A DNA stretch of 64,000 bases from Chromohalobacter moromii (GTDB lineage Bacteria > Pseudomonadota > Gammaproteobacteria > Pseudomonadales > Halomonadaceae), in the NCBI RefSeq assembly GCF_023091865.1, contig NZ_JAHXDI010000004.1, forward strand, positions 372,001 to 436,000, given 5' to 3'. Below are positions 1 through 64,000 of the stretch, one piece after another. The translations under genes and the position numbers were made by a program. A model generated the notes under the pieces. That model had not been told where the DNA came from and did no database searches. It saw only the letters and a list, made by a program, of their open reading frames with translations. Numbering within the stretch: position 1 is the first letter of the stretch; every line of letters starts with the position of its first letter.

Positions 1-1008
1 CTCTACGAGAGTTTAGGGGGAGTCATGGAGCAGTCGTTCATCTTCTCGCGTGGTGAGGCGTTCGATACCGCCGTGCTGATGTCGCATGTCTGGGCGTTGG
101 GCAAAAACATGTTGATGTCCTTGTTGCCGCTGTTCCTCATCGTATCGGTCGTCGCGTTGGTAGCACCGGTCATGCTGGGTGGCTGGCTGATGACGGCGAA
201 GTCGCTGCAGCCACAAGTGTCCAAGCTCAATCCCCTGAAGGGATTGAAGCGCATGTTTTCATCGCAAGCGGTCGCGGAATTGGGCAAAGCCGTTGCCAAG
301 TCGACGCTGGTGGGCGGTGTCGCCGTGAGCTTTCTATGGTGGCATCGCGGCGATCTGCTAGGTCTGATGAGCTTGCCGTTGAGCGAGGCCTTGGCGCGAG
401 GTATGAACCTCGCTGCGCTGTGCCTGGCTTTCTGCGTAGCGACACTCATCGTCGTCGTGTTGATCGATGTGCCTTTCCAGTTATGGAGCTTTACCAAGAA
501 GCTGCGCATGACCAAGGACGAGATCAAGAAAGAGCACAAGGAAACCGAAGGCGACCCTCAGGTGAAGGCCCGCATGCGCGCTCAGCAGCAGTCCATGGCT
601 CGGCGGCGGATGATGGCCAAGGTGCCGGATGCGGATGTCATCGTCACCAATCCCACGCATTATGCCGTGGCGCTGATGTACGAGGGGACTCAGATGGAGG
701 CGCCGCGCGTCGTGGCCAAAGGCTCGGATATGGTGGCCACGCGCATTCGCGAGTTTGGCGAAGCGCATGGCGTGCCCTTGCTGGAGGCGCCGCCGTTAGC
801 GCGTGCTCTGCATCAGCATGTGGACATCGATCAAGAAGTCCCCGCGAATCTGTATACCGCCGTGGCGGAGGTGCTGGCTTGGGCCTACCGCTTGAAACGT
901 GTGCGCGAGGAAGGGGGTGACTGGCCACAAACGCCATATGACCTGCCCGTGCCCGATGAGTTAGACCCGTCTCGGCAAAACGTTGCCGACGCCAAGGACA
1001 CACCATGA
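1..1008 (+). CDS. flhB: FlhB, flagellar type III export switch protein (5' end outside window)
   Basis: Inner-membrane component of the flagellar export gate. It switches substrate specificity from rod/hook to filament proteins after autocleavage. The reading frame is open from base 1, so the N-terminus lies upstream of the window. The visible part has hydrophobic membrane segments, then the conserved KLNPLKGLKRMF stretch, then the charged cytoplasmic linker (KDEIKKEHKETEGDP). The NPTH autocleavage motif is intact in VIVTNPTHYAVAL, encoded near base 655. The stop overlaps the flhA start by 4 bp (ATGA), so the two genes are translationally coupled. Identity is certain from these motifs and from the following flhA. 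Confidence 0.97.
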   Translation, partial: LYESLGGVMEQSFIFSRGEAFDTAVLMSHVWALGKNMLMSLLPLFLIVSVVALVAPVMLGGWLMTAKSLQPQVSKLNPLKGLKRMFSSQAVAELGKAVAKSTLVGGVAVSFLWWHRGDLLGLMSLPLSEALARGMNLAALCLAFCVATLIVVVLIDVPFQLWSFTKKLRMTKDEIKKEHKETEGDPQVKARMRAQQQSMARRRMMAKVPDADVIVTNPTHYAVALMYEGTQMEAPRVVAKGSDMVATRIREFGEAHGVPLLEAPPLARALHQHVDIDQEVPANLYTAVAEVLAWAYRLKRVREEGGDWPQTPYDLPVPDELDPSRQNVADAKDTP

Positions 1009-3089
1009 ATGCGTTGAGTCAGTTATGGGGCCGTCGTGAGTGGCTGAACGACACCCGCTTGAAGGTGCTGGCCGGTCCCTTGCTGATCATCATGATCCTG
1101 AGCATGATGATCCTGCCATTGCCGGCTTTCGTGCTGGACCTTCTTTTTACGTTCAATATCACCCTGGCCGTCATGGTGCTGCTGGTGAGCATGTTCACGC
1201 AGAAGCCGCTCGATTTCGCGGCCTTCCCGGCGGTGCTGTTGTTTTCGACCCTATTGCGGTTGTCGTTGAACGTCGCTTCTACGCGCGTGGTCTTGATGGA
1301 GGGGCACGAAGGCGGCGATGCGGCCGGTAAGGTGATCGAGGCCTTCGGCGCCTTTCTCATCGGGGGTAACTTCGCCGTCGGTTTGGTCGTGTTCATGATC
1401 CTGGTGGTGATCAACTTCATGGTCATCACTAAAGGGGCGGGGCGTATCGCCGAGGTAGGCGCGCGCTTTACGTTGGATGCCATGCCCGGCAAGCAAATGG
1501 CGATCGACGCCGACCTCAATGCCGGCTTGATCGGTGAGGACGAAGCGCGGGCGCGGCGTCAGGAAACCTCTCAGGAAGCCGATTTCTACGGTTCCATGGA
1601 CGGGGCCAGCAAGTTCGTGCGCGGTGATGCCATCGCCGGCATCATCATCATGATGATCAATTTGATCGGCGGTCTGGCGATCGGCATGGCGCAACATAGC
1701 CTGAGCTTTTCCGAAGCTGCCCATACCTATACCTTGCTGACCATCGGCGACGGGCTGGTGGCACAGATTCCGGCGCTGGTGATCTCGACTGCGGCGGGTG
1801 TCACCGTCTCGCGCGTCAACACCGATCAGGATGTCGGTCAGCAACTGATCAGCCAGCTCTTCAACAACCCGCAGGTCCTGATGCTGGCCGCAGGCGTCAT
1901 GGGGCTGCTGGGTCTCGTGCCGGGGATGCCCAACCTGGTCTTCTTGCTGTTTACCGCGTTGCTCGGAGGGTTGGCGTGGTGGATGTGGCGTCGCAACCAG
2001 CAACAAGTCACCGAAGAGGCCTCTCCCCAGACACCGCCTCCTCAGCCCGAAGTGCCGGAGGCGAGCTGGGACGATGTGCAGCTCGTCGATACCCTGGGCC
2101 TCGAAGTCGGCCACCGTTTGATACCGCTCGTCGACCATCGCCAGAAGGGCGAGTTGCTGGGGCGTATCAAGAGCGTGCGCAAGAAATTCGCCCAGGATGT
2201 CGGCTTTTTGCCACCGGTGGTACACATCCGCGACAATCTCGAATTGGGGCCTTCGACCTATATCATCACGCTCAAGGGCGTCGAAGTGGGCCGCGCCGAT
2301 GCGCATCCGGGACAATGGCTGGCCATCGACCCGGGGCAGGTATCGGGCAAGGTGGAAGGTACGCCGACCCAGGATCCCGCCTTCGGGCTGCCCGCCGTAT
2401 GGATCGACGCCGCGCAGCGGGAACGCGCCCAGGTCTACGGCTATACCGTAGTCGACGCGAGTACGGTGGTGGCCACGCATCTCAACCACCTGTTGCATCG
2501 CCACGCCAATGACATGCTGGGGCGCCAGGAAGTACAGCAATTGCTCGACAAGATCGCCGCCGAGAACAAGTCGCTGGTCGAAGACGTGGTGCCCAAGCTG
2601 CTGACCCTGACCGCGATGCAGCGCATCCTACAGAACCTGCTCGCTGAGGAAGTCTCGATTCGCGATATGCGTACCATCCTCGATACGCTGGCCGAGCATG
2701 CGCCACAGCAAGCCGATCCCCATGAGTTGACCGCCATGGTGCGTGTGGCGCTGGGACGCTCGATTACCCAGCAGTGGTTCCCAGGGGACCAGGAGATGCA
2801 TGTCATCGGCTTGGAAGCCAATCTCGAACAAGTTCTCACTCAGGCACTGAGCAATGGCGGTGGCCTGGAGCCTGGACTGGCCGACACCCTCATGGAGCAG
2901 TCGATGGCCGCCGTGGAGCGTCAGGAAGCGCGTGGCGAGCCGACGGTGCTGGTCGTCCAGCACGGTCTGCGTGCCTTGCTGGCCCGCTTCCTACGCCGCC
3001 GCATTACCCATCTAGTGGTGATGTCCAATGCCGAAATCCCCGATGACCGCACCTTGCGTGTCACCGCTACCGTCGGAGCACGTTCATGA
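1005..3089 (+). CDS. flhA: FlhA, flagellar type III export gate protein
   Basis: FlhA forms the nonameric ring of the export gate and docks chaperone-substrate complexes. The protein has 694 residues, the usual family length. The N-terminal half holds about eight membrane helices, including the FHIPEP-type region (RLSLNVASTRVVLMEGHEGG and KFVRGDAIAGI). A linker near residue 340 (EEASPQTPPPQPE) leads to the soluble cytoplasmic domain with LGLEVGHRLIPLVD. The gene overlaps flhB by 4 bp and flhF by 4 bp, so flhB-flhA-flhF is one tightly packed operon. No irregularity is seen. Confidence 0.98.
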   Translation: MNALSQLWGRREWLNDTRLKVLAGPLLIIMILSMMILPLPAFVLDLLFTFNITLAVMVLLVSMFTQKPLDFAAFPAVLLFSTLLRLSLNVASTRVVLMEGHEGGDAAGKVIEAFGAFLIGGNFAVGLVVFMILVVINFMVITKGAGRIAEVGARFTLDAMPGKQMAIDADLNAGLIGEDEARARRQETSQEADFYGSMDGASKFVRGDAIAGIIIMMINLIGGLAIGMAQHSLSFSEAAHTYTLLTIGDGLVAQIPALVISTAAGVTVSRVNTDQDVGQQLISQLFNNPQVLMLAAGVMGLLGLVPGMPNLVFLLFTALLGGLAWWMWRRNQQQVTEEASPQTPPPQPEVPEASWDDVQLVDTLGLEVGHRLIPLVDHRQKGELLGRIKSVRKKFAQDVGFLPPVVHIRDNLELGPSTYIITLKGVEVGRADAHPGQWLAIDPGQVSGKVEGTPTQDPAFGLPAVWIDAAQRERAQVYGYTVVDASTVVATHLNHLLHRHANDMLGRQEVQQLLDKIAAENKSLVEDVVPKLLTLTAMQRILQNLLAEEVSIRDMRTILDTLAEHAPQQADPHELTAMVRVALGRSITQQWFPGDQEMHVIGLEANLEQVLTQALSNGGGLEPGLADTLMEQSMAAVERQEARGEPTVLVVQHGLRALLARFLRRRITHLVVMSNAEIPDDRTLRVTATVGARS

Positions 3090-5287
3090 GCGTGATGCGG
3101 TTTCTCGGTGCCAATAGCCGCGAGGCGATGCGACAGGTACGAGACGCGTTGGGGGATGACGCCCTGATCCTCTCCAACCGGCGCGTGGATGACGGTGTCG
3201 AGGTTGTGGCCGTGGCCGAAGAGGCCCAGTCGTCACTGGTCGAGCAGGCAGAGGACGTCGCCGCGCCCGCGCAGGCTAGTGCTCCTTCAGTCGAGACCTC
3301 GCCCGCGCCGGGGCAAGATCGCCTGTATGCTGAAATGCAGGCCATGCGCGAATTGTTGATGTCGCATATCGCCGAGACACCACGCCCGCGCAGTGCAAGT
3401 CCCGGCGTGCGCGGCGTCTTGCGCCAGCGCTTGATTACTGCCGGCTTCAGCGCCCGTCTGGTACGCGAAATGCTCGAGACGTTGCCCGACGAACTCGCCG
3501 ATGTCGATGCCGATGACCCGCGTTTACTGGCCTGGAGCCGACGTCAACTCGAGACCCGGCTCGCGGTGCTCGATGACGAGGCGACGATGCTCGATGAGGG
3601 CGGTGTGTTCGCCCTGGTGGGGCCGACCGGTGTAGGCAAGACCACGACCACCGCCAAGTTTGCGGCACGTTACGTGATGCGCTTCGGCGGAGACGATGTC
3701 GCCCTGGTGACTACCGACGATTATCGTATCGGTGCGCATGAACAGTTGCGCATCTATGCCCGCTTGCTGGGTGTCGATGTGCATGCCGTGCACCATGAAG
3801 ATGATCTCGAAGACTTGCTATCGCGCCTTGAAGGCAAGCGCATGGTGATCGTCGACACCGTGGGCATGAGTCAGCGCGATCAGCGGGTGACGGGGCAGAT
3901 CGCGCGCCTCGGCGGTGCGGGGCGTCCGGTGCGCCGTCTCTTGCTGCTGAACGCGGCCAGCCACGGCGATACGCTCGAAGAGGTTGTCGAGACCTATCAG
4001 CGAGCCTCGCAGGACGCCGGTGCGCCGCTTTACGGTTGCCTGTTGACCAAGGTCGACGAAGCGCCGCGTCTAGGGGCCGCGCTGGATGTCGTGATGCGCC
4101 ATCGGCTACGCCTTTATTACGTCTTACATGGCCAGCGCGTGCCCGAAGACATTCGCCTGGCCGAAGCGCCAGCGTTATTGGATGAAGCGCTCGCCGTGGG
4201 GCAGGGCTCGCCGTTCACCTTCGATGAAGGCGTACTCACCGAGATGTTGCGGCCCACTGCCTCCGGGCAGGGCCTGCAAGCGCTATCGCGAGATCTCTTG
4301 GCACAGCGCGATCAATTGACGCGGGTGATGGAAACGTTGCAACGCGGCGTACCCGGCGTGGCGTGGCTTGATGCCGCGTGGCACCGTCGTGAGTCGCCAC
4401 GTGCCATACAGCAAGCCTGGCTCGAAGAGCACCTGGCACCGCCGTCGATGATCAAGGCGTGGCATGACGCCGAGGCAACTGGCCTGTTCTGGCCGGGTGG
4501 GAAGCCGCGAGGAATGGATTGGGCGGCGCCGATGCTCCCACTGGACGCCAATGGCGATGTCTTGCCGCTGGCCTGGCCTCTCCATCGTTGGCCGCCGTCC
4601 GACACGCAGCGCCTGACCCTGGCGCGTCGCCATCTGGGCAGTCATTGGCATGTGTTCGCGCGGGTACCCGATGCCGACGTCAGGAAACAGTTGCGCGAGA
4701 CGGATAGCCCCTGGCTAGCACGCACACGAGTGCAGCAGCGCGTCTGGCATGCCGGGGAACGTCTGGCGATCGGCGAGCTGGTCGATCTCGCCGAGCCCTG
4801 TGGCCAGCATACCTGTCGCCTGCGTGGCCGCGCACGACGCGTGACGCTGTCGCGCTTGCCCGTGGCCTTGGCCGAGACCGACGCGGACAGCCTGCAACTG
4901 TGGATTGCGATGAGTCACGACCCCGAGAGCGGGCGTCGGCGGGGCGTCTATCACTGGTTGGGGCATGGGGGCGACGCGCTGGATATCGACATGCGCGCCT
5001 TCGTTTATCGCCAGCTCGAACAGGATGATCTATCGCGTTTGATGCGCACGGCGTGGCAACAGTTGGGCGCATCGGCACCTCTGGATTGCGAACTGCGCGT
5101 CTATCTTGCAGCGCAATTGGCGGCCTTGGCGCTACGGATGGACTTGAGCGAGGATGGCTGGGCGGTGGATGCGCGCCCGGTGGTGAGGCGTCTTGCCGGT
5201 GAGCGCAAGCGACGCAGTCCCGATACCCTGCTGCATGGGTTGTTGCACTTGCTGACGGCGCATGCGGCGCTGTCACAGGCCGCGTGA
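3086..5287 (+). CDS. flhF: FlhF, SRP-type GTPase, with a long extra C-terminal domain
   Basis: FlhF is an SRP/FtsY-type GTPase that places flagella and recruits early basal-body parts. The order is an N-terminal B region (about 1-110), then the NG domain with G1 GPTGVGKTT at 179-187, DTVG at 257-260 and TKVDE at 321-325. The protein has 733 residues, whereas FlhF is usually 400-500. The NG fold should end near residue 385, which leaves about 345 residues (390-733) that I do not recognise. This tail is rich in W, R and L and has no membrane segment. The frame is open throughout with normal codon use, so it is a true extension and not a frameshift. The start overlaps flhA by 4 bp. The gene in the FlhG slot follows after 7 bp. 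Confidence 0.93.
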   Translation: MSVMRFLGANSREAMRQVRDALGDDALILSNRRVDDGVEVVAVAEEAQSSLVEQAEDVAAPAQASAPSVETSPAPGQDRLYAEMQAMRELLMSHIAETPRPRSASPGVRGVLRQRLITAGFSARLVREMLETLPDELADVDADDPRLLAWSRRQLETRLAVLDDEATMLDEGGVFALVGPTGVGKTTTTAKFAARYVMRFGGDDVALVTTDDYRIGAHEQLRIYARLLGVDVHAVHHEDDLEDLLSRLEGKRMVIVDTVGMSQRDQRVTGQIARLGGAGRPVRRLLLLNAASHGDTLEEVVETYQRASQDAGAPLYGCLLTKVDEAPRLGAALDVVMRHRLRLYYVLHGQRVPEDIRLAEAPALLDEALAVGQGSPFTFDEGVLTEMLRPTASGQGLQALSRDLLAQRDQLTRVMETLQRGVPGVAWLDAAWHRRESPRAIQQAWLEEHLAPPSMIKAWHDAEATGLFWPGGKPRGMDWAAPMLPLDANGDVLPLAWPLHRWPPSDTQRLTLARRHLGSHWHVFARVPDADVRKQLRETDSPWLARTRVQQRVWHAGERLAIGELVDLAEPCGQHTCRLRGRARRVTLSRLPVALAETDADSLQLWIAMSHDPESGRRRGVYHWLGHGGDALDIDMRAFVYRQLEQDDLSRLMRTAWQQLGASAPLDCELRVYLAAQLAALALRMDLSEDGWAVDARPVVRRLAGERKRRSPDTLLHGLLHLLTAHAALSQAA

Positions 5288-5294
5288 GGTGACG

Positions 5295-5732
5295 ATGAAC
5301 GATCAAGCGGCAGGATTGCGCGCCTATGCGAGCCAGCGACGCGACAAAGCGGCGCTGGTGACGATCGGCCATCCGTCGCCTCAGGCGGTGACGGCGATCT
5401 GCGAACGCCTTGCGTCACTCAGCGGTCTTGCCTGGGAGACCTTGCCGCTGGCCGTCGGTGATGTGACTGCCACCCAGCGTTCTTCGCCGCATTGGGGCAT
5501 CTGGGTCGCCTCCGGTGCGGAAGGCTTACAGCGCGCCTATCGCGAACTCAAACAATGGTCGCAGCGCGAACGTCTGCCACGTTTATTGGTGATACGCGAT
5601 CCGGCCAGCGCGGGCGATATGCCGCTTGGCAACTTGGTGGATACGGCGCGCCGCTTCCTGGCGGTCGAGCTTGTCGTCGACCCCGCCGAGTGGCTGGCGC
5701 AGACGCTACCGTCAAGCGAGCGTCGGTCGTGA
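5295..5732 (+). CDS. Small FlhG-like protein: DQAxGLR activator motif without MinD ATPase
   Basis: This 145-residue protein sits exactly where flhG (fleN) normally lies, between flhF and the fliA side of the operon. Its N-terminus reads MNDQAAGLR. The DQAxGLR motif is the helix by which FlhG proteins contact FlhF and stimulate its GTPase. The rest shows no Walker A (GKGGVGKT) or other MinD motifs, and length excludes a MinD fold (about 260 residues). Start chosen at ATG 5295 because GAGGTGACG stands just before it. An in-frame ATG at 5262 lies inside flhF. The stop overlaps the flhE GTG start (GTGA at 5729-5732). Function by motif and position: FlhF activator or partner; this is inference. 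Confidence 0.7.
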   Translation: MNDQAAGLRAYASQRRDKAALVTIGHPSPQAVTAICERLASLSGLAWETLPLAVGDVTATQRSSPHWGIWVASGAEGLQRAYRELKQWSQRERLPRLLVIRDPASAGDMPLGNLVDTARRFLAVELVVDPAEWLAQTLPSSERRS

Positions 5733-6160
5733 AGTCTCTTGGCTGCGTCCTGGCTTTGTGGGCGGCGTTAGGCGCCACGCTGAGCATGGCGCCATTCGCG
5801 AAAGCCGTCGAGGCCGGCAGTTGGGCGGTGACGTTGCCGCGTGGGCCGCTACTGACGACGCCGGGGCGTGACGAGCGAACGGCGCCCCTGCGTCCGCCTG
5901 AGGCTCATACGGTCGGCGATGGCCATATCACGCGGGTGTCCTGGCGTTACGTCACGAAGAGACCGAGCGATGTGCGGGCGTGGCTGTGTCATCCGCGTCG
6001 TTGTGTCGAACTGGCGACGCGTCGCGGGGGCACGCGGGCTTTGCAAGGCCTTTCCGCGCAAGGGCCTTTTGTCCTGCGCTTTCGGCGTGCCGCCTCGCGG
6101 AACGCGCCGCGCGCGGGTGTACGCATCGAAGACTTGCAACTGATCGTGAATTACCGCTGA
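5729..6160 (+). CDS. flhE: FlhE, periplasmic flagellar protein
   Basis: FlhE is a small periplasmic protein linked to control of proton leak through the export gate in enterobacteria. The gene reads from a GTG at 5729 that overlaps the previous stop, giving 143 residues. The first 30 or so form a signal peptide (hydrophobic LGCVLALWAALGATL, then AKAVEAGSW). The mature part has family hallmarks: GSWAV near the start, VSWRY, VRAWLCHPRRCVEL with a likely disulfide pair, and the C-terminal LIVNYR. The longer open frame upstream overlaps the previous gene and is not used. It is the last gene before a 136 bp gap to fliA. Confidence 0.85.
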   Translation: MKSLGCVLALWAALGATLSMAPFAKAVEAGSWAVTLPRGPLLTTPGRDERTAPLRPPEAHTVGDGHITRVSWRYVTKRPSDVRAWLCHPRRCVELATRRGGTRALQGLSAQGPFVLRFRRAASRNAPRAGVRIEDLQLIVNYR

Positions 6161-6210
6161 GAGAAGGCGGTGTAGACGAATTCGGGAAAAGGCCTATCAA
6201 GCGGGGGTTA

Positions 6211-6236
6211 TTCCGGCCTTGGGTATCGGGCCGGAA
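6211..6236 (+). terminator. Hairpin between flhE and fliA
   Basis: TTCCGGCC (6211-6218) and GGCCGGAA (6229-6236) form a perfect 8-bp stem with a 10-nt loop. No T-run follows, so it may only attenuate transcription. It separates the flh genes from fliA. Confidence 0.35.
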
Positions 6237-6296
6237 GCTCGATAATGTCAGCGGGCGTCGCGTCGAGCGTCGACCCGAACATCCGAGGCGATAGAG

Positions 6297-6995
6297 ATGT
6301 ATACGGCACAGGGCAAAATCGACCAACGCGCACTGCTGGAACAATACATGCCGCTCGTACGGCGTCATGCGCTGGCATTGCAAGTACGCTTACCGGCCAG
6401 TGTCGAACTCGATGATTTGATTCAAGCTGGCATGGTGGGATTACTCGACGCGCTGGAACGCTTCGATACCGCCCAAGGGGCGAGTTTTTCCACTTTCGCC
6501 AATCAGCGCGTGCGCGGCGCGATGATCGATGAACTGCGCAGTCGCGATTGGATGCCACGCAGCGTGCGGCGCAGCGTACGGGCGTTGGATCAGGCGGTGC
6601 ACAGGCTCGAGCAGTCGTTAGGGCGTGCCCCGGACGAGCGCGAAATCGCCAGCTCCCTGGACATGAGCGTCGACGAATATCATCAGCTGCTGCTGGATGC
6701 CAATAACGGCTATCTGCTGGGCTTCGACGAGGTCGTGTCCGAACTCGGCGAACCCCCGGCGGGGGAGACCGCACCGGCGACCCCGCACGACGCCTTGTTG
6801 AAAGGCGATGCGCGGACGCATCTGGTCGAAGCCATCGAGCAATTGCCCGAACGTGAAAAGCTGCTACTAGGGCTGTATTACCAGGAAGAACTCAACCTCA
6901 AGGAAATCGGCGCCGTGCTTGGAGTCAGCGAATCGCGGGTATGCCAATTGCATAGCCAGGCCGTGGCACGTCTCAGAGGGCGGCTCGCAGCCTGA
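6297..6995 (+). CDS. fliA: FliA, RNA polymerase sigma-28 factor
   Basis: Sigma factor for late flagellar genes. The 232-residue length is standard. Region 2 is seen in EQYMPLVRRHALAL and in DDLIQAGMVGLLDALERFD. RVRGAMIDELRSRDW is the strongly conserved FliA stretch. Region 4 ends with the helix-turn-helix LKEIGAVLGVSESRVCQLHSQA. Its partner FlgM is encoded at 51263-51553 (minus strand), and FliA-type promoters (TAAA-N15-GCCGATAA) occur at six places in this window, so both the regulator and its regulon are visible. No clear promoter of its own was recognised in the 136 bp upstream. Confidence 0.97.
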   Translation: MYTAQGKIDQRALLEQYMPLVRRHALALQVRLPASVELDDLIQAGMVGLLDALERFDTAQGASFSTFANQRVRGAMIDELRSRDWMPRSVRRSVRALDQAVHRLEQSLGRAPDEREIASSLDMSVDEYHQLLLDANNGYLLGFDEVVSELGEPPAGETAPATPHDALLKGDARTHLVEAIEQLPEREKLLLGLYYQEELNLKEIGAVLGVSESRVCQLHSQAVARLRGRLAA

Positions 6996-7093
6996 GGTTC
7001 ATCCTTCCTCGTCCACGCTAGTCATGGGTAACGGCCGTAGCATGACCGTCCGTCCGGTTGCGACCATGTGACCTGGCTTCATAAAGCGCCGTG

Positions 7094-7744
7094 TCAGTTC
7101 GTCTCCGCCGCGTCGGCCACCTCCACCAAGGCATCGACCAAACGATCGCCAAGGGTATCCCAAGCCGAGCCCAGCGCCCTTACCAGCGCAGGATAGCCAT
7201 CGTCCTCCAGCGGGCGCTCGATCTCAAAGGATTCGCGCGACAATGTGCGGTCGTTGTCGTCACGGATACGCCACTGGCCGTCGACCACGGCCATGCCGTC
7301 GTCGCGACCCTGGAAACGGTCGACGTCGAGCTGGACATGCAGCGCCGGTGTAGATGCCTCGGAGGATTGACCGCTACGTAGCACGTCGGCGTTGGGCAAG
7401 GCCTGGCTGAGATGCTGGCGCATGCGTTCCTGCAGTTGACGATCAAGTGGTTCGGCCCATAGATGGTGGCGTGCCTGATGGATACGAATGTCATCGAGTT
7501 GCATGACGATGCCATCATCCTTCAGGTAGCTCGCCATGCGTGGCGGCGCGAGCGAGACACTGCCCTTGAAGTCGCTGGCGACGTCGACGTTTTGCGTTTC
7601 ACTGGGGAGCGTATAGCGCGACTCGTCGATGCTTTGTCCGGCACAGCCGACCAGCATCGACATGCACAGTCCCAGCCCGGCGGCGGCGAGAAACCGCACC
7701 GGGCATGTCGGGCGTCGAGTATGAGTGAAGGTCATCTCGGTCAT
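7094..7744 (-). CDS. pqiC: PqiC, outer-membrane lipoprotein of the Pqi lipid-transport system
   Basis: A 216-residue lipoprotein with an N-terminal signal and lipobox (LGLCMSMLVGCAGQ), followed by an ABC-transport-auxiliary type domain. The family works with PqiB to carry lipids between inner and outer membranes. It is the third gene of pqiA-pqiB-pqiC, overlapping pqiB by 4 bp. The C-terminal part contains RDDGMAVVDGQWRI and an acidic end, typical of PqiC/YmbA proteins. The gene converges on fliA, with about 100 bp between the two stop codons and no strong terminator recognised. Confidence 0.9.
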   Translation of the reverse strand: MTEMTFTHTRRPTCPVRFLAAAGLGLCMSMLVGCAGQSIDESRYTLPSETQNVDVASDFKGSVSLAPPRMASYLKDDGIVMQLDDIRIHQARHHLWAEPLDRQLQERMRQHLSQALPNADVLRSGQSSEASTPALHVQLDVDRFQGRDDGMAVVDGQWRIRDDNDRTLSRESFEIERPLEDDGYPALVRALGSAWDTLGDRLVDALVEVADAAETN

Positions 7745-9384
7745 TGGCGTGGGGCCCTCGGTTGCGGGTCTGGGGCGTCTTCGCTGTCGAAGATCAGTGC
7801 GTTGGGCTTCTCGCTAAGCGTGCGCGCCACGGGTTGCAGGTCGCGCATCAGTGACTCGAGACGCGAGAGCGTATCGTTGAGTTCACGGTAACCCTGTGAG
7901 TCGGGAGAGAAGCCCTCCAGCGTGTCGCGGGTCTGGCGCAGCGTCTTGTTGAGATTGCCGGGCAGCTCGCGCGTGGCTGGATCGTCGAGCAGTGCATCCA
8001 CCGAATCGGCGATCTCGTTGACTTGCCGCATCGTGTTCTGCGTGGTCGCCAGCGTCTCATTCAGTGAGTCGAGGACGGGCTCAATCTGCACGTCGTTGAG
8101 TTTATCCAGCAGGTTCGAGACCTTATCCTCGATCTGCGCCAGGCTACCGGTGGTCGTCGGGAAGACCTTCTTGCCCTCGAAGGTGAGCGGCTCGTATGGC
8201 TCGGGATCGTCATGGAAGTTCAAGTCCACGAACAGTGCTCCGGTCAGCAGGTTGCCGCGTTTGAGCGTTGCCCGTAGGCCGTGCTCGAACATGCCCTGGA
8301 GGCGCGCGCGCCATTCATCGGCATCGAAATCTTGCAGGGCGTTGTCGAAGCGCTGCGGCTCGATGCGAATCAGTACGGGAATCGCAAAGCGATCCAGGGC
8401 GTTGGGCTGCGGGGCCGCGAAACGCCACGGCACGGTTTCCACGGTACCGACGCGCACGCCGCGATATTCGACCGGGTCGCCGTGGCTAAGCCCACGCACG
8501 GTGTCGTCGACCAGTAGCACATAGTCGAGATGACGATCGAAGGTCCCTTCACGGGCGCTTTCTTCGTCGCTAAACAACTGATAGGTCGCCTCCGATTCGG
8601 CGGGCTGACCCATCTCCACGTCCTCGGGGACCCCGAAGGTCACGCCGCCGCCGATGAGCGATTCCATCGACTCGATATTGACGCGAAAGCCCTGCGAGTT
8701 CAGACGCAGGTCGACTCCCGACGAGACCCAGAAGCGTGTGGTGTCGGTGACCAGCACATCATAAGGCGACTGAATGTAAAGACGGTGGCGCATTTCCTTC
8801 TTGTCGGGATCGAACTCGGTGTTTTCCACGCGCCCCACCGTGAAGCCTTGATAGGTGATCGGGTCGCCGGCGCTCAACGAGCTGCCTACCTGGCTGACCA
8901 GGTTGATGCGGATTCCCGGGGCGTCGGGGGGCGCGACCGGGGGCTGTTCGAGCACATCGAAGTCGCGTTGGGGCTCCCCGCCGTGACCGGGCAGCAATTG
9001 AATGTACGCCCCTGATAGGACGGTCCCCAGGCCGCTGATGCCTTCGCGATCGATGCGTGGCTTGACCACCCAGAAACGCGCATCGTCATTGAGCATGCGT
9101 TCGGTGTCGGGTTGCATGCGCGCGGTGATGACAGTGTGTGACATGTCATCGGAGAGCGTCACATCCTCGACCCGGCCGACCTCGACATTGCGTGTCTTGA
9201 TCAACGTCTTGCCGGCTTCGATGCCTTCGGCGTTTTCCATCTGCAGCGTGATCGTGGGGCCAAGGCCGGAAAGATTGTCGTAAAGCATCCATAAGCCGAT
9301 GAGGACCGCCACCAACGGTACGATCCAGATCGGCGATAGGCGGCGGCGATATTGGCGTGTCGCACGCTGTGGAGCTTCAGGCAT
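7741..9384 (-). CDS. pqiB: PqiB, MCE-domain lipid tunnel protein
   Basis: A 547-residue protein with one N-terminal membrane anchor (IWIVPLVAVLIGLWMLY), followed by three MCE repeats. These begin near GPTITLQMENAEGIEAGKT, SSLSAGDPITYQGFTVGRVE and RGLSHGDPVEYRGVRVGTVE. The C-terminal third is helical, as expected for the syringe-like PqiB needle that spans the periplasm. It overlaps pqiA by 8 bp and pqiC by 4 bp, so the three genes are one operon. Length and domain number match E. coli PqiB. Confidence 0.95.
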   Translation of the reverse strand: MPEAPQRATRQYRRRLSPIWIVPLVAVLIGLWMLYDNLSGLGPTITLQMENAEGIEAGKTLIKTRNVEVGRVEDVTLSDDMSHTVITARMQPDTERMLNDDARFWVVKPRIDREGISGLGTVLSGAYIQLLPGHGGEPQRDFDVLEQPPVAPPDAPGIRINLVSQVGSSLSAGDPITYQGFTVGRVENTEFDPDKKEMRHRLYIQSPYDVLVTDTTRFWVSSGVDLRLNSQGFRVNIESMESLIGGGVTFGVPEDVEMGQPAESEATYQLFSDEESAREGTFDRHLDYVLLVDDTVRGLSHGDPVEYRGVRVGTVETVPWRFAAPQPNALDRFAIPVLIRIEPQRFDNALQDFDADEWRARLQGMFEHGLRATLKRGNLLTGALFVDLNFHDDPEPYEPLTFEGKKVFPTTTGSLAQIEDKVSNLLDKLNDVQIEPVLDSLNETLATTQNTMRQVNEIADSVDALLDDPATRELPGNLNKTLRQTRDTLEGFSPDSQGYRELNDTLSRLESLMRDLQPVARTLSEKPNALIFDSEDAPDPQPRAPRQ

Positions 9385-10771
9385 CGTCGGATTCCTTGCG
9401 TGATGAAACGGTAGCGATACGTCGCGGCAGACGATCCCGCCATGCGCGTCGAGGGCGCTGGGGGAGGTCGTCCCAGATCATGCGCGGGTCGAAACTGTGG
9501 GCCGCCAACATGGTGATGATCACAACGCTGGCGAAGGAGAGCGCGGCAGTTCCGGGTTCGACCGAGATCAACTCGCCCGCACGGATTAGTGCAACCAGGA
9601 TGGCGACCACGAACACATCGACCATCGACCAGCGACCGATGAACTCGGTGATGCGATAGAGACGCACACGGGTGACATTACTGAACGGCTCGCCGCGATG
9701 ACGTACTGCGTAGCACAACCAGCCGAGCGCGAGAATCTTGCCGATGGGCACCACCACACTGGCGGTAAAGATGATCACTGCGATGGGAATGTCACCGTGC
9801 TGTAGAAACAGCATGACCCCGCCGATGATGGTCGAGAGCGAGGTGTTACCCAACGACGTCGTGCTCATGATCGGGTAAAGGTTCGCCGGGATGTACATCA
9901 CCACCGCAGCGAGCAGCAAGGCCAGCGTGCGCTGGCGACTGCCGGGTGTTCGCGCGTGCAGCGTTTCCCCGCAGCGTCGACAACGCCCACGGCCCTGCGC
10001 ATCGAGACGATTGACCAGCCCACAGGTCGCGCATCCGCTCAAGCCTTGCGGTGTCGCGGGCTCACCCGAGCGGGCGCCTTCCGGGGCCAAGGGCTCGCTG
10101 GTTAGCGCGAACCACATCCAGTCGGTGTCGATGGACTGGGTGGTGAGTAGCAATAACACGGCGTAGGCGCAAAACGTCCAGAATGAGAGCCCCAGGCTGA
10201 CATCGGCCATTCCTGCGACCTTGATGAGACTGACCAGCGCGGCGATGACGAAGACATCGGCCATCATCCACGGCGTCAAGTGCTTCAGGGCGCGGGCGAT
10301 GCCACGTGAATAGGGCAGAATGCGGTGCCCGAGAAGCCCCAATGAGAGCCAGATGACGCTACATAGATAGACCGTGGGTAGGATGATCACTGTCAGCAGC
10401 ACGCAAATCGCCACCAGTGGTTCGTGGAAGCCGACCAGTGTCGAGGCGGTCTCGGTCAGCTCGATGCGATTAGTGACACCACGGGCCTCGAAACTGATGA
10501 AGGGAAAAGCCACCGATAGCGTTAGCATGATCAAGGCGGCCACCGCCAGCGCGATGCTACGCTCGGCAGGCTTGTCGTGACGCGTGGCCAGCGTATGTTC
10601 GCAACGCGGGCAGTCGGCCTTTTCTCTCGGCCGCAACGGCGGCAGCGCGACTAGCAAATCGCATTCGTGACAGGCGCGCAGACGTCGCCGTGAGTGGCGC
10701 GTCGTCGCCATCGACGTTGCCGCGTCGCATGGCGAGTGATGAGGCGCTTGTGACGAAACGTTATCTGCCAA
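9377..10771 (-). CDS. pqiA: PqiA, inner-membrane protein of the Pqi system
   Basis: A 464-residue polytopic membrane protein with two PqiA modules. Each module begins with a zinc-finger-like cysteine pair set: CHECDLLVALPPLRPREK then CPRC near residue 35, and CATCGLVNRL then CRRC near residue 255. Each continues with four membrane helices. The family is the inner-membrane partner of PqiB. It is the first gene of the operon. Upstream, an inverted repeat GCCGAAT (10799-10805) / ATTCGGC (10824-10830) flanks a TATAGT-like sequence read on the minus strand. This could be a promoter/operator, but I could not find a convincing -35. Confidence 0.94.
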   Translation of the reverse strand: MADNVSSQAPHHSPCDAATSMATTRHSRRRLRACHECDLLVALPPLRPREKADCPRCEHTLATRHDKPAERSIALAVAALIMLTLSVAFPFISFEARGVTNRIELTETASTLVGFHEPLVAICVLLTVIILPTVYLCSVIWLSLGLLGHRILPYSRGIARALKHLTPWMMADVFVIAALVSLIKVAGMADVSLGLSFWTFCAYAVLLLLTTQSIDTDWMWFALTSEPLAPEGARSGEPATPQGLSGCATCGLVNRLDAQGRGRCRRCGETLHARTPGSRQRTLALLLAAVVMYIPANLYPIMSTTSLGNTSLSTIIGGVMLFLQHGDIPIAVIIFTASVVVPIGKILALGWLCYAVRHRGEPFSNVTRVRLYRITEFIGRWSMVDVFVVAILVALIRAGELISVEPGTAALSFASVVIITMLAAHSFDPRMIWDDLPQRPRRAWRDRLPRRIATVSSRKESDDA

Positions 10772-11021
10772 ACTCAGTCTCGCTCATAGGTTTATGGTGC
10801 CGAATGATGCATGCACTATAGCAATTCGGCGCGGGGATATTCCGACAGACTTTTGCCTGAGAAAATCAGAAGCGCGAACAGCGTACATTCACGTGCGTAT
10901 GTTTGTCAGTAGCATGACCGTTCGATTGCGCTAGAATAGCGGGGCAACGCGATAGCATGCATGACACGACAACGTTCAGGGAAACGACATTCAAGGACAA
11001 TGATATTCAAGGAGACGTACC

Positions 11022-11996
11022 GTGCTGATGGCCATCATTGCCGTAGCGTTGGGGTTGGCGGTCCTGGTATGGAGCGCCGACCGATTTGTCGATGGCGCAG
11101 CGGCGACCTCGCGCCACCTGGGGCTACCGCCGCTGCTGATCGGCATGGTGATTATTGGCTTCGGCACCTCGGCACCGGAACTGATGGTCTCCGGACTTTC
11201 CGCCTGGCAAGGCAATCCCGGCCTCGCGCTCGGTAATGCCTATGGCTCCAATATTGCCAATATCGGCCTGATCGTGGGCCTTGTGGCATTGTTCAGCCCA
11301 TTGACCATGCACTCTCAAGTGTTGCGCCAAGAGCTCCCACTGTTGGTAATGGTGACCCTGGCCTCGTTGTGGTGCCTGCAAGATGGCAGCGTCTCGCGCT
11401 GGGATGCCGTGTTACTGCTCGCGATGTTGGTGGCGTTTCTGACCTATAGCGTCATGCGGGGGCGTCAGAAGGGCAGCGACACGCTGGCCGACAATACCAC
11501 CGCCAACCTCGATACGCAGTCGATGTCGCTAAAGCGGGCGATTACCTGGACCCTGGTGGGCTTGGTTCTGCTGATCGTCAGCTCGCGTTTACTCGTGTGG
11601 GGCGCGGTGGATATTGCCTCGGCGTTTGGGGTCAGCGATCTGGTCATCGGCTTGACGGTGGTTGCCATCGGGACCTCGTTGCCGGAGCTTGCCTCCTCGA
11701 TCAGCGCGGTGCGCAAGAACGAGCATGATCTTGTCATAGGGAATGTGGTGGGTTCCAACCTCTTCAACACTCTCGCCGTGGTTGGGCTGGCGGGTATCAT
11801 CGATCCGATCGACGTCGATAGTGCGGTACTCGTACGGGACTGGCCGGTCATGGCGGGCTTGACCCTGGCGTTGACCGTTTTCGGCATCGGCTGGAAGGGC
11901 CAAGGGCGCATCAACCGCTTGGAGGCGGCGTTGCTGTTGGCGACGTTTATCGCCTATACGACATGGTTGGTAGTGTCCGTCATCGGTGGACATTGA
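11022..11996 (+). CDS. Calcium/sodium antiporter of the CaCA family (YrbG-like)
   Basis: A 324-residue inner-membrane exchanger with about ten helices in two inverted halves. Both alpha-repeats are present: GFGTSAPELMVS near residue 47 with GNAYGSNIANIGLIVG, and AIGTSLPELASSISA with GNVVGSNLFNTLAVVG in the second half. The acidic residue in each (S/T)xPEL motif is the ion ligand. The start is GTG at 11022, preceded by AAGGAG at 11009-11014. It stands alone between pqiA (divergent) and the arsA-like gene (convergent, 12 bp away). Substrate (Ca2+ against Na+ or H+) is inferred from the family only. Confidence 0.9.
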   Translation: MLMAIIAVALGLAVLVWSADRFVDGAAATSRHLGLPPLLIGMVIIGFGTSAPELMVSGLSAWQGNPGLALGNAYGSNIANIGLIVGLVALFSPLTMHSQVLRQELPLLVMVTLASLWCLQDGSVSRWDAVLLLAMLVAFLTYSVMRGRQKGSDTLADNTTANLDTQSMSLKRAITWTLVGLVLLIVSSRLLVWGAVDIASAFGVSDLVIGLTVVAIGTSLPELASSISAVRKNEHDLVIGNVVGSNLFNTLAVVGLAGIIDPIDVDSAVLVRDWPVMAGLTLALTVFGIGWKGQGRINRLEAALLLATFIAYTTWLVVSVIGGH

Positions 11997-12008
11997 CGGG
12001 AGAGCGGT

Positions 12009-12950
12009 TCAGGCATGCGTATGCCAGGGTGAGAGCTCGCCAAGAGCCTCGTAGAGCGGGCGTAGATCTTCGATGGAGGCGGGTGCGTGGGGCTGATGTT
12101 CGATGCGTATGCATAGGCGGTCCGCGAAGGATGTCTCGAGCTGCTCGATCCAGGGGCGTTGTTCCTCGCGCCAATTGGCGAGCCACTGGCTATCGACCGT
12201 AGTGGGCAAGCATTTGTTGATGACGACGGCGCTGACATGCAGGCCGTTGGCTTCCAGCAGGTCACGGGTGCGCGCGGTTTCCAGCGCCGGTAGGCGTTCC
12301 GGGTTGGCGACCAAAATCATCGCCGAGTGCGCAGGGCACGTCAGGTGCTCGCGAGCGGCGGCGAGGCGTCCGCGTCGACGCATCAGCGCTTCCTGAATGG
12401 GGTCATCGACCACTTCGCCGTCTCCCAGCCAGGCCTTGTAGTCGCTGCGCACCTTGTGGCGACGTTGCATCAAGCCGTCTACCCAGGCGCCCATGATTTC
12501 CGGCAGCGCGAGCAAACGCACGGTATGGCCACCCGGCGCGGTATCGAAGATCAAGCGGTCGTAGTGCTGTCCGGTATCGAGCAAAAGGCCGACCAGCGCA
12601 TCGAACAAGGCGGCTTCCTCGGTGCCTGGGGCATGGCGAGCCAAGTCGAGCTGACGAAATACCGCCGCACTGCGTTCGCCGCTCACCATGGGCTTGATGT
12701 TGGCCTTGACCTGGTCCAGATAGCGTTTCGTCTCATGGTCGGGGTCGAGTTCGACGACATCCAGGCCAGGGCGCATGCGCGTCGGCGTCGGGCCGGGTTG
12801 GCGACCGAATAGGTCGGCTAGATTGTGGGCGGGATCGGTGGACACCAGGAGGGTGTTCCATCCGGCATCCGCGCAGCTCAGCGCGTAAGCGGTCGCACAG
12901 CTAGTCTTGCCGACGCCGCCCTTGCCGCCGAAAAACAGGCTTTTGGCCAT
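12009..12950 (-). CDS. ArsA/Get3-family ATPase
   Basis: A 313-residue deviant-Walker-A ATPase. GGKGGVGKTS is at residues 8-17, STDPAHNLAD is the switch I region and DTAPGGHTVRLL is the switch II/A-loop signature of ArsA and Get3. It is a single ATPase domain rather than the tandem domain of plasmid ArsA, and no arsenic genes are near. It is the last gene of a minus-strand run with the small CC-tail gene and cstA, a recurrent grouping that suggests a role in handling or targeting one of those membrane partners. That role is inference. Confidence 0.88.
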   Translation of the reverse strand: MAKSLFFGGKGGVGKTSCATAYALSCADAGWNTLLVSTDPAHNLADLFGRQPGPTPTRMRPGLDVVELDPDHETKRYLDQVKANIKPMVSGERSAAVFRQLDLARHAPGTEEAALFDALVGLLLDTGQHYDRLIFDTAPGGHTVRLLALPEIMGAWVDGLMQRRHKVRSDYKAWLGDGEVVDDPIQEALMRRRGRLAAAREHLTCPAHSAMILVANPERLPALETARTRDLLEANGLHVSAVVINKCLPTTVDSQWLANWREEQRPWIEQLETSFADRLCIRIEHQPHAPASIEDLRPLYEALGELSPWHTHA

Positions 12951-12992
12951 ATCGGCTGTCTCTCCTCGGTTGTGCTACGTCGTCGGATTCGT

Positions 12993-13289
12993 TCAGCAGC
13001 AGCGAAAACCATCCAGGGGCGAGCGCGGCATACCCTGACGCTTATGCCACTCATGAAAGCGGTCCAGCATGTAGGGGTAAAGTTCCAGGGTCATGTCGCC
13101 GACGGGGTTGGGGATACCCATCATGTCGCAGAAGCACAGCAGCATGAAAAGATCTTCTTCATCCTGCAGTTCGCGGACGATCTCACGGCGGTGCTGAAGG
13201 CTTAATACCGCGTCGTAGCCCTCGATGAGTCGTTTGATCCGCGTCCGCCAGTTGGCGGACGCGGCACGTTCATCATCAGCGCGTGTCAT
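12993..13289 (-). CDS. Small protein ending in Cys-Cys (likely the 'cory-CC-star' family)
   Basis: A 98-residue soluble protein that ends FRCC at its very C-terminus. It also contains LLCFCDMMGIPNPVGD, a Cys pair followed by a G-x-PNP turn. I believe this is the family named cory-CC-star in NCBI protein naming, known from association with ArsA-like ATPases; the name is from memory and should be checked. The gene starts inside the last codons of cstA (14 bp overlap) and precedes the arsA-like gene by 42 bp. The terminal cysteines suggest metal binding or a lipid or thiol link, but no function is established here. Confidence 0.75.
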   Translation of the reverse strand: MTRADDERAASANWRTRIKRLIEGYDAVLSLQHRREIVRELQDEEDLFMLLCFCDMMGIPNPVGDMTLELYPYMLDRFHEWHKRQGMPRSPLDGFRCC

Positions 13290-15030
13290 CGGAACTCAAC
13301 GACTCTTGGACGGCTGTCGGGTCCTGGCGGAAGCTACGCGAGGCTTCGAGCAGGATCCACAGCGTGAACACCATGATCAAGCTGCCGAAGGTGAACAGCA
13401 GCAGGTTACGGTCGGCATCGCCGAAGCCCGACCACGTGAAGATCACCTGCTGTGCCATAGCCCACAATGTCATTACCAACAGGAACAGCATCGGTACCAG
13501 CGTGAAGACCACCGGGCGGCCCTGACGCTTGAGCCACACCGAGACCAGCATCAGGGTGATACCGGCCAGCAACTGGTTGCTGGTGCCGAACAATGGCCAC
13601 AGTAGATAACCGCCCGAGCCGAAGCCATTGGGGCCTTCCGGCAGAATCACCAGCGCGGCGCTGGTAATGACGGCAATGCTGGTCGCGACATGCTTGCGCG
13701 CGATCACTGGCATGCCGTACTCGTTGCCCAGCTCGGCGATGATGTAGCGCATCAGGCGTACGGCGGTATCCAGTGTGGTGGCGGCGAAGCTGACCACGAT
13801 CACCGCGACCAGGGTCGAGCCCATGTGCTCGGGAATGCCGAGGTTGCCCGCGAGCTGTCCGGCGCCTTTCACGAAGGAACCGAGTCCGCTGGAACCGGCC
13901 GCCGAGAAGCTTGAATAGGTGGCGGTGAAATCCGCGCTGGACGCGAACAACGTGCCCACGGCGATGATCGCGATCATCGCCAGCATACCTTCACCCAGAG
14001 CGCCACCGTAACCGATGAAGCGAGCGTCGGTTTCCTTGTCGAGTTGCTTGGAGGTGGTGCCCGAGGCGACCAAACCATGGAAACCGGAAATGGCACCGCA
14101 GGCGATGGTGATGAACAGCAGCGGGTACCAGCTGACATCGGTTTCGCCGTTGACGCTGGGCGCGGTCATCTCCGGCGCCCCGACGAGCAGCCCCAGATAC
14201 AGCAGGGCGAGCCCCACCACTAGCTGATGCGAGTTGATATAGTCGCGCGGCTGCAGCAGCTTCCAGACGGGTAGCGTGGAAGCGATATAGACATAGGCCA
14301 TCAACACCACGATCCACACCAAGAAGGCCATCGAGGTGGCATCGAAGCCGCCTGCCACCGCAGTGTCACCGCCACCGAACCAGCTGACCAGATCGATTTG
14401 CAGGAAGGGGACTTCGCTCGCCAAAAGCGCTGCGCCATACATGACGGCGAGGGCGATGACCGAGGGCAGAAGCATCGACCCCGAGTGACGATAGACGCGA
14501 TAGCCGATCCACACCGCCAGAGGAATCTGGATGAATACCGAGAGCACGCTGGCAGGGAAGGTGATGAACAGCTTGGCGATGACCCAAGCGAAGACCGCGT
14601 TGATCATCAACACCAGAATCAGAATGATGAACAAGAACAGCAGCTTGGCACGCTGTCCGATCAGTTTGTTGGCCAGCGTGCCGATGGAATGGCCCTTGTG
14701 GCGGTTGGACAGCACCACGGCGCCGAAGTCATGCACGCCGGCTGCGAACACAGTGCCCAGCACGACCCATAAGATGGCGGGTAGCCAACCCCAGTAGATG
14801 GCGATGGCCGGCCCGACAATGGGAGCCGCGCCTGCCACCGAAGTGAAGTGGTGTCCCCACAGGATCCACTTGTTGGTGGGGACATAGTCGACGCCGTCTT
14901 GATAGGCGTGAGCGGGCGTTTGGAAATCGGGGTCCAGACGGTAAATGCGTTCGGCGATGAACTTCGAATAGAAGCGATAGCCCATCACGAAACACACGGC
15001 GCCGAAGATGGCGATCCAGATAGCGTTCAT
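13276..15030 (-). CDS. cstA: CstA-family carbon starvation protein / peptide or pyruvate permease
   Basis: Polytopic membrane protein with about 16 helices. Hallmarks are GHHFTSVAGAAPIVGPAIA near residue 60, HDFGAVVLSNRHKG, and ISGFHGLVASGTTSKQL. At 584 residues it is shorter than E. coli CstA (701) and fits the short CstA group. The start is placed at ATG 15030 (MNAIWIAIFG), with AAGGATCAC before it; the frame extends 14 codons further upstream but without a better signal. The gene leads an operon with the small CC-tail gene and the ArsA-like ATPase. Substrate is uncertain: family members import peptides or pyruvate. Confidence 0.88.
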   Translation of the reverse strand: MNAIWIAIFGAVCFVMGYRFYSKFIAERIYRLDPDFQTPAHAYQDGVDYVPTNKWILWGHHFTSVAGAAPIVGPAIAIYWGWLPAILWVVLGTVFAAGVHDFGAVVLSNRHKGHSIGTLANKLIGQRAKLLFLFIILILVLMINAVFAWVIAKLFITFPASVLSVFIQIPLAVWIGYRVYRHSGSMLLPSVIALAVMYGAALLASEVPFLQIDLVSWFGGGDTAVAGGFDATSMAFLVWIVVLMAYVYIASTLPVWKLLQPRDYINSHQLVVGLALLYLGLLVGAPEMTAPSVNGETDVSWYPLLFITIACGAISGFHGLVASGTTSKQLDKETDARFIGYGGALGEGMLAMIAIIAVGTLFASSADFTATYSSFSAAGSSGLGSFVKGAGQLAGNLGIPEHMGSTLVAVIVVSFAATTLDTAVRLMRYIIAELGNEYGMPVIARKHVATSIAVITSAALVILPEGPNGFGSGGYLLWPLFGTSNQLLAGITLMLVSVWLKRQGRPVVFTLVPMLFLLVMTLWAMAQQVIFTWSGFGDADRNLLLFTFGSLIMVFTLWILLEASRSFRQDPTAVQESLSSDDTR

Positions 15031-15354
15031 GAGTGATCCTTGTCGAGAGCGGTCGCGCCGGGCGCCGACCATGCTTTTATGGAGACTGCTATCCTACCAA
15101 AGAGGGATGGCGTTCTCCGTTAGACGAACGACGCAAAACGAAATCGCTGCGACATCGGCGCGCATGCGGCAATTTGCCTTGCGGCAACGCGACACATACC
15201 AAACCCAGTCATAGCGCTTTTTAAGGTTATATAAAACCTCTACGATGTAGGGGTATTGGAAACGAAACAATAAGATCCAGGCGGCGGGCCTTTTTCGGCT
15301 ATGACCACCTCTTTCCGATGACATTTCGACTACGTGGGCTTCAAGGAGTCAGCC
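15031..15354. other. Divergent intergenic region cstA / cydA
   Basis: A 324 bp region between two divergent operons. I see a small AGGTT (15224-15228) / AACCT (15235-15239) inverted repeat around ATATAA and an AT-rich patch near 15220-15240 that may hold the cyd promoter. No FNR/ANR box (TTGAT-N4-ATCAA) was found, and no gene. Confidence 0.4.
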
Positions 15355-16776
15355 ATGGCGCTAGATCCGATCCTCCTGTCGCGATTGCAGTTCGCATTCG
15401 TGGTTTCCTTTCATGCCATCTTCCCGGTCTTCACGATCGGGCTTGCCTCCTATATCGCCGTGCTCCAGGGCCTTTACGTATCCACGGGCAACCGCGTCTG
15501 GGATCGTCTCGGCCTGTTCTGGACCAAGGTCTTCGCCGTGGTCTTCGGCATGGGGGTGGTGTCCGGCATCGTGATGGCGTTCCAGTTCGGAACCAATTGG
15601 AGCAACTTCTCGCAGATGGCGGCGAACTTCATTGGTCCAATGCTCAGTTACGAGGTGGTCACGGCATTCTTCCTCGAAGCTGGCTTCCTGGGCGTGTTGC
15701 TGTTCGGTCGGCATCGTGTCTCGCCGGCGGTGCACTTCTTTGCTGCGCTGATGGTCGCCGTGGGGACTTTCATCTCGGCGTTCTGGATTCTTGCCACCAA
15801 CAGTTGGATGCAGACGCCCGATGGCTATGAGATCCGCGAGGGTGTGATCCATGTAACCTCTTGGTTCGATGCGATCTTCAACGCGTCCTTCCCGTATCGC
15901 TTCACGCACATGGCCCTGGCGGCGTTCTTGACCGGTGGCTTCGTGGTGACTGGGGTCAGTGCCTGGTTCTTGCTGCGCGGTCGTGAGGTCGATGCTCATA
16001 AACGCGCGCTGTCGATGACACTATGGCTGCTGCTATTTCTAGCGCCGCTACAAGCCTTCGTCGGTGATGAGCACGGCCTCAACACGCTGGAACACCAGCC
16101 GATGAAAATCGCTGCCATGGAGGGTAACTGGGAAACCGAGTCGAACGTGCCGTTGTTGCTGTTCGCGTTGCCGGATCGCGATCTGCAGGCTAACCGCTTC
16201 GAGATCGGCATTCCCAATGGCGCCAGTCTCATCCTGCGTCACGATCCAGACGGGGTGGTACCGGGGCTCGATCAAATCGACCGCGCGCAACAGCCGCCGG
16301 TGTGGATCACCTTCTATAGCTTCCGCGTGATGGTGGCATTAGGGCTCTTGATGATCGCCTTCGCCGTTGCCGGGCTGGTGCTGCGCAAGGGTGGGCGTGT
16401 CTACCGCAGTCGTTGGTTCTTGCGTGGGTTGCAGGGCATGAGCCTAGCGCCGTTCGTGGCGGTGGTCGCGGGCTGGTTCGTGACCGAAACCGGGCGTTCG
16501 CCGTGGCTGATCTACGGTGTGCTCGACTATGCCGATGCCATTACCCCTTCGCTGAGTGGTGGAATGGTGCTATTCACGCTGCTGGGGTATATCGCCGTCT
16601 ACGCCGTGATCTTCATCGCCGGTGTCTATTACCTGTGCAAGGTGATCGACCAGGGCCTCGATGAGCACGACGACACGGAGGATTTGGATAGTCACGACCG
16701 TCCGGCGCGGCCCATGTCCGCCGCCCACGTGCCCTTCGATGATGCGCGCGACGACCGCGCCCCGAACAGGAGCTAA
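15355..16776 (+). CDS. cydA: Cytochrome bd-type quinol oxidase subunit I (CIO type)
   Basis: Catalytic subunit of a cytochrome bd oxidase that oxidises quinol and reduces O2 in the inner membrane. The start at ATG 15355 has AAGGAG six bases upstream; the frame runs seven codons further up. The haem ligand His20 lies in VVSFHAIFP, and the conserved GFLGVLLFG and FVGDEHGLNTLEHQPMK stretches are present. The Q-loop is short, which marks the cyanide-insensitive (CioA) subgroup. The usual GRQPW motif reads GRSPW. The C-terminus carries an acidic cytoplasmic tail. cydB follows after 3 bp. Confidence 0.95.
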   Translation: MALDPILLSRLQFAFVVSFHAIFPVFTIGLASYIAVLQGLYVSTGNRVWDRLGLFWTKVFAVVFGMGVVSGIVMAFQFGTNWSNFSQMAANFIGPMLSYEVVTAFFLEAGFLGVLLFGRHRVSPAVHFFAALMVAVGTFISAFWILATNSWMQTPDGYEIREGVIHVTSWFDAIFNASFPYRFTHMALAAFLTGGFVVTGVSAWFLLRGREVDAHKRALSMTLWLLLFLAPLQAFVGDEHGLNTLEHQPMKIAAMEGNWETESNVPLLLFALPDRDLQANRFEIGIPNGASLILRHDPDGVVPGLDQIDRAQQPPVWITFYSFRVMVALGLLMIAFAVAGLVLRKGGRVYRSRWFLRGLQGMSLAPFVAVVAGWFVTETGRSPWLIYGVLDYADAITPSLSGGMVLFTLLGYIAVYAVIFIAGVYYLCKVIDQGLDEHDDTEDLDSHDRPARPMSAAHVPFDDARDDRAPNRS

Positions 16777-16779
16777 ACC

Positions 16780-17781
16780 ATGGAAATGTTCGATCTCTCG
16801 TTGATCTGGGCCGTCATCATCGCTTTCGGTGTGATCATGTACGTGCTCATGGATGGTTTCGACCTGGGGCTGGGGATCTTGTTTCCCTTCGCTCCGGACG
16901 AAGACGCGCGTGACGTCATGATGAATTCCGTCGCCCCGGTGTGGGACGGTAACGAGACCTGGCTGGTGCTGGGCGGCGCGGGGCTGATCGGGGCCTTCCC
17001 GCTGGTCTATTCGATCCTGCTGCCGGCGATGTACATCGGGGTCTTCCTGATGCTGGCGGGCTTGATCTTTCGTGGCGTGGCCTTCGAGTTCCGCTTCAAG
17101 TCGCGGCGCACGCGCAACTGGTGGAACGCCGCCTTTGCCGGTGGCTCCTTCGTGGCGGCCTTCGCCCAAGGCGCCGTGGTAGGCGCCTACATCGAAGGTT
17201 TCGAGACTGCCGATCGCGTATTCACCGGCGGAGCGCTCGACTGGCTGACGCCGTTTTCGGTGATCACCGGCTTGGGGCTGGTGGCCGGCTATGCGCTGCT
17301 GGGATCGACCTGGCTGGTGCTCAAGTCGGAAGGGCATGTGCGTGAATGGGCGCGTGGCCTGGTGCCCAAGCTTCTCGTCGGCGTGGTGGCGGTGTTCGCC
17401 GTCGTTAGCCTTTGGACGCCATGGATCGACCCGGGCGTCTGGGAGCGCTGGTTCGACCACATGCAGATAATCTGGCTGCTGCCCGCACTGGCCTTGGCCT
17501 GCGTGATCGGTGTCTACACTGCCAATCGCAAGGGGCGCGAGTTGATGGCATTCCTGCTCACCTTGGGCATGTTCGTCTTCACCTACCTGGGCTTGCTGGT
17601 GAGTCGCTGGCCGTATGTCATCCCGCCCGACTACACGCTGTGGGACGCCGCATCGGCACCGGAGTCACAGTTCTTCCTGCTGATCGGTGTGCTGTTCGTG
17701 GTACCCATCATTCTGACCTACACCGCCTGGTCGTACTGGGTGTTCCGCGGCAAGGTGCGTGTCGGCGACGGGTACCACTGA
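16780..17781 (+). CDS. cydB: Cytochrome bd-type quinol oxidase subunit II
   Basis: The 333-residue membrane partner of CydA, needed for haem assembly of the oxidase. Typical features are the N-terminal MEMFDLSLIWAVIIAFGVIMYVLMDGFDLG region and VWDGNETWLVLGG, both strongly conserved in CydB. About eight helices are visible and the length is normal. It lies 3 bp after cydA, and the cydD GTG follows 3 bp after its stop, so oxidase and assembly factors form one transcription unit. Confidence 0.95.
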   Translation: MEMFDLSLIWAVIIAFGVIMYVLMDGFDLGLGILFPFAPDEDARDVMMNSVAPVWDGNETWLVLGGAGLIGAFPLVYSILLPAMYIGVFLMLAGLIFRGVAFEFRFKSRRTRNWWNAAFAGGSFVAAFAQGAVVGAYIEGFETADRVFTGGALDWLTPFSVITGLGLVAGYALLGSTWLVLKSEGHVREWARGLVPKLLVGVVAVFAVVSLWTPWIDPGVWERWFDHMQIIWLLPALALACVIGVYTANRKGRELMAFLLTLGMFVFTYLGLLVSRWPYVIPPDYTLWDAASAPESQFFLLIGVLFVVPIILTYTAWSYWVFRGKVRVGDGYH

Positions 17782-17784
17782 GCC

Positions 17785-19500
17785 GTGTCTCGATCTCAAG
17801 CCCAAACCTCGGCGCGCGCGTCGCGCCAATGGCTGGCCGCGCAATCCCGTGAGGTGCGCGGCTGGTTGAGCCTGGCCATCGCCGCTGGTGTCATCGGTGG
17901 GCTCGCGACACTCGCGCAACTCGGCCTGATGGCATGGTTGATCAGCTCTGTCGTGATCCACGACACGCCCTTGGTGACGCTATGGCCCTATGCGGCGGCG
18001 TTGGCGGGCGCGGTGATCGTGCGCGGGCTCGCGCAGTGGCTGCAGGAAACCAGCGGTCTGGAAGCTGGGCTGCGCGTCAAGGCACGCGTGCGCGCCCAAG
18101 TGCTCGATCAACTCGCGGCGCTGGGGCCGGTGCATCTCGCCGAGCGGCATAGCGCCGGGAGTACCGCACAACTGGTCGATCAGGTCGAGGCGCTGGAAGG
18201 CTATATCGCGCGTTACGTGCCCCAGGCCACGCTGGCGGTGGTGCTGCCGCTGATCTTTCTCGGCGTGGCGTTTTCGCTGGACTGGTTGGCAGCGTCGTTC
18301 TTCTTGATCGCGGCGCCGTTGATTCCGCTTTTCATGGCGTTGATCGGCATGGGCGCCCAGCGCTTGAACGAGCAGCAGTTCCAGGCCATGACGCGTCTCG
18401 CCGGGCATTTTCTCGACCGTGTGCGCGGGTTGACCACCTTGCAGCTATTCGGGCGCACCCGTCAGGCCACCGAAGAGGTCACCGCGGTGGCCGACGACTA
18501 CCGGCGGCGCAACATGAAAACGCTGCGCGTGGCGTTTCTCTCATCGGCAGTGCTGGAGTTCTTCGCCTCGGTGTCGATTGCGGTGATCGCCATCTACATC
18601 GGCTTCGGCTTGCTGGGCTACATCCAGTTCGGTCCCGCCGATCAACTGACGCTGTTCAGCGGTTTGTTCCTGTTGTTCATGGCGCCGGACTTCTTCCAGC
18701 CGCTGCGCTTGCTGGCCCAACATTATCACGACCGCGCCAGTGCCCTGGGCGCTGCCGAGGGCTTACGCACACTGCTGGCGCAGACGCCACCACAGGGCCC
18801 GCGAATGGAGGCTCTAAACAGTGGGCATGACGACACGGTGCCACTGCGGGCGCGCCTGACCGATGTCAGTGTGGCGCATGCCGGACGCGGCCGGGTGCTG
18901 GGGCCGCTCGATCTCGATATCGACGATGGCGAGGTGGTGGCGCTGGTCGGTCCCTCGGGCACCGGTAAGTCGACATTGCTACAGGTGCTCGCCGGTTTCG
19001 TCGATGCCGAGGCGGGCGAGGTCGTGCTGCGTTCGAAGACACGCGTGGCTTGGCTCGATCAACGTCCGTTCTTGATGCAGGGCACGCTGGCCGAGAATCT
19101 GCGCCTGGTCGCGCCCGATGCCAGTGACGACCGATTGCGCGAGGCGTTGATCGCGGCACAGCTCGGTGACTTGCTGAGCGCTTTGCCCGAAGGGCTCGAC
19201 ACGTCTCTCGGGGAGCGCGGCCTGGGGCTTTCCGGCGGGCAGGCCAGCCGCCTGGCGCTGGCGCGGGTGTTTCTCAGCGATGCGCCCTTGGTGCTGCTCG
19301 ACGAACCCACGGCCAGCCTCGACCCTGACAACGAGCAACGCGTGATCGAGGGGCTGACGCAACTGGCCGCACAAGGCCGCACCCTGGTCATCGCCACGCA
19401 CCATCCGGCCGTCATGGGCATGGCCGACCGCGTGTTGCGTCTCGAGGCGGGGCAGCTGCATTCACAGGATGTACCGGCATCGTCGGAGGCCTTGTCATGA
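17785..19500 (+). CDS. cydD: CydD, ABC exporter subunit needed for cytochrome bd assembly
   Basis: Half of the heterodimeric CydDC ABC transporter. An N-terminal six-helix membrane domain (about 30-320) is followed by an ATPase domain with Walker A VGPSGTGKST, signature LSGGQASRLALAR and Walker B LVLLDEPTASLD. The 571-residue length is usual. The start is GTG at 17785, 3 bp after cydB, with only a weak ribosome site, so a slightly later start cannot be excluded. It is followed directly by cydC. CydDC activity is required for haem incorporation into the bd oxidase encoded just upstream. Confidence 0.93.
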   Translation: MSRSQAQTSARASRQWLAAQSREVRGWLSLAIAAGVIGGLATLAQLGLMAWLISSVVIHDTPLVTLWPYAAALAGAVIVRGLAQWLQETSGLEAGLRVKARVRAQVLDQLAALGPVHLAERHSAGSTAQLVDQVEALEGYIARYVPQATLAVVLPLIFLGVAFSLDWLAASFFLIAAPLIPLFMALIGMGAQRLNEQQFQAMTRLAGHFLDRVRGLTTLQLFGRTRQATEEVTAVADDYRRRNMKTLRVAFLSSAVLEFFASVSIAVIAIYIGFGLLGYIQFGPADQLTLFSGLFLLFMAPDFFQPLRLLAQHYHDRASALGAAEGLRTLLAQTPPQGPRMEALNSGHDDTVPLRARLTDVSVAHAGRGRVLGPLDLDIDDGEVVALVGPSGTGKSTLLQVLAGFVDAEAGEVVLRSKTRVAWLDQRPFLMQGTLAENLRLVAPDASDDRLREALIAAQLGDLLSALPEGLDTSLGERGLGLSGGQASRLALARVFLSDAPLVLLDEPTASLDPDNEQRVIEGLTQLAAQGRTLVIATHHPAVMGMADRVLRLEAGQLHSQDVPASSEALS

Positions 19501-19514
19501 AGGAGTCCATCATC

Positions 19515-21206
19515 ATGAAAGGGGCTACGGTAAAGGCGCTGGGCCCATGGTTGCGCCTGATGGGCGAGCGGCGTACACGCTTGCTGATCGGGGCGTTGCT
19601 GATGCTGGCGACGCTGCTGTTCGCCATCGGGTTGCTGACGCTATCGGGATGGTTCATCACCGCGACCGCGCTGACCGGGATGACGCTCGCGGCGGGCGGC
19701 GCGGCGACGATCAATGTCTTCACGCCGGGTAGCGGCATTCGTTTCTTCGCCGTGGGGCGCACCGCCGCACGTTACGCCGAGCGACTTTATAACCACGATA
19801 CCGTGCTGCGCCTGCTGGCGGATATTCGCGGGCGGACCTTTGCCGGCTTGTCACGGCTCTCGGGCCGTGAATTGGCGCGTTACCGCGCCGGCGAATGGCT
19901 CAACCGGCTGACCGCCGATATCGATGCGCTCGACAATCTCTATCTGCGCTTGCTGGCGCCGCCGTTGGTGGGACTGCTCGCAGTTCTCGTGGTCAGCGGT
20001 ATCCTGGCGCTGGCGATGCCCGCGTTCGGCGGCGTGCTGCTGGCGATCATGCTGCCGTTATGGGGGATCGTCACGCTGGGCATGGCGGTGGCGGGAAGCG
20101 GTCCTAGCGCACGGCGCGTCGAGACCTTGGAACGCCTGCGCGTTCGTGCCCTGGAGCATCTTCAGGGTCTTGCCGAGCTGCGCACCTTTGGCGTACTCGG
20201 CGCCCACCGAGCGAGGGTGGAGCGCGAGCAGCGGACGTTGCTCGACGATCAGCGGCGCCTGGGACGACGCGCCGCGCTGGGTAATGCGCTAGTCACCGTG
20301 ACCGTGCAAGGCGCTGCCGTGGCGATTCTATGTTTGGCGCTGCTCGCGTTCGCCGCGGGCAAGCTCTCGGCGCCCGTGGCCAGCATGTTGCCATTGGCGG
20401 TGCTGGCGCTGAATGAAGGACTCGCCATGCTGCCGGGCGCCTTCGTGCAATTGGGGGCTACGCGTACGGCTGCCGCGCGGCTCAATGCCGAGGCGGCGGC
20501 GCCTGCGAGTGACGAAGGCGGGATCTCCCTGGCTAGCGTCGAGGCGCCGTCACTCACCTTCGAGGCGGTGACGCTGCGTTATCCGGGCATGGGGACTACG
20601 CCTGCGCTCGAAGACGTCAATCTACACGTGGCGGCCGGCGAGCGTGTCGCCGTGCTGGGCCCTTCGGGCAGCGGCAAGTCGAGCCTTGCCCAACTCGTCG
20701 TCCGGGCCTTCGATCCCGATGCGGGCAGCGTGCAACTGGCGGGGCAGGATCTACGCAGCCTGGCGCCGCAGGCATTGCGTTCGCGGCTCGCCTATCTGAC
20801 CCAGCACACCGAGCTTTTTCATGCCTCGCTGGCTGACAACCTGCGCCTGGGGTTGCCGGTTGAGCACGACCTGGATGAAGCGGCCGTCGAACGTGCCCTG
20901 TGGCAGGCGCTATGGATCGTCGATCTGGAGGGTTGGGCACGCGAACTGCCGCACGGACTCGACACCTGGGTCGGCGAAGCCGGGCGCCAGCTTTCCGGTG
21001 GGCAAGCACGCCGCGTGGCGCTGGCTCGAGTCATTCTGCGCGATGCGCCGCTGGTGTTGCTCGACGAACCGCTGGCGGGGCTGGACGCCACTACGGCGAC
21101 GACGGTCGCCGAGCGGCTCGACACCTGGCTCGATGGGCGTACCGCGCTGATGTTCGCCCATCGCCGCGACGCCCTACCGCATTGCGATAGGGCGTTAGTG
21201 CTTTGA
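19515..21206 (+). CDS. cydC: CydC, ABC exporter subunit needed for cytochrome bd assembly
   Basis: Second half of the CydDC transporter. The membrane domain is followed by an ATPase domain with LGPSGSGKSS, LSGGQARRVALAR and LVLLDEPLAGLD. I place the start at ATG 19515 because AAGGAG (19500-19505) stands nine bases before it. An in-frame ATG at 19497 overlaps the cydD stop and would add six residues. The protein ends soon after the H-loop (FAHRRDALPHCDRALVL), so the tail is short. It is the last gene of the cydABDC unit, and glpK converges 43 bp downstream with no clear terminator. Confidence 0.92.
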   Translation: MKGATVKALGPWLRLMGERRTRLLIGALLMLATLLFAIGLLTLSGWFITATALTGMTLAAGGAATINVFTPGSGIRFFAVGRTAARYAERLYNHDTVLRLLADIRGRTFAGLSRLSGRELARYRAGEWLNRLTADIDALDNLYLRLLAPPLVGLLAVLVVSGILALAMPAFGGVLLAIMLPLWGIVTLGMAVAGSGPSARRVETLERLRVRALEHLQGLAELRTFGVLGAHRARVEREQRTLLDDQRRLGRRAALGNALVTVTVQGAAVAILCLALLAFAAGKLSAPVASMLPLAVLALNEGLAMLPGAFVQLGATRTAAARLNAEAAAPASDEGGISLASVEAPSLTFEAVTLRYPGMGTTPALEDVNLHVAAGERVAVLGPSGSGKSSLAQLVVRAFDPDAGSVQLAGQDLRSLAPQALRSRLAYLTQHTELFHASLADNLRLGLPVEHDLDEAAVERALWQALWIVDLEGWARELPHGLDTWVGEAGRQLSGGQARRVALARVILRDAPLVLLDEPLAGLDATTATTVAERLDTWLDGRTALMFAHRRDALPHCDRALVL

Positions 21207-21249
21207 CTATGACACGTTCAGCTATGGCTATAAGCGCGGCAACGGCGTC

Positions 21250-22764
<1,515 letters not shown>

Positions 22765-22807
22765 TCACTCCTCGTGTTCGTTACAAAAAACCGATCAATC
22801 TGGACGA

Positions 22808-23536
22808 TTAGTAGGCGTAAGCCACAAGCGCCGCCAAAGTGCTGCCGATGACAGGGCCGACCACTGGCACCCAGGCATAGCGCCAGTCGTTAGAGCCCTT
22901 GTTCTGGATGGGCAGTATGGCGTGGGCAATGCGCGGGCCGAGATCGCGCGCCGGATTGATGGCATACCCCGTCGTCCCGCCCAACGAAGCGCCGATCGAG
23001 ACCACCAATAGGGCGACCGCCAAAGGCCCGAGGCCGGACGGTGTGTGACCGAACATGATGATGACGAAGATCAGCACGAAGGTGCCGATGATCTCGCTGA
23101 GCAGATTCCAACCATAGGAACGGATGGTCGGTGCCGTGGAGAAAGTGGCCAGTTTGAGCGCGCTATCTTCCGTGTCATCGTACTGTTTTTTGTAGGCCAG
23201 ATAGCAAATGACGGCCCCTAGAAAACCACCGATGAATTCGGCCACTAAATAGGTGGCGGTCGTGACGAGATTGATCGGAATGCCTTCGGCATACTCTTTG
23301 GCCGGGCCAATGAGCAAACCGAGTGTCACGGCTGGATTGAGATGCGCACCGGTATCGTAGGCGACATACACACCGCAGAACACGGCAAGCCCCCAACCGA
23401 AGAAGATCACGATGCCATCGCTGCCGTTACCGTTCGTCTTGTTCAATAGGACATTGGCCACTACGCCGCAACCCAGTAGTGTCAGGAACGCTGTGCCAGC
23501 GATCTCGTGGACCAGTATCGTTTCTACGATTCCCAT
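22808..23536 (-). CDS. glpF: Glycerol facilitator (aquaglyceroporin)
   Basis: Passive channel for glycerol across the inner membrane. The 242-residue MIP-family protein has six helices and both NPA half-helix motifs: GAHLNPAVT near residue 65 and INPARDLGPR near residue 190. The D after the second NPAR is the residue that marks glycerol channels over water channels. It lies between glpD and glpK on the same strand. A 197 bp gap to glpD could hold its own promoter; nothing convincing was recognised there. Confidence 0.95.
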   Translation of the reverse strand: MGIVETILVHEIAGTAFLTLLGCGVVANVLLNKTNGNGSDGIVIFFGWGLAVFCGVYVAYDTGAHLNPAVTLGLLIGPAKEYAEGIPINLVTTATYLVAEFIGGFLGAVICYLAYKKQYDDTEDSALKLATFSTAPTIRSYGWNLLSEIIGTFVLIFVIIMFGHTPSGLGPLAVALLVVSIGASLGGTTGYAINPARDLGPRIAHAILPIQNKGSNDWRYAWVPVVGPVIGSTLAALVAYAY

Positions 23537-23733
23537 GAATATGCCTTGCGGTAATGAGTGTTACGGTCGAATAAGGCGGGATACGCATGTCCTGCAATAT
23601 CGATGGGAATATGAGCAATGGGTTGGCGAGTCATGGTGTTCCTCCTCTTTGTTGCGCCACCCACATCGATGGCAGTTGGGTTTGGGTCGTTATTCACGAC
23701 GGCTGGGTGCGTTGCTAAGTCCTTAGGTGAGTT

Positions 23734-25254
23734 TTAAGTAGTTGGACCGGCGTTAGTCGGTTCAGCTAAGGAACGGTCGAGATAGTCGGCGAGTCGGCGC
23801 CGTTCGCTGTCATTGAGACGCAGCCCCAGCTTGGATCGCCGCCAGAGAATGTCCTCGGCCGTGCGCGCCCATTCGTGATCGCGCAGGTAATCGACTTCGG
23901 CGGCATACAGGTCGGCACCAAAATGCTCACCCAGGTCGTCCAGACTTTTTGCATCGCCGACGATGTTCGTGACCCGTGTGCCGTAGTTGAAGACCATGCG
24001 ATTGGCCATGCCCAGTGGAATGAAGGGGTGACTGGCCTGTAGCGACTTGAACAGGTGCTGTGGTTTCGCTTCTTCACCGCCGGGCAGCGGATGACCTTTA
24101 CCGGTCCAGGCTTTTTCCTGGTTGCCGAGCTCAGGTGCCAATTGATCGACGGCGTCCTCAGCCAACCGTCGATAGGTCGTCAGCTTGCCGCCGAAGACGT
24201 TGAGCAGTGGGGCGCCGCCGGAGGTATCGAGCTGAATGCGGTAATCGCGGGTAATCTCGCTGGCGTTGTCCTCACGATCATCGAGAAGGGGGCGCACACC
24301 GGAGTAATTCCAGACGACATCGTCGGGCCCGATAGGCCGTTCGAAATAGCGATTGGCCGCCTCGCATAGATAGCCGATCTCATCTTCCTCGATGGCGGTA
24401 TCGCCGGGGGCGCCCTCATGCTCGACATCGGTCGTCCCGATGAGCGTGAAATCGCGCTCGTAGGGAATGGCGAACACGATGCGGCCATCGGGTTGCTGGA
24501 AGATATAGGCGTAGTCGTGGTCGAACAGCTTATTGACGACGATATGACTGCCCTTGATCAGGCGCAGCGAATACGGGTGATCCTGGGAGGCGACCTCGTC
24601 GAGAAAACGCACCGCCCAGGGCCCGGCCGCATTGACCAGCCCGCGAGCGGCGACCTGGAACGTATCGCCTGCGGCGGTACGCAGGGTGATAGTCCAACCG
24701 TCATGACTGCGTACGGCAGTCTCGGCACGCGTGCGCGTCATGATGCAAGCACCACGACTGGCCGCGTCCATGCAGTTGAGCACCACCAGTCGGGCATCCT
24801 GTACCCAGGCGTCCGAGTACACGACGCCCTTGGTGAACTCGGGTTTCAGTGGTGTCCCGGCCGGATGATCGGCGAACTTGACGCCATGGGAGCCTGCTAG
24901 CGTCTGTCGTCCACCCAGGTGGTCGTACATGAAGAGCCCGACTCGGATCATCCAGGCCGGCCGCAGGTGTTTTTGGTGAGGCAGGATGAAGCGCATCGGC
25001 CAGATGATATGCGGCGCGGCCTTGAGCAGTATCTCGCGCTCGGAGAGGGCTTTGGCCACGAGCTTGAATTCGTATTGCTCTAGATAACGCAAGCCACCGT
25101 GGATCAGCTTGGTCGACGCCGATGACGTGTGGCTGGCGAGATCGTCCGCCTCGACGACGAGCACCGAAAGTCCACGGCCTGCAGCATCACGTGCGATGCC
25201 TGCACCGTTAATGCCGCCGCCGATGACAATCAGGTCGTAGGTTTCGTTGCGCAT
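23734..25254 (-). CDS. glpD: Aerobic glycerol-3-phosphate dehydrogenase
   Basis: Membrane-associated FAD enzyme that oxidises glycerol-3-phosphate to dihydroxyacetone phosphate and feeds electrons to quinone. The 506-residue protein begins with the dinucleotide motif VIGGGINGAGIARDAAGRGL and has STKLIHGGLRYLEQYEF, a GlpD hallmark. It is the first gene of glpD-glpF-glpK, so uptake, phosphorylation and oxidation of glycerol are encoded together. GlpR-like half-sites lie just upstream (see 25274-25309). Confidence 0.97.
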   Translation of the reverse strand: MRNETYDLIVIGGGINGAGIARDAAGRGLSVLVVEADDLASHTSSASTKLIHGGLRYLEQYEFKLVAKALSEREILLKAAPHIIWPMRFILPHQKHLRPAWMIRVGLFMYDHLGGRQTLAGSHGVKFADHPAGTPLKPEFTKGVVYSDAWVQDARLVVLNCMDAASRGACIMTRTRAETAVRSHDGWTITLRTAAGDTFQVAARGLVNAAGPWAVRFLDEVASQDHPYSLRLIKGSHIVVNKLFDHDYAYIFQQPDGRIVFAIPYERDFTLIGTTDVEHEGAPGDTAIEEDEIGYLCEAANRYFERPIGPDDVVWNYSGVRPLLDDREDNASEITRDYRIQLDTSGGAPLLNVFGGKLTTYRRLAEDAVDQLAPELGNQEKAWTGKGHPLPGGEEAKPQHLFKSLQASHPFIPLGMANRMVFNYGTRVTNIVGDAKSLDDLGEHFGADLYAAEVDYLRDHEWARTAEDILWRRSKLGLRLNDSERRRLADYLDRSLAEPTNAGPTT

Positions 25255-25273
25255 GTTCGGATCCGCTCACCAG

Positions 25274-25309
25274 TGTTCGAGTTAGATCATTGTGGCTCGG
25301 ATTCGAACA
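25274..25309 (-). promoter_or_regulatory. Possible GlpR half-sites upstream of glpD
   Basis: TGTTCGA (25274-25280) and TCGAACA (25303-25309) are perfect inverted half-sites 22 bp apart. A further TGTTCGG overlaps the glpD start codon (25254-25260). TGTTCG matches the core of known GlpR operators. Spacing is wider than in the E. coli consensus, so the sites may act as separate operators. Confidence 0.35.
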
Positions 25310-25549
25310 TTTTTAATTAGGCAAAAAGTAGTAGACGCTATTTCGGGTTATAGCTGAGGACGGCCATATGGGGCGGGATTCGGTCTGATAGCGCTAAAAC
25401 CCGTTCGCGGCTAGGGTTCGTCAGTGAAAAAGCGAGTCGATGTGAAAAATCGAAATTCGGATCAGAACATTGCGGCCAGGTGCGAGGGGCTATCGTGTGG
25501 CTATTCGACGTACGATCGCGCAGTGCACGGTCGTGGTCGACTCAAGGAT

Positions 25550-26239
25550 TTATACGAGCCCCTGTTCACTTAATACCTCTTTGATGATCGGTACCGGCGT
25601 CATTAGATGCTCACGCATCATCGTGCAGGCTTTTGCTGCGTCGCGGGCGAGGATGGCGTCGGTCAGCGCCGCATGCTCGCGGCGCTTGGCGTCAAGCGCC
25701 TCCGCGGAGAACACGGTTTGGCACAGCCATAGATGGCGGTAGCGTTCGGCTTGATCGAATAGCCAGGCTCGCGTCTGCAGCAAGTGCGGCGAGTCGCAGC
25801 CCGCCGCGATGGCGCCGTGAAAGGCCTGGTGACGGGTGTCCCAGATATCCAGCATCTCGTCGGCGCTATGCACTTCCACGACCTTGCTCAAGGCATGCGC
25901 TTTAGCCAGGATCTGTGCTTCCCAGTCATCGCCGCCCCGGGCGATGGCCAGCTCCAGTACCAAGCCTTCCAGTTGTGCGCGTGCGTCGTAGAGGTCCTCG
26001 AGTTCCTTGATCGACATCTCGGCGACGCGATAGCCGCGTTGACTCACCGCCGTCACCAGACGCTCGCTGACGAGTTGCGACAGAGCCTCGCGCATGGGTC
26101 CCACGCCAAGATCGTAACGTGTCTTCAGATCGCTCATGCGCAACTTTTCGCCCGGCGTGTAGACGCCGCGGATGATGTCGCGTTTGAGATGTCGATACGC
26201 GCCGATGGCGAGATTAGGGCGCGGCGAAGCACGGGTCAT
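25550..26239 (-). CDS. csiR: GntR/FadR-type repressor, probably CsiR (GlaR) of the glutarate operon
   Basis: A 229-residue regulator with an N-terminal winged helix (AYRHLKRDIIRGVYTPGEKLRMSDL, then VGPMREALSQLVSERLV) and a C-terminal all-helical FCD effector domain with the metal-site histidines (DTRHQAFHGAI, LTDAIL..., MREHL). It is divergent to csiD. In E. coli and Pseudomonas the neighbouring FadR-type CsiR/GlaR represses csiD-lhgO and responds to glutarate or 2-hydroxyglutarate. A palindrome in the shared intergenic region (26336-26361) is the natural operator candidate. The assignment rests on fold and position. Confidence 0.82.
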   Translation of the reverse strand: MTRASPRPNLAIGAYRHLKRDIIRGVYTPGEKLRMSDLKTRYDLGVGPMREALSQLVSERLVTAVSQRGYRVAEMSIKELEDLYDARAQLEGLVLELAIARGGDDWEAQILAKAHALSKVVEVHSADEMLDIWDTRHQAFHGAIAAGCDSPHLLQTRAWLFDQAERYRHLWLCQTVFSAEALDAKRREHAALTDAILARDAAKACTMMREHLMTPVPIIKEVLSEQGLV

Positions 26240-26327
26240 GGGGCAGTTCCAGCAGATATGTGAGCGCCATGATACCGGACGTCACCAGAGGCGGGGAATG
26301 TTCTTGCGTCGATGCATGGGTGTAATT

Positions 26328-26361
26328 TTGACGTTTTATAAAAATGTAGATATTTTTATAA
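26328..26361 (+). promoter_or_regulatory. csiD promoter with embedded palindrome (likely CsiR operator)
   Basis: A -35 TTGACG (26328-26333), 17-bp spacer and -10 TATTTT (26351-26356) form a plausible sigma-70 promoter 33 bp before csiD. Across it lies the perfect inverted repeat TTATAAAAAT (26336-26345) - GTAGAT - ATTTTTATAA (26352-26361). A repressor bound there would block RNA polymerase. Confidence 0.55.
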
Positions 26362-26388
26362 GCATCTAAAACAACACGGAGATCGCCC

Positions 26389-27351
26389 ATGACGGCCCTT
26401 AATACGCTTGCCGATCGCGCTCCTCAGGGATTCAGCGCCGCGCCTTCCGCACAATCGCCACGCTTGTTACAGCTAACCCTGGACGCCGCGACCGTGCGTG
26501 CTTTCCTCGACGCCACCGCCGAATGGCCGATTCAGGCGCTGGAGTACAAATCGATGCTGCGCTTTCGTGTGGCTAAAATCCTCGACGATCTATGCGCCAA
26601 TACGCTCAAACCGTGGCTGGTGGATACGCTGGTGGATCGTGCTACCGGTGGGCTGCTGGTAACGCCGGAAGGGCTCGATGAAGTGGCGCAGGCCGATGAC
26701 ATGGTGAAGGTGGCCACGGCGGTGGCGCATTGCATCGGGCGCTCCAACTTCGATGCCATGAGCGGGCAGTATTACGCGCGCTTCGTGGTCAAGAACGTCG
26801 ATGAATCCGACAGCTATCTGCGTCAACCGCATCGCGTGATGGAACTGCATAACGATGGCACCTTCGTCGAGCAGGACACCGACTACGTGTTGATGATGAA
26901 AATCGACGAGCAGCACATGCAGGGCGGCAATTCTCTGTTGTTGCATCTCGACGATTGGGCGGATCTCGAGCGTTTCCACGCGCATCCCATGGCGCGTCGC
27001 GAAATGCGCTGGGCGGCGCCGCCGAGCAAGAACGTCGGCAAGGACGTCTATCATGCCGTGTTCGACGTGGATGCCGAGGGGCGTCCGGTGATGTCCTACA
27101 TCGACCAGTTCGTGCAGCCGCGCGATTTCGAGGAGGGCAACTGGCTGTGCGATCTTTCCGAGTCGCTGGAAAGTAGCGCGGCGCGCCTGTCCGTGCCGGT
27201 GCCCATCGGCAGCTTCCTGCTGCTCAACAATCACTTCTGGCTGCATGGGCGCGATCGCTTCACGCCGCATCCCGACCTCCGCCGCGAGTTGATGCGCCAA
27301 CGCGGTTACTTCACGCACAAGCAGACGCTCGCCAACCCCAAGCACACCTGA
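26389..27351 (+). CDS. csiD: CsiD/GlaH, glutarate 2-hydroxylase
   Basis: Fe(II)/2-oxoglutarate dioxygenase that converts glutarate to L-2-hydroxyglutarate in lysine/cadaverine breakdown. The 320-residue protein has the facial triad His154-x-Asp156 (MELHNDGTF) and His286 (FWLHGRDRF), with the same spacing as in E. coli CsiD, and an Arg near 299 for the co-substrate. CGGAG stands before ATG 26389. lhgO follows after 131 bp. The stop codon lies in the first copy of an 18-bp tandem repeat. Confidence 0.94.
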
Positions 27352-27391
27352 GTGGCCCAGCACGCCTGAGTGGCCAAGCACGCCTGAGTTA
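27338..27391 (+). repeat. Three tandem 18-bp repeats at the csiD stop
   Basis: Copies at 27338-27355, 27356-27373 and 27374-27391 share CCAAGCACGCCTGAGTGG with one to three changes each. The csiD stop TGA lies in copy one. Each later copy has the same TGA in frame, so gain or loss of copies would not change the protein. Confidence 0.9.
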
Positions 27392-27482
27392 GTAGTGAGT
27401 GCGCGATGAGTGAGGGATGTCTTGAACGCCAACCGGGCGTTGCGCAGGCTGTAACGATTCGACTCTGACAAGCGAGAACGCG

Positions 27483-28679
27483 GTGTACGATTTCATCATC
27501 ATCGGCGGCGGCATCCTGGGGATGTCCACCGCCATGCAACTGATCGAGGCCTATCCCGACAAGCGTATATTGCTGGTCGAGAAGGAAAGCGGCCCGGCGC
27601 ATCACCAGACCGGCCACAACAGCGGGGTGATCCACGCCGGGGTCTACTACACGCCGGGGAGCCTCAAAGCGCGTTTTTGTCTGGAAGGCAATCGCGCCAC
27701 CAAGGCGTTTTGCGACACTCACGGCATCGCCTATGACAACTGCGGCAAGCTGCTGGTCGCCACCAATGAGGTGGAAATGCAGCGCATGCAGGCGCTGTGG
27801 GAGCGCACCGCGGCCAATGGCCTGGAGCGTGAATGGCTCGACGCCGACCAACTCCGCGAGCGAGAGCCCAATATCACTGGGCAGGGCGGTATCTTCGTGC
27901 CTGCCAGCGGCATCGTCGACTATCGTCAGGTCGCCGCGAAGATGGCCGAGATGTTTCAGAACGCCGGCGGCGAAGTACGTTACACGGCGCCGGTCACGGC
28001 CCTCGAAGAGCGCAGCGAAGAAGTCGTGGTCACCACCGGCCAGGGCACGTTCACAACACGGCACCTGGTCTCATGCTCGGGACTGATGGCGGACCGCGTG
28101 GTGTGCATGCTGGGCGTCACGCCCGAGTTCACGATTTGCCCGTTCCGGGGCGAATACTATCAATTGCCGCCCGAGCACAATCGCATCGTCAATCATCTGA
28201 TCTACCCGATTCCCGATCCGTCGATGCCGTTTCTCGGCGTGCACCTGACGCGCATGATCGACGGTAGCGTCACCGTGGGACCGAATGCCGTGCTGGCTTT
28301 CAAGCGCGAGGGGTATCGCAAGCGCGACGTGTCGTTCGGCGACTTGGCGGCGATGGCCGGCGATCCCGGCATTCGCAAGGTGCTGCGAGCCAATCTCAAG
28401 CCGGGGCTTCACGAGATGAAGAATTCGCTTTTCAAGGGCGGCTATCTGGAAGAAGTGCGCAAGTACTGTCCGCGCCTGACCCGCGACGACCTGCGCCCGT
28501 ACCCGGCAGGCGTGCGCGCTCAAGCCGTGGCCAAGGACGGCAAGATGATCGACGACTTCCTGTTCGTCAACACGCGCCGCAGTGTCAACGTCTGCAACGC
28601 GCCATCGCCCGCCGCCACCTCGGCAATCCCCATCGGCGCGCATATCGTCGACAAGGTGAAAGCGCTGGTAGAAGGCTAG
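27483..28679 (+). CDS. lhgO: L-2-hydroxyglutarate dehydrogenase/oxidase
   Basis: FAD enzyme that oxidises L-2-hydroxyglutarate, the CsiD product, back to 2-oxoglutarate and passes electrons to the quinone pool. The 398-residue protein begins YDFIIIGGGILGMSTAMQL (FAD site) and has HNSGVIHAGVYYTPGSLKA and CPFRGEYYQL, typical of LhgO/L2HGDH. The start is GTG at 27483 with a weak ribosome site. Together with CsiD this closes the route glutarate to 2-oxoglutarate. The stop overlaps the convergent sulP gene by 4 bp. Confidence 0.94.
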   Translation: MYDFIIIGGGILGMSTAMQLIEAYPDKRILLVEKESGPAHHQTGHNSGVIHAGVYYTPGSLKARFCLEGNRATKAFCDTHGIAYDNCGKLLVATNEVEMQRMQALWERTAANGLEREWLDADQLREREPNITGQGGIFVPASGIVDYRQVAAKMAEMFQNAGGEVRYTAPVTALEERSEEVVVTTGQGTFTTRHLVSCSGLMADRVVCMLGVTPEFTICPFRGEYYQLPPEHNRIVNHLIYPIPDPSMPFLGVHLTRMIDGSVTVGPNAVLAFKREGYRKRDVSFGDLAAMAGDPGIRKVLRANLKPGLHEMKNSLFKGGYLEEVRKYCPRLTRDDLRPYPAGVRAQAVAKDGKMIDDFLFVNTRRSVNVCNAPSPAATSAIPIGAHIVDKVKALVEG

Positions 28680-30418
28680 GAGGACGAGGTATCGCGCGTC
28701 GGTTTCACGGCCGTTTTCTCGTCGTGTAGCGCTTCCCAGGCGTGATATGTGCTGAGGAAGACTTCGCCGGTGAGATGGTCGAGAAAATCGCTTTGCTTGA
28801 GCTGGTCCATCACCGGGCCTTTTACCTCGGCGAGATGCAGTTTGACCTGTGAATCGTCGAGGCGAGCGTTGATCGCTTCCAGGCTTTCCAGCGCCGAGGC
28901 GTCGATCAAGTTGACGGCCGAACTGATCAACACGACATGCTTCAGCGCCGGGCGTTCGGCGACCATGGCGTAAACGGTGTCTTCCAAGTAACGCGCGTTG
29001 GCGAAGTACAGGCTCTCGTCGACGCGCAGCAGTGCCACGGTGGGGTCGTGCTCGGTGGTGTGGCGCTCGACGTTGCGGAAATGCTCGGTACCGGGGACGC
29101 GGCCTACCAAGGCGCTATGTGGGCGGCTGGTGCGATACAGGAACAATGCCAGTGACAGCCCCACGCCGGCCATCACGCCGACTTCGACGCCGCTGACGAA
29201 GGTCAGCACGATGGTCGCCAGCATGGCGGCGAAATCGCGCTTCGAATAACGCCAAGTACGCTTGAGACCGCGCGCATCGAGCAGCGTGAAGGTCGAGACG
29301 ATGATGCTGGCGGCGAGCGTGGCGATAGGCAGAAAGTGAATCAGCGGCGTGAGATAGAGCGTCACCAGTGCCACGCCCAGCGCGGCGAAGCTGCCTGCGG
29401 CCGGTGTACGCGCGCCGGCATCGAAGTTGATCACCGTGCGCGATAGGCTGCCCGTCACCGGCATGCTACTGCTCAAGGCGGCGGCGAGGTTGCTGCCGCC
29501 TAGCGCGAAAAGCTCCTGGTCGGGCGAGATGCGCTGGCGACGCTTGGCGGCCAGCATCTGCGCCAGCGATACCGACTCGATAAAGCCCACCAAGCTGATC
29601 AGAAACGCCGGCATGAGCAGCGTGCCGATCAGGCTCGGGTCGAGCGAAGGCAGCGCGAGCGGCGGTAGATGGCGCGGAATCTCGCCGACCACGGCGACGC
29701 CGTGCGCCTCCAGGTCGAATGCCCACACCAGCAGGGTCGAGATCATCACCGCAATGATCGGCCCCGCCTTGGTGATGAAGCCACTCAACGTGGCGGTCAT
29801 GCCCAGGCGGCGCAGCGTGGGGCCGGCGCGGCGCATCCCCATCAAAAACGCCAGCGAGCCGAGACCGATCAATGCCGTCAGACCGTTGAAATCCTGCCAA
29901 TGCGTGGCCAGCCCGGCGAGCTGCTCGATCAGCGTGAACCCGGACATCGAGATGCCCAACAAGTTGCCCAACTGGCTGGTAGCGATCAGCACGCCCGAGG
30001 CGCTGAGCAGGCCGGAAACGACCGGGTGGCTCAAGAAGTTGGCGAAGAAGCCCAGCCGGAAGACGCCCATCAGCATCAGCATGACGCCAGACAGGAACGC
30101 CAGTGTTGCGGCGGCTTCGCTGTAGGCGACGGTCCCCGTGGCGACGATGCCCGATAGCGCCGCGGCCGTCATCAAGGCGACGATCGCCATGGGGCCCACC
30201 GCCAGCGTACGGCTGGTGCCGAAGACCGTATAGGCCACCAACGGCAGCATGCTGGCGTAAAGGCCCGTCACCGCCGGCAGCCCGGCGAGCAGGGCATAGG
30301 CCAGCGCTTGCGGAATGACCATCAAGGTGACGATGACGGCGGCGAAGAGATCCTGGGATAGCGTGTAGCGGTCATAACCTGGTAGCCACTCGACGATGGG
30401 AAAGTAACGCTTGAGCAT
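28676..30418 (-). CDS. SulP/SLC26-family anion transporter with STAS domain
   Basis: A 580-residue membrane protein with about 12-14 helices. The SulP signature is in VTGLYASMLPLVAYTVFGTSRTLAVGP. A C-terminal STAS domain (about 440-560) holds the strand-helix HVVLISSAVNLIDASALESLE. The start is placed at ATG 30418 (MLKRYFPIVEWLPGY); an in-frame TTG seven codons upstream is less likely. Family members carry sulfate, bicarbonate or dicarboxylates and the sequence does not decide which. It converges on lhgO with a 4-bp overlap, leaving no room for a terminator between them. Confidence 0.9.
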   Translation of the reverse strand: MLKRYFPIVEWLPGYDRYTLSQDLFAAVIVTLMVIPQALAYALLAGLPAVTGLYASMLPLVAYTVFGTSRTLAVGPMAIVALMTAAALSGIVATGTVAYSEAAATLAFLSGVMLMLMGVFRLGFFANFLSHPVVSGLLSASGVLIATSQLGNLLGISMSGFTLIEQLAGLATHWQDFNGLTALIGLGSLAFLMGMRRAGPTLRRLGMTATLSGFITKAGPIIAVMISTLLVWAFDLEAHGVAVVGEIPRHLPPLALPSLDPSLIGTLLMPAFLISLVGFIESVSLAQMLAAKRRQRISPDQELFALGGSNLAAALSSSMPVTGSLSRTVINFDAGARTPAAGSFAALGVALVTLYLTPLIHFLPIATLAASIIVSTFTLLDARGLKRTWRYSKRDFAAMLATIVLTFVSGVEVGVMAGVGLSLALFLYRTSRPHSALVGRVPGTEHFRNVERHTTEHDPTVALLRVDESLYFANARYLEDTVYAMVAERPALKHVVLISSAVNLIDASALESLEAINARLDDSQVKLHLAEVKGPVMDQLKQSDFLDHLTGEVFLSTYHAWEALHDEKTAVKPTRDTSSS

Positions 30419-30615
30419 CCGGGTCTCGTTGATGTGCAAGGAAGTCAGGTTTCTGAGCGAAAAGATATAACGCTAGAAGTGTTTCTAATAGCTACTAATG
30501 GTGCGGCGTGCGGGCCGTGTGTGCAAGTGCGAGGCGGTACACAGGCGGATGGACTGGCGTCTCGCTAAGCCGATAGGGGCGCCCCCTACATCCTTGGTCG
30601 ATTGATCCAAAGTGC

Positions 30616-30644
30616 TAATCAGTCGAGCGTTTGATTGCCGATAT
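30616..30644 (+). promoter_or_regulatory. Weak sigma-28-type promoter before the chemoreceptor gene
   Basis: GCCGATAT (30637-30644) differs by one base from the FliA -10 consensus. The nearest -35-like TAAT (30616-30619) is 17 bp upstream rather than 15, so the match is imperfect. Confidence 0.3.
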
Positions 30645-30678
30645 AAAGGGGGAATAGCCTCAATCGGAGCGAAACAGG

Positions 30679-32277
30679 ATGCACGTGATCACTTTCATCG
30701 TGGCACTTGTGGGAGCAGCGCTGGGCATGTGGTTGGCGCTGGACGGTACATCGTGGTGGCTGCGCGGGGTAGGCGTGCTCGTCGCGATGCTGGCAGGAGG
30801 ATGGTTCGGAGCCAAGGGCGGCGTCGCCGGGCGCCTATACCGTGCGGATGGCGAGCGTCTCGAGGCATTCGGCGGGCGTGGTTTCTCGCGAGCGATGCGT
30901 GATTATCTCTCGCTGAGACGCATGGCGCATCGTCTGGTGGGCCGTGCCAGCCGCACGGCCATCGCGGCCGCGGAAGTCTCGCATCACGCTGACCGCATGG
31001 ATCGGCGACTCAATGAGCAGAAAGGCATCGTCAACGATGCCACCGCGCGTACGCGGGCAATCGCCGAGGCCGTGGCGCGGGTCTCGTCCAGTGCCCGCGA
31101 TGTAGCCGATCTCGCCGGTCAGGCGCGTACCAGCAATCAGGAAAACCGCGACGCACTGGAAGGTGTCATTCGCGAGATGCGCACCCTGGCGTCACACTCC
31201 GATGAAGCGCTTGAGCTGCTCGATACTCTCAACGAGCGCAGCGCCAAAGCACGCGATGTCACCGGCATGATCGCCACCATCGCCGAACAGACGCATCTAC
31301 TCTCGCTCAACGCTTCCATCGAAGCGGTGCGTGCCGGCGAGCACGGTCGCGGTTTCGTGGTCGTTGCCGAGGAGGTGAGGGCGTTGGCGCGGCGCAGTAG
31401 CGATGCCTCGCAGCAGGTGGAAACGTTGGTTGGGGAAATCGGCGATAGCAGTCGCCATGTCGTCGAGTCGCTGGGCGGCTTGATGCGTCATGTCGGCGAG
31501 CGGGCGCGTGAGGTCGATGCCGTGGGCTCGCACCTGGCGGGGCTGTCCAAGGACTTCGATACCGTGGAAGCGCAGATCGCGGATATCGCCGATGCCATGC
31601 GTGACACCGACGGTAACGTTCAAGAGGTCGCCGGCACCTTGGGAACGCTGGAAACCCAGATCGATGCGGGCACGCGTGACATGCACGGCCTCGCCGGCGA
31701 GGCCAAAGCCCTGATGGAAGCGGCCGAGGCAGTGGATGGCGAGCTGGCTTTGCAACGCGTGGCGGGGCGTCATCAGCAAGTCTTCAAGCGTGCGCGAGAA
31801 ACCGCCGACCGGATCGGCGCATTGTGTGAAGCGGCGCTCAAGCGCGGTGAACTCGAACGCGGCGCTTTGTTTTCCGAAGGCTATACGCCAGTTGCCGGCA
31901 CCAATCCGCCGTTATATCGAACGCCTTTCGACCCCTTCATGGACCAATACCTGCCCGACCTGCAGGAACCGCTTCTGGCGGAACTCGACGCCAGCTACGC
32001 CATTCTCTGTGACCGGCAAGGCTATGTACCCACGCACAACCGCCATGTCAGCCATCCACCCACCGGCGATTACGCCACCGACCTCAAGTTCTCGCGAAGC
32101 AAGCGCCTGTTCGACGACGCTACGGGCGGACGTTGTGGGGCGCATACCCAGACGCTACTGGTGCAGACCTACAAGCGCGATACCGGTGAGGTGATGCATG
32201 ACCTGTCGGTGCCGGTCTTCATCAACGGCGAGCACTGGGGCGGTTTCAGGATCGGCTATGCGCCACGCGCGGCATGA
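30679..32277 (+). CDS. Methyl-accepting chemotaxis protein with cytoplasmic C-terminal sensor-like domain
   Basis: A 532-residue chemoreceptor. Two close membrane helices (residues about 3-20 and 26-44) have no periplasmic domain between them and no clear HAMP domain after. The signalling region has the conserved tip ([19 protein letters not shown], then [15 protein letters not shown]) near residues 200-235. After the coiled coil, residues from about 375 to 532 form a globular tail with [48 protein letters not shown] and HWGGFRIGY. This resembles a Cache-like sensor placed at the C-terminus. The receptor should therefore sense an internal signal. GGAG precedes ATG 30679. Confidence 0.92.
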
Positions 32278-32278
32278 A

Positions 32279-32653
32279 TCACACTTCCCAGTCGACTAGC
32301 CGGCCTTGGCGTTGCTCCAGGGTTTCGGCGATGCGCAACACTTCCTCGCTGGGGATCTGACGAATCAGTTCTCGGCTTTCGCGGTCGACGATGCGTGTCA
32401 CGATCCGGCCCTCGTATTCCGATAGCTCGAATTGGACGTTATAGGCGCGCATTACGTCGTTGACGCGATCGATGGGCTTGGCGAGCTCGCTCATGGTCAA
32501 GGACGATGATTCAGAGGCTCCCTGGGCGCCATTGTCGGGCTGGATGTGGGCCAGGGCCATGTCCAGTCGCTGGCGACCGCTCAGCGGGTTGGGGGTGATG
32601 TTGGCGGTGGCGGGACCGCTGTTGACGGGAAATTCAGGAATGTTCGACGACAT
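32279..32653 (-). CDS. flaG: FlaG family flagellar protein
   Basis: A 124-residue protein with a disordered N-terminal half and the FlaG domain at the C-terminus: LEYEGRIVTRIVD-type strands followed by SRELIRQIPSEEVLRIAETL. The family affects filament length or secretion in polar-flagellated bacteria, and the gene usually sits between fliC and fliD. Here it is far from fliC and fliD is absent from the window. A strong AGGGGGA ribosome site precedes the ATG. It ends one base from the chemoreceptor stop on the other strand. Transcription may come from the sigma-28-type promoter before the upstream nuclease-fold gene. Confidence 0.88.
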   Translation of the reverse strand: MSSNIPEFPVNSGPATANITPNPLSGRQRLDMALAHIQPDNGAQGASESSSLTMSELAKPIDRVNDVMRAYNVQFELSEYEGRIVTRIVDRESRELIRQIPSEEVLRIAETLEQRQGRLVDWEV

Positions 32654-32728
32654 GTGCGTCCCCCTGCGTTGTTATCGCTTGTTGTTGTCGAGTGCAGACT
32701 TCTTTGAAAAGACAGGCTTTTGAGAAGC

Positions 32729-32748
32729 AGGTTCTTTCAATAGAACCT
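32729..32748 (-). terminator. Hairpin between the nuclease-fold gene and flaG
   Basis: AGGTTCT (32729-32735) and AGAACCT (32742-32748) form a perfect 7-bp stem with a 6-nt loop. No T-run follows on the minus strand, so read-through into flaG is possible. Confidence 0.35.
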
Positions 32749-32771
32749 AAGAGCACTCGGTGTCGAGCGGG

Positions 32772-33251
32772 TCACGTCATCATGTCGATGTGCGTGCGCC
32801 CGGCATCGTCGCCGACACCGATGTCGACGAAGAAGGCATGCCGAAAGCTGCTATCGCGCTTGTAAGCCTGAATCTTTTTGATGTCCTGATGCTTACCGAA
32901 GCTATTGGTGCTTTTTTGCACCTCGATGGCAGCGAGATTCTCGTGGGTTCCGCGGTGATGAATGATGATGTCGGGGTAGGCGGTACGCGCATCGGTATCG
33001 GCGGTATTGGTTACGCTCGTCATGTGGCGAGTGCGCTTGCAGGGGCCCGTCCAGCGATTGTATTCACAATCGATATCCCAATCGGGAAACGCCTGTTGCA
33101 GGTACATGGCCAAGCGGAAGGAGAGCGAACGCTCCGTCGCCGATGCCTTTAGCAAAGGGGCGTCGCGCTCGAGAAGCGTTTCGAGGGCATGCGTCAGTTT
33201 TTCATGGATGCTGGTGTCGGATTCCGTAATGAATGTTCCGATATGAGTCAT
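32772..33251 (-). CDS. Protein of unknown function with a PD-(D/E)xK nuclease-like core
   Basis: A 159-residue soluble protein. The motif order is that of PD-(D/E)xK folds: a helix with ERSLSFRLAMYLQ (Glu near 40), then YPDIIIHHRG, then LAAIEVQKS, then IKKIQAYKR. The usual third motif in related proteins is E-x-K; here it reads E-V-Q, with the Lys one place later, so activity may be changed or lost. A GAGG ribosome site precedes the ATG. A FliA-type promoter lies 55 bp upstream (33306-33332), which would make this a late flagellar-class gene. No restriction or toxin partner is adjacent. Function is unknown. Confidence 0.75.
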   Translation of the reverse strand: MTHIGTFITESDTSIHEKLTHALETLLERDAPLLKASATERSLSFRLAMYLQQAFPDWDIDCEYNRWTGPCKRTRHMTSVTNTADTDARTAYPDIIIHHRGTHENLAAIEVQKSTNSFGKHQDIKKIQAYKRDSSFRHAFFVDIGVGDDAGRTHIDMMT

Positions 33252-33305
33252 CGGGTGCCTCGCGCTTTTTCTTTTTAATAACGGGGTGGCGTCTTTACAG
33301 GGAAT

Positions 33306-33332
33306 CTATCGGCCATGTCAGGCCGAACTTTA
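33306..33332 (-). promoter_or_regulatory. Sigma-28 promoter before the nuclease-fold gene
   Basis: Read on the minus strand: TAAA (33332-33329), a 15-bp spacer beginning GTT, then GCCGATAG (33313-33306). This matches TAAA-N15-GCCGATAA with one change in the last base. Confidence 0.7.
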
Positions 33333-33341
33333 ATGATGGAT

Positions 33342-33917
33342 TCATACGGGGCGAAACTCGGCATGCAGCTTGCCATCGTGCACCATCACATAGGCCATGT
33401 TGCGCTTACCGGCGTCGTCTAGCCAATCGAGTTCATTGACTCCCGGTTTGAGAACGGATTCCGCCGCTGCGAGCGATGTCGCCGGCGTACCATTGACCGA
33501 CTCGACCACGGCGCCAATGGGCAAACGACTCTGCAGCGGGCTCTCCGCTTCGATCTCGACTAATTGCAGACCGGTTGCGGTAGTGGCCTCGGCGCGGGCG
33601 TCGGTCCTTGGACGCGGCGAGCGTGAAGAGCGCGACTTGGGTTTGGGGGTAGGCGGCGTTGAGGGTGGTGCTTCAGGTCGGCCTCGCGAACGGCCCTGGC
33701 GCAACTGCAAATGAGCAGAGGTGACGAGTAGCAATAGGCCGACCAGGAGCACGATCATGGCAATATTGGCAACGAGCAATGCAGGAAAATGGGCGCTGAG
33801 TAGTGACGGCGCCTGGCGCTGGAAGAGCAGTATCTTGTACGTCGTGTAAGGCAGGGTCGCCATGGCCACTCCCCATAGCACGATGAGAAATACTTGACTG
33901 CGCAATAATGTCCGCAT
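33342..33917 (-). CDS. Membrane protein with C-terminal PDZ-like region, unknown function
   Basis: A 191-residue protein. Two membrane helices (about 8-27 and 43-65) are followed by a Pro/Arg/Ser-rich linker (about 72-108) and a small folded domain. That domain contains SPLQSRLPIGAVVESVNGTP, which looks like the carboxylate-binding and strand region of a short PDZ domain. I do not recognise the family. It stands alone between flaG-side genes and a small coiled-coil gene, all on the minus strand. The ribosome site is weak. Confidence 0.7.
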   Translation of the reverse strand: MRTLLRSQVFLIVLWGVAMATLPYTTYKILLFQRQAPSLLSAHFPALLVANIAMIVLLVGLLLLVTSAHLQLRQGRSRGRPEAPPSTPPTPKPKSRSSRSPRPRTDARAEATTATGLQLVEIEAESPLQSRLPIGAVVESVNGTPATSLAAAESVLKPGVNELDWLDDAGKRNMAYVMVHDGKLHAEFRPV

Positions 33918-34046
33918 GGTGTGCTAGCCACTTTCAGAGAAGTTCAGCAGGTTTAACGCATCACAAGAAAAAATCAAGTATCCCCCGCCTAAAGTACGAA
34001 CGTCCATTGCGCTTTGATCCCACCAATAATCCGCGCTGTGACGTGA

Positions 34047-34397
34047 TTAACGTGCATGCGCCTTGACCTGATCGTACAACGACCGTGCGTTATCCAAGGC
34101 AATCGCCTCGTTTTCATCCAACTGCAAGAGAGAACCGCCAGTGCGGTCGCCGTTCTGAGCGGCGCGGATCACCGTCGCATGGCGGCGCGATACACTGGCG
34201 ACATTCATGCGAATGGACAGCAGCATCAGCTCGAAACGGCGTTTTTGATCCTCGCGCCGTTCGCGTTCCTCGACGGATTCGGTGGCTTCGATGAGCGACG
34301 CCAGGGTCGTATTGATCAACTTCTCGACCAGATCGAGGCGCGGCACGATCTCGTCATTCAGCTCATTAACGGTGATTTGGGTACGGGGAGAAGACAT
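34047..34397 (-). CDS. Small helical protein of unknown function
   Basis: A 116-residue soluble, probably coiled-coil protein. The middle (residues about 35-60) is strongly charged: EATESVEERERREDQKRR. The N-terminal part reads ITVNELNDEIVPRLDLVEKLI. AAAGG lies eight bases before ATG 34397. No family was recognised. Its place between flaG-side genes and a PilZ-domain protein suggests a flagellar or surface role, but nothing in the sequence proves that. A rho-independent terminator for upstream minus-strand transcription lies 42 bp before its start, so it has its own transcription unit. Confidence 0.65.
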   Translation of the reverse strand: MSSPRTQITVNELNDEIVPRLDLVEKLINTTLASLIEATESVEERERREDQKRRFELMLLSIRMNVASVSRRHATVIRAAQNGDRTGGSLLQLDENEAIALDNARSLYDQVKAHAR

Positions 34398-34438
34398 GAC
34401 GTTGCCTTTAGTGAGGTAAGGCCATAAACAAACGACGA

Positions 34439-34463
34439 GAAAAAAGGCCAGCTAAGCTGGCCC
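34439..34463 (-). terminator. Rho-independent terminator after the PilZ/HD-GYP gene
   Basis: GGCCAGC (34446-34452) and GCTGGCC (34456-34462) form a perfect stem. Read on the minus strand it is followed by six T (34445-34440). A second small hairpin (GCTTGC/GCAAGC, 34467-34481) precedes it. Confidence 0.8.
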
Positions 34464-34624
34464 AAGGCTTGCTGAGCAAGCGTCATACGCAGCGAGTGAG
34501 GCATTCAAAAAGTTTGAATGACGATACCCACCTTCCAGTTATCGGCAAACGCCGCTGCGCCTTGAGGCTATGTCAGCATTTTTTTCAGGCCATGGACCTC
34601 TTGAACGGTGATGCTCACCGCCGC

Positions 34625-36358
34625 TCATGGTTTATGGCTGATCGAGTAGTCGTTGGGGTTGGCGGTGCCCTCCAGCTTGCCGATCTGGCTGAAATCATTG
34701 GATGATAAATGCGTGTCGATACTGGCGTCGATGAATGCCAGATTCTTGACGACATGCACCTTGTTGGGCATCCCCTTGTTGTCGATATCCATTACCCACG
34801 CAAGAAATCCGCCGGAAAATTTAGCCAGACTGCCAATGGGATATAAGCCATATTGCTGGATATAGTCGATGATGACCGTTCGCTCATACTTATCTCCATT
34901 CTCATGTGCCCAGCGGTATGCATCCAGCGGTGTGCGTGGGGATACACTGTTACGCTCGTTGGTAAGCTTGTTGATTAGCTTGATGACCGATAGCTGTTTC
35001 ACCATCTCGGAAAGTTGTGCTTCTGTCTTGCCGTTGGGGTAACCGCTGCCATCCAGACGCTCGTTGGCATTTTGAATGATATCCAGGCACCCCTTGCTGG
35101 GCTGCCAGCCCAGTTCCGCGATCTTTTCGAGCAGCTTGTCGACATGGCCGCTCAGTATTTCCTTTTGTTGAGGGGTCATGTTGGTCTTCAGCGAGGGTAG
35201 TTTGTCGCTCATGAGTAGCGGTTTGCCCATGGTATGGAGCAAAGTGCCGGCGATGACTTCGCGAAGATACGGCGAATGAGGATCTCGGGCGATCAGCATA
35301 TCGGCAAAATAGCCAGCCACCTGAATCGCATGCCGTATCCATCCTGGCTGGTCACGAATGAACGAAAGCGCGTACAGCAGCTCCTTACGGTTTTGCCGTA
35401 CGAGGTGAATAAGGGAATCGGTGCAGTCGTAAAGCGTTTCCTCAGGAAAGGAGTTCCAGTTCTTGATATAAATGAGCACGGCTTGAAGTTGGCGCGAGAT
35501 TTCCCGAACGCCTTTCACCATGGGCGGCATGTTGTGTGACTCGTCGGCCTTGGCTTGCTGCTCACTCTTCAAGATAGTGTTTTCCTTCTTTCTCGGGAAA
35601 AATAAAGGCGAGGGGCCCACGCCACGCATGTTCATTCCCGCGCGATGTGCGGCCTCGCGCTCCGATTCCGAGACCAGCCTGAATAAGACATTTTCCATAT
35701 CACGAGGGACTTCAACGAATTGAATGCCGATGGCCGCATGGCCCTCACTCCCGAATGGTCGCATATGGCGTATGGAACCCTGCGAGTAGAAATATTCACC
35801 ATTGGGGAATTCAAGGGTGATGCTCGGCAGTAGCTGAGTGACGTACAATGGCAGGCTATCTTCGAGCGCGATATCGATCATACAGCCGCCATTGGAAATA
35901 TTGCGCAAACGTCCCTTGATGGTCAGCTCATCGGAGAATACCTCTATATTGACATTCGCACTCATGCCTAGAATGAAGGGAATGCGTACCGCTCCGCGAG
36001 ACTCCTGAATGAAGAGCTCTTCCCCGAGCTGGCATTTTATTTCGTAAACTCCGGTATCCTTTTTTAGTACTTTTGCTTTTACTTTTTCGAAATTATATAT
36101 CTCGGTTTTGTCTTCTTGTGTGCCGCTCTCAATTTCAATGTCGAAGGAGAGATGCTCCTGATAAATATAAGTGTCGATGTCGCTTTTATGGTAGTTGACG
36201 CTTAGGTCGAACTGTCCCGTGTCTAAGTCGAGGTTGATGACCTCAGCGGACAATGGCTTTGTCGTCTTTTTCGAAAAGATCGTGATGGCATGTTCCTTGG
36301 CGAGCAAGGAACGCAGCACATTGGCGGGGTGGTTTGTAGAGCTATTATTAGTTAGCAT
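34625..36358 (-). CDS. YcgR-like PilZ protein fused to a degenerate HD-GYP domain
   Basis: A 577-residue cytoplasmic protein in three parts. Residues 1-115 resemble the YcgR N-domain. Residues 118-225 are a PilZ domain with both c-di-GMP motifs intact: RGAVR at 121-125 and NISNGG at 153-158. Residues 285-540 resemble HD-GYP, but the HD pair reads His375-Thr376 (LLHTMGKPLL), and the usual HHERLDGSGYP reads NANERLDGSGYP (from N430). Several metal ligands are therefore missing and phosphodiesterase activity is unlikely. The best reading is a c-di-GMP receptor that uses the HD-GYP fold for protein contacts, perhaps as a flagellar brake. Its AT content is higher than that of the flagellar genes. 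A CAGGTG ribosome site is present. Confidence 0.85.
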   Translation of the reverse strand: MLTNNSSTNHPANVLRSLLAKEHAITIFSKKTTKPLSAEVINLDLDTGQFDLSVNYHKSDIDTYIYQEHLSFDIEIESGTQEDKTEIYNFEKVKAKVLKKDTGVYEIKCQLGEELFIQESRGAVRIPFILGMSANVNIEVFSDELTIKGRLRNISNGGCMIDIALEDSLPLYVTQLLPSITLEFPNGEYFYSQGSIRHMRPFGSEGHAAIGIQFVEVPRDMENVLFRLVSESEREAAHRAGMNMRGVGPSPLFFPRKKENTILKSEQQAKADESHNMPPMVKGVREISRQLQAVLIYIKNWNSFPEETLYDCTDSLIHLVRQNRKELLYALSFIRDQPGWIRHAIQVAGYFADMLIARDPHSPYLREVIAGTLLHTMGKPLLMSDKLPSLKTNMTPQQKEILSGHVDKLLEKIAELGWQPSKGCLDIIQNANERLDGSGYPNGKTEAQLSEMVKQLSVIKLINKLTNERNSVSPRTPLDAYRWAHENGDKYERTVIIDYIQQYGLYPIGSLAKFSGGFLAWVMDIDNKGMPNKVHVVKNLAFIDASIDTHLSSNDFSQIGKLEGTANPNDYSISHKP

Positions 36359-36813
36359 GGAGCACCTGCTATTTATTGGGTAGGATGGAATGCCGATTAA
36401 AAGATAATGCTTGTTGTTCTTTTATCTTTGGTTACAGTTTGTAATTTTTGTTTATGAACTTTCTCGATTCTACATGCCTATTAGTGCGGCACAAGTACCT
36501 GGCTGAAAAATCCATCCCCTCCGCGTGGCCAATGCTCCAGGCCAGTCGATATGCATCGCTCATGGTGGCGTCCGTTCAGTCCCGTTGCGTGGCGGCGGGC
36601 TGGCGTCAACCCTCTATAGAGGGGGTTCCGGGCACCCGTGCCGGTTTCCGGACGTTGTAACAATGCAAAAGATTCTCACCAAGTGGGGCGGAGCGTATTG
36701 AGACGCAGAGAAAAGAAAAGGCCCCTAAAAAGAGATATAAGGAAAAGTCGTCACTCATTGCAAGGCTATGTACGAAAAACTGGTAAGCGCAAGCAGCTTT
36801 ATGCGTACAAAGT
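36359..36813. other. Gene-free region with a short palindrome
   Basis: About 455 bp without a supported gene. The promoter of the PilZ/HD-GYP gene should lie in its first 100 bp, but no clear site was seen. A 14-bp perfect palindrome CCCTCTATAGAGGG lies at 36610-36623. Confidence 0.5.
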
Positions 36814-37122
36814 CTAACGACCAAGCTGGCGGAAGATGGGCCCCAGCATGGCCGTACCACTTTCGAGATCGCGGGAGTAGTGCTGACGCGTGCCATGCCG
36901 AAGCTCGCGGGGAGAAATACCGAATAGCTCGCGAAAACGGTGCGAGAAATGCGCAGGGTTGTTAAAGCCGTGTTGCGTGGCGATCTCGCCGATACCGTTT
37001 AGATCACTCGGGTCTTCGAGACGTCGCCGCGCGGCGGCCAGCCGGCGGCACTGGATATAGCGTGTCACACCGCCCTCATCTGCGAATAGGCGGTAAAGGT
37101 TTGCGCGTGAAACGCCGAGCAC
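36814..37122 (-). pseudogene. AraC-family regulator fragment (DNA-binding end only)
   Basis: About 100 residues that match only the C-terminal two-HTH part of AraC/XylS regulators: LGVSRANLYRLFADEGGVTRYI, then IGEIATQHGFNNPAHFSHRFRELFGISPRELR. The N-terminal sensor domain is absent. The frame can be followed a few codons above the GTG used here but loses resemblance at once, and a CCTTCT/AGAAGG hairpin (37165-37180) and the yhaV side of the toxin module follow. It is read as a truncated remnant rather than a working regulator. Insertion of the toxin-antitoxin pair may have broken it. Confidence 0.7.
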
Positions 37123-37220
37123 TTGTCGATTGCCAATACCTGTGAGATCGCCAGTTTTTGAACCCCTTCTCCCTAGAAGGCTATCGAAGCGGAAATGCTA
37201 GCTGGCCGGGTACGGCTTTC

Positions 37221-37244
37221 GAGGGAGCGAGCTTGTTCTCGATG
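37221..37244 (+). repeat. REP-like sequence
   Basis: GAGGGAGCGAGCTTGTTCTC followed by GATG differs at a few places from the REP-like unit at 48952-48974 (GTGGGAGCGAACTTGTTCGC, then GAT). It contains the same GAGC-TTG-TTC style imperfect stem. It lies between the AraC fragment and yhaV. Confidence 0.55.
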
Positions 37245-37259
37245 GTTTTTAGCCACCTT

Positions 37260-37754
37260 TTATCGTGACGCGTTCGAGCCCAACAGCGTTTGGATGCGTT
37301 TGCCCTCACTGCTAGCCGCTTTCCATAACTTATCCCAGCTATCCGGTGGGTTACCGTTCTCGAGCATCTTGCTGAAGACAGCATAAGCGTCGTACTTGCT
37401 GCCATAGGCACGTTTGGTGGATTCGTCGTTAACCCAGGCATAGATGAGTATTCTGCTGGCGAGGTCGTAACGAAAGAATAGCCGGTACTGCTGGTAGAAT
37501 TTTGCCCGTTGCCAATGGGTATGAGCCGTTCCGAGCGTGTTCCCCTGTCGATACTGTGGGCCTGATGGATCCTGTGGGATGTCGTTCAAGGCCAGTTTAA
37601 CAATGGCTGCCAGACGTTTGGTGGCGGGTTTGGTGCGGTATCCCACCGGGTCTTTCGCTTGTAGTCGCTTTACCTTGTCGGTCAGGGCCTCGACCTGCGC
37701 CAGGAAGAGTGGATGTGCGTAGATCGTCCACCCGTTGATCACCAGAGGGCTCAT
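37260..37754 (-). CDS. yhaV: YhaV-type toxin (RelE superfamily ribonuclease)
   Basis: A 164-residue toxin of the PrlF-YhaV type II module. Characteristic stretches are NGWTIYAHPLFLAQVEAL at the start, AHTHWQRAKFYQQYRLFFRYD in the middle, and IYAWVNDESTKRAYGSKYDAYAVF near the end, which carries the conserved charged and aromatic residues of the RNase site. The start overlaps the antitoxin stop by 4 bp (ATGA), so the two are co-translated. The gene seems full length. Confidence 0.92.
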   Translation of the reverse strand: MSPLVINGWTIYAHPLFLAQVEALTDKVKRLQAKDPVGYRTKPATKRLAAIVKLALNDIPQDPSGPQYRQGNTLGTAHTHWQRAKFYQQYRLFFRYDLASRILIYAWVNDESTKRAYGSKYDAYAVFSKMLENGNPPDSWDKLWKAASSEGKRIQTLLGSNASR

Positions 37755-38086
37755 ACGTCGTCATCGTCTTCTGGTAGTGCCTCACCGAGGTCTACCTCGA
37801 TGCCTGACGTCAGGCGTTCAGCCTCAGCAAAGGTGCCAGCAGCGACAGGACGAATATTCTCCGGATGCGCCTGTAGATCGCGTTCCAGGAATGCCAAGAA
37901 GCTAGCCATCACAGGGTCTTGGCTGGGCTCATCGCTGGCACGGGAGAGCACCACCTCCCCATTGGGGCGGACCGTGTAGTGAATCCGGTCGCGGCGCTTC
38001 AGCTTCAGTGCACGTCGAACTGATGCCGGCACAGTCGTCTGGTAGCGATCCGTCAGGGTGGAATCATCCTCAATGGCTGTGTTCAT
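37751..38086 (-). CDS. prlF: PrlF-type antitoxin (AbrB-like)
   Basis: A 111-residue antitoxin with an N-terminal swapped-hairpin AbrB DNA-binding domain: LTDRYQTTVPASVRRALKL then DRIHYTVRPNGEVVLSRA. The C-terminal toxin-binding tail ends in acidic residues (EALPEDDDDV). I place the start at ATG 38086, preceded by GGAGA. The open frame runs about 99 codons further upstream but crosses the promoter and is not coding. It sits first in the operon with yhaV, as expected for an autoregulated module. Confidence 0.9.
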   Translation of the reverse strand: MNTAIEDDSTLTDRYQTTVPASVRRALKLKRRDRIHYTVRPNGEVVLSRASDEPSQDPVMASFLAFLERDLQAHPENIRPVAAGTFAEAERLTSGIEVDLGEALPEDDDDV

Positions 38087-38126
38087 GATGGGTCTCCGCT
38101 CGTTGGCAACGCAGTGGCATATAGAG

Positions 38127-38155
38127 AAGGTAATGCAAGTGCATTGCATGGTCAA
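38127..38155 (-). promoter_or_regulatory. prlF-yhaV promoter with operator palindrome in the spacer
   Basis: On the minus strand: -35 TTGACC (38155-38150), a 17-bp spacer, and -10 TACCTT (38132-38127). The spacer is exactly the palindrome ATGCAA-N5-TTGCAT (38133-38149). This is the expected place for PrlF or PrlF-YhaV autorepression. Confidence 0.55.
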
Positions 38156-38443
38156 CATTCCCTTGCCTAACTGCGCTATTGCCTGTGCAGCTATGGAGTT
38201 GGAATACCCATCTGATCTCATTCTGTCAGATATTGATACCACAAAGCATTCGAGAGCTACGGCAAGCAAGGAACTATGACAATTTGAAAGCCACCAAGAC
38301 GCCCTGTGACCGTTTAATCGTTGTCTTGTTGCTAATGCCTTCAGTCTAAAATCTGTAGGTTTAACGAAGCCCCGTGGCTTCATAAGTCTGCCCCTACATC
38401 GATGTGCTTGGAGTATTTTAGCTCGTAATTTTGCAAAAAATGT
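38156..38443. other. Gene-free stretch between the toxin module and the AT-rich orphan
   Basis: No supported gene. One hairpin, GAAGCC-CCGT-GGCTTC near 38368-38383, has no T-run. Base composition shifts to AT-rich from about 38420. Confidence 0.4.
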
Positions 38444-38470
38444 TAAAGATTTTTTGATAGTAGCCGATAC
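38444..38470 (+). promoter_or_regulatory. Sigma-28-type promoter before the AT-rich orphan gene
   Basis: TAAA (38444-38447), a 15-bp spacer, and GCCGATAC (38463-38470). Only the last base of the -10 differs from the FliA consensus. The transcript would start near 38477. Confidence 0.65.
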
Positions 38471-38552
38471 TAATTAGATGGGCGCTTTGTCGAAGTTCAT
38501 GATTTATGGCGTTCAGTTGTTGAAAAATTTATTAAAAGTATGGGTGGTGGAA

Positions 38553-39248
38553 ATGAAAAAAGTATGCTTGTCGGAATATTTTGAATTGGGTGTCTTGAGT
38601 GAAGGTCTTGTAGCCACTCCTGTAGATGGGCTCTCAGTCATAGATACGCCAGGCATCATAGATATAAAAAAGCAGCCTTTTGTTTTTAGCATCTTATTGC
38701 GTGGTCATGCATCAGTAGTGTACTCCGAAGGCGATGATAAAGAGATTGGTGAAATCGAATGTGGAGAGCTTCTTGTCCTTGAGGGAGGTGAAGAGTACCT
38801 GATGTTACAAGAGGGTGCATCTTTGCTGATGATGCTTGAAGAAGTTAAAGATGAAAAGGAGAAAAAAGGAAAAGCCTTTGGTTTACTAGGTAAGAAGAGT
38901 AAAAATAAGATATCTTCTTCTAGTGATGTTGAGAAAGTAAATAGCACTTCTGAGAAGAAAGGTTTCATGGATGATATGCTCCCTAGGGTTACTCAAATAT
39001 GGGTAAGTGCTGCAGGGCCTATTACTCAAAACTTGATCAATGATGAAGAAAAGTTTAAAGATGTTTCGAGTTTTGTTTATAGCTTCTTGCCATTTCCAGT
39101 CAGAAGTCTCTTAAAGGAAGACGTGTTCGTCAGTTGGTGTTATGATAATCGTCATATTTTGTTGGTAGAAGAGAAAAAGCATAGCGCTGAGTTTGATAAA
39201 GAAAATGACTCTTTGCTAGCTGATAAAGAAGCAGTCGATAAGCTGTAG
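38553..39248 (+). CDS. AT-rich orphan gene of unknown function, behind a sigma-28-type promoter
   Basis: A 231-residue protein from ATG 38553 (MKKVCLSEYFELGV), chosen for the GGTGGTGG just before it. An in-frame ATG at 38478 would coincide with the predicted transcript start. Residues about 45-100 read like a small beta-rich domain (PFVFSILLRGHASVVYSEGD, then GELLVLEGGEEYLML), perhaps cupin-like. Residues about 105-140 are a Lys/Ser-rich linker. The end is charged. There is no signal peptide and no membrane helix. Base and codon use is clearly more AT-rich than in the neighbouring genes, a sign of transfer. No family was recognised. Confidence 0.7.
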   Translation: MKKVCLSEYFELGVLSEGLVATPVDGLSVIDTPGIIDIKKQPFVFSILLRGHASVVYSEGDDKEIGEIECGELLVLEGGEEYLMLQEGASLLMMLEEVKDEKEKKGKAFGLLGKKSKNKISSSSDVEKVNSTSEKKGFMDDMLPRVTQIWVSAAGPITQNLINDEEKFKDVSSFVYSFLPFPVRSLLKEDVFVSWCYDNRHILLVEEKKHSAEFDKENDSLLADKEAVDKL

Positions 39249-39263
39249 TCGCGAGGTTGTTGT

Positions 39264-39434
39264 ATGCCTATAATTATAGCCATTGCCTTCTTCTTTTTGT
39301 TGGCGCTGGGTATAACCAGAGCGTCAGGAAGCGCAAAGGTAGGCTGCCTGTCTACTGCTTTTGTTGCAGTAGGGTTGATGTGGTTTATAATATACTACAT
39401 GACTCATGAAACTTGTAAAATATGCCTCAATTAG
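39264..39434 (+). CDS. Tiny two-helix membrane protein
   Basis: A 56-residue reading frame 15 bp after the AT-rich orphan, with GAGG seven bases before ATG 39264. It has two membrane helices: IIIAIAFFFLLALGI at the start and TAFVAVGLMWFIIYYM at residues 31-46. The tail TCKICLN carries a CxxC. Composition matches the orphan gene, so the two probably form one operon behind the sigma-28-type promoter. Function unknown. Confidence 0.55.
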   Translation: MPIIIAIAFFFLLALGITRASGSAKVGCLSTAFVAVGLMWFIIYYMTHETCKICLN

Positions 39435-39655
39435 ATTTTGGGAATTTTTATGTTAATGTTATAGGTCGACTCTCCTTCAAGCCATTTTAAAATGGCTTGA
39501 AGGAAACATTTTATGTTGTGACGACTAGAATAGGCTGGGTGTTCCAAATTGATATGCTCTAAAAGCTCTTTGCTATTAGGAAGTTCTCGTAAAAAAGATT
39601 TCTCCAGGTTAGTGGTTGTTCTCTCATGGAGCAGTATATATTGTTGAGTAGCCAT
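39431..39655 (-). CDS. Doubtful small AT-rich reading frame
   Basis: A 74-residue frame (MATQQYILLHERTTTNLEKS at its start) on the minus strand, without a good ribosome site. It contains the 32-bp palindrome at 39473-39504 and overlaps the tiny membrane gene by 4 bp. It could be a real gene from the same foreign segment, or chance in a spacer between convergent genes. Confidence 0.3.
   Translation of the reverse strand: MATQQYILLHERTTTNLEKSFLRELPNSKELLEHINLEHPAYSSRHNIKCFLQAILKWLEGESTYNINIKIPKI
39473..39504. repeat. Perfect 32-bp palindrome
   Basis: TCCTTCAAGCCATTTT (39473-39488) is followed directly by its exact reverse complement (39489-39504). RNA from either strand would form a stem of about 14 bp with a TTAA loop. 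It lies between a plus-strand operon ending at 39434 and the minus-strand flagellin remnant ending at 39729, so a bidirectional terminator role is possible although no T-run follows. Confidence 0.9.
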
Positions 39656-39728
39656 TTGTATGGTGCTTGCAATATTGAAATCTAGGTGGCGGAAGATTGT
39701 TTCTGTTATTTAGCCAAGAAACTTCTCA

Positions 39729-39863
39729 TTACCGAGAAAATAACTCTATAATGCTTTGCAACCCCGCAGAAAGACGCTCAAGCGTTGAATCAAGCTTGTT
39801 ATTGGCGCGTACCCGATGCTGTTGACCGGTGCGGAAGAGCAGGTTGGAATTGATGATGGTCAT
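39729..39863 (-). pseudogene. Flagellin gene remnant (N-terminal 44 residues)
   Basis: The minus strand from ATG 39863 encodes MTIINSNLLFRTGQQ..., then KLDSTLERLSAGLQ, and stops at 39729. This lines up with the start of FliC in this window (MAVINTNITAMIGQQ..., STSMERLSSGLRI). AAGGGA precedes the ATG and a perfect sigma-28 promoter lies upstream (39910-39936). The rest of flagellin, including the D1/D0 C-terminal part, is absent. The fragment was too short for ordinary gene calling. It is the stump of a second flagellin gene whose regulatory region is still intact. Confidence 0.8.
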
Positions 39864-39909
39864 GTCGTGTCCCTTGGCATAGAGGATGCGGTCATTGTAT
39901 TTATTCAGT

Positions 39910-39936
39910 TATCGGCATTCGCAAGAGGAACTTTAG
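39910..39936 (-). promoter_or_regulatory. Sigma-28 promoter before the flagellin remnant
   Basis: On the minus strand: TAAA (39936-39933), a 15-bp spacer beginning GTT, and GCCGATAA (39917-39910). This is a perfect consensus match. The predicted transcript leader is about 40 nt. Confidence 0.85.
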
Positions 39937-40039
39937 GCACTGATGATATTTTGTTGGCGTTAGGCAGGGAGCGTGACGATCCGGCGCGGTGGCACCGGAT
40001 CGAGGTCATCACGTCTCATGTTGAGTTGGTGCGCTGTGC

Positions 40040-43030
40040 TTAGGCAATGCAAAGTGATATCTTTTCCAAGATCACGCGGATTTGACGAAGCTCTTCTTCT
40101 AAATGTTGGCTATCATGAGTACCGTCATGCCAGCCATCAGAGAGGATTCGAGCGCCCATGCTAATACGCAATGCCGAAGTGTTGTGCCCAGTTATCTTGA
40201 CGGGTTGTCCGATATGGCAGCACTGTGCTGCCAGTTCTTTTTCCCCGAATTTTACGTCAGCGCTGAAATCACTGTTCAGTTTTTCGTAAAGGTCTCTTAC
40301 CTGATCTTGGGCAAGGTACTCGCCGTTGCGATGACGAATCAGGAATGGAAAAATACTGCGACGAACTCCCAGTTCGTCTCCTAGCATATCGGAACGTGCC
40401 CACCATGCGCTCGATTTTTCGAATAATGGTTCAAGCTGGGGATGGCTATCGATAAGATCAGACACTTCATGACTAAAGCGGTCTAGTCCTTCGATTCGCT
40501 TTTCTTTAGGCACTTGGTAGTAGCGTTGGGCTTCTTCCAAAGCGGCTTTCCAACGCAAATACATGCCAATAGTCGGTGGCGCTGTAGCCGTTTGAAGGAG
40601 TGCTTCCCAATTGCCTAGATCGGGCTTGGGTAAATACTCGGCAAGCCCTTGTGGTAAAGCGCGGCCAGAGTGAAGTAACTGTCGTGAAAATTCTTTGGGG
40701 AATATAGCGACGCCACTGAAAGGAGGGCCGGTGAAGAATTTAGAACCCGTCAATAATAAGATATCGCCTTTCGAGAGGTGGCTGGACAGGTCTTCTTGAT
40801 CAATGCGTAACTGGCAAGCATCAATGATAACTTGTATCCGTTGGCCGTAATCATTGCGCAACTGATCCAGTTTTTTGGGAGAAGGTGCCCAGCAGCCAAA
40901 TTTAGACTGGTCCATGGCATGCAGCATCACATTGTAGCCTTGTGATACAGCATCACGCACATAATCCTCAATGGCGTTGTCCATTTCCTTAATGGTCTGT
41001 AAGCGCCCACGGGCATCTCGAAAGGGCACGCCTTTATAGGCGATTGGCGCCATGCCTGCTAGGCGTTCGCCTTTGGTCACGGTATGGCCGAGACAGGTCG
41101 TATTATCGAAGTGGCAGCCGGTGACTGAAAAAGGTGTTCCGCTTCCTGTTTCATCCGCACCACAGACGATACTGATCCACTTGGCGGGTATTGCCGTCGT
41201 CACGGCAGCGACGACATGAAGTTGTGAATCAGTGCCCGAGGGGGATAGATGCAGGTCGGGGTTGAGGTCGGCGAATCCAAACGTTGTGGCTAGGTTTGAT
41301 TCCAGATCACGGCAATGCTGGGCTAGCGGCGCAAGGTCATCGGCTTTTACGCAATCGTGCAGAAGGCGTTGTTGGTACCGCTCTGCTGCGTGATAAGCCG
41401 GTGCAGAGATGGAGGTGGCCGTAGAAGAGGAAAAAGTGAAGGCATGGTTCCGTGGAGCTGGGGAGCAACCATAACGGTTAAGCTCAGTATCGGGATCAAC
41501 GACCAAGCGCGCATCGCCGCCCTGCATCAAGTGCCATTGGGCCGGTTGAAGAAGAAAGGCAAAGCACTGATCGATTTGCGTGCCTAGTTGTTGGATATCA
41601 GACACTAAATCATTCATGTGAGCACTTTCCGTACGATGATTTACAATTGCCACGCGGATAGCCACACAGCCATGCAAAACGGTGGTGGAAGGCGCTGCGC
41701 GGCCTTGCAACTGAAGCTGCGTGACAATGGCGCTATTAAGCGCATCCAGGTAGGCCGCTTGCTGTGATGCCTCACCCTGTAAACGCGGTGGCACGTATCG
41801 GCAGCAAACGACATTCATGGGCACTGGTGCCAGGCGCTCCAGATTGGCTGAAGCGTCAATGGCGTTGGCCGTTTCTGTGGCCAGTTGGCAGTGTTTTCGT
41901 ACCACTCCTGCAAGGCGTTCCGTTCCTACCCCTTGAAACGTGAACCATACTTTCAGGGCCATGAAGCCACGCGAGAGTTCGGGGCCGAAGTCACAGAACC
42001 ACGGGGCGCCTGCGGAAAGCCCCATGGGCTCAGTTGTCAGGTACTCTTTGCGTTCAGAAAACGTGGCACGATGCGTGTTGGCATCCTTGACCAGTAGCCC
42101 GCCCACTGCATAGGGAACTTGAAACCATTTATGAAAATCGAAGGCGATCGAGTCGGCATCTTGAACAGCTCCTAGCGCATTCTGGTATTCGTCCAGTAGC
42201 GCCAATGCTCCACCGAAAGCGGCATCCACATGTAGCCACAGGCCTTCGCGATCGCAGATATCGCGAGTGGCGGCGATATCATCGATGGCTCCTGTATTGA
42301 CGGTTCCTACCGTTGCAATGACACAGAAGGGGGTAGCGCCGGCTAGGCGGTCTGCTGCTATCAGCTCCGCCAGTGCGTGCGTATCCAGTGTGAAGTCGTC
42401 ACTGACAGGAACTGCACGCAGGGCGTCGCTACCCAACCCGAGCAGTTGGAACGCTTTCAGCACGGAGTTATGGCTCTGTGCCGAGCAGTAACCTACGAGG
42501 GGCGATGTGTTGCCTTGTAGCCCTTGGGTTTTCATTGAGGCACCAACAGCGCTTTGCCGCGCCACTGCCAAGGCAACGAGCGTGGCCATGGAGGTGCCGG
42601 ATGTCAGTAACCCAGAGCTGCTCGCCGGGAATCCAAACATCTCCCGGCTCCATTGCAGTACCTGGTGCTCCACTTGATGGGCGATATGATCGCGACCGCC
42701 GAGATTGTTGTTGAGCAATGCCGCGCAAAGCTCGCCCAGCGCCCCATACAGGTTTCCGCCGCCATGCACCCAACCAAAAAAACGGGGGTGAGTATTGCCA
42801 TTGCCATAAGGCAAAAGCTGATCACGAAACTGATCCAGCAACTGCTCCAACGGCTTGGGTGATTTAGGCAACGGCGCGCGGAACGCAGACTTCACCGCTT
42901 CCGGGGCGGGCCGCCAGACAGGCTGTTCCTCCAAGGATTGGAGATGTTCCAGCCCCGCTTTCAGCGCCTGATGAAAGGCCTCTTCCAAGGCGTGCCAGTT
43001 TTGGGGATCGAGTGCCAGTGACGTACTCAT
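40040..43030 (-). CDS. Fusion of two PLP enzymes: group II amino-acid decarboxylase plus a second fold-type I domain
   Basis: A 996-residue protein. Residues 1-495 form a complete group II (aromatic-L-amino-acid/glutamate type) decarboxylase: LLTSGTSMATL at 141-151, SHNSVLKA at 186-193, HVDAAFGG at 267-274, and the PLP lysine in DFHKW (Lys301). Residues about 505-996 form another PLP fold-type I domain: SPSGTDSQLH at 596-605, IIDACQLR with Asp737, and the likely Schiff-base lysine Lys764 in LTGSKFFTGPPFSG, in the style of class V aminotransferases. AGGGGA precedes the ATG. It lies downstream of fliC and the ATP-grasp gene on the same strand. Substrates are unknown; decarboxylation of an amino acid plus a second PLP step is inference. 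Confidence 0.85.
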   Translation of the reverse strand: MSTSLALDPQNWHALEEAFHQALKAGLEHLQSLEEQPVWRPAPEAVKSAFRAPLPKSPKPLEQLLDQFRDQLLPYGNGNTHPRFFGWVHGGGNLYGALGELCAALLNNNLGGRDHIAHQVEHQVLQWSREMFGFPASSSGLLTSGTSMATLVALAVARQSAVGASMKTQGLQGNTSPLVGYCSAQSHNSVLKAFQLLGLGSDALRAVPVSDDFTLDTHALAELIAADRLAGATPFCVIATVGTVNTGAIDDIAATRDICDREGLWLHVDAAFGGALALLDEYQNALGAVQDADSIAFDFHKWFQVPYAVGGLLVKDANTHRATFSERKEYLTTEPMGLSAGAPWFCDFGPELSRGFMALKVWFTFQGVGTERLAGVVRKHCQLATETANAIDASANLERLAPVPMNVVCCRYVPPRLQGEASQQAAYLDALNSAIVTQLQLQGRAAPSTTVLHGCVAIRVAIVNHRTESAHMNDLVSDIQQLGTQIDQCFAFLLQPAQWHLMQGGDARLVVDPDTELNRYGCSPAPRNHAFTFSSSTATSISAPAYHAAERYQQRLLHDCVKADDLAPLAQHCRDLESNLATTFGFADLNPDLHLSPSGTDSQLHVVAAVTTAIPAKWISIVCGADETGSGTPFSVTGCHFDNTTCLGHTVTKGERLAGMAPIAYKGVPFRDARGRLQTIKEMDNAIEDYVRDAVSQGYNVMLHAMDQSKFGCWAPSPKKLDQLRNDYGQRIQVIIDACQLRIDQEDLSSHLSKGDILLLTGSKFFTGPPFSGVAIFPKEFSRQLLHSGRALPQGLAEYLPKPDLGNWEALLQTATAPPTIGMYLRWKAALEEAQRYYQVPKEKRIEGLDRFSHEVSDLIDSHPQLEPLFEKSSAWWARSDMLGDELGVRRSIFPFLIRHRNGEYLAQDQVRDLYEKLNSDFSADVKFGEKELAAQCCHIGQPVKITGHNTSALRISMGARILSDGWHDGTHDSQHLEEELRQIRVILEKISLCIA

Positions 43031-43141
43031 TCGTCAATCCCCTGCCAGTGCCCTGGCGTCCTCTGTTGTGGCGACTGCAGTTCGGCTATGCGCTGTGAAT
43101 GATGGCGGTGAAGCATGTCACGTTCCTGTATCACTAGGCAT

Positions 43142-43273
43142 TGTCTGAAAACTGTCTGCGCTCGGCCATACGGCGTTAAAAATCAGCTCAAAATGCTCAT
43201 TTACATCCCGTAAACTCCGCCTTTTCGCTGATTTTTGCCTTGTCTGACCTTCGCTCGTCTGACTTTTCAGACA
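43142..43273. repeat. Nested inverted-repeat element (MITE-like)
   Basis: Outer arms TGTCTGAAAA (43142-43151) and TTTTCAGACA (43264-43273) are exact inverted repeats. Inner arms AAAAATCAGC (43178-43187) and GCTGATTTTT (43227-43236) are also exact. The whole 132 bp fills the gap between the two large enzyme genes. There is no coding capacity. It looks like a mobile or repetitive intergenic element and would fold into a long branched hairpin. Confidence 0.75.
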
Positions 43274-43302
43274 GCGGCTAGGTAGCCAGAGAAAAACAAA
43301 TA

Positions 43303-45738
43303 TCAGAGAGCGGCTTCTAACCCAGCATTGCTCTCTTCTTCATGCCCGTCTTGCGGCGTGGAAATGTAGCCACGTGCTCGCAAGTAGTCTTCAGCAAGTT
43401 GTTCATCATGTTGGGCCAGCAAGCGATAGGGTAAATCATGGATGCCAAACGCCATGTCGAGAATAAAGGCCAAACGCTTGCATTGATTCTCGCTGAGCGC
43501 ATTGCGACGCGCTGGATCAGGGATGAATAGAGCGTCCGCGCTGACCAGTTGCGTGGACTGTGGCGCTTCGATATCCGCTCTATCGGGCAGCATACTACGG
43601 TGATGAGGCTGGTTGAGACGGTAAAAAATGAAGCCATGCTGGCTTGCCCAGTGACTCACTTCCGCTAAGGTGGGTTGACGCTCATGCGTGGGTGAGAAGG
43701 CTACGCCGATTTGCAGCAGTAGCGTATCGGCGAGCGCATGGACGCCATTTTCCAAAATGGTGGCCGCATCTGAGAATTCATCCAGTATCAGCCAGTCCAG
43801 GCTCTTCAAGCCTTCGATATTATCCAGCGCCACCGTTTTGGCGGGAAGGCGAGCGAGCACCCGCGAACCATCACGAAGGCTCTCCGGTAGTTGCTCGGGC
43901 GGCAATGGTGATAGGGGCGCGCTTAGCGTTTCATCGAGTGTCTGATACAGCGTTGTTTGACCGCCGTCACCCAGTAGGGCATGGGGGATATGCTGGAATT
44001 CTTCGATATTCTCGACATCGCGGGCGTTGACGCGACTAAGCGGATCGAACGAGACGATGGCCAGCGTATTGGTCTCGACCCATTGGCGAAAGCGCGGATG
44101 TCGCGGGATGGAAGCTGCGTTATCCAACACCACGGCCCTGCCCGTAAACTCCCATTCGAAAGGAAAAGGCGCCTCTTCATTCGCGCTGGGCTCGCTTGGC
44201 TGCCCCTCATGCAATACGTATTCCCAGGGCGCCAGGTTTGCCCGCGCGACGAACATGTCATGGGCTGCGTGTATAGCGCGATAAGATGCCTGATAGGCCG
44301 GTGTCTCGGGGTCCACTTGATCAAGGAAGTTGCGCATCGCGGGGTTGGCTTCGAATATCACCAACTTATCGGCGTTCTCGGGCTCGGTGAGTATGCCGAA
44401 GTCCACGCCTAGGTAATCGACGCCGATGCCCTTGAGCGCCTCCTCGAGCTCTCGCCATGCACCTTTCGGCAGCATCGCCTCCGGGTCTTCGAAAAAATCG
44501 CGTTCCCACTCATCGATCAGCCAAGGAAAGCGTTTTACCGTGGGCTTGTGCTCTGGCATATGGACGTTCCAGTCGCCATGACCGAAGCGCACATGGATCG
44601 GGTAAAGTTTGCCGTCGATCAGGAAAGCGCGGTACTTGGGGTACAACCTATCGCCTGGCGCGCGAGGATGGTCGAGCCCACTTTCATGATAACGGATGCA
44701 ATAAAGCGTTTGCGGCCCTTCAGCGAGCAATTCATCAATATTGGAAAAGTCATGCTGCTCAAGGTCTTCCACCTTATGCATCAACTTGCCGTTCTGATAA
44801 CCCGCGACGCGAACGATCAGGGGCAGGGCGAGATCGTGTTCTTGTATCGCCTGCTGCACGATGTCACGACAATGCCCCGTGACGTTCTCCAGCTTGATGC
44901 TCAGCGGCAGAATAAGAGTCGGATGGTCCTTGAAGCGCCGGTAATTACCCTCGCGCGATGCGCCCAGAACAGCCCGCGGCGGATTGATGACAGGCTTGTC
45001 GAACTTATGCAGAACACCCTCGACGAGATTCAAGGCCACTTCGCCCCGCTCGGCATCGGTGATGCTATTGTAAACCACATCATAATGTGGCAGCTTGCGG
45101 ATGATCTCCGGGTGCTTGATGACTTCGTCAATGTAGAGGATCATGAGTTTTACATGCTCGGCGTCCAACAAACTGTGAAGGTTATTGTGCCCTTCGCTTA
45201 AGTTGATTTGAAAGTTTTTCCTGCTAATTCCCCAGCGACCTGCATAAGCGGTCTGTAACACCAAGACATGTAGCTTGGTGTTCTCTCCAGGATTGTTGGT
45301 AACAAAAAAAGGCTGCTCAAGAACGGCTTTTTTTCTCCAATTTTCCGCCTCTTCCATATTCCCGATTTGGAAGTTGGTGGCCGCAATGAGGCGCCTTATT
45401 TTCGTGCTCTTGGGATTGAGTTGTAGGCAGCGCTTCAATGCACTGAGTGCTGCCTTGTCATGGCCGAGCCGTGCATGCTGCTTGGCAATGTAATGAAAAA
45501 GGCTGACATCGTCAGGCCTTTGATACGAGGCATGCAGGAACGCATTCAACGCTTTCTGTGGGCGCTCGAGTTTCGATTCTGCGCACCCCCGCAAGTACAA
45601 AATTTCCGGGTCGCCTGGAGCATGTTGTTCTGCGTCGTCGAGCTGCTTGAGCGCGTCTTGCCAGGCGCTTTTCTCGTGTTGAGAGAGCTTATCCCGGATG
45701 TCTTTCAGAAGATTATTTACGGTCTCTTGCGTCGTCAT
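43303..45738 (-). CDS. TPR / ATP-grasp / FkbM-like multi-domain protein, candidate flagellin-linked modification enzyme
   Basis: An 811-residue soluble protein. Residues 1-140 are TPR helices (ALKQLDDAEQHAPGDPEILY, then ALSALKRCLQLNPKS). Residues about 240-500 match an ATP-grasp ligase: PVINPPRAVLGASREGNYR at 249-267, PLIVRVAGYQNGKLMHKVED, YPKYRAFLIDGKLYPIH, and the metal-binding IFEANPA with Glu463 and Asn465. Residues about 535-790 resemble an FkbM methyltransferase (SFDPLSRV, then LDWLILDEFSDAATILENG and the HGF end), but the glycine-rich SAM motif at its front is not recognisable. It follows fliC, with a terminator between, on the same strand. CGGAG precedes the ATG. The role is unproven. 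Confidence 0.82.
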   Translation of the reverse strand: MTTQETVNNLLKDIRDKLSQHEKSAWQDALKQLDDAEQHAPGDPEILYLRGCAESKLERPQKALNAFLHASYQRPDDVSLFHYIAKQHARLGHDKAALSALKRCLQLNPKSTKIRRLIAATNFQIGNMEEAENWRKKAVLEQPFFVTNNPGENTKLHVLVLQTAYAGRWGISRKNFQINLSEGHNNLHSLLDAEHVKLMILYIDEVIKHPEIIRKLPHYDVVYNSITDAERGEVALNLVEGVLHKFDKPVINPPRAVLGASREGNYRRFKDHPTLILPLSIKLENVTGHCRDIVQQAIQEHDLALPLIVRVAGYQNGKLMHKVEDLEQHDFSNIDELLAEGPQTLYCIRYHESGLDHPRAPGDRLYPKYRAFLIDGKLYPIHVRFGHGDWNVHMPEHKPTVKRFPWLIDEWERDFFEDPEAMLPKGAWRELEEALKGIGVDYLGVDFGILTEPENADKLVIFEANPAMRNFLDQVDPETPAYQASYRAIHAAHDMFVARANLAPWEYVLHEGQPSEPSANEEAPFPFEWEFTGRAVVLDNAASIPRHPRFRQWVETNTLAIVSFDPLSRVNARDVENIEEFQHIPHALLGDGGQTTLYQTLDETLSAPLSPLPPEQLPESLRDGSRVLARLPAKTVALDNIEGLKSLDWLILDEFSDAATILENGVHALADTLLLQIGVAFSPTHERQPTLAEVSHWASQHGFIFYRLNQPHHRSMLPDRADIEAPQSTQLVSADALFIPDPARRNALSENQCKRLAFILDMAFGIHDLPYRLLAQHDEQLAEDYLRARGYISTPQDGHEEESNAGLEAAL

Positions 45739-45848
45739 GTAACACTCCGGTCGTGTATCTCATCAACATCGAAAAGCGTCAGGCTTTGTACGAAAATTCG
45801 GCACTCGCCGGCGTTTCGTACGAATCCTGGGGCGCAGCCGCCTATGAA

Positions 45849-45877
45849 GAAAAACCGGCTCCACGAGGAAGCCGGTT
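45849..45877 (-). terminator. fliC terminator
   Basis: AACCGGCT (45853-45860) and AGCCGGTT (45870-45877) form a stem with a 9-nt loop. Read on the minus strand it ends in a short T-run (positions 45854-45850). It lies 50 bp after the fliC stop. Confidence 0.8.
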
Positions 45878-45926
45878 CGTTACTACTTGATGATAAAGCC
45901 GTGGCTCTATCGACGCAGTGCCGGTG

Positions 45927-47243
45927 TTAGCCCAGCAGAGACAGGGCGTTCTGCGGCAACTGGTTGGCCTGGGACAGTACGGAGGTGCCGGCCTGTTGCA
46001 GAATCTGGTTCTTGGTCATGTTGGAGACTTCATCCGCGTAATCGGCATCTTCGATGCGCGAGCGAGCGGAGGTGAGGTTGGTCTCGGTAGTGCTCAGGTT
46101 AGTGATGGCCGAGTCGAAACGGTTCTGCAAAGCCCCCAGTTCGGAGCGCTGGCTATCGACCTGGCTGATGGCAGAATCCAATGAAGCGAGCGGATCACCG
46201 GTTTTGCTACCGGCCACTAGGCTAGAGGCTTCGGTCGTCAAGGTGCCATCATCTTTGGCATATACCTGATCACCGCTACCATCCGACTCTGTATTGATCG
46301 TCCCATCGTCCTGCTCGTAGTATGTCACGTCTTCGGTGGTCAGTGCGTCATTTGCATTGACATAAGCCGTATCGCCGCTTGCAGTATCAGTGACTGCGCC
46401 GCCGTCACCACTGGTAGCAATGGTATAGCCAGTCGATGTGGTGCCGCCGTCATTATCAAGCTCAGTGGCCATTGCTGCTGTAGTAATTTCGTTACCTGCA
46501 GTATCACCATCTGCCAAGAAGCCATCAGAATTCTTGGTATAGGTGGTACCGTCCGAAGTTATTGTGTCACCGTCTGCCAAGCTGGCGACGGCATCACTAC
46601 TGTCTGCTGCACCAGTATTCGAGGAATATGCTGTCACGCCACCATCTGTGGTACCAGCTGTGAAGCCTGCGTCATCCAATGCACCGGTATCGGCTGCCGT
46701 ATTGTCTTCCATCGTGCCATTTACGTTAAAGCTACCTAGTTCCAGCGTTCCGGAATCGACTTTCTGCAGGTTCATGCTGATGGTCTGGCCATCCTCGGAG
46801 CCCACCTGAATGGAAATTTCCTGATTCTTAGCGAGGACGTCGACGCCATTGAAGCTGGTTTCGTCGGAAATACGGTCGATTTCACCCAGGCGCTGGTTGA
46901 TCTCGTCCTGGATGGAATTCAAGTCTTCCTGGCTGTTGGTGCCGTTCTGGGCCTGAACCGTCAGCTCACGTACGCGCTGCAGGTTGTCGTTGACCTGGTT
47001 CAGGGCGCCTTCGGTGGTCTGGGCGACAGAGATGCCGTCGTTGGCGTTGCTCTGTGCCTGGCTGAGGCCGTTGATCTGGCTGCTCATGCGGTTGGCGATG
47101 GCCTGACCGGCGGCATCGTCGGCGGCGCTGTTGATGCGCAGGCCGGAGGACAGACGCTCCATGGAAGTGGACAGAGCGCTCTGTGACTGGCTCAGGTTCT
47201 GCTGGCCGATCATGGCCGTGATGTTCGTATTGATAACTGCCAT
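45927..47243 (-). CDS. fliC: Flagellin
   Basis: Filament subunit of 438 residues from ATG 47243 (MAVINTNITAMIGQQNLSQS), preceded by AGAGGAA; the frame runs 21 codons further up but without flagellin sequence. The conserved N-terminal D0/D1 (SMERLSSGLRINSAADDAAG) and C-terminal D1/D0 (RSRIEDADYADEVSNMTKNQ, then ALSLLG) are complete. The centre (about 180-350) is rich in Asp, Gly and Thr, poor in hydrophobics and very acidic, as expected for a halophile's surface protein, and offers many Ser/Thr for modification. A perfect sigma-28 promoter lies 88 bp upstream. Two large enzyme genes follow on the same strand. Confidence 0.97.
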   Translation of the reverse strand: MAVINTNITAMIGQQNLSQSQSALSTSMERLSSGLRINSAADDAAGQAIANRMSSQINGLSQAQSNANDGISVAQTTEGALNQVNDNLQRVRELTVQAQNGTNSQEDLNSIQDEINQRLGEIDRISDETSFNGVDVLAKNQEISIQVGSEDGQTISMNLQKVDSGTLELGSFNVNGTMEDNTAADTGALDDAGFTAGTTDGGVTAYSSNTGAADSSDAVASLADGDTITSDGTTYTKNSDGFLADGDTAGNEITTAAMATELDNDGGTTSTGYTIATSGDGGAVTDTASGDTAYVNANDALTTEDVTYYEQDDGTINTESDGSGDQVYAKDDGTLTTEASSLVAGSKTGDPLASLDSAISQVDSQRSELGALQNRFDSAITNLSTTETNLTSARSRIEDADYADEVSNMTKNQILQQAGTSVLSQANQLPQNALSLLG

Positions 47244-47330
47244 TTTGACTTTCCTCTCTGTTGGGCTCCATTGGCCTGCCGTCGGTAATTCCGGGGCGTG
47301 CCACAACGGCGCCGTTGGCCGTTACCTCAT

Positions 47331-47357
47331 TTATCGGCGCAGGGGGAATTTGCTTTA
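47331..47357 (-). promoter_or_regulatory. Sigma-28 promoter of fliC
   Basis: On the minus strand: TAAA (47357-47354), 15 bp, GCCGATAA (47338-47331), a perfect match. The leader of about 80 nt contains a 14-bp palindrome CAACGGCGCCGTTG (47304-47317) that could form a 5' hairpin. Confidence 0.92.
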
Positions 47358-47449
47358 GGGGTGAATTGCAAATTTTTTCATGGGCCGTGGCTGGGTATAC
47401 TTGGCGTCTCTTTATTCACCCAGTCATTCACTTGGAGCCTGCGCTCGTC

Positions 47450-47692
47450 ATGCCCTCGCTGGATATCATGCTCGACCTTTCCCTTGAGACGTGTCGCTAC
47501 CATTACGAAGGCGCCATGCAAACCGTGATCGCCACCAGCGTGGACGGGCGCCGGGTGAGCTTTCCCGCCACGGCACTGCGCCGCATCGTCACCCCGGATG
47601 GCGCGCACGGCGTGTTTCGATTGACGTTCAGTGAGGAGGGCAAGTTCATGTCGATGGTGGCGGTAAGGCGTTGGGAGGCGAGTGATACATAA
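47450..47692 (+). CDS. DUF2835-type small protein
   Basis: An 80-residue protein of a short gammaproteobacterial family of unknown function. Family features are YHYEGAMQTVIATSVDGRRV, SFPATALRRIVT and GVFRLTFSEEGKF. ATG 47450 is chosen because GGAG lies upstream (47434-47437). The frame extends up to 47261, across the fliC promoter region, and is not coding there. ATG 47468 is an alternative start. It is divergent from fliC and followed by a HipB-type operator. Confidence 0.75.
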   Translation: MPSLDIMLDLSLETCRYHYEGAMQTVIATSVDGRRVSFPATALRRIVTPDGAHGVFRLTFSEEGKFMSMVAVRRWEASDT

Positions 47693-47699
47693 GCAAAAT

Positions 47700-47749
47700 T
47701 ATGGATACGATAGTATCCATAAAGGCGCTATTTGTGCCACTATGGATAC
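47700..47749 (+). promoter_or_regulatory. HipB-type operator array
   Basis: TATGGATAC (47700-47708) - GATA - GTATCCATA (47713-47721) is a perfect 9-bp inverted repeat. A third copy of the half-site, TATGGATAC, lies at 47741-47749, 41 bp after the first and so on nearly the same helix face. The TATCC/GGATA core is that of E. coli hipBA operators. Confidence 0.7.
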
Positions 47750-47774
47750 TATTGGGTCTTTTATGGGGTAGCTT

Positions 47775-48053
47775 ATGCGATTGTCGCTGAGCACGGCGGC
47801 GGACGTGCAAGAGGAACTGGCTCAGGCTGTGCGCGCTCGCCGCCGGGAACTTAAATGGTCTCGCCAGCGCCTTGCGGAACAAAGCGGCGTGCCGGCCCCC
47901 ACGATCAAGAAATTCGAGACGACAGGGCAGATCTCGCTGCGCCAGTTTCTGCTGCTATGGCAGTGTGTCGACTGGCTGGAGCGTGTCTCCGCACTAGCCG
48001 AGACGCCGACACAAACGCCCCGCAGCATCGAAGAGGTGCTTTTCGATGAGTGA
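47775..48053 (+). CDS. hipB: HipB-like antitoxin / XRE-family regulator
   Basis: A 92-residue helix-turn-helix protein: RRRELKWSRQRLAEQSGVPA then TIKKFETTGQISLRQFLLL, a Cro/C1-type HTH as in HipB. The C-terminal end IEEVLFDE overlaps the start of a truncated hipA. Operator repeats with the HipB core sequence lie directly upstream (47700-47749), supporting autoregulation. With its toxin broken, it may remain only as a repressor of its own promoter. Confidence 0.8.
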   Translation: MRLSLSTAADVQEELAQAVRARRRELKWSRQRLAEQSGVPAPTIKKFETTGQISLRQFLLLWQCVDWLERVSALAETPTQTPRSIEEVLFDE

Positions 48054-48159
48054 GTTTCAGCCCGTGCGGCAACTGGAGGTCGTTCGCCGCTTGCAACGGG
48101 GCGGTGAATGTCGAGCCGGCATGCTGGCCCAGAACAGCAAGGGCGTGTTCTTTTGTTGA
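48046..48159 (+). pseudogene. hipA: Truncated hipA toxin (first 37 residues)
   Basis: From ATG 48046, overlapping the hipB-like gene by 8 bp, 37 residues read like a HipA N-terminus (VVRRLQRGGECRAGMLAQNS, then KGVFF), then TGA at 48157-48159. HipA kinases are about 430 residues, and the downstream DNA does not continue the family in any frame. The toxin has been lost and hicB starts on the other strand within 35 bp. This is a remnant. Confidence 0.7.
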
Positions 48160-48191
48160 GGGGGTGGCAGTAGCAAGCCTGAATCAATGGC

Positions 48192-48539
48192 TCAGGGGTG
48201 AGCTGTCTCGCCAGCGGCCTGGGCGATGGCATCGGTAGCCCACTGGTTGAGGCTCTTGCCGGAGGCCTGGGCCGCTACGTTGGCGGCGGCGTGCACTTCG
48301 GGGGGAATGCGCAGCATCACGCGACCGGATGCCGGTTTCAGAGGTTCACGCCCTGTCACACGGCAGTCTTCCAGATAGTGGTCAACCGCCACATGAAAAG
48401 CTTCGGTCAGCTCGGCGACGCTTTCACCATGGAAGCTGATGCGGTCGGCAATCCCGAGCACGCGGCCTACGAATACCTCATCTTCAGCATCGAACTCGAT
48501 GCGCGCGGTATAACCTTGGTATTTGAGTGCATTAGTCAT
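48192..48539 (-). CDS. hicB: HicB-type antitoxin
   Basis: A 115-residue antitoxin. The N-terminal part is the partly degenerate RNase-H-like HicB domain (YTARIEFDAEDEVFVGRVLG, then ISFHGESVAELTEAFHVAVD). The C-terminal part is a ribbon-helix-helix DNA-binding region (GRVMLRIPPEVHAAANVAAQ, then GKSLNQWATDAI). It overlaps hicA by 4 bp. Together they form a full hicAB module immediately beside the hipA remnant. Confidence 0.93.
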   Translation of the reverse strand: MTNALKYQGYTARIEFDAEDEVFVGRVLGIADRISFHGESVAELTEAFHVAVDHYLEDCRVTGREPLKPASGRVMLRIPPEVHAAANVAAQASGKSLNQWATDAIAQAAGETAHP

Positions 48540-48793
48540 GGCGTCACTCCTCTCTCGTCCAGCCAGGCACGGACGTCTTCAACCTGATATTTCTTAGCTT
48601 CCTTACCGGGGTGGGGGCGGTGCAAATAGAGCCGGGCACCTTCGCCTAGATCGAAGGCGACACGCGATCCATCGCCTTCGCGAACCACGCCACCTAAGGC
48701 TATGACAAGCGCCTCAATGTCGGCAAACACGATCCCGCTGGCTGTGGGATGACGGTAGACGGCTGTCAGGGTCTTCCGGTGCTTGGTTTTCAT
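48536..48793 (-). CDS. hicA: HicA-type toxin (mRNA interferase)
   Basis: An 85-residue double-stranded-RNA-binding-like toxin. The HicA core reads ALGGVVREGDGSRVAFDLGE, with G-S-R before the strand, then LYLHRPHPGKEAKKYQVEDV; the HRPHPGKE block contains the catalytic histidine. It is first in the operon, with hicB after it overlapping by 4 bp. No ribosome site precedes the ATG, and the best promoter places the transcript start at or next to the ATG (see 48800-48828). Confidence 0.92.
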   Translation of the reverse strand: MKTKHRKTLTAVYRHPTASGIVFADIEALVIALGGVVREGDGSRVAFDLGEGARLYLHRPHPGKEAKKYQVEDVRAWLDERGVTP

Positions 48794-48799
48794 TACGGT

Positions 48800-48828
48800 A
48801 TGATAGCGTTTTATGATATCACTCGCAA
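48800..48828 (-). promoter_or_regulatory. hicAB promoter with direct repeats
   Basis: On the minus strand: -35 TTGCGA (48828-48823), 17 bp, -10 TATCAT (48805-48800). The TATGATA repeats at 48799-48805 and 48812-48818 lie in it and may be HicB sites. The -10 ends six bases before the hicA ATG. Confidence 0.5.
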
Positions 48829-48901
48829 CACTGGCTAGTGGCCTAAATACGCTTCATTGCAGATCAGTGTGAAGTGGTAAGGCCCGACCATGTTCACTGC
48901 T

Positions 48902-48974
48902 ATCGGGAATAAATTCCCTCCCACAAGGACAATCTAACCGGCAGTGGGATGGTGGGAGCGAACTTGTTCGCGAT
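48902..48974. repeat. Pair of inverted REP-like elements
   Basis: A REP-like unit at 48952-48974 (GTGGGAGCGAACTTGTTCGC, then GAT) faces an inverted, diverged copy at 48902-48925 (ATCGGGAATAAATTCCCTCC, then CAC). Each has its own stem (GCGAAC/GTTCGC and GGGAAT/ATTCCC). The sequence closely resembles Pseudomonas REP units. The 444 bp between hicA and the adenine deaminase gene hold nothing else that I can support. Confidence 0.7.
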
Positions 48975-49237
48975 GATCTGTGCTGCATTTCCCGTCAAAG
49001 TGCGATGAACCGAAAACCACATCGAAAGATTCGCTCAGACCGCGTAAGTCGCGGGATAGGCGAGAAGCCGGACATTTAAGCGGTCGTGCCAACGCCTAGT
49101 GAGAATGTCGTTGTCAGCTCTTAGCAGAGCGTCGTTTTCAGATGATGAGGTGCCGTCAGCCATGAATGGCGCCATTGGCATCCGGCTAGCCCTTGATGCA
49201 TCCTTGACCGAACGGACAGCATAAGGTGAGAGACGCG

Positions 49238-50245
49238 ATGACGACGAGCGAGACGGCGATGACGACGTGGCTGCGCGAACTGCCCAAGGCTGAGCTGCAT
49301 CTGCATATCGAAGGGACGCTGGAGCCGGAGCTGATGTTCGCCCTGGCGGCGCGTAATGGTGTGACGCTGCCATATGACTCGGTGGAGGCGGTGCGCGCGG
49401 CGTACGATTTCGAGGATCTGCCGTCGTTTCTCGGTTTGTATTACCAGGGCATGGGCGTGTTGCACACGCAGGACGATTTCTATGATCTGGCGATGGCGTA
49501 TTTCGCCCGTGCCCGGGAAGATGGCGTAGTGCATGTCGAGCTGTCGTTCGATCCGCAGGCGCATCTGGTGCGTGGCGTGCCGCTCGAGGCGCCGTTCGAG
49601 GGGTTGTTGGCGGCGTGTCGTGAGGCGCGTTCGCGCTACGATATTTCCTCGGCATTGATCATGAGCTTTCTGCGAGATCGTGACCCCGCCGAAGCGCTGG
49701 AGGTGTTCGAGCAGGCGACGCCTTGGCATTCGATGATCGATGCAGTGGGGCTCGATAGCGCCGAGCGCGATCATCCGCCGGGGCGTTTCGCCGAGGTGTT
49801 CGCGCGGGCGCGGGCGCTGGGCATTCCCGGCGTGGCGCATGCCGGAGAGGAGGGGCCCGCCGCTTATATCCGCGAAGCCTGGGAGGCGCTCGAAGTGTGT
49901 CGCATCGATCACGGTGTGCGCTGCCTGGAAGACCCCAAGCTGGTCGCGCGGTTGAGCGAAGCCCGCATACCGTTGACGGTGTGTCCGCTTTCCAATGTCA
50001 AGCTCAAGGTAACCGACACGCTAGCCGAACATCCGCTGCCCGCTCTGCGCGAGGCGGGGCTCAACGTCACCCTTAATTCCGACGATCCCGCCTATTTCGG
50101 CGGCGGCATGCTGGATAACTACGTCGCCTGTTACGAGGCCTTCGGGTGGACACGAGACGACTTCATCGACATGACCCGCAATGCTTTGCAAGCCGCTTTC
50201 ATGGCTGAAGAAAGGCGCGAGGCACTGCTGGAACGGCTGGCTTGA
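49238..50245 (+). CDS. Adenine deaminase (adenosine-deaminase superfamily)
   Basis: A 335-residue zinc hydrolase. The metal site is seen in ELHLHIEGTLEPEL (His21 and His23), VAHAGEEGP, RIDHGVR and NSDDPAYFGG. The overall run, including VGLDSAERDHPPGRF and TVCPLSN, fits the subgroup shown to act on adenine rather than adenosine, making hypoxanthine for purine salvage. ATG 49238 is chosen because AAGGTGAG lies seven bases upstream; an in-frame GTG at 49226 is inside that site. It stands alone. Confidence 0.85.
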   Translation: MTTSETAMTTWLRELPKAELHLHIEGTLEPELMFALAARNGVTLPYDSVEAVRAAYDFEDLPSFLGLYYQGMGVLHTQDDFYDLAMAYFARAREDGVVHVELSFDPQAHLVRGVPLEAPFEGLLAACREARSRYDISSALIMSFLRDRDPAEALEVFEQATPWHSMIDAVGLDSAERDHPPGRFAEVFARARALGIPGVAHAGEEGPAAYIREAWEALEVCRIDHGVRCLEDPKLVARLSEARIPLTVCPLSNVKLKVTDTLAEHPLPALREAGLNVTLNSDDPAYFGGGMLDNYVACYEAFGWTRDDFIDMTRNALQAAFMAEERREALLERLA

Positions 50246-50270
50246 TTTCTAATAACAAACGTCTTTAACG

Positions 50271-50298
50271 AAAAAAGCCCCATCCAAATGGATGGGGC
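50271..50298 (-). terminator. Strong terminator between adenine deaminase and the flgMN side
   Basis: GCCCCATCC (50277-50285) - AAAT - GGATGGGGC (50290-50298) is a perfect 9-bp stem. Read on the minus strand it is followed by six T (50276-50271). It should end minus-strand transcripts from flgM-flgN. Confidence 0.85.
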
Positions 50299-50406
50299 AA
50301 AGCTTTGTACGCAGAGATGAGGCCATTGGGATGCAGCTTCGTCTCACTGCATATATTACTCGATATAGGCTTTGCCATAGCGATGAAATGGTGCCAATAA
50401 CCTACG

Positions 50407-50598
50407 TTAATCCTTGTAAGTAGCCGTATTGCAGCGGTGAAGATAACGTGGTGGTGGCGTGGGCGGCCGGCGTTGGTAGTGCGTGGTATGTCGCGGCCGG
50501 TGCAATGGCGGCATGTCAGCGCGCGTGGGCTTTGTGGAGTCAGTGGGTAGCGCGAGGCGGATCAGTAGCAGGCTGAGGGCGACGGCGATGAAGTCCAT
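50407..50598 (-). CDS. Small single-helix membrane protein, unknown
   Basis: A 63-residue frame with AGGGGAG seven bases before its ATG. The N-terminus MDFIAVALSLLLIRLALP is one membrane helix or signal, and the rest is rich in Pro, Arg, His and Thr with no recognised fold. It lies downstream of flgN and upstream of the terminator on the same strand, so it could be co-transcribed with flgMN. Moderate support only. Confidence 0.45.
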   Translation of the reverse strand: MDFIAVALSLLLIRLALPTDSTKPTRADMPPLHRPRHTTHYQRRPPTPPPRYLHRCNTATYKD

Positions 50599-50744
50599 GG
50601 CATGACTCCCCTAAAGCGTTGAGCATGCCATCAGTATGGTTCATTTCAGTAGCTTTCTCATGCCTGTACGCAAGGCGAGGGGAGAGGCCGTCACGGTGTT
50701 TGAGAAGGGGCAGTGCCTGGTAAGGGACGGAGTCGATGCTCGCA

Positions 50745-51197
50745 CTATACTCGCGAGCTGATGCGGTTGAGGCCTTTGTGCCGTGAACGTCCATCGGCTT
50801 CGTACATCGTGCTGCCGGCGGCTTCTTTCAGGAAGTTGAGCATGCGCTGGTTCTGCTCCATACGGTTCATGGCCAGCAAGCCGTTGATGCGGTTGAGCTG
50901 GCGCGCCTCTTCACCGGTACTGCGCAGCTGGTGCCAGCTGTCTTGTCGCTGTACCTCGGTGGCAGCGCGCTCGGCGCTTTGACGGCTTTCGCCGTGGCCT
51001 TGCTCATGCAGAAGGCGGCGGCGTTCGGCGTCGAGCGTTTCCAGTTCAGCAGCGACTTGGGACTTCTCCTCGGCGAGGCGTTCCAGCTCGGGGCCATCGA
51101 CCTCGCCCTGGGACAAGGACTGCCGCTCTTCGCGCAGCAAGGTGACGAAGCGCTGCATGGCGTCGAGTTGGCGGTCCAGGGTTTCGGCGAGCGACAT
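50745..51197 (-). CDS. flgN: FlgN, export chaperone for FlgK and FlgL
   Basis: A 150-residue all-helical cytoplasmic chaperone that binds the hook-filament junction proteins FlgK and FlgL (both encoded at 60.2-63.2 kb) and delivers them to the FlhA gate. Features are the long amphipathic helices with SLAETLDRQLDAMQRFVTLL and LARLAEEKS-type heptads, and a C-terminal segment with NGLLAMNRMEQNQRMLNFLK. It lies 65 bp downstream of flgM on the same strand, the usual flgMN order. Confidence 0.9.
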   Translation of the reverse strand: MSLAETLDRQLDAMQRFVTLLREERQSLSQGEVDGPELERLAEEKSQVAAELETLDAERRRLLHEQGHGESRQSAERAATEVQRQDSWHQLRSTGEEARQLNRINGLLAMNRMEQNQRMLNFLKEAAGSTMYEADGRSRHKGLNRISSRV

Positions 51198-51262
51198 AAT
51201 GGCGTCCCATCCATCCTTTGGTTTTGTGCCGGGTGTCAGGCCGGCGTGTGTTCGAACCGAGA

Positions 51263-51553
51263 TTAGCGGGCCGGCGTGTCGCCGAGCATGTCGCGGACAC
51301 TGTCGATCAAGCCATCGGCGATCTTGCCGGTATCAAGCTCCAGTTGGCCGTCGCTGATGGCCTGGCGGATCTCGTCGACACGTGCGGCGTCGATGTCCTG
51401 GCTGGTATCGGTTTCATTGCCCTGACTCAGCGTGGTGATGCTTGCCGGCGAACCGGTTTGCGCGGTGTCACCGTTACGCGGTGTACGCTGGGCGGCGTCA
51501 CTCTTCTCACTCTGTGAGGCCTGAGTCGGCGGATGTAGGTTGGAAATTTTCAC
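51263..51553 (-). CDS. flgM: FlgM, anti-sigma-28 factor
   Basis: Binds FliA and is exported through the finished hook to release late gene expression. The protein has 96 residues from GTG 51553 (MKISNLHPP). AAGAGAG precedes this GTG; the open frame continues 15 codons upstream but includes the promoter leader. The C-terminal sigma-binding helices are clear: ARVDEIRQAISDGQLELDTG then KIADGLIDSVRDML. A sigma-28-type promoter lies just upstream (51588-51614), giving the standard FliA-FlgM feedback. flgN follows. Confidence 0.92.
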   Translation of the reverse strand: MKISNLHPPTQASQSEKSDAAQRTPRNGDTAQTGSPASITTLSQGNETDTSQDIDAARVDEIRQAISDGQLELDTGKIADGLIDSVRDMLGDTPAR

Positions 51554-51587
51554 AATTGAGCTCTCTTGCAGCGCGGGCTTGTACCCT

Positions 51588-51614
51588 TTATCGGCCACGT
51601 TGATAAAAACTGTA
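51588..51614 (-). promoter_or_regulatory. Sigma-28-type promoter of flgM
   Basis: On the minus strand: TACA (51614-51611), 15 bp, GCCGATAA (51595-51588). The -10 is perfect and one base of the -35 core differs. The leader to the GTG start is about 27 nt. Confidence 0.75.
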
Positions 51615-51692
51615 GGGCATTGATCGCTTCATTTTTGAAGGCGGCGATTCACTGCCACGCTGCCGGCATTGTAGCGTCTGTTGACGTGTCTA

Positions 51693-52406
51693 TCAGTAAC
51701 TGACTGCAAGCCTTCCCCGTGCGTCCACTTGGCCGCGAAGCACTTTCCCATCCGGCATGCGGGCTCGTACAGAATCGCCCTTGCCGCCGTTGTTCAATGC
51801 CTCACCTTCGCGCGTCACCGAAAAGCCCTCGCCGCCGGCGATGAGCGTCACGGCCTCGCCGCGATGGACGAGATACGGCTGACGCAGCCTATCGCCGCGC
51901 AAGGCCATGCCCTTGACGAGGCGCTGCATGACGACTTTGCCAATGGCCTGGCTCGGGTCATTCAGGGCATTGCGGGGGCGGCGTGAGACATCGGCGCGTT
52001 CCCAGTCGAGCATGTCGGCGCTAAGTCGCTCACCGCGCTTGATGGCCGTGGAGGCCACCAGAAAACGCACGCTGGCCGAGACGCGTGCCTGTACATAGCG
52101 AACCCGTTCATCGTTGCTGCAGCGCACGCCCACCATGACACGGCCTTGCGGCACGCCATCGCGAGGCAGGAACGGCTGCGGCGAGCGGCATTCGGGAAGG
52201 CGCGAGGTGTCACTGGTCAGCTCGACGCCGACATCGTCTCCCAGGGATGCGGCCTGCGTCATCAGAAAGTGCCGGGTGGCCTGGGCGATGGCGTCGTCCG
52301 GGGTGGCTAGCGCCGTGGGCGTTGCCGCTATCGCAAGCAGGCCCAGCACGAGCCCGAGTGGGCGCGCGAGGCTAAATGCTCGAATTGCGTTGAGGATGCG
52401 CTGCAT
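51693..52406 (-). CDS. flgA: FlgA, P-ring assembly chaperone
   Basis: Periplasmic chaperone for FlgI polymerisation. The 237-residue protein has a signal peptide (PLGLVLGLLAIAATPTALAT). It then has the SAF-domain features RGERLSADMLDWERADVSRR and AIGKVVMQRLVKGMALRGDR, and the conserved C-terminal RARMPDGKVLRGQVDARGRL. It is divergent from the flgB operon with a 256 bp shared region, and lies 140 bp before flgM on the same strand. Its upstream DNA carries a 12-bp tandem repeat. Confidence 0.95.
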   Translation of the reverse strand: MQRILNAIRAFSLARPLGLVLGLLAIAATPTALATPDDAIAQATRHFLMTQAASLGDDVGVELTSDTSRLPECRSPQPFLPRDGVPQGRVMVGVRCSNDERVRYVQARVSASVRFLVASTAIKRGERLSADMLDWERADVSRRPRNALNDPSQAIGKVVMQRLVKGMALRGDRLRQPYLVHRGEAVTLIAGGEGFSVTREGEALNNGGKGDSVRARMPDGKVLRGQVDARGRLAVSY

Positions 52407-52436
52407 TGCCGAAGCCCTTGAGTGATTGCCGGAGCG

Positions 52437-52460
52437 CTTGAGTGAGCCTTTGAGTGAGCC
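52437..52460. repeat. 12-bp tandem repeat upstream of flgA
   Basis: CTTGAGTGAGCC (52437-52448) is followed by TTTGAGTGAGCC (52449-52460), with a third partial copy CTTGAGTGA at 52417-52425. No known regulator site is recognised in it. Confidence 0.7.
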
Positions 52461-52662
52461 TCAATGCGTGTCGAAGCCGGAACCCGATGACCTGATTCTA
52501 GTGGGACGTCACATCAAGCAAAGGTGGAAATGGCGCTCAAATATCGGCTTGTTTAGTCGTTTGCAGTGACGGCGGCGCGGCTATTCTGCATCGTGCAAAT
52601 TTCCCCATGTCTAGCGAAGGGGAACGAACCGCGGAACGAACGCGATGACAGGGACACAGGGC

Positions 52663-53085
52663 ATGATCGACAAGCTTTCAGGCTACCTGGATCACCACCA
52701 GGAGGCGCTTAGCCTTCGCCACGAGCGCCAGAAGGTATTGGCCAACAATATCGCCAATGCCGATACGCCGAATTACAAGGCACGTGATTTCGACTTCTCG
52801 GCGGAACTGGATCGCGCCATGCAATCCGGCGGGCGCGGTCAAGAGGGCGGTTTGTCGCTCACCACGACCTCCGCGCGTCATATCCCGGCACAGGCGACGG
52901 GCGGCGGCGGTGTCCACGATCTGCTGTACCGCGTTCCCGAGCAGCCGAGCCTAGATGGCAATACCGTTGATATGGATCGCGAGCGTGCTGCGTTCGCCGA
53001 CAACGCGCTGCGCTATCAGGCCAATACGACGATTTTGACTAGCAAAATCCAGGGCATCAAAGGTGCCATGCAGCCTGAAAGGTAA
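52663..53085 (+). CDS. flgB: FlgB, proximal rod protein
   Basis: A 140-residue rod subunit without a signal peptide, exported by the flagellar apparatus. The start is placed at ATG 52663 (MIDKLSGYL), which matches the family; an in-frame ATG six codons up is possible. AGGGAC lies nine bases before the chosen ATG. The rod-protein motif VLANNIANADTPNYKARDFD is near residue 30. First gene of the flgBCDEFGHIJ run. I did not recognise its promoter in the 256 bp shared with flgA. Confidence 0.95.
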   Translation: MIDKLSGYLDHHQEALSLRHERQKVLANNIANADTPNYKARDFDFSAELDRAMQSGGRGQEGGLSLTTTSARHIPAQATGGGGVHDLLYRVPEQPSLDGNTVDMDRERAAFADNALRYQANTTILTSKIQGIKGAMQPER

Positions 53086-53094
53086 ATGATCGCT

Positions 53095-53502
53095 ATGTCC
53101 ATGTTCAGTATTTTCGATATTTCCTCCTCGGCGATGAGTGCGCAGTCACAGCGCATGAACGCCACCGCCAGCAACATGGCTAACGCCGATAGTGTGGCTG
53201 GCCCCGATGGCGAGCCCTATCGCGCCAAGCACGTCATGTTTCAGGCGCAGTCTCAGGGTGGCAGCGAGGTGGGTGGCGTGCGTGCGACCGAGGTGGTCGA
53301 GGACGATTCACCACCGCGTATGGAGTATCGCCCCGAGCATCCCTTGGCGAATGAAGAGGGCTACGTGGCCATGCCGAACGTCAATCCGGTCGATGAAATG
53401 GTCGACATGATCGCGGCGTCGCGTTCCTACCAGGCCAACGTCGAGGTCATGAATACCAGTAAGTCGCTGATGAGTCAGACGCTCACCATCGGACAAGGTT
53501 AA
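53095..53502 (+). CDS. flgC: FlgC, proximal rod protein
   Basis: A 135-residue rod protein. ATG 53095 (MSMFSIFDISSSAMSAQ) fits the family start better than ATG 53086, three codons earlier. The N-terminal rod motif MNATASNMANADS and the C-terminal MVDMIAASRSYQANVEVMN coiled-coil segment are typical. It lies 9 bp after flgB and 11 bp before flgD. Confidence 0.96.
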   Translation: MSMFSIFDISSSAMSAQSQRMNATASNMANADSVAGPDGEPYRAKHVMFQAQSQGGSEVGGVRATEVVEDDSPPRMEYRPEHPLANEEGYVAMPNVNPVDEMVDMIAASRSYQANVEVMNTSKSLMSQTLTIGQG

Positions 53503-53513
53503 CGGAGAGAAAA

Positions 53514-54221
53514 ATGGCTAGTTCGGTTATCGGCAGCAATACGCTTGCCTCGATCAACGGTACGCCCAATGCCAACGCCGCGAATGAAACGCGCACTACC
53601 GGTATGGAGTCTTCGGGAGATCTCAACGAACGCTTCATGACGCTGTTGATCACTCAGCTGCAAAACCAAGATCCGACGAAGCCGATGGACAATTCGGACA
53701 TGACGGCGCAGTTGGCACAGATCAACACCGTCAGCGGTATTCAGGAACTCAACGACTCGCTGGGTGAAATCAACAATCAGATCGATGCCGGCAAAACGCT
53801 GCAGGCTTCGTCGCTGATTGGCCAAGGCGTGATGGTGCCGGGCAGCACCGTACGCGTGGGTGAAGGCGAAGATGGTAGCGTCGTGGCCACCCCGCTGGGC
53901 GCCGAGTTGGAAACGGGCGCCGATGAGCTCGAGATTACCATCACCAATGGCTCTGGCCAGGTCGTCCATAAGAGTGTCGAGGAAAATGTACCGGCGGGCG
54001 TGCAGGCCTTCGACTGGCCGGGCACGGGGCTGGATGGCAATGCCGTGGCCGAGGGCGCCTATAACGTCGAGATGACGGCCAAGGTCGGCGGCGAAGAGGT
54101 TCCCGTCACACCGCTCAATTATGCCTTGGTACAAGGCGTGACGTCGGGTGAGAACGGTCCGACCCTCGATTTGGGTACCTCCGATAGTGTCGCCTTAGAA
54201 GACATACGTCAGATTCTTTGA
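53514..54221 (+). CDS. flgD: FlgD, hook cap / scaffold protein
   Basis: Caps the growing hook and is lost at completion. The 235-residue protein has the N-terminal secretion region with ERFMTLLITQLQNQDPTKPM, then TAQLAQINTVSGIQ. The C-terminal half has FlgD Ig-like and Tudor-like domains (GQVVHKSVEENVPAGVQAFD, then VAEGAYNVEMTA). AGAGAAAA precedes its ATG. Normal length, in the expected place before flgE. Confidence 0.95.
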   Translation: MASSVIGSNTLASINGTPNANAANETRTTGMESSGDLNERFMTLLITQLQNQDPTKPMDNSDMTAQLAQINTVSGIQELNDSLGEINNQIDAGKTLQASSLIGQGVMVPGSTVRVGEGEDGSVVATPLGAELETGADELEITITNGSGQVVHKSVEENVPAGVQAFDWPGTGLDGNAVAEGAYNVEMTAKVGGEEVPVTPLNYALVQGVTSGENGPTLDLGTSDSVALEDIRQIL

Positions 54222-54257
54222 TCACGATTTGAATCCAAATTAACGCGGGGAAAGGAA

Positions 54258-55481
54258 ATGGGCTTTTCACAATCATTGAGCGGGGTCAACGCGGCCTCGT
54301 CGCAGTTGGACACCATCGGCAATAACATCGCCAACTCGCAGACCGTGGGCTACAAAAGTTCCTCGGTACAGTTCGCCGATATCTACGCCAACAGCCAAGG
54401 GTTGGGGACGCGCGTCGCGGACACGGTGCAGAACTTCGGTACCGGCAGTCTCGAAACCACCGGGCGTAGCCTCGACTTGGCCATCGCCGGCGATGGCTTC
54501 TTCCAGTTTTCGCAGAACGAGCAAATGGCGTATTCGCGCAATGGCCAGCTCACCATGAGCGCCGACGGTTACTTCGAGAACGCTCAGGGTGCGCGTCTGA
54601 CGGACCAGCAAGGCGAGCCGCTGCAGGTGACGGAGTTTAGCCAGGCTGCCCAGGCGACAGGTACCGAGAACGGTGCGCAGGCTGCATTCAACCTGGACGC
54701 TGAAGCAGAGACGATTGATGGTGATGCTGTTCCTTTCGAACAGGACAACAGTGATTCTTACTCCTACGTGACCAATGCCGGCACCGTGTATGACTCACTG
54801 GGCGTCGCACACGACATGAGCATGTATTACACCAAGACAGATACCAATACTTGGGAGGCTAGGGCTTCTATACCAAACCCTGGCGGCGGAGCCCCGTTAG
54901 TCTCTGATCCACAAACTTTGACATTCAATGGTAATGGTCAATTAGATCCGAATGCCGATCCCAATGGCGATGGTACTGAAGGGGCTACGTCACTGACATT
55001 TACTGCAGATGCGGCCGAGTTGGGTAACGGCGCGAACCAGTTGAGTTTTGATATCGACCTTGCTGGCACCACCCAGAATGGCGAAGATTTCGAATTGAGG
55101 GAGTTCGCTCAGGACGGTAATGCTTCTGGCACCTTCGTGGGCGTGGATATCACCGAGAACGGTGAAATCATGGCCAACTACTCCAATGGCAATAGCGGCG
55201 AAGTCGGCACCATCGGCATGGCTAACTTCCGCAATCCTGAAGGGCTGACACCGGAAGGCGACAACCTGTGGACGGCAACCCAGGAATCCGGCGCGGCATT
55301 GCTGGGTCAGGCCGGTTCCGGCCAGATCGGTAGCCTGGAGTCGGGCACGGTGGAAGCCTCCAACGTGGACCTGACGCAGGAACTGGTCGACATGATCATC
55401 GCCCAGCGCAACTTCCAGGCCAACAACAACGCCATCCAGACCCAGTCCGATATTCTGGAAACGGTCACCAACTTGCGTTAA
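54258..55481 (+). CDS. flgE: FlgE, hook protein
   Basis: The 407-residue hook subunit. The N-terminal rod/hook motif is LDTIGNNIANSQTVGYKSSS. The C-terminal coiled-coil ends QNELVDMI-type: VDLTQELVDMIIAQRNFQAN. The central domain (about 140-290) is acidic and Asn/Asp-rich, with a more relaxed codon pattern than the ends. GGGGAAAGG precedes the ATG. A strong GC-rich hairpin follows the stop (55487-55513). Confidence 0.96.
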   Translation: MGFSQSLSGVNAASSQLDTIGNNIANSQTVGYKSSSVQFADIYANSQGLGTRVADTVQNFGTGSLETTGRSLDLAIAGDGFFQFSQNEQMAYSRNGQLTMSADGYFENAQGARLTDQQGEPLQVTEFSQAAQATGTENGAQAAFNLDAEAETIDGDAVPFEQDNSDSYSYVTNAGTVYDSLGVAHDMSMYYTKTDTNTWEARASIPNPGGGAPLVSDPQTLTFNGNGQLDPNADPNGDGTEGATSLTFTADAAELGNGANQLSFDIDLAGTTQNGEDFELREFAQDGNASGTFVGVDITENGEIMANYSNGNSGEVGTIGMANFRNPEGLTPEGDNLWTATQESGAALLGQAGSGQIGSLESGTVEASNVDLTQELVDMIIAQRNFQANNNAIQTQSDILETVTNLR

Positions 55482-55486
55482 CGCCT

Positions 55487-55513
55487 AAGCCGGCCGGCCG
55501 TTTCGGCCGGCTT
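55487..55513 (+). terminator. Hairpin between flgE and flgF (possible attenuator)
   Basis: AAGCCGGCCG (55487-55496) and CGGCCGGCTT (55504-55513) form a perfect 10-bp stem with a 7-nt loop. Only TTC follows, so termination may be partial, which would raise hook protein relative to the distal rod genes. Confidence 0.55.
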
Positions 55514-55544
55514 CATTCGTTGTGAGTCGAGCAGGACGATCAGC

Positions 55545-56309
55545 ATGGATCGGATTATCTATACCGCCGGTAGCGGCGCCAGCCAATCGATGAATCAGCA
55601 GGCGGTGGTCAGTCACAATCTTTCCAACGTCTCGACACCGGGGTTTCGCGCTGAACTCGACGCGATGCGCGCGGTGCCGGTAGAAGGAGACGGCCGTCTG
55701 GCGACACGTACCACGGTAGCGGCGACCACGCCGGGCACGGACTTTTCGCCAGGTTACATGAACGCGACGGGGCGGCGTCTGGATGTCGCCATGCAGGGCG
55801 ATGCCTTCCTTGCCATTCAGGATCCGCAAGGCGGCGAGGCCTACACGAAGCGTGGCGATCTGCAGGTCAACGCGGATGGCATGTTGACCGTCAAGGGCGA
55901 GCCCGTCATGGGCGACAACAATGCCCCGGTCGTGGTGCCGCCGGATGCGGATTTCTCGATTGGCTCGGATGGTTCGATCAGCGTGATCGAGGCCGGTGCC
56001 AACCCCGATGAAATCGCGCAGGTGGGGCGTTTGAAGCTGGTGACACCGGACCAGCAGGCATTGACGCGTGGCGACGATGGATGGTTCCGCCTGCCGCCGG
56101 GAGAGGATGCCGACATAGCGGCACCGCAACCTCAGAACGAGGATGCGCGTCTGCAATCCGGCGTACTGGAAGGCAGTAACGTCAGCGCCACCGATGCCAT
56201 GGTCGCCATGATCGACGGCGCGCGTCGCTACGACATGCAGATGAAGGTGATCGAGAGCGCCGACCAGAACGCACAACGCGCCAATAGCTTGTTGTCGATT
56301 CAAGCCTAA
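55545..56309 (+). CDS. flgF: FlgF, proximal rod protein
   Basis: A 254-residue rod protein. It starts MDRIIYTAGSGASQSMNQQA, the usual FlgF beginning. It has VVSHNLSNVSTPGFRAELDA, GDAFLAIQDPQGGEAYTKRG, and the C-terminal MIDGARRYDMQMKVIESADQ region. It lies between flgE and flgG. The distance to flgG (55 bp) is the normal spacing in this operon. No irregularity. Confidence 0.96.
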   Translation: MDRIIYTAGSGASQSMNQQAVVSHNLSNVSTPGFRAELDAMRAVPVEGDGRLATRTTVAATTPGTDFSPGYMNATGRRLDVAMQGDAFLAIQDPQGGEAYTKRGDLQVNADGMLTVKGEPVMGDNNAPVVVPPDADFSIGSDGSISVIEAGANPDEIAQVGRLKLVTPDQQALTRGDDGWFRLPPGEDADIAAPQPQNEDARLQSGVLEGSNVSATDAMVAMIDGARRYDMQMKVIESADQNAQRANSLLSIQA

Positions 56310-56364
56310 TCGCGCCAACGAATTTCCGGCATCGCCCCGCGGTGCCCTCTAACAGGTAAGAGTC

Positions 56365-57147
56365 ATGATTAGATCGCTGTGGACGGCCAAGACGGGGCTT
56401 GAATCCCAACAGGTCAAGCTCGATGTCATTTCCAACAACCTCTCCAACGTGTCGACCAATGGCTTCAAGCGCTCGCGGCCGGTGTTCGAGGACCTGCTCT
56501 ATCAGAACGTGCGTCAGCCCGGTGCGCAGGCCTCGGCGGTAGATACGCTGCCTTCCGGCTTGCAAGTAGGGACCGGGGTGCGCCCGGTCGCCACCGAGCG
56601 TTTGCATACCCAGGGCGGCTTGCAGAACACCGATAATTCTAAAGACCTGGCCATCAATGGCGACGGTTTCTTCGCGGTGCAAATGCCCGACGGCGGCACG
56701 TCGTATACCCGTGATGGCAGTTTCCAGATCGATGAGAACGGTCAGATGGTGACCGCCGGCGGTTATCCGCTCGATCCGCCCATCGTGATCCCGGAAAACG
56801 CGCTGTCGGTGTCGGTTTCCCAGGATGGCGTGGTCTCCGTGACGCAGCCCGGCGACACCGCGTCGCAGGAAGTCGGCCAGCTCATGGTGTCCAAGTTCAT
56901 CAACCCCGCTGGTCTCGAGAGCATGGGTGAGAACCTCTATCAGGAAACCGATGCTTCCGGTCCGCGCAATGATTTGATTCCGGGCATGGAAGGCGCAGGG
57001 CGGTTGTATCAAGGCTACGTCGAAACCTCCAACGTCAATGTGGTGGAGGAGATGGTCAGCATGATCGAGACCCAGCGTGCCTACGAAATCAACAGCAAAG
57101 CGGTGGAAACGTCCGATCAGATGCTGTCGCGCCTGACGCAGCTGTGA
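56365..57147 (+). CDS. flgG: FlgG, distal rod protein
   Basis: The 260-residue distal rod subunit, the standard length. Family stretches are [40 protein letters not shown], and the C-terminal [20 protein letters not shown]. It follows flgF and precedes flgH. Nothing unusual is seen. Confidence 0.97.
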
Positions 57148-57158
57148 GGAGTCGCGTC

Positions 57159-57926
57159 GTGAAGGGGATGGACGTGGAAAGAGGGACGCGCGTGAGCGTA
57201 TCCGACGGCGACAAGCCGCGCTCGCCGATGAGCGGCCTCATGGCAGGGCGAGGCGGGTTTGGCATCTTGGCACGCGTGCTATGTCTGCTCGTGCTGTTGG
57301 TCATGAGCGGCTGCGCGCAGTTGCCGCATGAGTCGGTGGTGCCCGATGCTGGCCCGGTGACCTATCCCGAGTCGCCAATGTCACAGCCCAATGGGGCGAT
57401 CTATCAGGCGCGCTACGGATATCAGCCGCTCTTTCAGGATCGGCGTCCGCGTCAGATCGGCGACATCATCACGATCACGATCAACGAAGATGTCAGCGCC
57501 AGCAAGGATTCCTCGGCCAATGCGAACCGCGAAGGCAGCATGGGGCTTGATCTGGAGACGATCCCCGACCTGATGAGTTTCCTCGAGGACAACGGCCTGG
57601 ATGTCTCGGGCGAAAACGACTTCGAGGGCAGCGGCGGGGCGAGCGCCAGCAATACCTTTACCGGCACCCTGACAGCGACGGTGGTGGATATTCTGCCCAA
57701 CGGCAATCTCAGCATTCGTGGGGAAAAGCGTATCGCCATCAATCAGGGCACCGAGTACATCCGCTTCTCGGGGGTTGTCGATCCGCGCTCGGTGACGACG
57801 CAGAACACCGTGCCATCGGGACAGGTGGCCGATGCACGCATCGAATACGTGGGTGATGGCTACATCAACGAGGCGCAGCACATGGGTTGGCTCCAGCGTC
57901 TCTGGCTGAACATTGCGCCTTTCTGA
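57159..57926 (+). CDS. flgH: FlgH, L-ring lipoprotein
   Basis: Outer-membrane lipoprotein that forms the L-ring around the rod. The lipobox is [14 protein letters not shown], and the mature part has [20 protein letters not shown] and SFVVDPRS-type [21 protein letters not shown] place the start at GTG 57159 because GAGGAG lies seven bases before it. This leaves an unusually long, charged N-terminal stretch of about 35 residues before the signal helix, so a later start, such as ATG 57228, is possible. A 17-bp tandem duplication spans its stop codon. Confidence 0.92.
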
Positions 57927-57947
57927 TGAGTGCGCCTTTCTGATGAG
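57914..57947 (+). repeat. 17-bp tandem duplication at the flgH-flgI junction
   Basis: TGCGCCTTTCTGATGAG occurs at 57914-57930 and again, identical, at 57931-57947. The first copy contains the flgH stop (57924-57926). The duplication lengthens the spacer to flgI. Confidence 0.9.
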
Positions 57948-57960
57948 GATGAGATACGCC

Positions 57961-59070
57961 ATGAGAAGTTTGCTGCGTTGGATGGGCGTGCTGTTGTTGT
58001 GTGGTGTCTGCGCCGCTCCCGCACAGGCCGAGCGCATTCGTGACCTGGCGAGTTTCGCCGGGGTGCGCGAGAACCAGTTGGTAGGCTATGGCCTGGTCGT
58101 GGGGTTGGACGGCACGGGTGACCAGACGACGCAGACGCCGTTCACGGGCCAGACGTTGATCAATATGCTCTCGCAGTTGGGCGTGAGCATTCCTGAAGGC
58201 ACCAACATGCAGTTGCGCAACGTAGCCGCGGTCATGGTGACGGCGCAGTTGCCTCCCTTCGCGCGTCAGGGCCAGGAAATGGATATCACCGTTTCCTCGA
58301 TGGGTAACGCCGACAGCTTGCGTGGCGGCACGCTGCTGATGACGCCGCTGCGCGGGGTGGATGGCAACGTCTACGCGATGGCACAGGGCAACTTGCTGGT
58401 CGGTGGCGTGGGCGCCCAGCAGGCCGGCAACAGTGTTCAGGTCAATCACACGGCGGCCGGGCGGATTCCCGGTGGGGCCACGGTCGAGCAGGAAGTGGCC
58501 CTGCGCTTGGGGCGCGGTGACGGTACGCTGGATCTTTACCTCAATGAGTCTGACTTCACGACGGCGCAGCGCGTCGTCGAGGCCATCAACCAGGACTTCG
58601 GTGAGCCTGTGGCCGCGGCGATGGATGGCCGCTTGATCCGTTTGAAATCGCCTAGCGATAGCAACTCGCGGGTCAATTTCATGGCGCGCATCCAGAACCT
58701 GGACGTTACGCCCAATGCAGGCCCGGCCAAAGTCATCGTCAATTCGCGTACTGGCTCGGTGGTCCTCAATCGTGAGGTGACGCTGGACCGCGCGGCGGTA
58801 GCGCACGGCAATCTCTCGGTGACCATCGATTCCACGCCTCAGGTCAGTCAGCCCAATCCCCTGAGCGACGGCGATACGGTGGTGGTGCCGGATGCGGACA
58901 TTTCCATCCAGCAGGAAGGCGGGGCGCTGCAAATGGTCAATACCAGCGCCGAACTCATGGATGTCGTCAATGCCCTCAACGCGCTGGGCGCTTCACCTCA
59001 GGATCTGATGTCGATTCTGCAGGCGCTGAAGTCCGCAGGCGCGCTCAATGCGGAGCTGGAGATCATCTGA
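57961..59070 (+). CDS. flgI: FlgI, P-ring protein
   Basis: A 369-residue periplasmic P-ring subunit with a cleaved signal peptide ([20 protein letters not shown]) and the start of the mature chain [20 protein letters not shown]. Hallmarks are [19 protein letters not shown] and [22 protein letters not shown] 57961 is chosen as it leads directly into the signal peptide; in-frame ATGs at 57943 and 57949 are alternatives. It overlaps flgJ by one base (TGATG). Assembly needs FlgA. Confidence 0.96.
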
Positions 59071-60164
59071 TGAGTGTCGATGGACTCAGTAACCAGTTCG
59101 CCCTCGATGTGCAGTCGTTGTCACGGCTCAAGCATACGGCGAGTCACTCCCCCGAGAAGGGGCTTTCGCAGGCGGCGGATCAGTTCGAAGCAGTGTTTCT
59201 GCAGATGATGCTCAAGAGCATGCGCGATGCGATTCCGCAGTCCGATCTGCTCAGCAGCAATGAGACCGATACCTACACCTCGATGCTCGATAAGCAATGG
59301 GCGCAAAAGCTCTCGGGGAACATTGGGCTCTCGGACATGCTGGTCGAGCAATTGCAGGGCAGAGGCATTGTCGGTCGCGATGACGATGTGACGCGCAGCG
59401 ATCTGATTGCCGGTATTCCGCGCGGCACACCGCGCGTATTGAGCGATCCGATCATCCCCAAAGATACGGTTGCCAAGGAGGACGCTGCGACGCAGGCCTC
59501 CGACGCGTCGTCTGCACGCGCGACGATGCCGGAAGTGGCGGAAAATCGTGAGACACGGCCATCGGTGGCGGAAGCCGCTACCGGTGAGACGCGTGCGGCG
59601 CCGCATGTCGAAGAATTCCTGTCGCGCTTGCGTGAGCCTGCCGAGGCGGCTGCCCAGGAGAGCGGCGTGCCCGCGTCATTGATCCTGGCGCAAGCGGCGT
59701 TGGAAACCGGTTGGGGTGAGCGTGAGATCCCCACCCGTGATGGCGGCAACAGCCATAATCTCTTCGGTATCAAGGCCAGCGACGGCTGGGACGGGGATGA
59801 TACGAGTATCATGACCACGGAGTATGTCGATGGCCGGGCTCGCCAGCAAAGCGATGATTTCCGCGTCTACGACTCCTTTGAGGCCGCCTTCAAGGATTAC
59901 GCCCAGTTGATTGGTAACAACCCGCGTTACGCCGACGTGGTCACCGCATCGACACCGGAAAACGCGGCGCGCGCATTGCAGTCCGGCGGCTATGCCACCG
60001 ACCCGAACTATGCCGATAAGGTGATCGATGTGATGGCACAGATCGATGAAGGCCTCGCGAGCGGCCCAGCGTTGGCCCGTGCCACCGAGCCCTCTGGCGC
60101 CGGCGCAGAAGCTGACAATGCCGATCCCTATGGCGTGTCGCGCATGCCCACGGGCATTTTCTGA
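59070..60164 (+). CDS. flgJ: FlgJ, rod-assembly protein with muramidase domain
   Basis: A bifunctional 364-residue protein. The N-terminal part (about 25-110) is the rod-binding/capping domain with AADQFEAVFLQMMLKSMRDA. After a Thr/Ala/Glu-rich linker (about 115-180), the C-terminal part is a glucosaminidase domain that opens the peptidoglycan: ASLILAQAALETGWGEREIP with the catalytic Glu, then NSHNLFGIKASDGWDG and YADVVTAS. Both domains are complete. The start overlaps flgI by one base. Confidence 0.96.
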   Translation: MSVDGLSNQFALDVQSLSRLKHTASHSPEKGLSQAADQFEAVFLQMMLKSMRDAIPQSDLLSSNETDTYTSMLDKQWAQKLSGNIGLSDMLVEQLQGRGIVGRDDDVTRSDLIAGIPRGTPRVLSDPIIPKDTVAKEDAATQASDASSARATMPEVAENRETRPSVAEAATGETRAAPHVEEFLSRLREPAEAAAQESGVPASLILAQAALETGWGEREIPTRDGGNSHNLFGIKASDGWDGDDTSIMTTEYVDGRARQQSDDFRVYDSFEAAFKDYAQLIGNNPRYADVVTASTPENAARALQSGGYATDPNYADKVIDVMAQIDEGLASGPALARATEPSGAGAEADNADPYGVSRMPTGIF

Positions 60165-60184
60165 GCCTCCGCATGGATTTTTCC

Positions 60185-60211
60185 TCAAGTCGTGCGCGGT
60201 CTTGCCGATAC
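60185..60211 (+). promoter_or_regulatory. Sigma-28-type promoter of flgK-flgL
   Basis: TCAA (60185-60188), 15 bp, GCCGATAC (60204-60211). One base differs in each box from TAAA-N15-GCCGATAA. It lies 72 bp before flgK, where Salmonella also has a FliA promoter. Confidence 0.6.
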
Positions 60212-60283
60212 AACAAGTAATCACTATTCGTCGTGCCGGCCATCCTCGATAGGGCCCGGTACCCCTAGCCAGGAAAACGTGTC

Positions 60284-61906
60284 ATGAGCATTTTCTCGAT
60301 TGGCCTGAGTGGCCTAAGTGCGGCCCAGACAGCGTTGTCGACGACCAGCAACAACCTGAGCAACGTCTATACCGAGGGCTACAATCGCCAGTTGCCTATT
60401 CTCGGGGAAAGTTATAGCAATGGCTCGACGGGCACCGGGGTTTCGGTCGACGAAGTGCAGCGCCAATTCAATAGCTACATCACCGAGCAGTACAACGACG
60501 CCAACAGCCAGACAAGCGCCCTGGAAAGCTATCAGAGCCAGGTTTCGCAGATCGACAACCTGCTGGCCGATAGCGATGCGGGGCTAGCGCCCCTGATGCA
60601 GGACTTTTTCTCCAGCCTGGACGATCTTTCCGGCGCGGCATCCGATCCCGCGGCCCGCGAAGGAGTGTTGGGTTCGGCGTCGTCCATGGCGGCGCAGTTT
60701 CGTTCTTTCGACTCTTACCTGGGCGACATGCGCAGTAGCCTCAATGGTCAGCTCGAAGGGACGGTGACGGACATCAACAACACTGCTACGCAGATCGCAT
60801 CACTCAATGACCAGATCACCCAGGCGCGCGCCAAGTCCGGTGAAGAGCCCAACACGCTGCTCGACAAGCGGGACAAGCTGGTGTCCGATCTCAATGAGTT
60901 AGTGGGCGCGGACCTGAACGTCCAGGATGGCGATACCTACAACATCAACCTGGAAAATGGCCAGCCGCTGGTGTCAGGCACGCGGAGCTATGACCTCGAA
61001 GCGGTGTCTTCCAGCGAAGACCCGTCGCGCACGGTGATCGGTTATCGCGACGCGGCGGGCAACGTCAACCAGATCGATGATAGCGCCTTCGAGAACGGCG
61101 AACTGGGCGGCTTGTTGTCATTCCGCAGCGAAACGCTGGACAGCGTGCAGAACCAACTGGGCCGCATGACGGCGGTGTTGGGGGCGGAATTCAATGCCGT
61201 GCATGAGCAAGGTGTCGATCTCAACGGTGAAGACGGCGGAGCCTTCTTCAATGTTGGCTCGCCGCGCGTTTTGAGCAATAGCGAGAATGACGGTACCGGC
61301 GAGATCACCGCCGAATATGGCGACGTTACGAAGCTGACCTCGAGCGATTACCGCATTACTGCCACCGAAGACGGAAATTACGAATACGAGAGGCTTTCCG
61401 ATGGCAAGACCGGCACTCTAGATGTGAATGACGACGGCGAGGCATCGCTGGATGGTGTGTCCCTGAACGTGACCGGTACGCCGGAGGAAGGCGATACCTT
61501 TATGCTGCAGCCCACGCGCACCGCCGCGCAGGACTTCGAAGTGGCGATCAGCGAAGGCGCGGAGATCGCCGCCGCGAGCAGCGAGGGCGGTAGCGGTAAC
61601 AATGAAAACGCGCTGGCGCTGCTCGACTTGCAGAGCGAGAAGATCGTCGGCGGAACGTCATCGGTCAGCGACGCCTACGCCTCCCTGGTCAACGACGTGG
61701 GCAATACCACCAACATCACGCAGGTCAATCTGGACGCGCAATCGGGGCTTACCGAGCAACTGCGCGAGTATCAGCAATCCGAGTCCGGTGTGAACCTGGA
61801 TGAGGAGTACGCCAACCTGGTCCGTTATCAGCAGTATTACCAGGCCAATGCACGGGTCATCGACGTGGGGTCCCAGGTGCTCGATTCGGTTCTGCAGTTG
61901 CGTTGA
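60284..61906 (+). CDS. flgK: FlgK, hook-filament junction protein 1
   Basis: A 540-residue junction protein, exported with the help of FlgN. The N-terminal D0 reads MSIFSIGLSGLSAAQTALST then TSNNLSNVYTEGYNRQ. The C-terminal D0 ends LVRYQQYYQANARVIDVGSQ. The middle is acidic and Ser/Asp-rich. AGGAAAA precedes the ATG. It follows flgJ after 119 bp that hold a sigma-28-type promoter, so it can be expressed with the late genes. flgL follows after 94 bp. Confidence 0.96.
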   Translation: MSIFSIGLSGLSAAQTALSTTSNNLSNVYTEGYNRQLPILGESYSNGSTGTGVSVDEVQRQFNSYITEQYNDANSQTSALESYQSQVSQIDNLLADSDAGLAPLMQDFFSSLDDLSGAASDPAAREGVLGSASSMAAQFRSFDSYLGDMRSSLNGQLEGTVTDINNTATQIASLNDQITQARAKSGEEPNTLLDKRDKLVSDLNELVGADLNVQDGDTYNINLENGQPLVSGTRSYDLEAVSSSEDPSRTVIGYRDAAGNVNQIDDSAFENGELGGLLSFRSETLDSVQNQLGRMTAVLGAEFNAVHEQGVDLNGEDGGAFFNVGSPRVLSNSENDGTGEITAEYGDVTKLTSSDYRITATEDGNYEYERLSDGKTGTLDVNDDGEASLDGVSLNVTGTPEEGDTFMLQPTRTAAQDFEVAISEGAEIAAASSEGGSGNNENALALLDLQSEKIVGGTSSVSDAYASLVNDVGNTTNITQVNLDAQSGLTEQLREYQQSESGVNLDEEYANLVRYQQYYQANARVIDVGSQVLDSVLQLR

Positions 61907-62000
61907 TGTCGCTGATCGAGCGGCGCAGTGATGTTGGATTTCGTTTCCGAAGACAATACGACGCTGGGTAAACGCAGCGTGCGTGACGAGGTAAGCAAAA

Positions 62001-63236
62001 ATGCGTATCAGCACCGTGACGATGTACGAGCAGGGCGTTTCGGCGATGAACCGCCAGCAAGCCGATTTCGCGGATGTCGGTCAGCAGATCGCTTCCGGCA
62101 AGCGCGTGGTGAATCCGTCCGACGATCCGCGTGCCGCCTCGCGTGCGGTGGGGGTATCGCAGTCGCTGGCCGTCAATGCGCAACAAGAAAGTAGCCGAGT
62201 GACCGCGCGTAACTCGCTTAGCCAAGAGGAAAGTGTCCTTAATAGCGTCAGCGATGCTATCGGTTCGGCCAAATCACTGGTTGTACAAGCCGGTAACGGC
62301 ACCTTGAGCGACGCCGACCGCGAGTCGCTGGCCTCCGATCTCGAGGGTGCCTATGAAACGCTGATCGGGCTTGGCAACACCACCGATGGTAATGGCACCT
62401 ACTTGTTTAGCGGTTATCAGGATAATGCCAAGGCCTTCTCGCGCACCGATGCCGGTGGCGGCGTCGATACCATAAGCTATGAAGGCGATCAGGGCGTCAA
62501 AAAACAGAAGATCGATGCCGAGCGCTCGATGAACACTAGTGATACGGGTTCCGACGTGTTCATGAAGTTCTCGTCGGGCAGCGAATATATCGCCGAAGCC
62601 GGTGAAGGCAATACGGGGAGCATGACCTTCTCGGGGCCGGATGTTCGTGATGCTGCTGCTGCGGGCTATGGTGATGCATACGAGATCTCGTTCGCTGAAG
62701 ATGGCGGTGATCTTGAATATACCGTTACCAATACCAACACCGACGAATCAGTTACGGCTGAGTACACCGATGGCGAGACCATCGAATTCGGTGGTCTGGC
62801 GCTGACGATGGAAGGCGAGCCGGCAGACGGTGATTCGTTGAACGTTACGCCGGGTGGCGATATGGATGAGCAGCAGGCCAGCCTGTTCAAGACCATCGGC
62901 GATACCATCAATGCCTTGCGCCAGCCTGTCGAGACCGACGCCGATCAAGCCGCGCTCGACAACACGCTGTCTACCGCGAGCCGCAAGCTGGATGCCTCGC
63001 TGGATAACGTGCTGACCACACGGGCTTCGGTCGGCGCACGCATGAACGAGCTGGACGCCTTGGACGATGTCGGCGGCAACCGTGAGATTGCCTATGAGCA
63101 GACGCGCTCCGATCTAGTCGACCTGGATTACAATTCGGCGATTTCCGATTATATGCTCAGCCAGGTAGGGCTGCAGGCGTCACAGAAATCGTTCGCCGAT
63201 ATTCAGCAGATGTCCTTGTTCCAGTATCTGAACTAG
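62001..63236 (+). CDS. flgL: FlgL, hook-filament junction protein 3
   Basis: A 411-residue flagellin-like junction protein. The N-terminus MRISTVTMYEQGVSAMNRQQ and VGQQIASGKRVVNPSDDPRA are typical. The C-terminus has SDYMLSQVGLQASQKSFADI. The middle is acidic. It ends the plus-strand flg run and is followed by a strong bidirectional terminator at 63273-63304. Confidence 0.96.
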   Translation: MRISTVTMYEQGVSAMNRQQADFADVGQQIASGKRVVNPSDDPRAASRAVGVSQSLAVNAQQESSRVTARNSLSQEESVLNSVSDAIGSAKSLVVQAGNGTLSDADRESLASDLEGAYETLIGLGNTTDGNGTYLFSGYQDNAKAFSRTDAGGGVDTISYEGDQGVKKQKIDAERSMNTSDTGSDVFMKFSSGSEYIAEAGEGNTGSMTFSGPDVRDAAAAGYGDAYEISFAEDGGDLEYTVTNTNTDESVTAEYTDGETIEFGGLALTMEGEPADGDSLNVTPGGDMDEQQASLFKTIGDTINALRQPVETDADQAALDNTLSTASRKLDASLDNVLTTRASVGARMNELDALDDVGGNREIAYEQTRSDLVDLDYNSAISDYMLSQVGLQASQKSFADIQQMSLFQYLN

Positions 63237-63272
63237 GCTCGCTCAAGCGTCCTAAGGTTGGAGCCGGAAAGA

Positions 63273-63304
63273 AAAACGCCACGTCCGCAAGGACGTGGCG
63301 TTTT
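63273..63304. terminator. Bidirectional terminator between flgL and fliR
   Basis: AAAACGCCACGTCC (63273-63286) - GCAA - GGACGTGGCGTTTT (63291-63304) is a perfect 14-bp inverted repeat with A-rich and T-rich ends. It serves the convergent flgL and fliR transcripts. Confidence 0.93.
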
Positions 63305-63330
63305 GCATTCAGTGAGGTATTCAAACCTTA

Positions 63331-64000
63331 TTAACCACCCGCTAGACGCTGCACCACCTCCTGCATGGTATTCAGGCTGTCGCTGAAGACGATCTCCAAG
63401 AAGCGTAGCAGGTCCGGCATTAGCGTCATCATCAGCACGAGGCCGGTGGTCAGGGTCATGGGGAAGCCTATCGAGAAGATCGATAACTGCGGCGAGGCGC
63501 GGTTGAGTACGCCAAGCGTCAGGTTGATGATCAGTAGCGAGACGATCAAGGGCAATGCCAGGAGCACGCCGGACGTGAAAATTTCACTCCCCCAGTAGGC
63601 GATGAGCTCGCCGGCACTGCTATCCACTCTGGGACCGCCGATCGGTAGGGTCTGGAAGGAATTGGCGAGTATCTCTAGCGTCATCAAATGCCCGTTGAGC
63701 GCTAGGAACATGAGCAGAGTGATCATTTGAAAGATGCGCGACAGCACCATGCTGTTGCCCACGCCCGGCGTGAAAAAAGTGGCAAACGCCAGCCCCATCT
63801 GCAGACCGATGAATTCGCCAGCGGCCTGCACCACTGCAATGGTCACGCGCATGACCATTCCCATGGCGACGCCGATCAGTATTTCCTGAATCAGAATGCC
63901 GAGTGCTGCTACCGAGAAGATCGGCGTGTCGGGCATGGGGGGCAGCGTTGGTGCGATGACCATCGCCAGTAGCGCCCCTAGTACGATAGACACCTGGCGC
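63331..64000 (-). CDS. fliR: FliR, flagellar export gate protein (5' end outside window)
   Basis: Membrane component of the FliPQR export core. The frame is open to the window edge, so the N-terminus lies beyond base 64000. About 223 codons are visible of a usual 250-265. Visible features are GILIQEILIGVAMGMVMRVT, AAGEFIGLQMGLAFATFFTP and LNGHLMTLEILANSFQTLP, all conserved in FliR. The likely fliP and fliQ genes, and the start, should follow outside the window. It converges with flgL. Confidence 0.95.
   Translation of the reverse strand, partial: RQVSIVLGALLAMVIAPTLPPMPDTPIFSVAALGILIQEILIGVAMGMVMRVTIAVVQAAGEFIGLQMGLAFATFFTPGVGNSMVLSRIFQMITLLMFLALNGHLMTLEILANSFQTLPIGGPRVDSSAGELIAYWGSEIFTSGVLLALPLIVSLLIINLTLGVLNRASPQLSIFSIGFPMTLTTGLVLMMTLMPDLLRFLEIVFSDSLNTMQEVVQRLAGG

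Follow-up and report, generated by a model that had tools for sequence, protein, structure and literature searches.

Which protein occupies the place of FlhG in the flagellar locus of Chromohalobacter moromii, and what would it do to FlhF? According to excerpts of a 2025 review, a Gln of the FlhG helix is co-catalytic for the FlhF dimer, ATP drives FlhG between a membrane dimer and a free monomer, and FlhG binds FliM or FliY (PMC12826062). The DNA analysed here is a 64-kb window, positions 372001-436000 of contig C4 in a 3.47-Mb assembly, whose first 7 kb carry the flagellar genes flhB, flhA, flhF, flhE, and fliA, all on the forward strand, together with a small gene between flhF and flhE (Table 1). 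Reading of the open frame and searches of Pfam and NCBIfam confirmed what had been noticed from the letters of this region, namely a 145-residue protein starting with MNDQAAGLR and lacking a P-loop: no GxxxxGK[S/T] motif is present, and no family of either database matched at E ≤ 1. This protein is referred to below as mini-FlhG.

Table 1. Flagellar genes and protein segments at the start of the 64-kb window (window coordinates).
Feature	Coordinates	Strand	Evidence and remarks
flhB, 5' part cut by window edge	25..1008	+	TIGR00328 E 9.5e-105 from model position 61, just above cut-off
flhA	1005..3089	+	TIGR01398 E 1.4e-276, above cut-off; 4-nt overlap with flhF
flhF, long form, 733 aa, GTPase part plus C-terminal extension	3086..5287	+	TIGR03499 E 1.1e-73
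FlhF C-terminal extension, 350 aa, FlhF residues 384-733	4235..5284	+	AlphaFold, Foldseek; predicted Tn5-transposase-like fold
mini-FlhG gene, 145 aa	5295..5732	+	ORF, family searches, hhalign, AlphaFold; FlhG-derived by profile comparison, without ATPase
DQAAGLR enhancer-helix motif, codons 3-9 of mini-FlhG gene	5301..5321	+	DQAxGLR in 30/30 similarity-found genomes, own included; predicted helix 5-17
Putative MinD C-terminal-half remnant, mini-FlhG residues 66-127 (strand-helix-strand-helix-strand)	5490..5675	+	hhalign
flhE	5729..6160	+	PF06366 E 7.4e-22
fliA, flagellar sigma factor, 232 aa	6297..6995	+	NF005413 E 8.5e-95, above cut-off

The mini-FlhG frame runs from an ATG at 5295 to a TGA at 5730-5732. 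It starts 7 nt after the flhF stop codon (5285-5287) and overlaps by 4 nt with flhE, which begins with a GTG at 5729. The FlhC gene lies on the same contig (C4:359028-359540), about 16 kb upstream of flhF. A mini-FlhG gene is present in all ten species of the genus Chromohalobacter in the genome set, and its dN/dS of 0.03-0.10 against nine congeners indicates purifying selection.

The distribution of mini-FlhG was examined in 97 genomes, own genome included, of which 61 belong to Halomonadaceae and 36 to the rest of the order. A whole-protein similarity search found the protein in 30 of these genomes, and all 30 carry DQAxGLR at the N-terminus. Since 18 of the 30 matches started only at residue 45 or later, that is, outside the motif, its conservation is not a matter of chance, and the expectation that orthologues would share it was borne out. 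The linker behind the motif differs greatly in length and is followed by a common core; the enhancer helix is shared even by genera whose proteins are about 30% identical elsewhere, and the MinD-derived core has a mean column identity of 37%. A profile search raised the count to 36 of the 97 genomes and reading of one further locus (G056) to 37.

A pattern scan of named genomes with DQA[AS]GLRx[WY][ASH] gave 139 relatives, of which 80 were kept; because the pattern demanded the motif, these 80 loci are no evidence for its conservation. They come mostly from Halomonadaceae, the others being from Azotobacter vinelandii CA, Stutzerimonas stutzeri K1, Pseudomonas linyingensis, and P. sagittaria, together with eight loci from Pseudidiomarina, Aliidiomarina, and Idiomarina. 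The reading frame is open in all 80. Wherever FlhF was readable (79 loci), the start of the mini gene lies no more than 31 nt from the final sense codon of flhF, and in 27 of these loci the two genes overlap by 4 nt, the start codons having been picked by the analyst. All 79 FlhFs also carry a C-terminal extension of 325-406 aa. No GxxxxGK[S/T] motif occurs in the 81 rows of the family alignment, which includes the window protein, and none of the 81 members gave a MinD-type Pfam match.

With hhalign, the mini-FlhG family aligned weakly to 16 canonical FlhGs at E 3e-4 to 3e-3, covering the C-terminal half of the MinD domain each time, and to 41 FlhGs from the order of genome G202 (beta-type FlhGs) at E 1e-13 and 8e-14, with a probability of 98%. 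The latter alignment scored 93.1; none of 50 column shuffles exceeded 20.4, and a reversed profile reached 14.4. Over 369 genomes of the class, the mini-FlhG profile gave four weak matches outside the family, two of them FlhGs, one matched at its DQAAGLR helix and the other at its C-terminal half. The remaining two were an unrelated protein and a protein encoded beside a ParA-like ATPase; the latter, a frame of 297 aa in a genome of another family (L119:1075-1965, +), resembles the mini-FlhG core at E 1e-6 and is perhaps another degenerate MinD-type partner.

AlphaFold modelling from the 81 rows (mean pLDDT 83, pTM 0.75) predicted a helix at residues 5-17 followed by a five-stranded alpha/beta domain, ending with one short helix (130-137) past the last strand. 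The N-terminal helix is the least confident part, the first 20 residues having a pLDDT of 55-69. On the profile alignments, mini-FlhG is derived from FlhG: behind the enhancer helix come a strand and a helix that stand where FlhG has its P-loop strand, and then the C-terminal half of the MinD domain. Neither a Walker A nor a Walker B motif is left. A MinD origin of the N-terminal strands is suggested by their order and by weak long alignments. MinD strand 2, and then strand 4, were considered as the source of the second strand of mini-FlhG; both assignments were superseded by the hhalign comparison with canonical FlhGs, where this strand aligns with the 'IVPAASG' strand, and its counterpart is best described as ambiguous.

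These data modify the sequence-only reading, in which an FlhF-contact motif had survived, the MinD ATPase had been lost, and the rest of the protein was an unrecognised domain. The first two statements hold; the third does not, as the remainder is homologous to the C-terminal half of FlhG by hhalign. Like FlhG/FleN/YlxH/MinD2 proteins, mini-FlhG is encoded directly after flhF and has a DQAxxLR enhancer helix and, by profile, the C-terminal half of MinD. It differs from them in lacking the P-loop, Walker B, and an obvious membrane-targeting tail, in being about half their length, and in having no MinD match in Pfam or NCBIfam. Since the defining P-loop was looked for and is absent, mini-FlhG is not classed as an FlhG ATPase; it is better described as an FlhG derivative that probably works like the activator half of FlhG.

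Could a full-length FlhG, encoded elsewhere, supply the ATPase? Eight proteins of the own assembly matched PF13614 at E ≤ 10. MinD and a GET3/ArsA ATPase were named by family models above cut-off, an ApbC/Mrp protein fell just under it (its ORF is cut at an inner Met), a ParA-like protein was identified only well under the cut-offs, and the others were named from their sequences as Soj, a Wzc-like kinase, Ffh, and FtsY. None of the eight is a full-length FlhG ATPase, as had been anticipated for this genome. Three canonical FlhGs matched PF13614 and PF10609 at E 1e-17 or better, and three full-length FlhGs without a P-loop were all missed by PF13614, which would thus overlook an FlhG of this type; the mini-FlhG profile had a single match in the own genome, the mini-FlhG gene. 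As an observation in its own right, the GET3/ArsA-type ATPase is encoded by a stand-alone gene of the window (12009-12950, -; TIGR00345 E 1.2e-70), about 5 kb downstream of fliA.

The loss of the ATPase site is not peculiar to the short protein. A census of beta-type loci covered 50 FlhF loci from the order of G202: the top 30 of 82 by score and 20 chosen ones. This order is inferred to be Burkholderiales, because one of its FlhGs (L284) has its nearest plasmid-borne relatives in Burkholderia glumae and Cupriavidus. FlhF was readable in 49 of the 50, and 45 of these have a helix-bearing FlhG downstream, picked by its helix or by a MinD motif; the other four loci (L275, L285, L290, and L296) were left unassigned. 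The Walker lysine is kept in 14 of the 45 FlhGs and lost in 31, which, given how the loci were selected, is not an unbiased rate. In B. glumae, Cys replaces the lysine, and Cupriavidus metallidurans combines a long FlhF bearing the extension with a full-length FlhG that has the helix and no P-loop or Walker lysine. The idea that only the FlhF-contact part survives at the C. moromii locus was thus too narrow, since these 31 proteins also keep the helix without the Walker lysine. As the combination is common in beta-type FlhGs, mini-FlhG appears as the short end of a series. The lysine-less betaproteobacterial proteins (C. metallidurans, B. glumae) share with it the kept helix, the lost lysine, and the lineage of the accompanying FlhF, in which DTVG or DTIG replaces DTAG; they differ in being full-length (about 250-300 aa) with the outline of MinD, mini-FlhG being roughly 110-150 residues shorter.

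A second short form was found in the beta-type order. Locus L295 of genome G479 (1797-2147, +) encodes a 117-aa FlhG in which a DQAEGLR helix is joined directly to the C-terminal MinD half, the same architecture as in mini-FlhG. It is known from one genome only, and the tail of its FlhF is without the extension. In a tree from which 21 rows were left out, including all short-FlhF and order rows, this FlhF adjoins those of species with a full-length FlhG (L300, L301), which argues for an independent shortening.

In Halomonadaceae the series continues to complete absence. Among the 61 genomes, 37 have a long FlhF with mini-FlhG, and three, all from one genus (g7; L099, L100, and L101), have a long flhF with flhE (PF06366 E about 1e-22) immediately behind it, so that mini-FlhG is dispensable there. 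Eight genomes have FlhC and no FlhF above cut-off, four have neither, and nine have a short FlhF without FlhC and without mini-FlhG. A long FlhF, defined by an open frame of more than 700 aa, was therefore present in 40 of the 61, and FlhC accompanied it in 40/40 and mini-FlhG in 37/40, against 0/9 for either in short-FlhF genomes.

The FlhF partner is of a distinct lineage. The window FlhF has N and G domains with the GTPase motifs (TIGR03499, PF00448); as FlhF frames were found by the G1 motif, this motif is no independent test. Its G3 motif reads DTVG, not DTAG. Of the mini-FlhG loci, 78 of 79 have DTVG or DTIG; of the beta-type loci that were readable, 50 of 51 have DTVG or another non-DTAG variant. 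Among the 42 class loci, which include two (L242, L243) of the beta-type order, 36 have DTAG. On these sequences, the non-DTAG G3 is a shared mark of the beta-type FlhF lineage. In a tree of 78 FlhF GTPase parts, which covers part of the loci, skips four order rows without a readable frame, and has a bootstrap not fully settled, a branch with 100/100 support separated mini-FlhG-type and beta-type FlhFs from the native gamma FlhFs, including the short ones of Halomonadaceae. The mini-FlhG-type FlhFs formed one group (100/100), and the beta-type rows formed a single group in only 2% of the bootstrap trees. The latter value suggests that the mini-FlhG-type arose among beta-type FlhFs, with no strongly supported branch forcing this placement. 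Frames of more than 700 aa turned up in three of the 136 FlhF-bearing genomes sampled from the class; two were from Halomonadaceae, and the third (G364) proved to be without the extension.

Taken with published accounts, these patterns suggest that Halomonadaceae, Azotobacter, Idiomarinaceae, and a few Pseudomonadaceae probably obtained a flagellar system of betaproteobacterial, FlhDC type by horizontal transfer, this being the direction of transfer that we infer. According to Leon and Espin, most flagellar genes of A. vinelandii are closest to those of Chromohalobacter salexigens and Cupriavidus necator, its flagella are peritrichous and FlhDC-dependent, a fleN exists apart from the flagellar genes, and Chromohalobacter flagella are peritrichous as well (PMC2885672). 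A. vinelandii also carries the pair of long flhF and mini-FlhG genes (L172). A proposed effect on flagellar number, in the form of a non-monotrichous pattern, would fit the peritrichous flagella of both genera and the presence of FlhC in all 37 mini-FlhG genomes tested, all Halomonadaceae. An Azotobacter-like system need not be peritrichous: in P. fluorescens F113, the second of the flagellar systems is reported to be a homologue of the Azotobacter one and to give a polar tuft (PMC5031763).

Regulation appears to differ as well. Over the 61 Halomonadaceae, PF06490 (FleQ) reached an E of 1.9e-7 at best; several of these matches nevertheless exceeded the curated cut-off, and the own genome had none. 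In other genomes of the order, E was 1e-10 or better in 20 of 36. This is read, short of proof, as absence of a true FleQ from Halomonadaceae. The link of FlhG to FleQ thus seems to be without a target in mini-FlhG systems, which have FlhC instead.

The 350-aa extension of the window FlhF was modelled with high confidence (pLDDT 93, pTM 0.90). In a Foldseek search of the PDB, six matches had an E < 0.001 (1.3e-7 to 1.1e-6), with TM-scores of 0.46-0.51 by query length, and every one of them was Tn5 transposase or its inhibitor; the match ranked after these had an E of 0.083. The extension is thus predicted to fold like Tn5 transposase, that is, with an RNase H-like fold. Sequence comparison gave weaker signals. 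With hhalign, the extension matched five IS4-type transposases at E 0.16. Unrelated pairs reached 0.14 (mini-FlhG with those five transposases), 0.38, and 0.48, so that the match is no better than the first of these. Against 15 transposases the E was 0.045, which is weak, versus 0.45 for mini-FlhG, and the score of 23.4 compared with at most 18.2 in 30 shuffles and 15.5 with a reversed profile. The alignment was collinear when forced to full length. Two viral-contig scans aimed at finding more transposases yielded a single locus. When PDB sequences were searched by profile, the alignment of the extension reached no better than E 2 and that of mini-FlhG no better than E 0.16; a single-sequence search with the window protein returned chance matches only.

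Catalysis by this domain appears to have been lost. Residue 144 of the extension, aligned to the second catalytic Asp, is Asp or Glu in none of 80 sequences, and the same holds for residues 83-87, the expected place of the first; on this alignment the extension lacks at least two of the three catalytic acids, and the Glu could not be placed. The extension may represent a domesticated transposase domain on a flagellar GTPase, sharing with Tn5/IS4-family transposases the predicted fold over its whole length and the weak collinear alignment, and differing in the acids missing at the first two catalytic Asp columns (80/80) and in its fusion to a GTPase. No counterpart of the N-terminal DNA-binding domain of Tn5 was seen in the extension. 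The net charge of the extension is near neutral (median +2.5), which does not favour DNA binding. Extensions were also found in the FlhFs of L284 (E 2.6e-19) and C. metallidurans (E 5e-8); as both have a full-length, P-loop-less FlhG, the extension was apparently gained before FlhG shrank. A long FlhF is already known to NCBIfam as NF011312 (PRK14723, 768 aa), which matches residues 1-388 of the window FlhF and the end of the extension (E 5e-10), with the window FlhF well under the model cut-off (490 vs 951 bits).

How might such a protein work? In the proposed mechanism, the DQAAGLR enhancer helix is the first part and would stimulate the GTPase of the FlhF dimer, as in FlhG. The second part would be a compact alpha/beta core that retains, as its C-terminal half, a piece of the former MinD domain; the P-loop and Walker B are gone, and no obvious membrane-targeting tail is left. 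With the helix present and the ATP site absent, constitutive activation of FlhF would be expected: mini-FlhG would convert the FlhF GTP dimer into the GDP monomer independently of ATP and, unlike FlhG, would not undergo ATP-driven cycling between membrane and cytoplasm. The whole reading, an FlhG reduced to its helix and the C-terminal half of MinD, acting as an ATP-independent activator of FlhF within a transferred beta-type system, is considered likely.

Other explanations account for parts of the data. That mini-FlhG is mainly a tether or scaffold, with GTPase stimulation not its main role, would agree with the conservation of a MinD-derived core devoid of an ATP-binding motif, with the co-occurrence of mini-FlhG and the FlhF extension, and with the binding of FliM or FliY reported for FlhG in the review excerpts (PMC12826062). 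The strongest invariance, however, is in the helix, and the extension persists without mini-FlhG in three genomes and beside a full-length FlhG in Cupriavidus, which makes this role improbable as the main one. It is less probable still that the gene is a vestige with little function and near the loss that other genera have completed, as might be read from the graded series of FlhG with P-loop, FlhG without it, mini-FlhG, and none, and from the eight FlhC-bearing Halomonadaceae without FlhF above cut-off. The low dN/dS within the genus, the helix kept between otherwise divergent genera, and the frames open in 80 of 80 loci all speak against such decay.

A further alternative is that an unrelated domain was fused to an FlhF-binding helix and resembles MinD by convergence. 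The structural search might seem to allow for this: Foldseek found nothing in the PDB at E < 0.001 for the mini-FlhG model and no MinD or FlhG among the 50 rows listed, the top rows being succinyl-CoA synthetase, GFAT-1, flavodoxin-like reductases, and the CheY-like domain of TadZ, all above E 1e-3; MinD-type Pfam models are likewise silent on the 81 members. Without a match at E < 0.001, the fold search is neutral with regard to a MinD origin. The profile homology at E 8e-14, far beyond the shuffled controls, the gene position shared with FlhG, and the existence of related full-length P-loop-less FlhGs and of an independent short form leave convergence hardly credible, and derivation from FlhG is retained as the origin of this domain.

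Descriptions of FlhG present an ATPase with two cooperating parts. A family that is conserved with the FlhF-activating helix and without the ATPase separates these parts in nature and allows one to ask which of them sets flagellar number and which resets FlhF. The review excerpts also state that the betaproteobacterial flagellar operon moved into enteric bacteria without flhF and flhG, or that these were soon lost (PMC12826062); as gammaproteobacteria studied here hold a beta-type FlhF and a worn-down FlhG, the steps of loss can be read in them. As for the extension, domestication of a transposase-like fold by a flagellar GTPase would be unusual. A literature search by title and abstract opening, reaching few subscription journals, found no FlhG without ATPase and no transposase-like FlhF.

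A bolder proposal, which we regard as doubtful, is that the FlhF-FlhG switch was rebuilt in the whole lineage. FlhG would have become an ATP-independent activator, by which the ATP-driven counting step would be gone, and a dead Tn5-type transposase domain, captured by FlhF, would now control positioning or the dimer, perhaps through contacts with nucleoid DNA or with itself. Such systems would be the missing intermediate that links polar flagella run by FlhF/FlhG to the peritrichous ones of enteric bacteria, which are free of FlhF and FlhG.

The Halomonadaceae with a short FlhF show a further arrangement. In the six of nine such loci that were read (L107-L112), the next ORF after flhF is fliA-like and no flhG intervenes, and sigma-70 domains were confirmed in all three of these ORFs that were checked.
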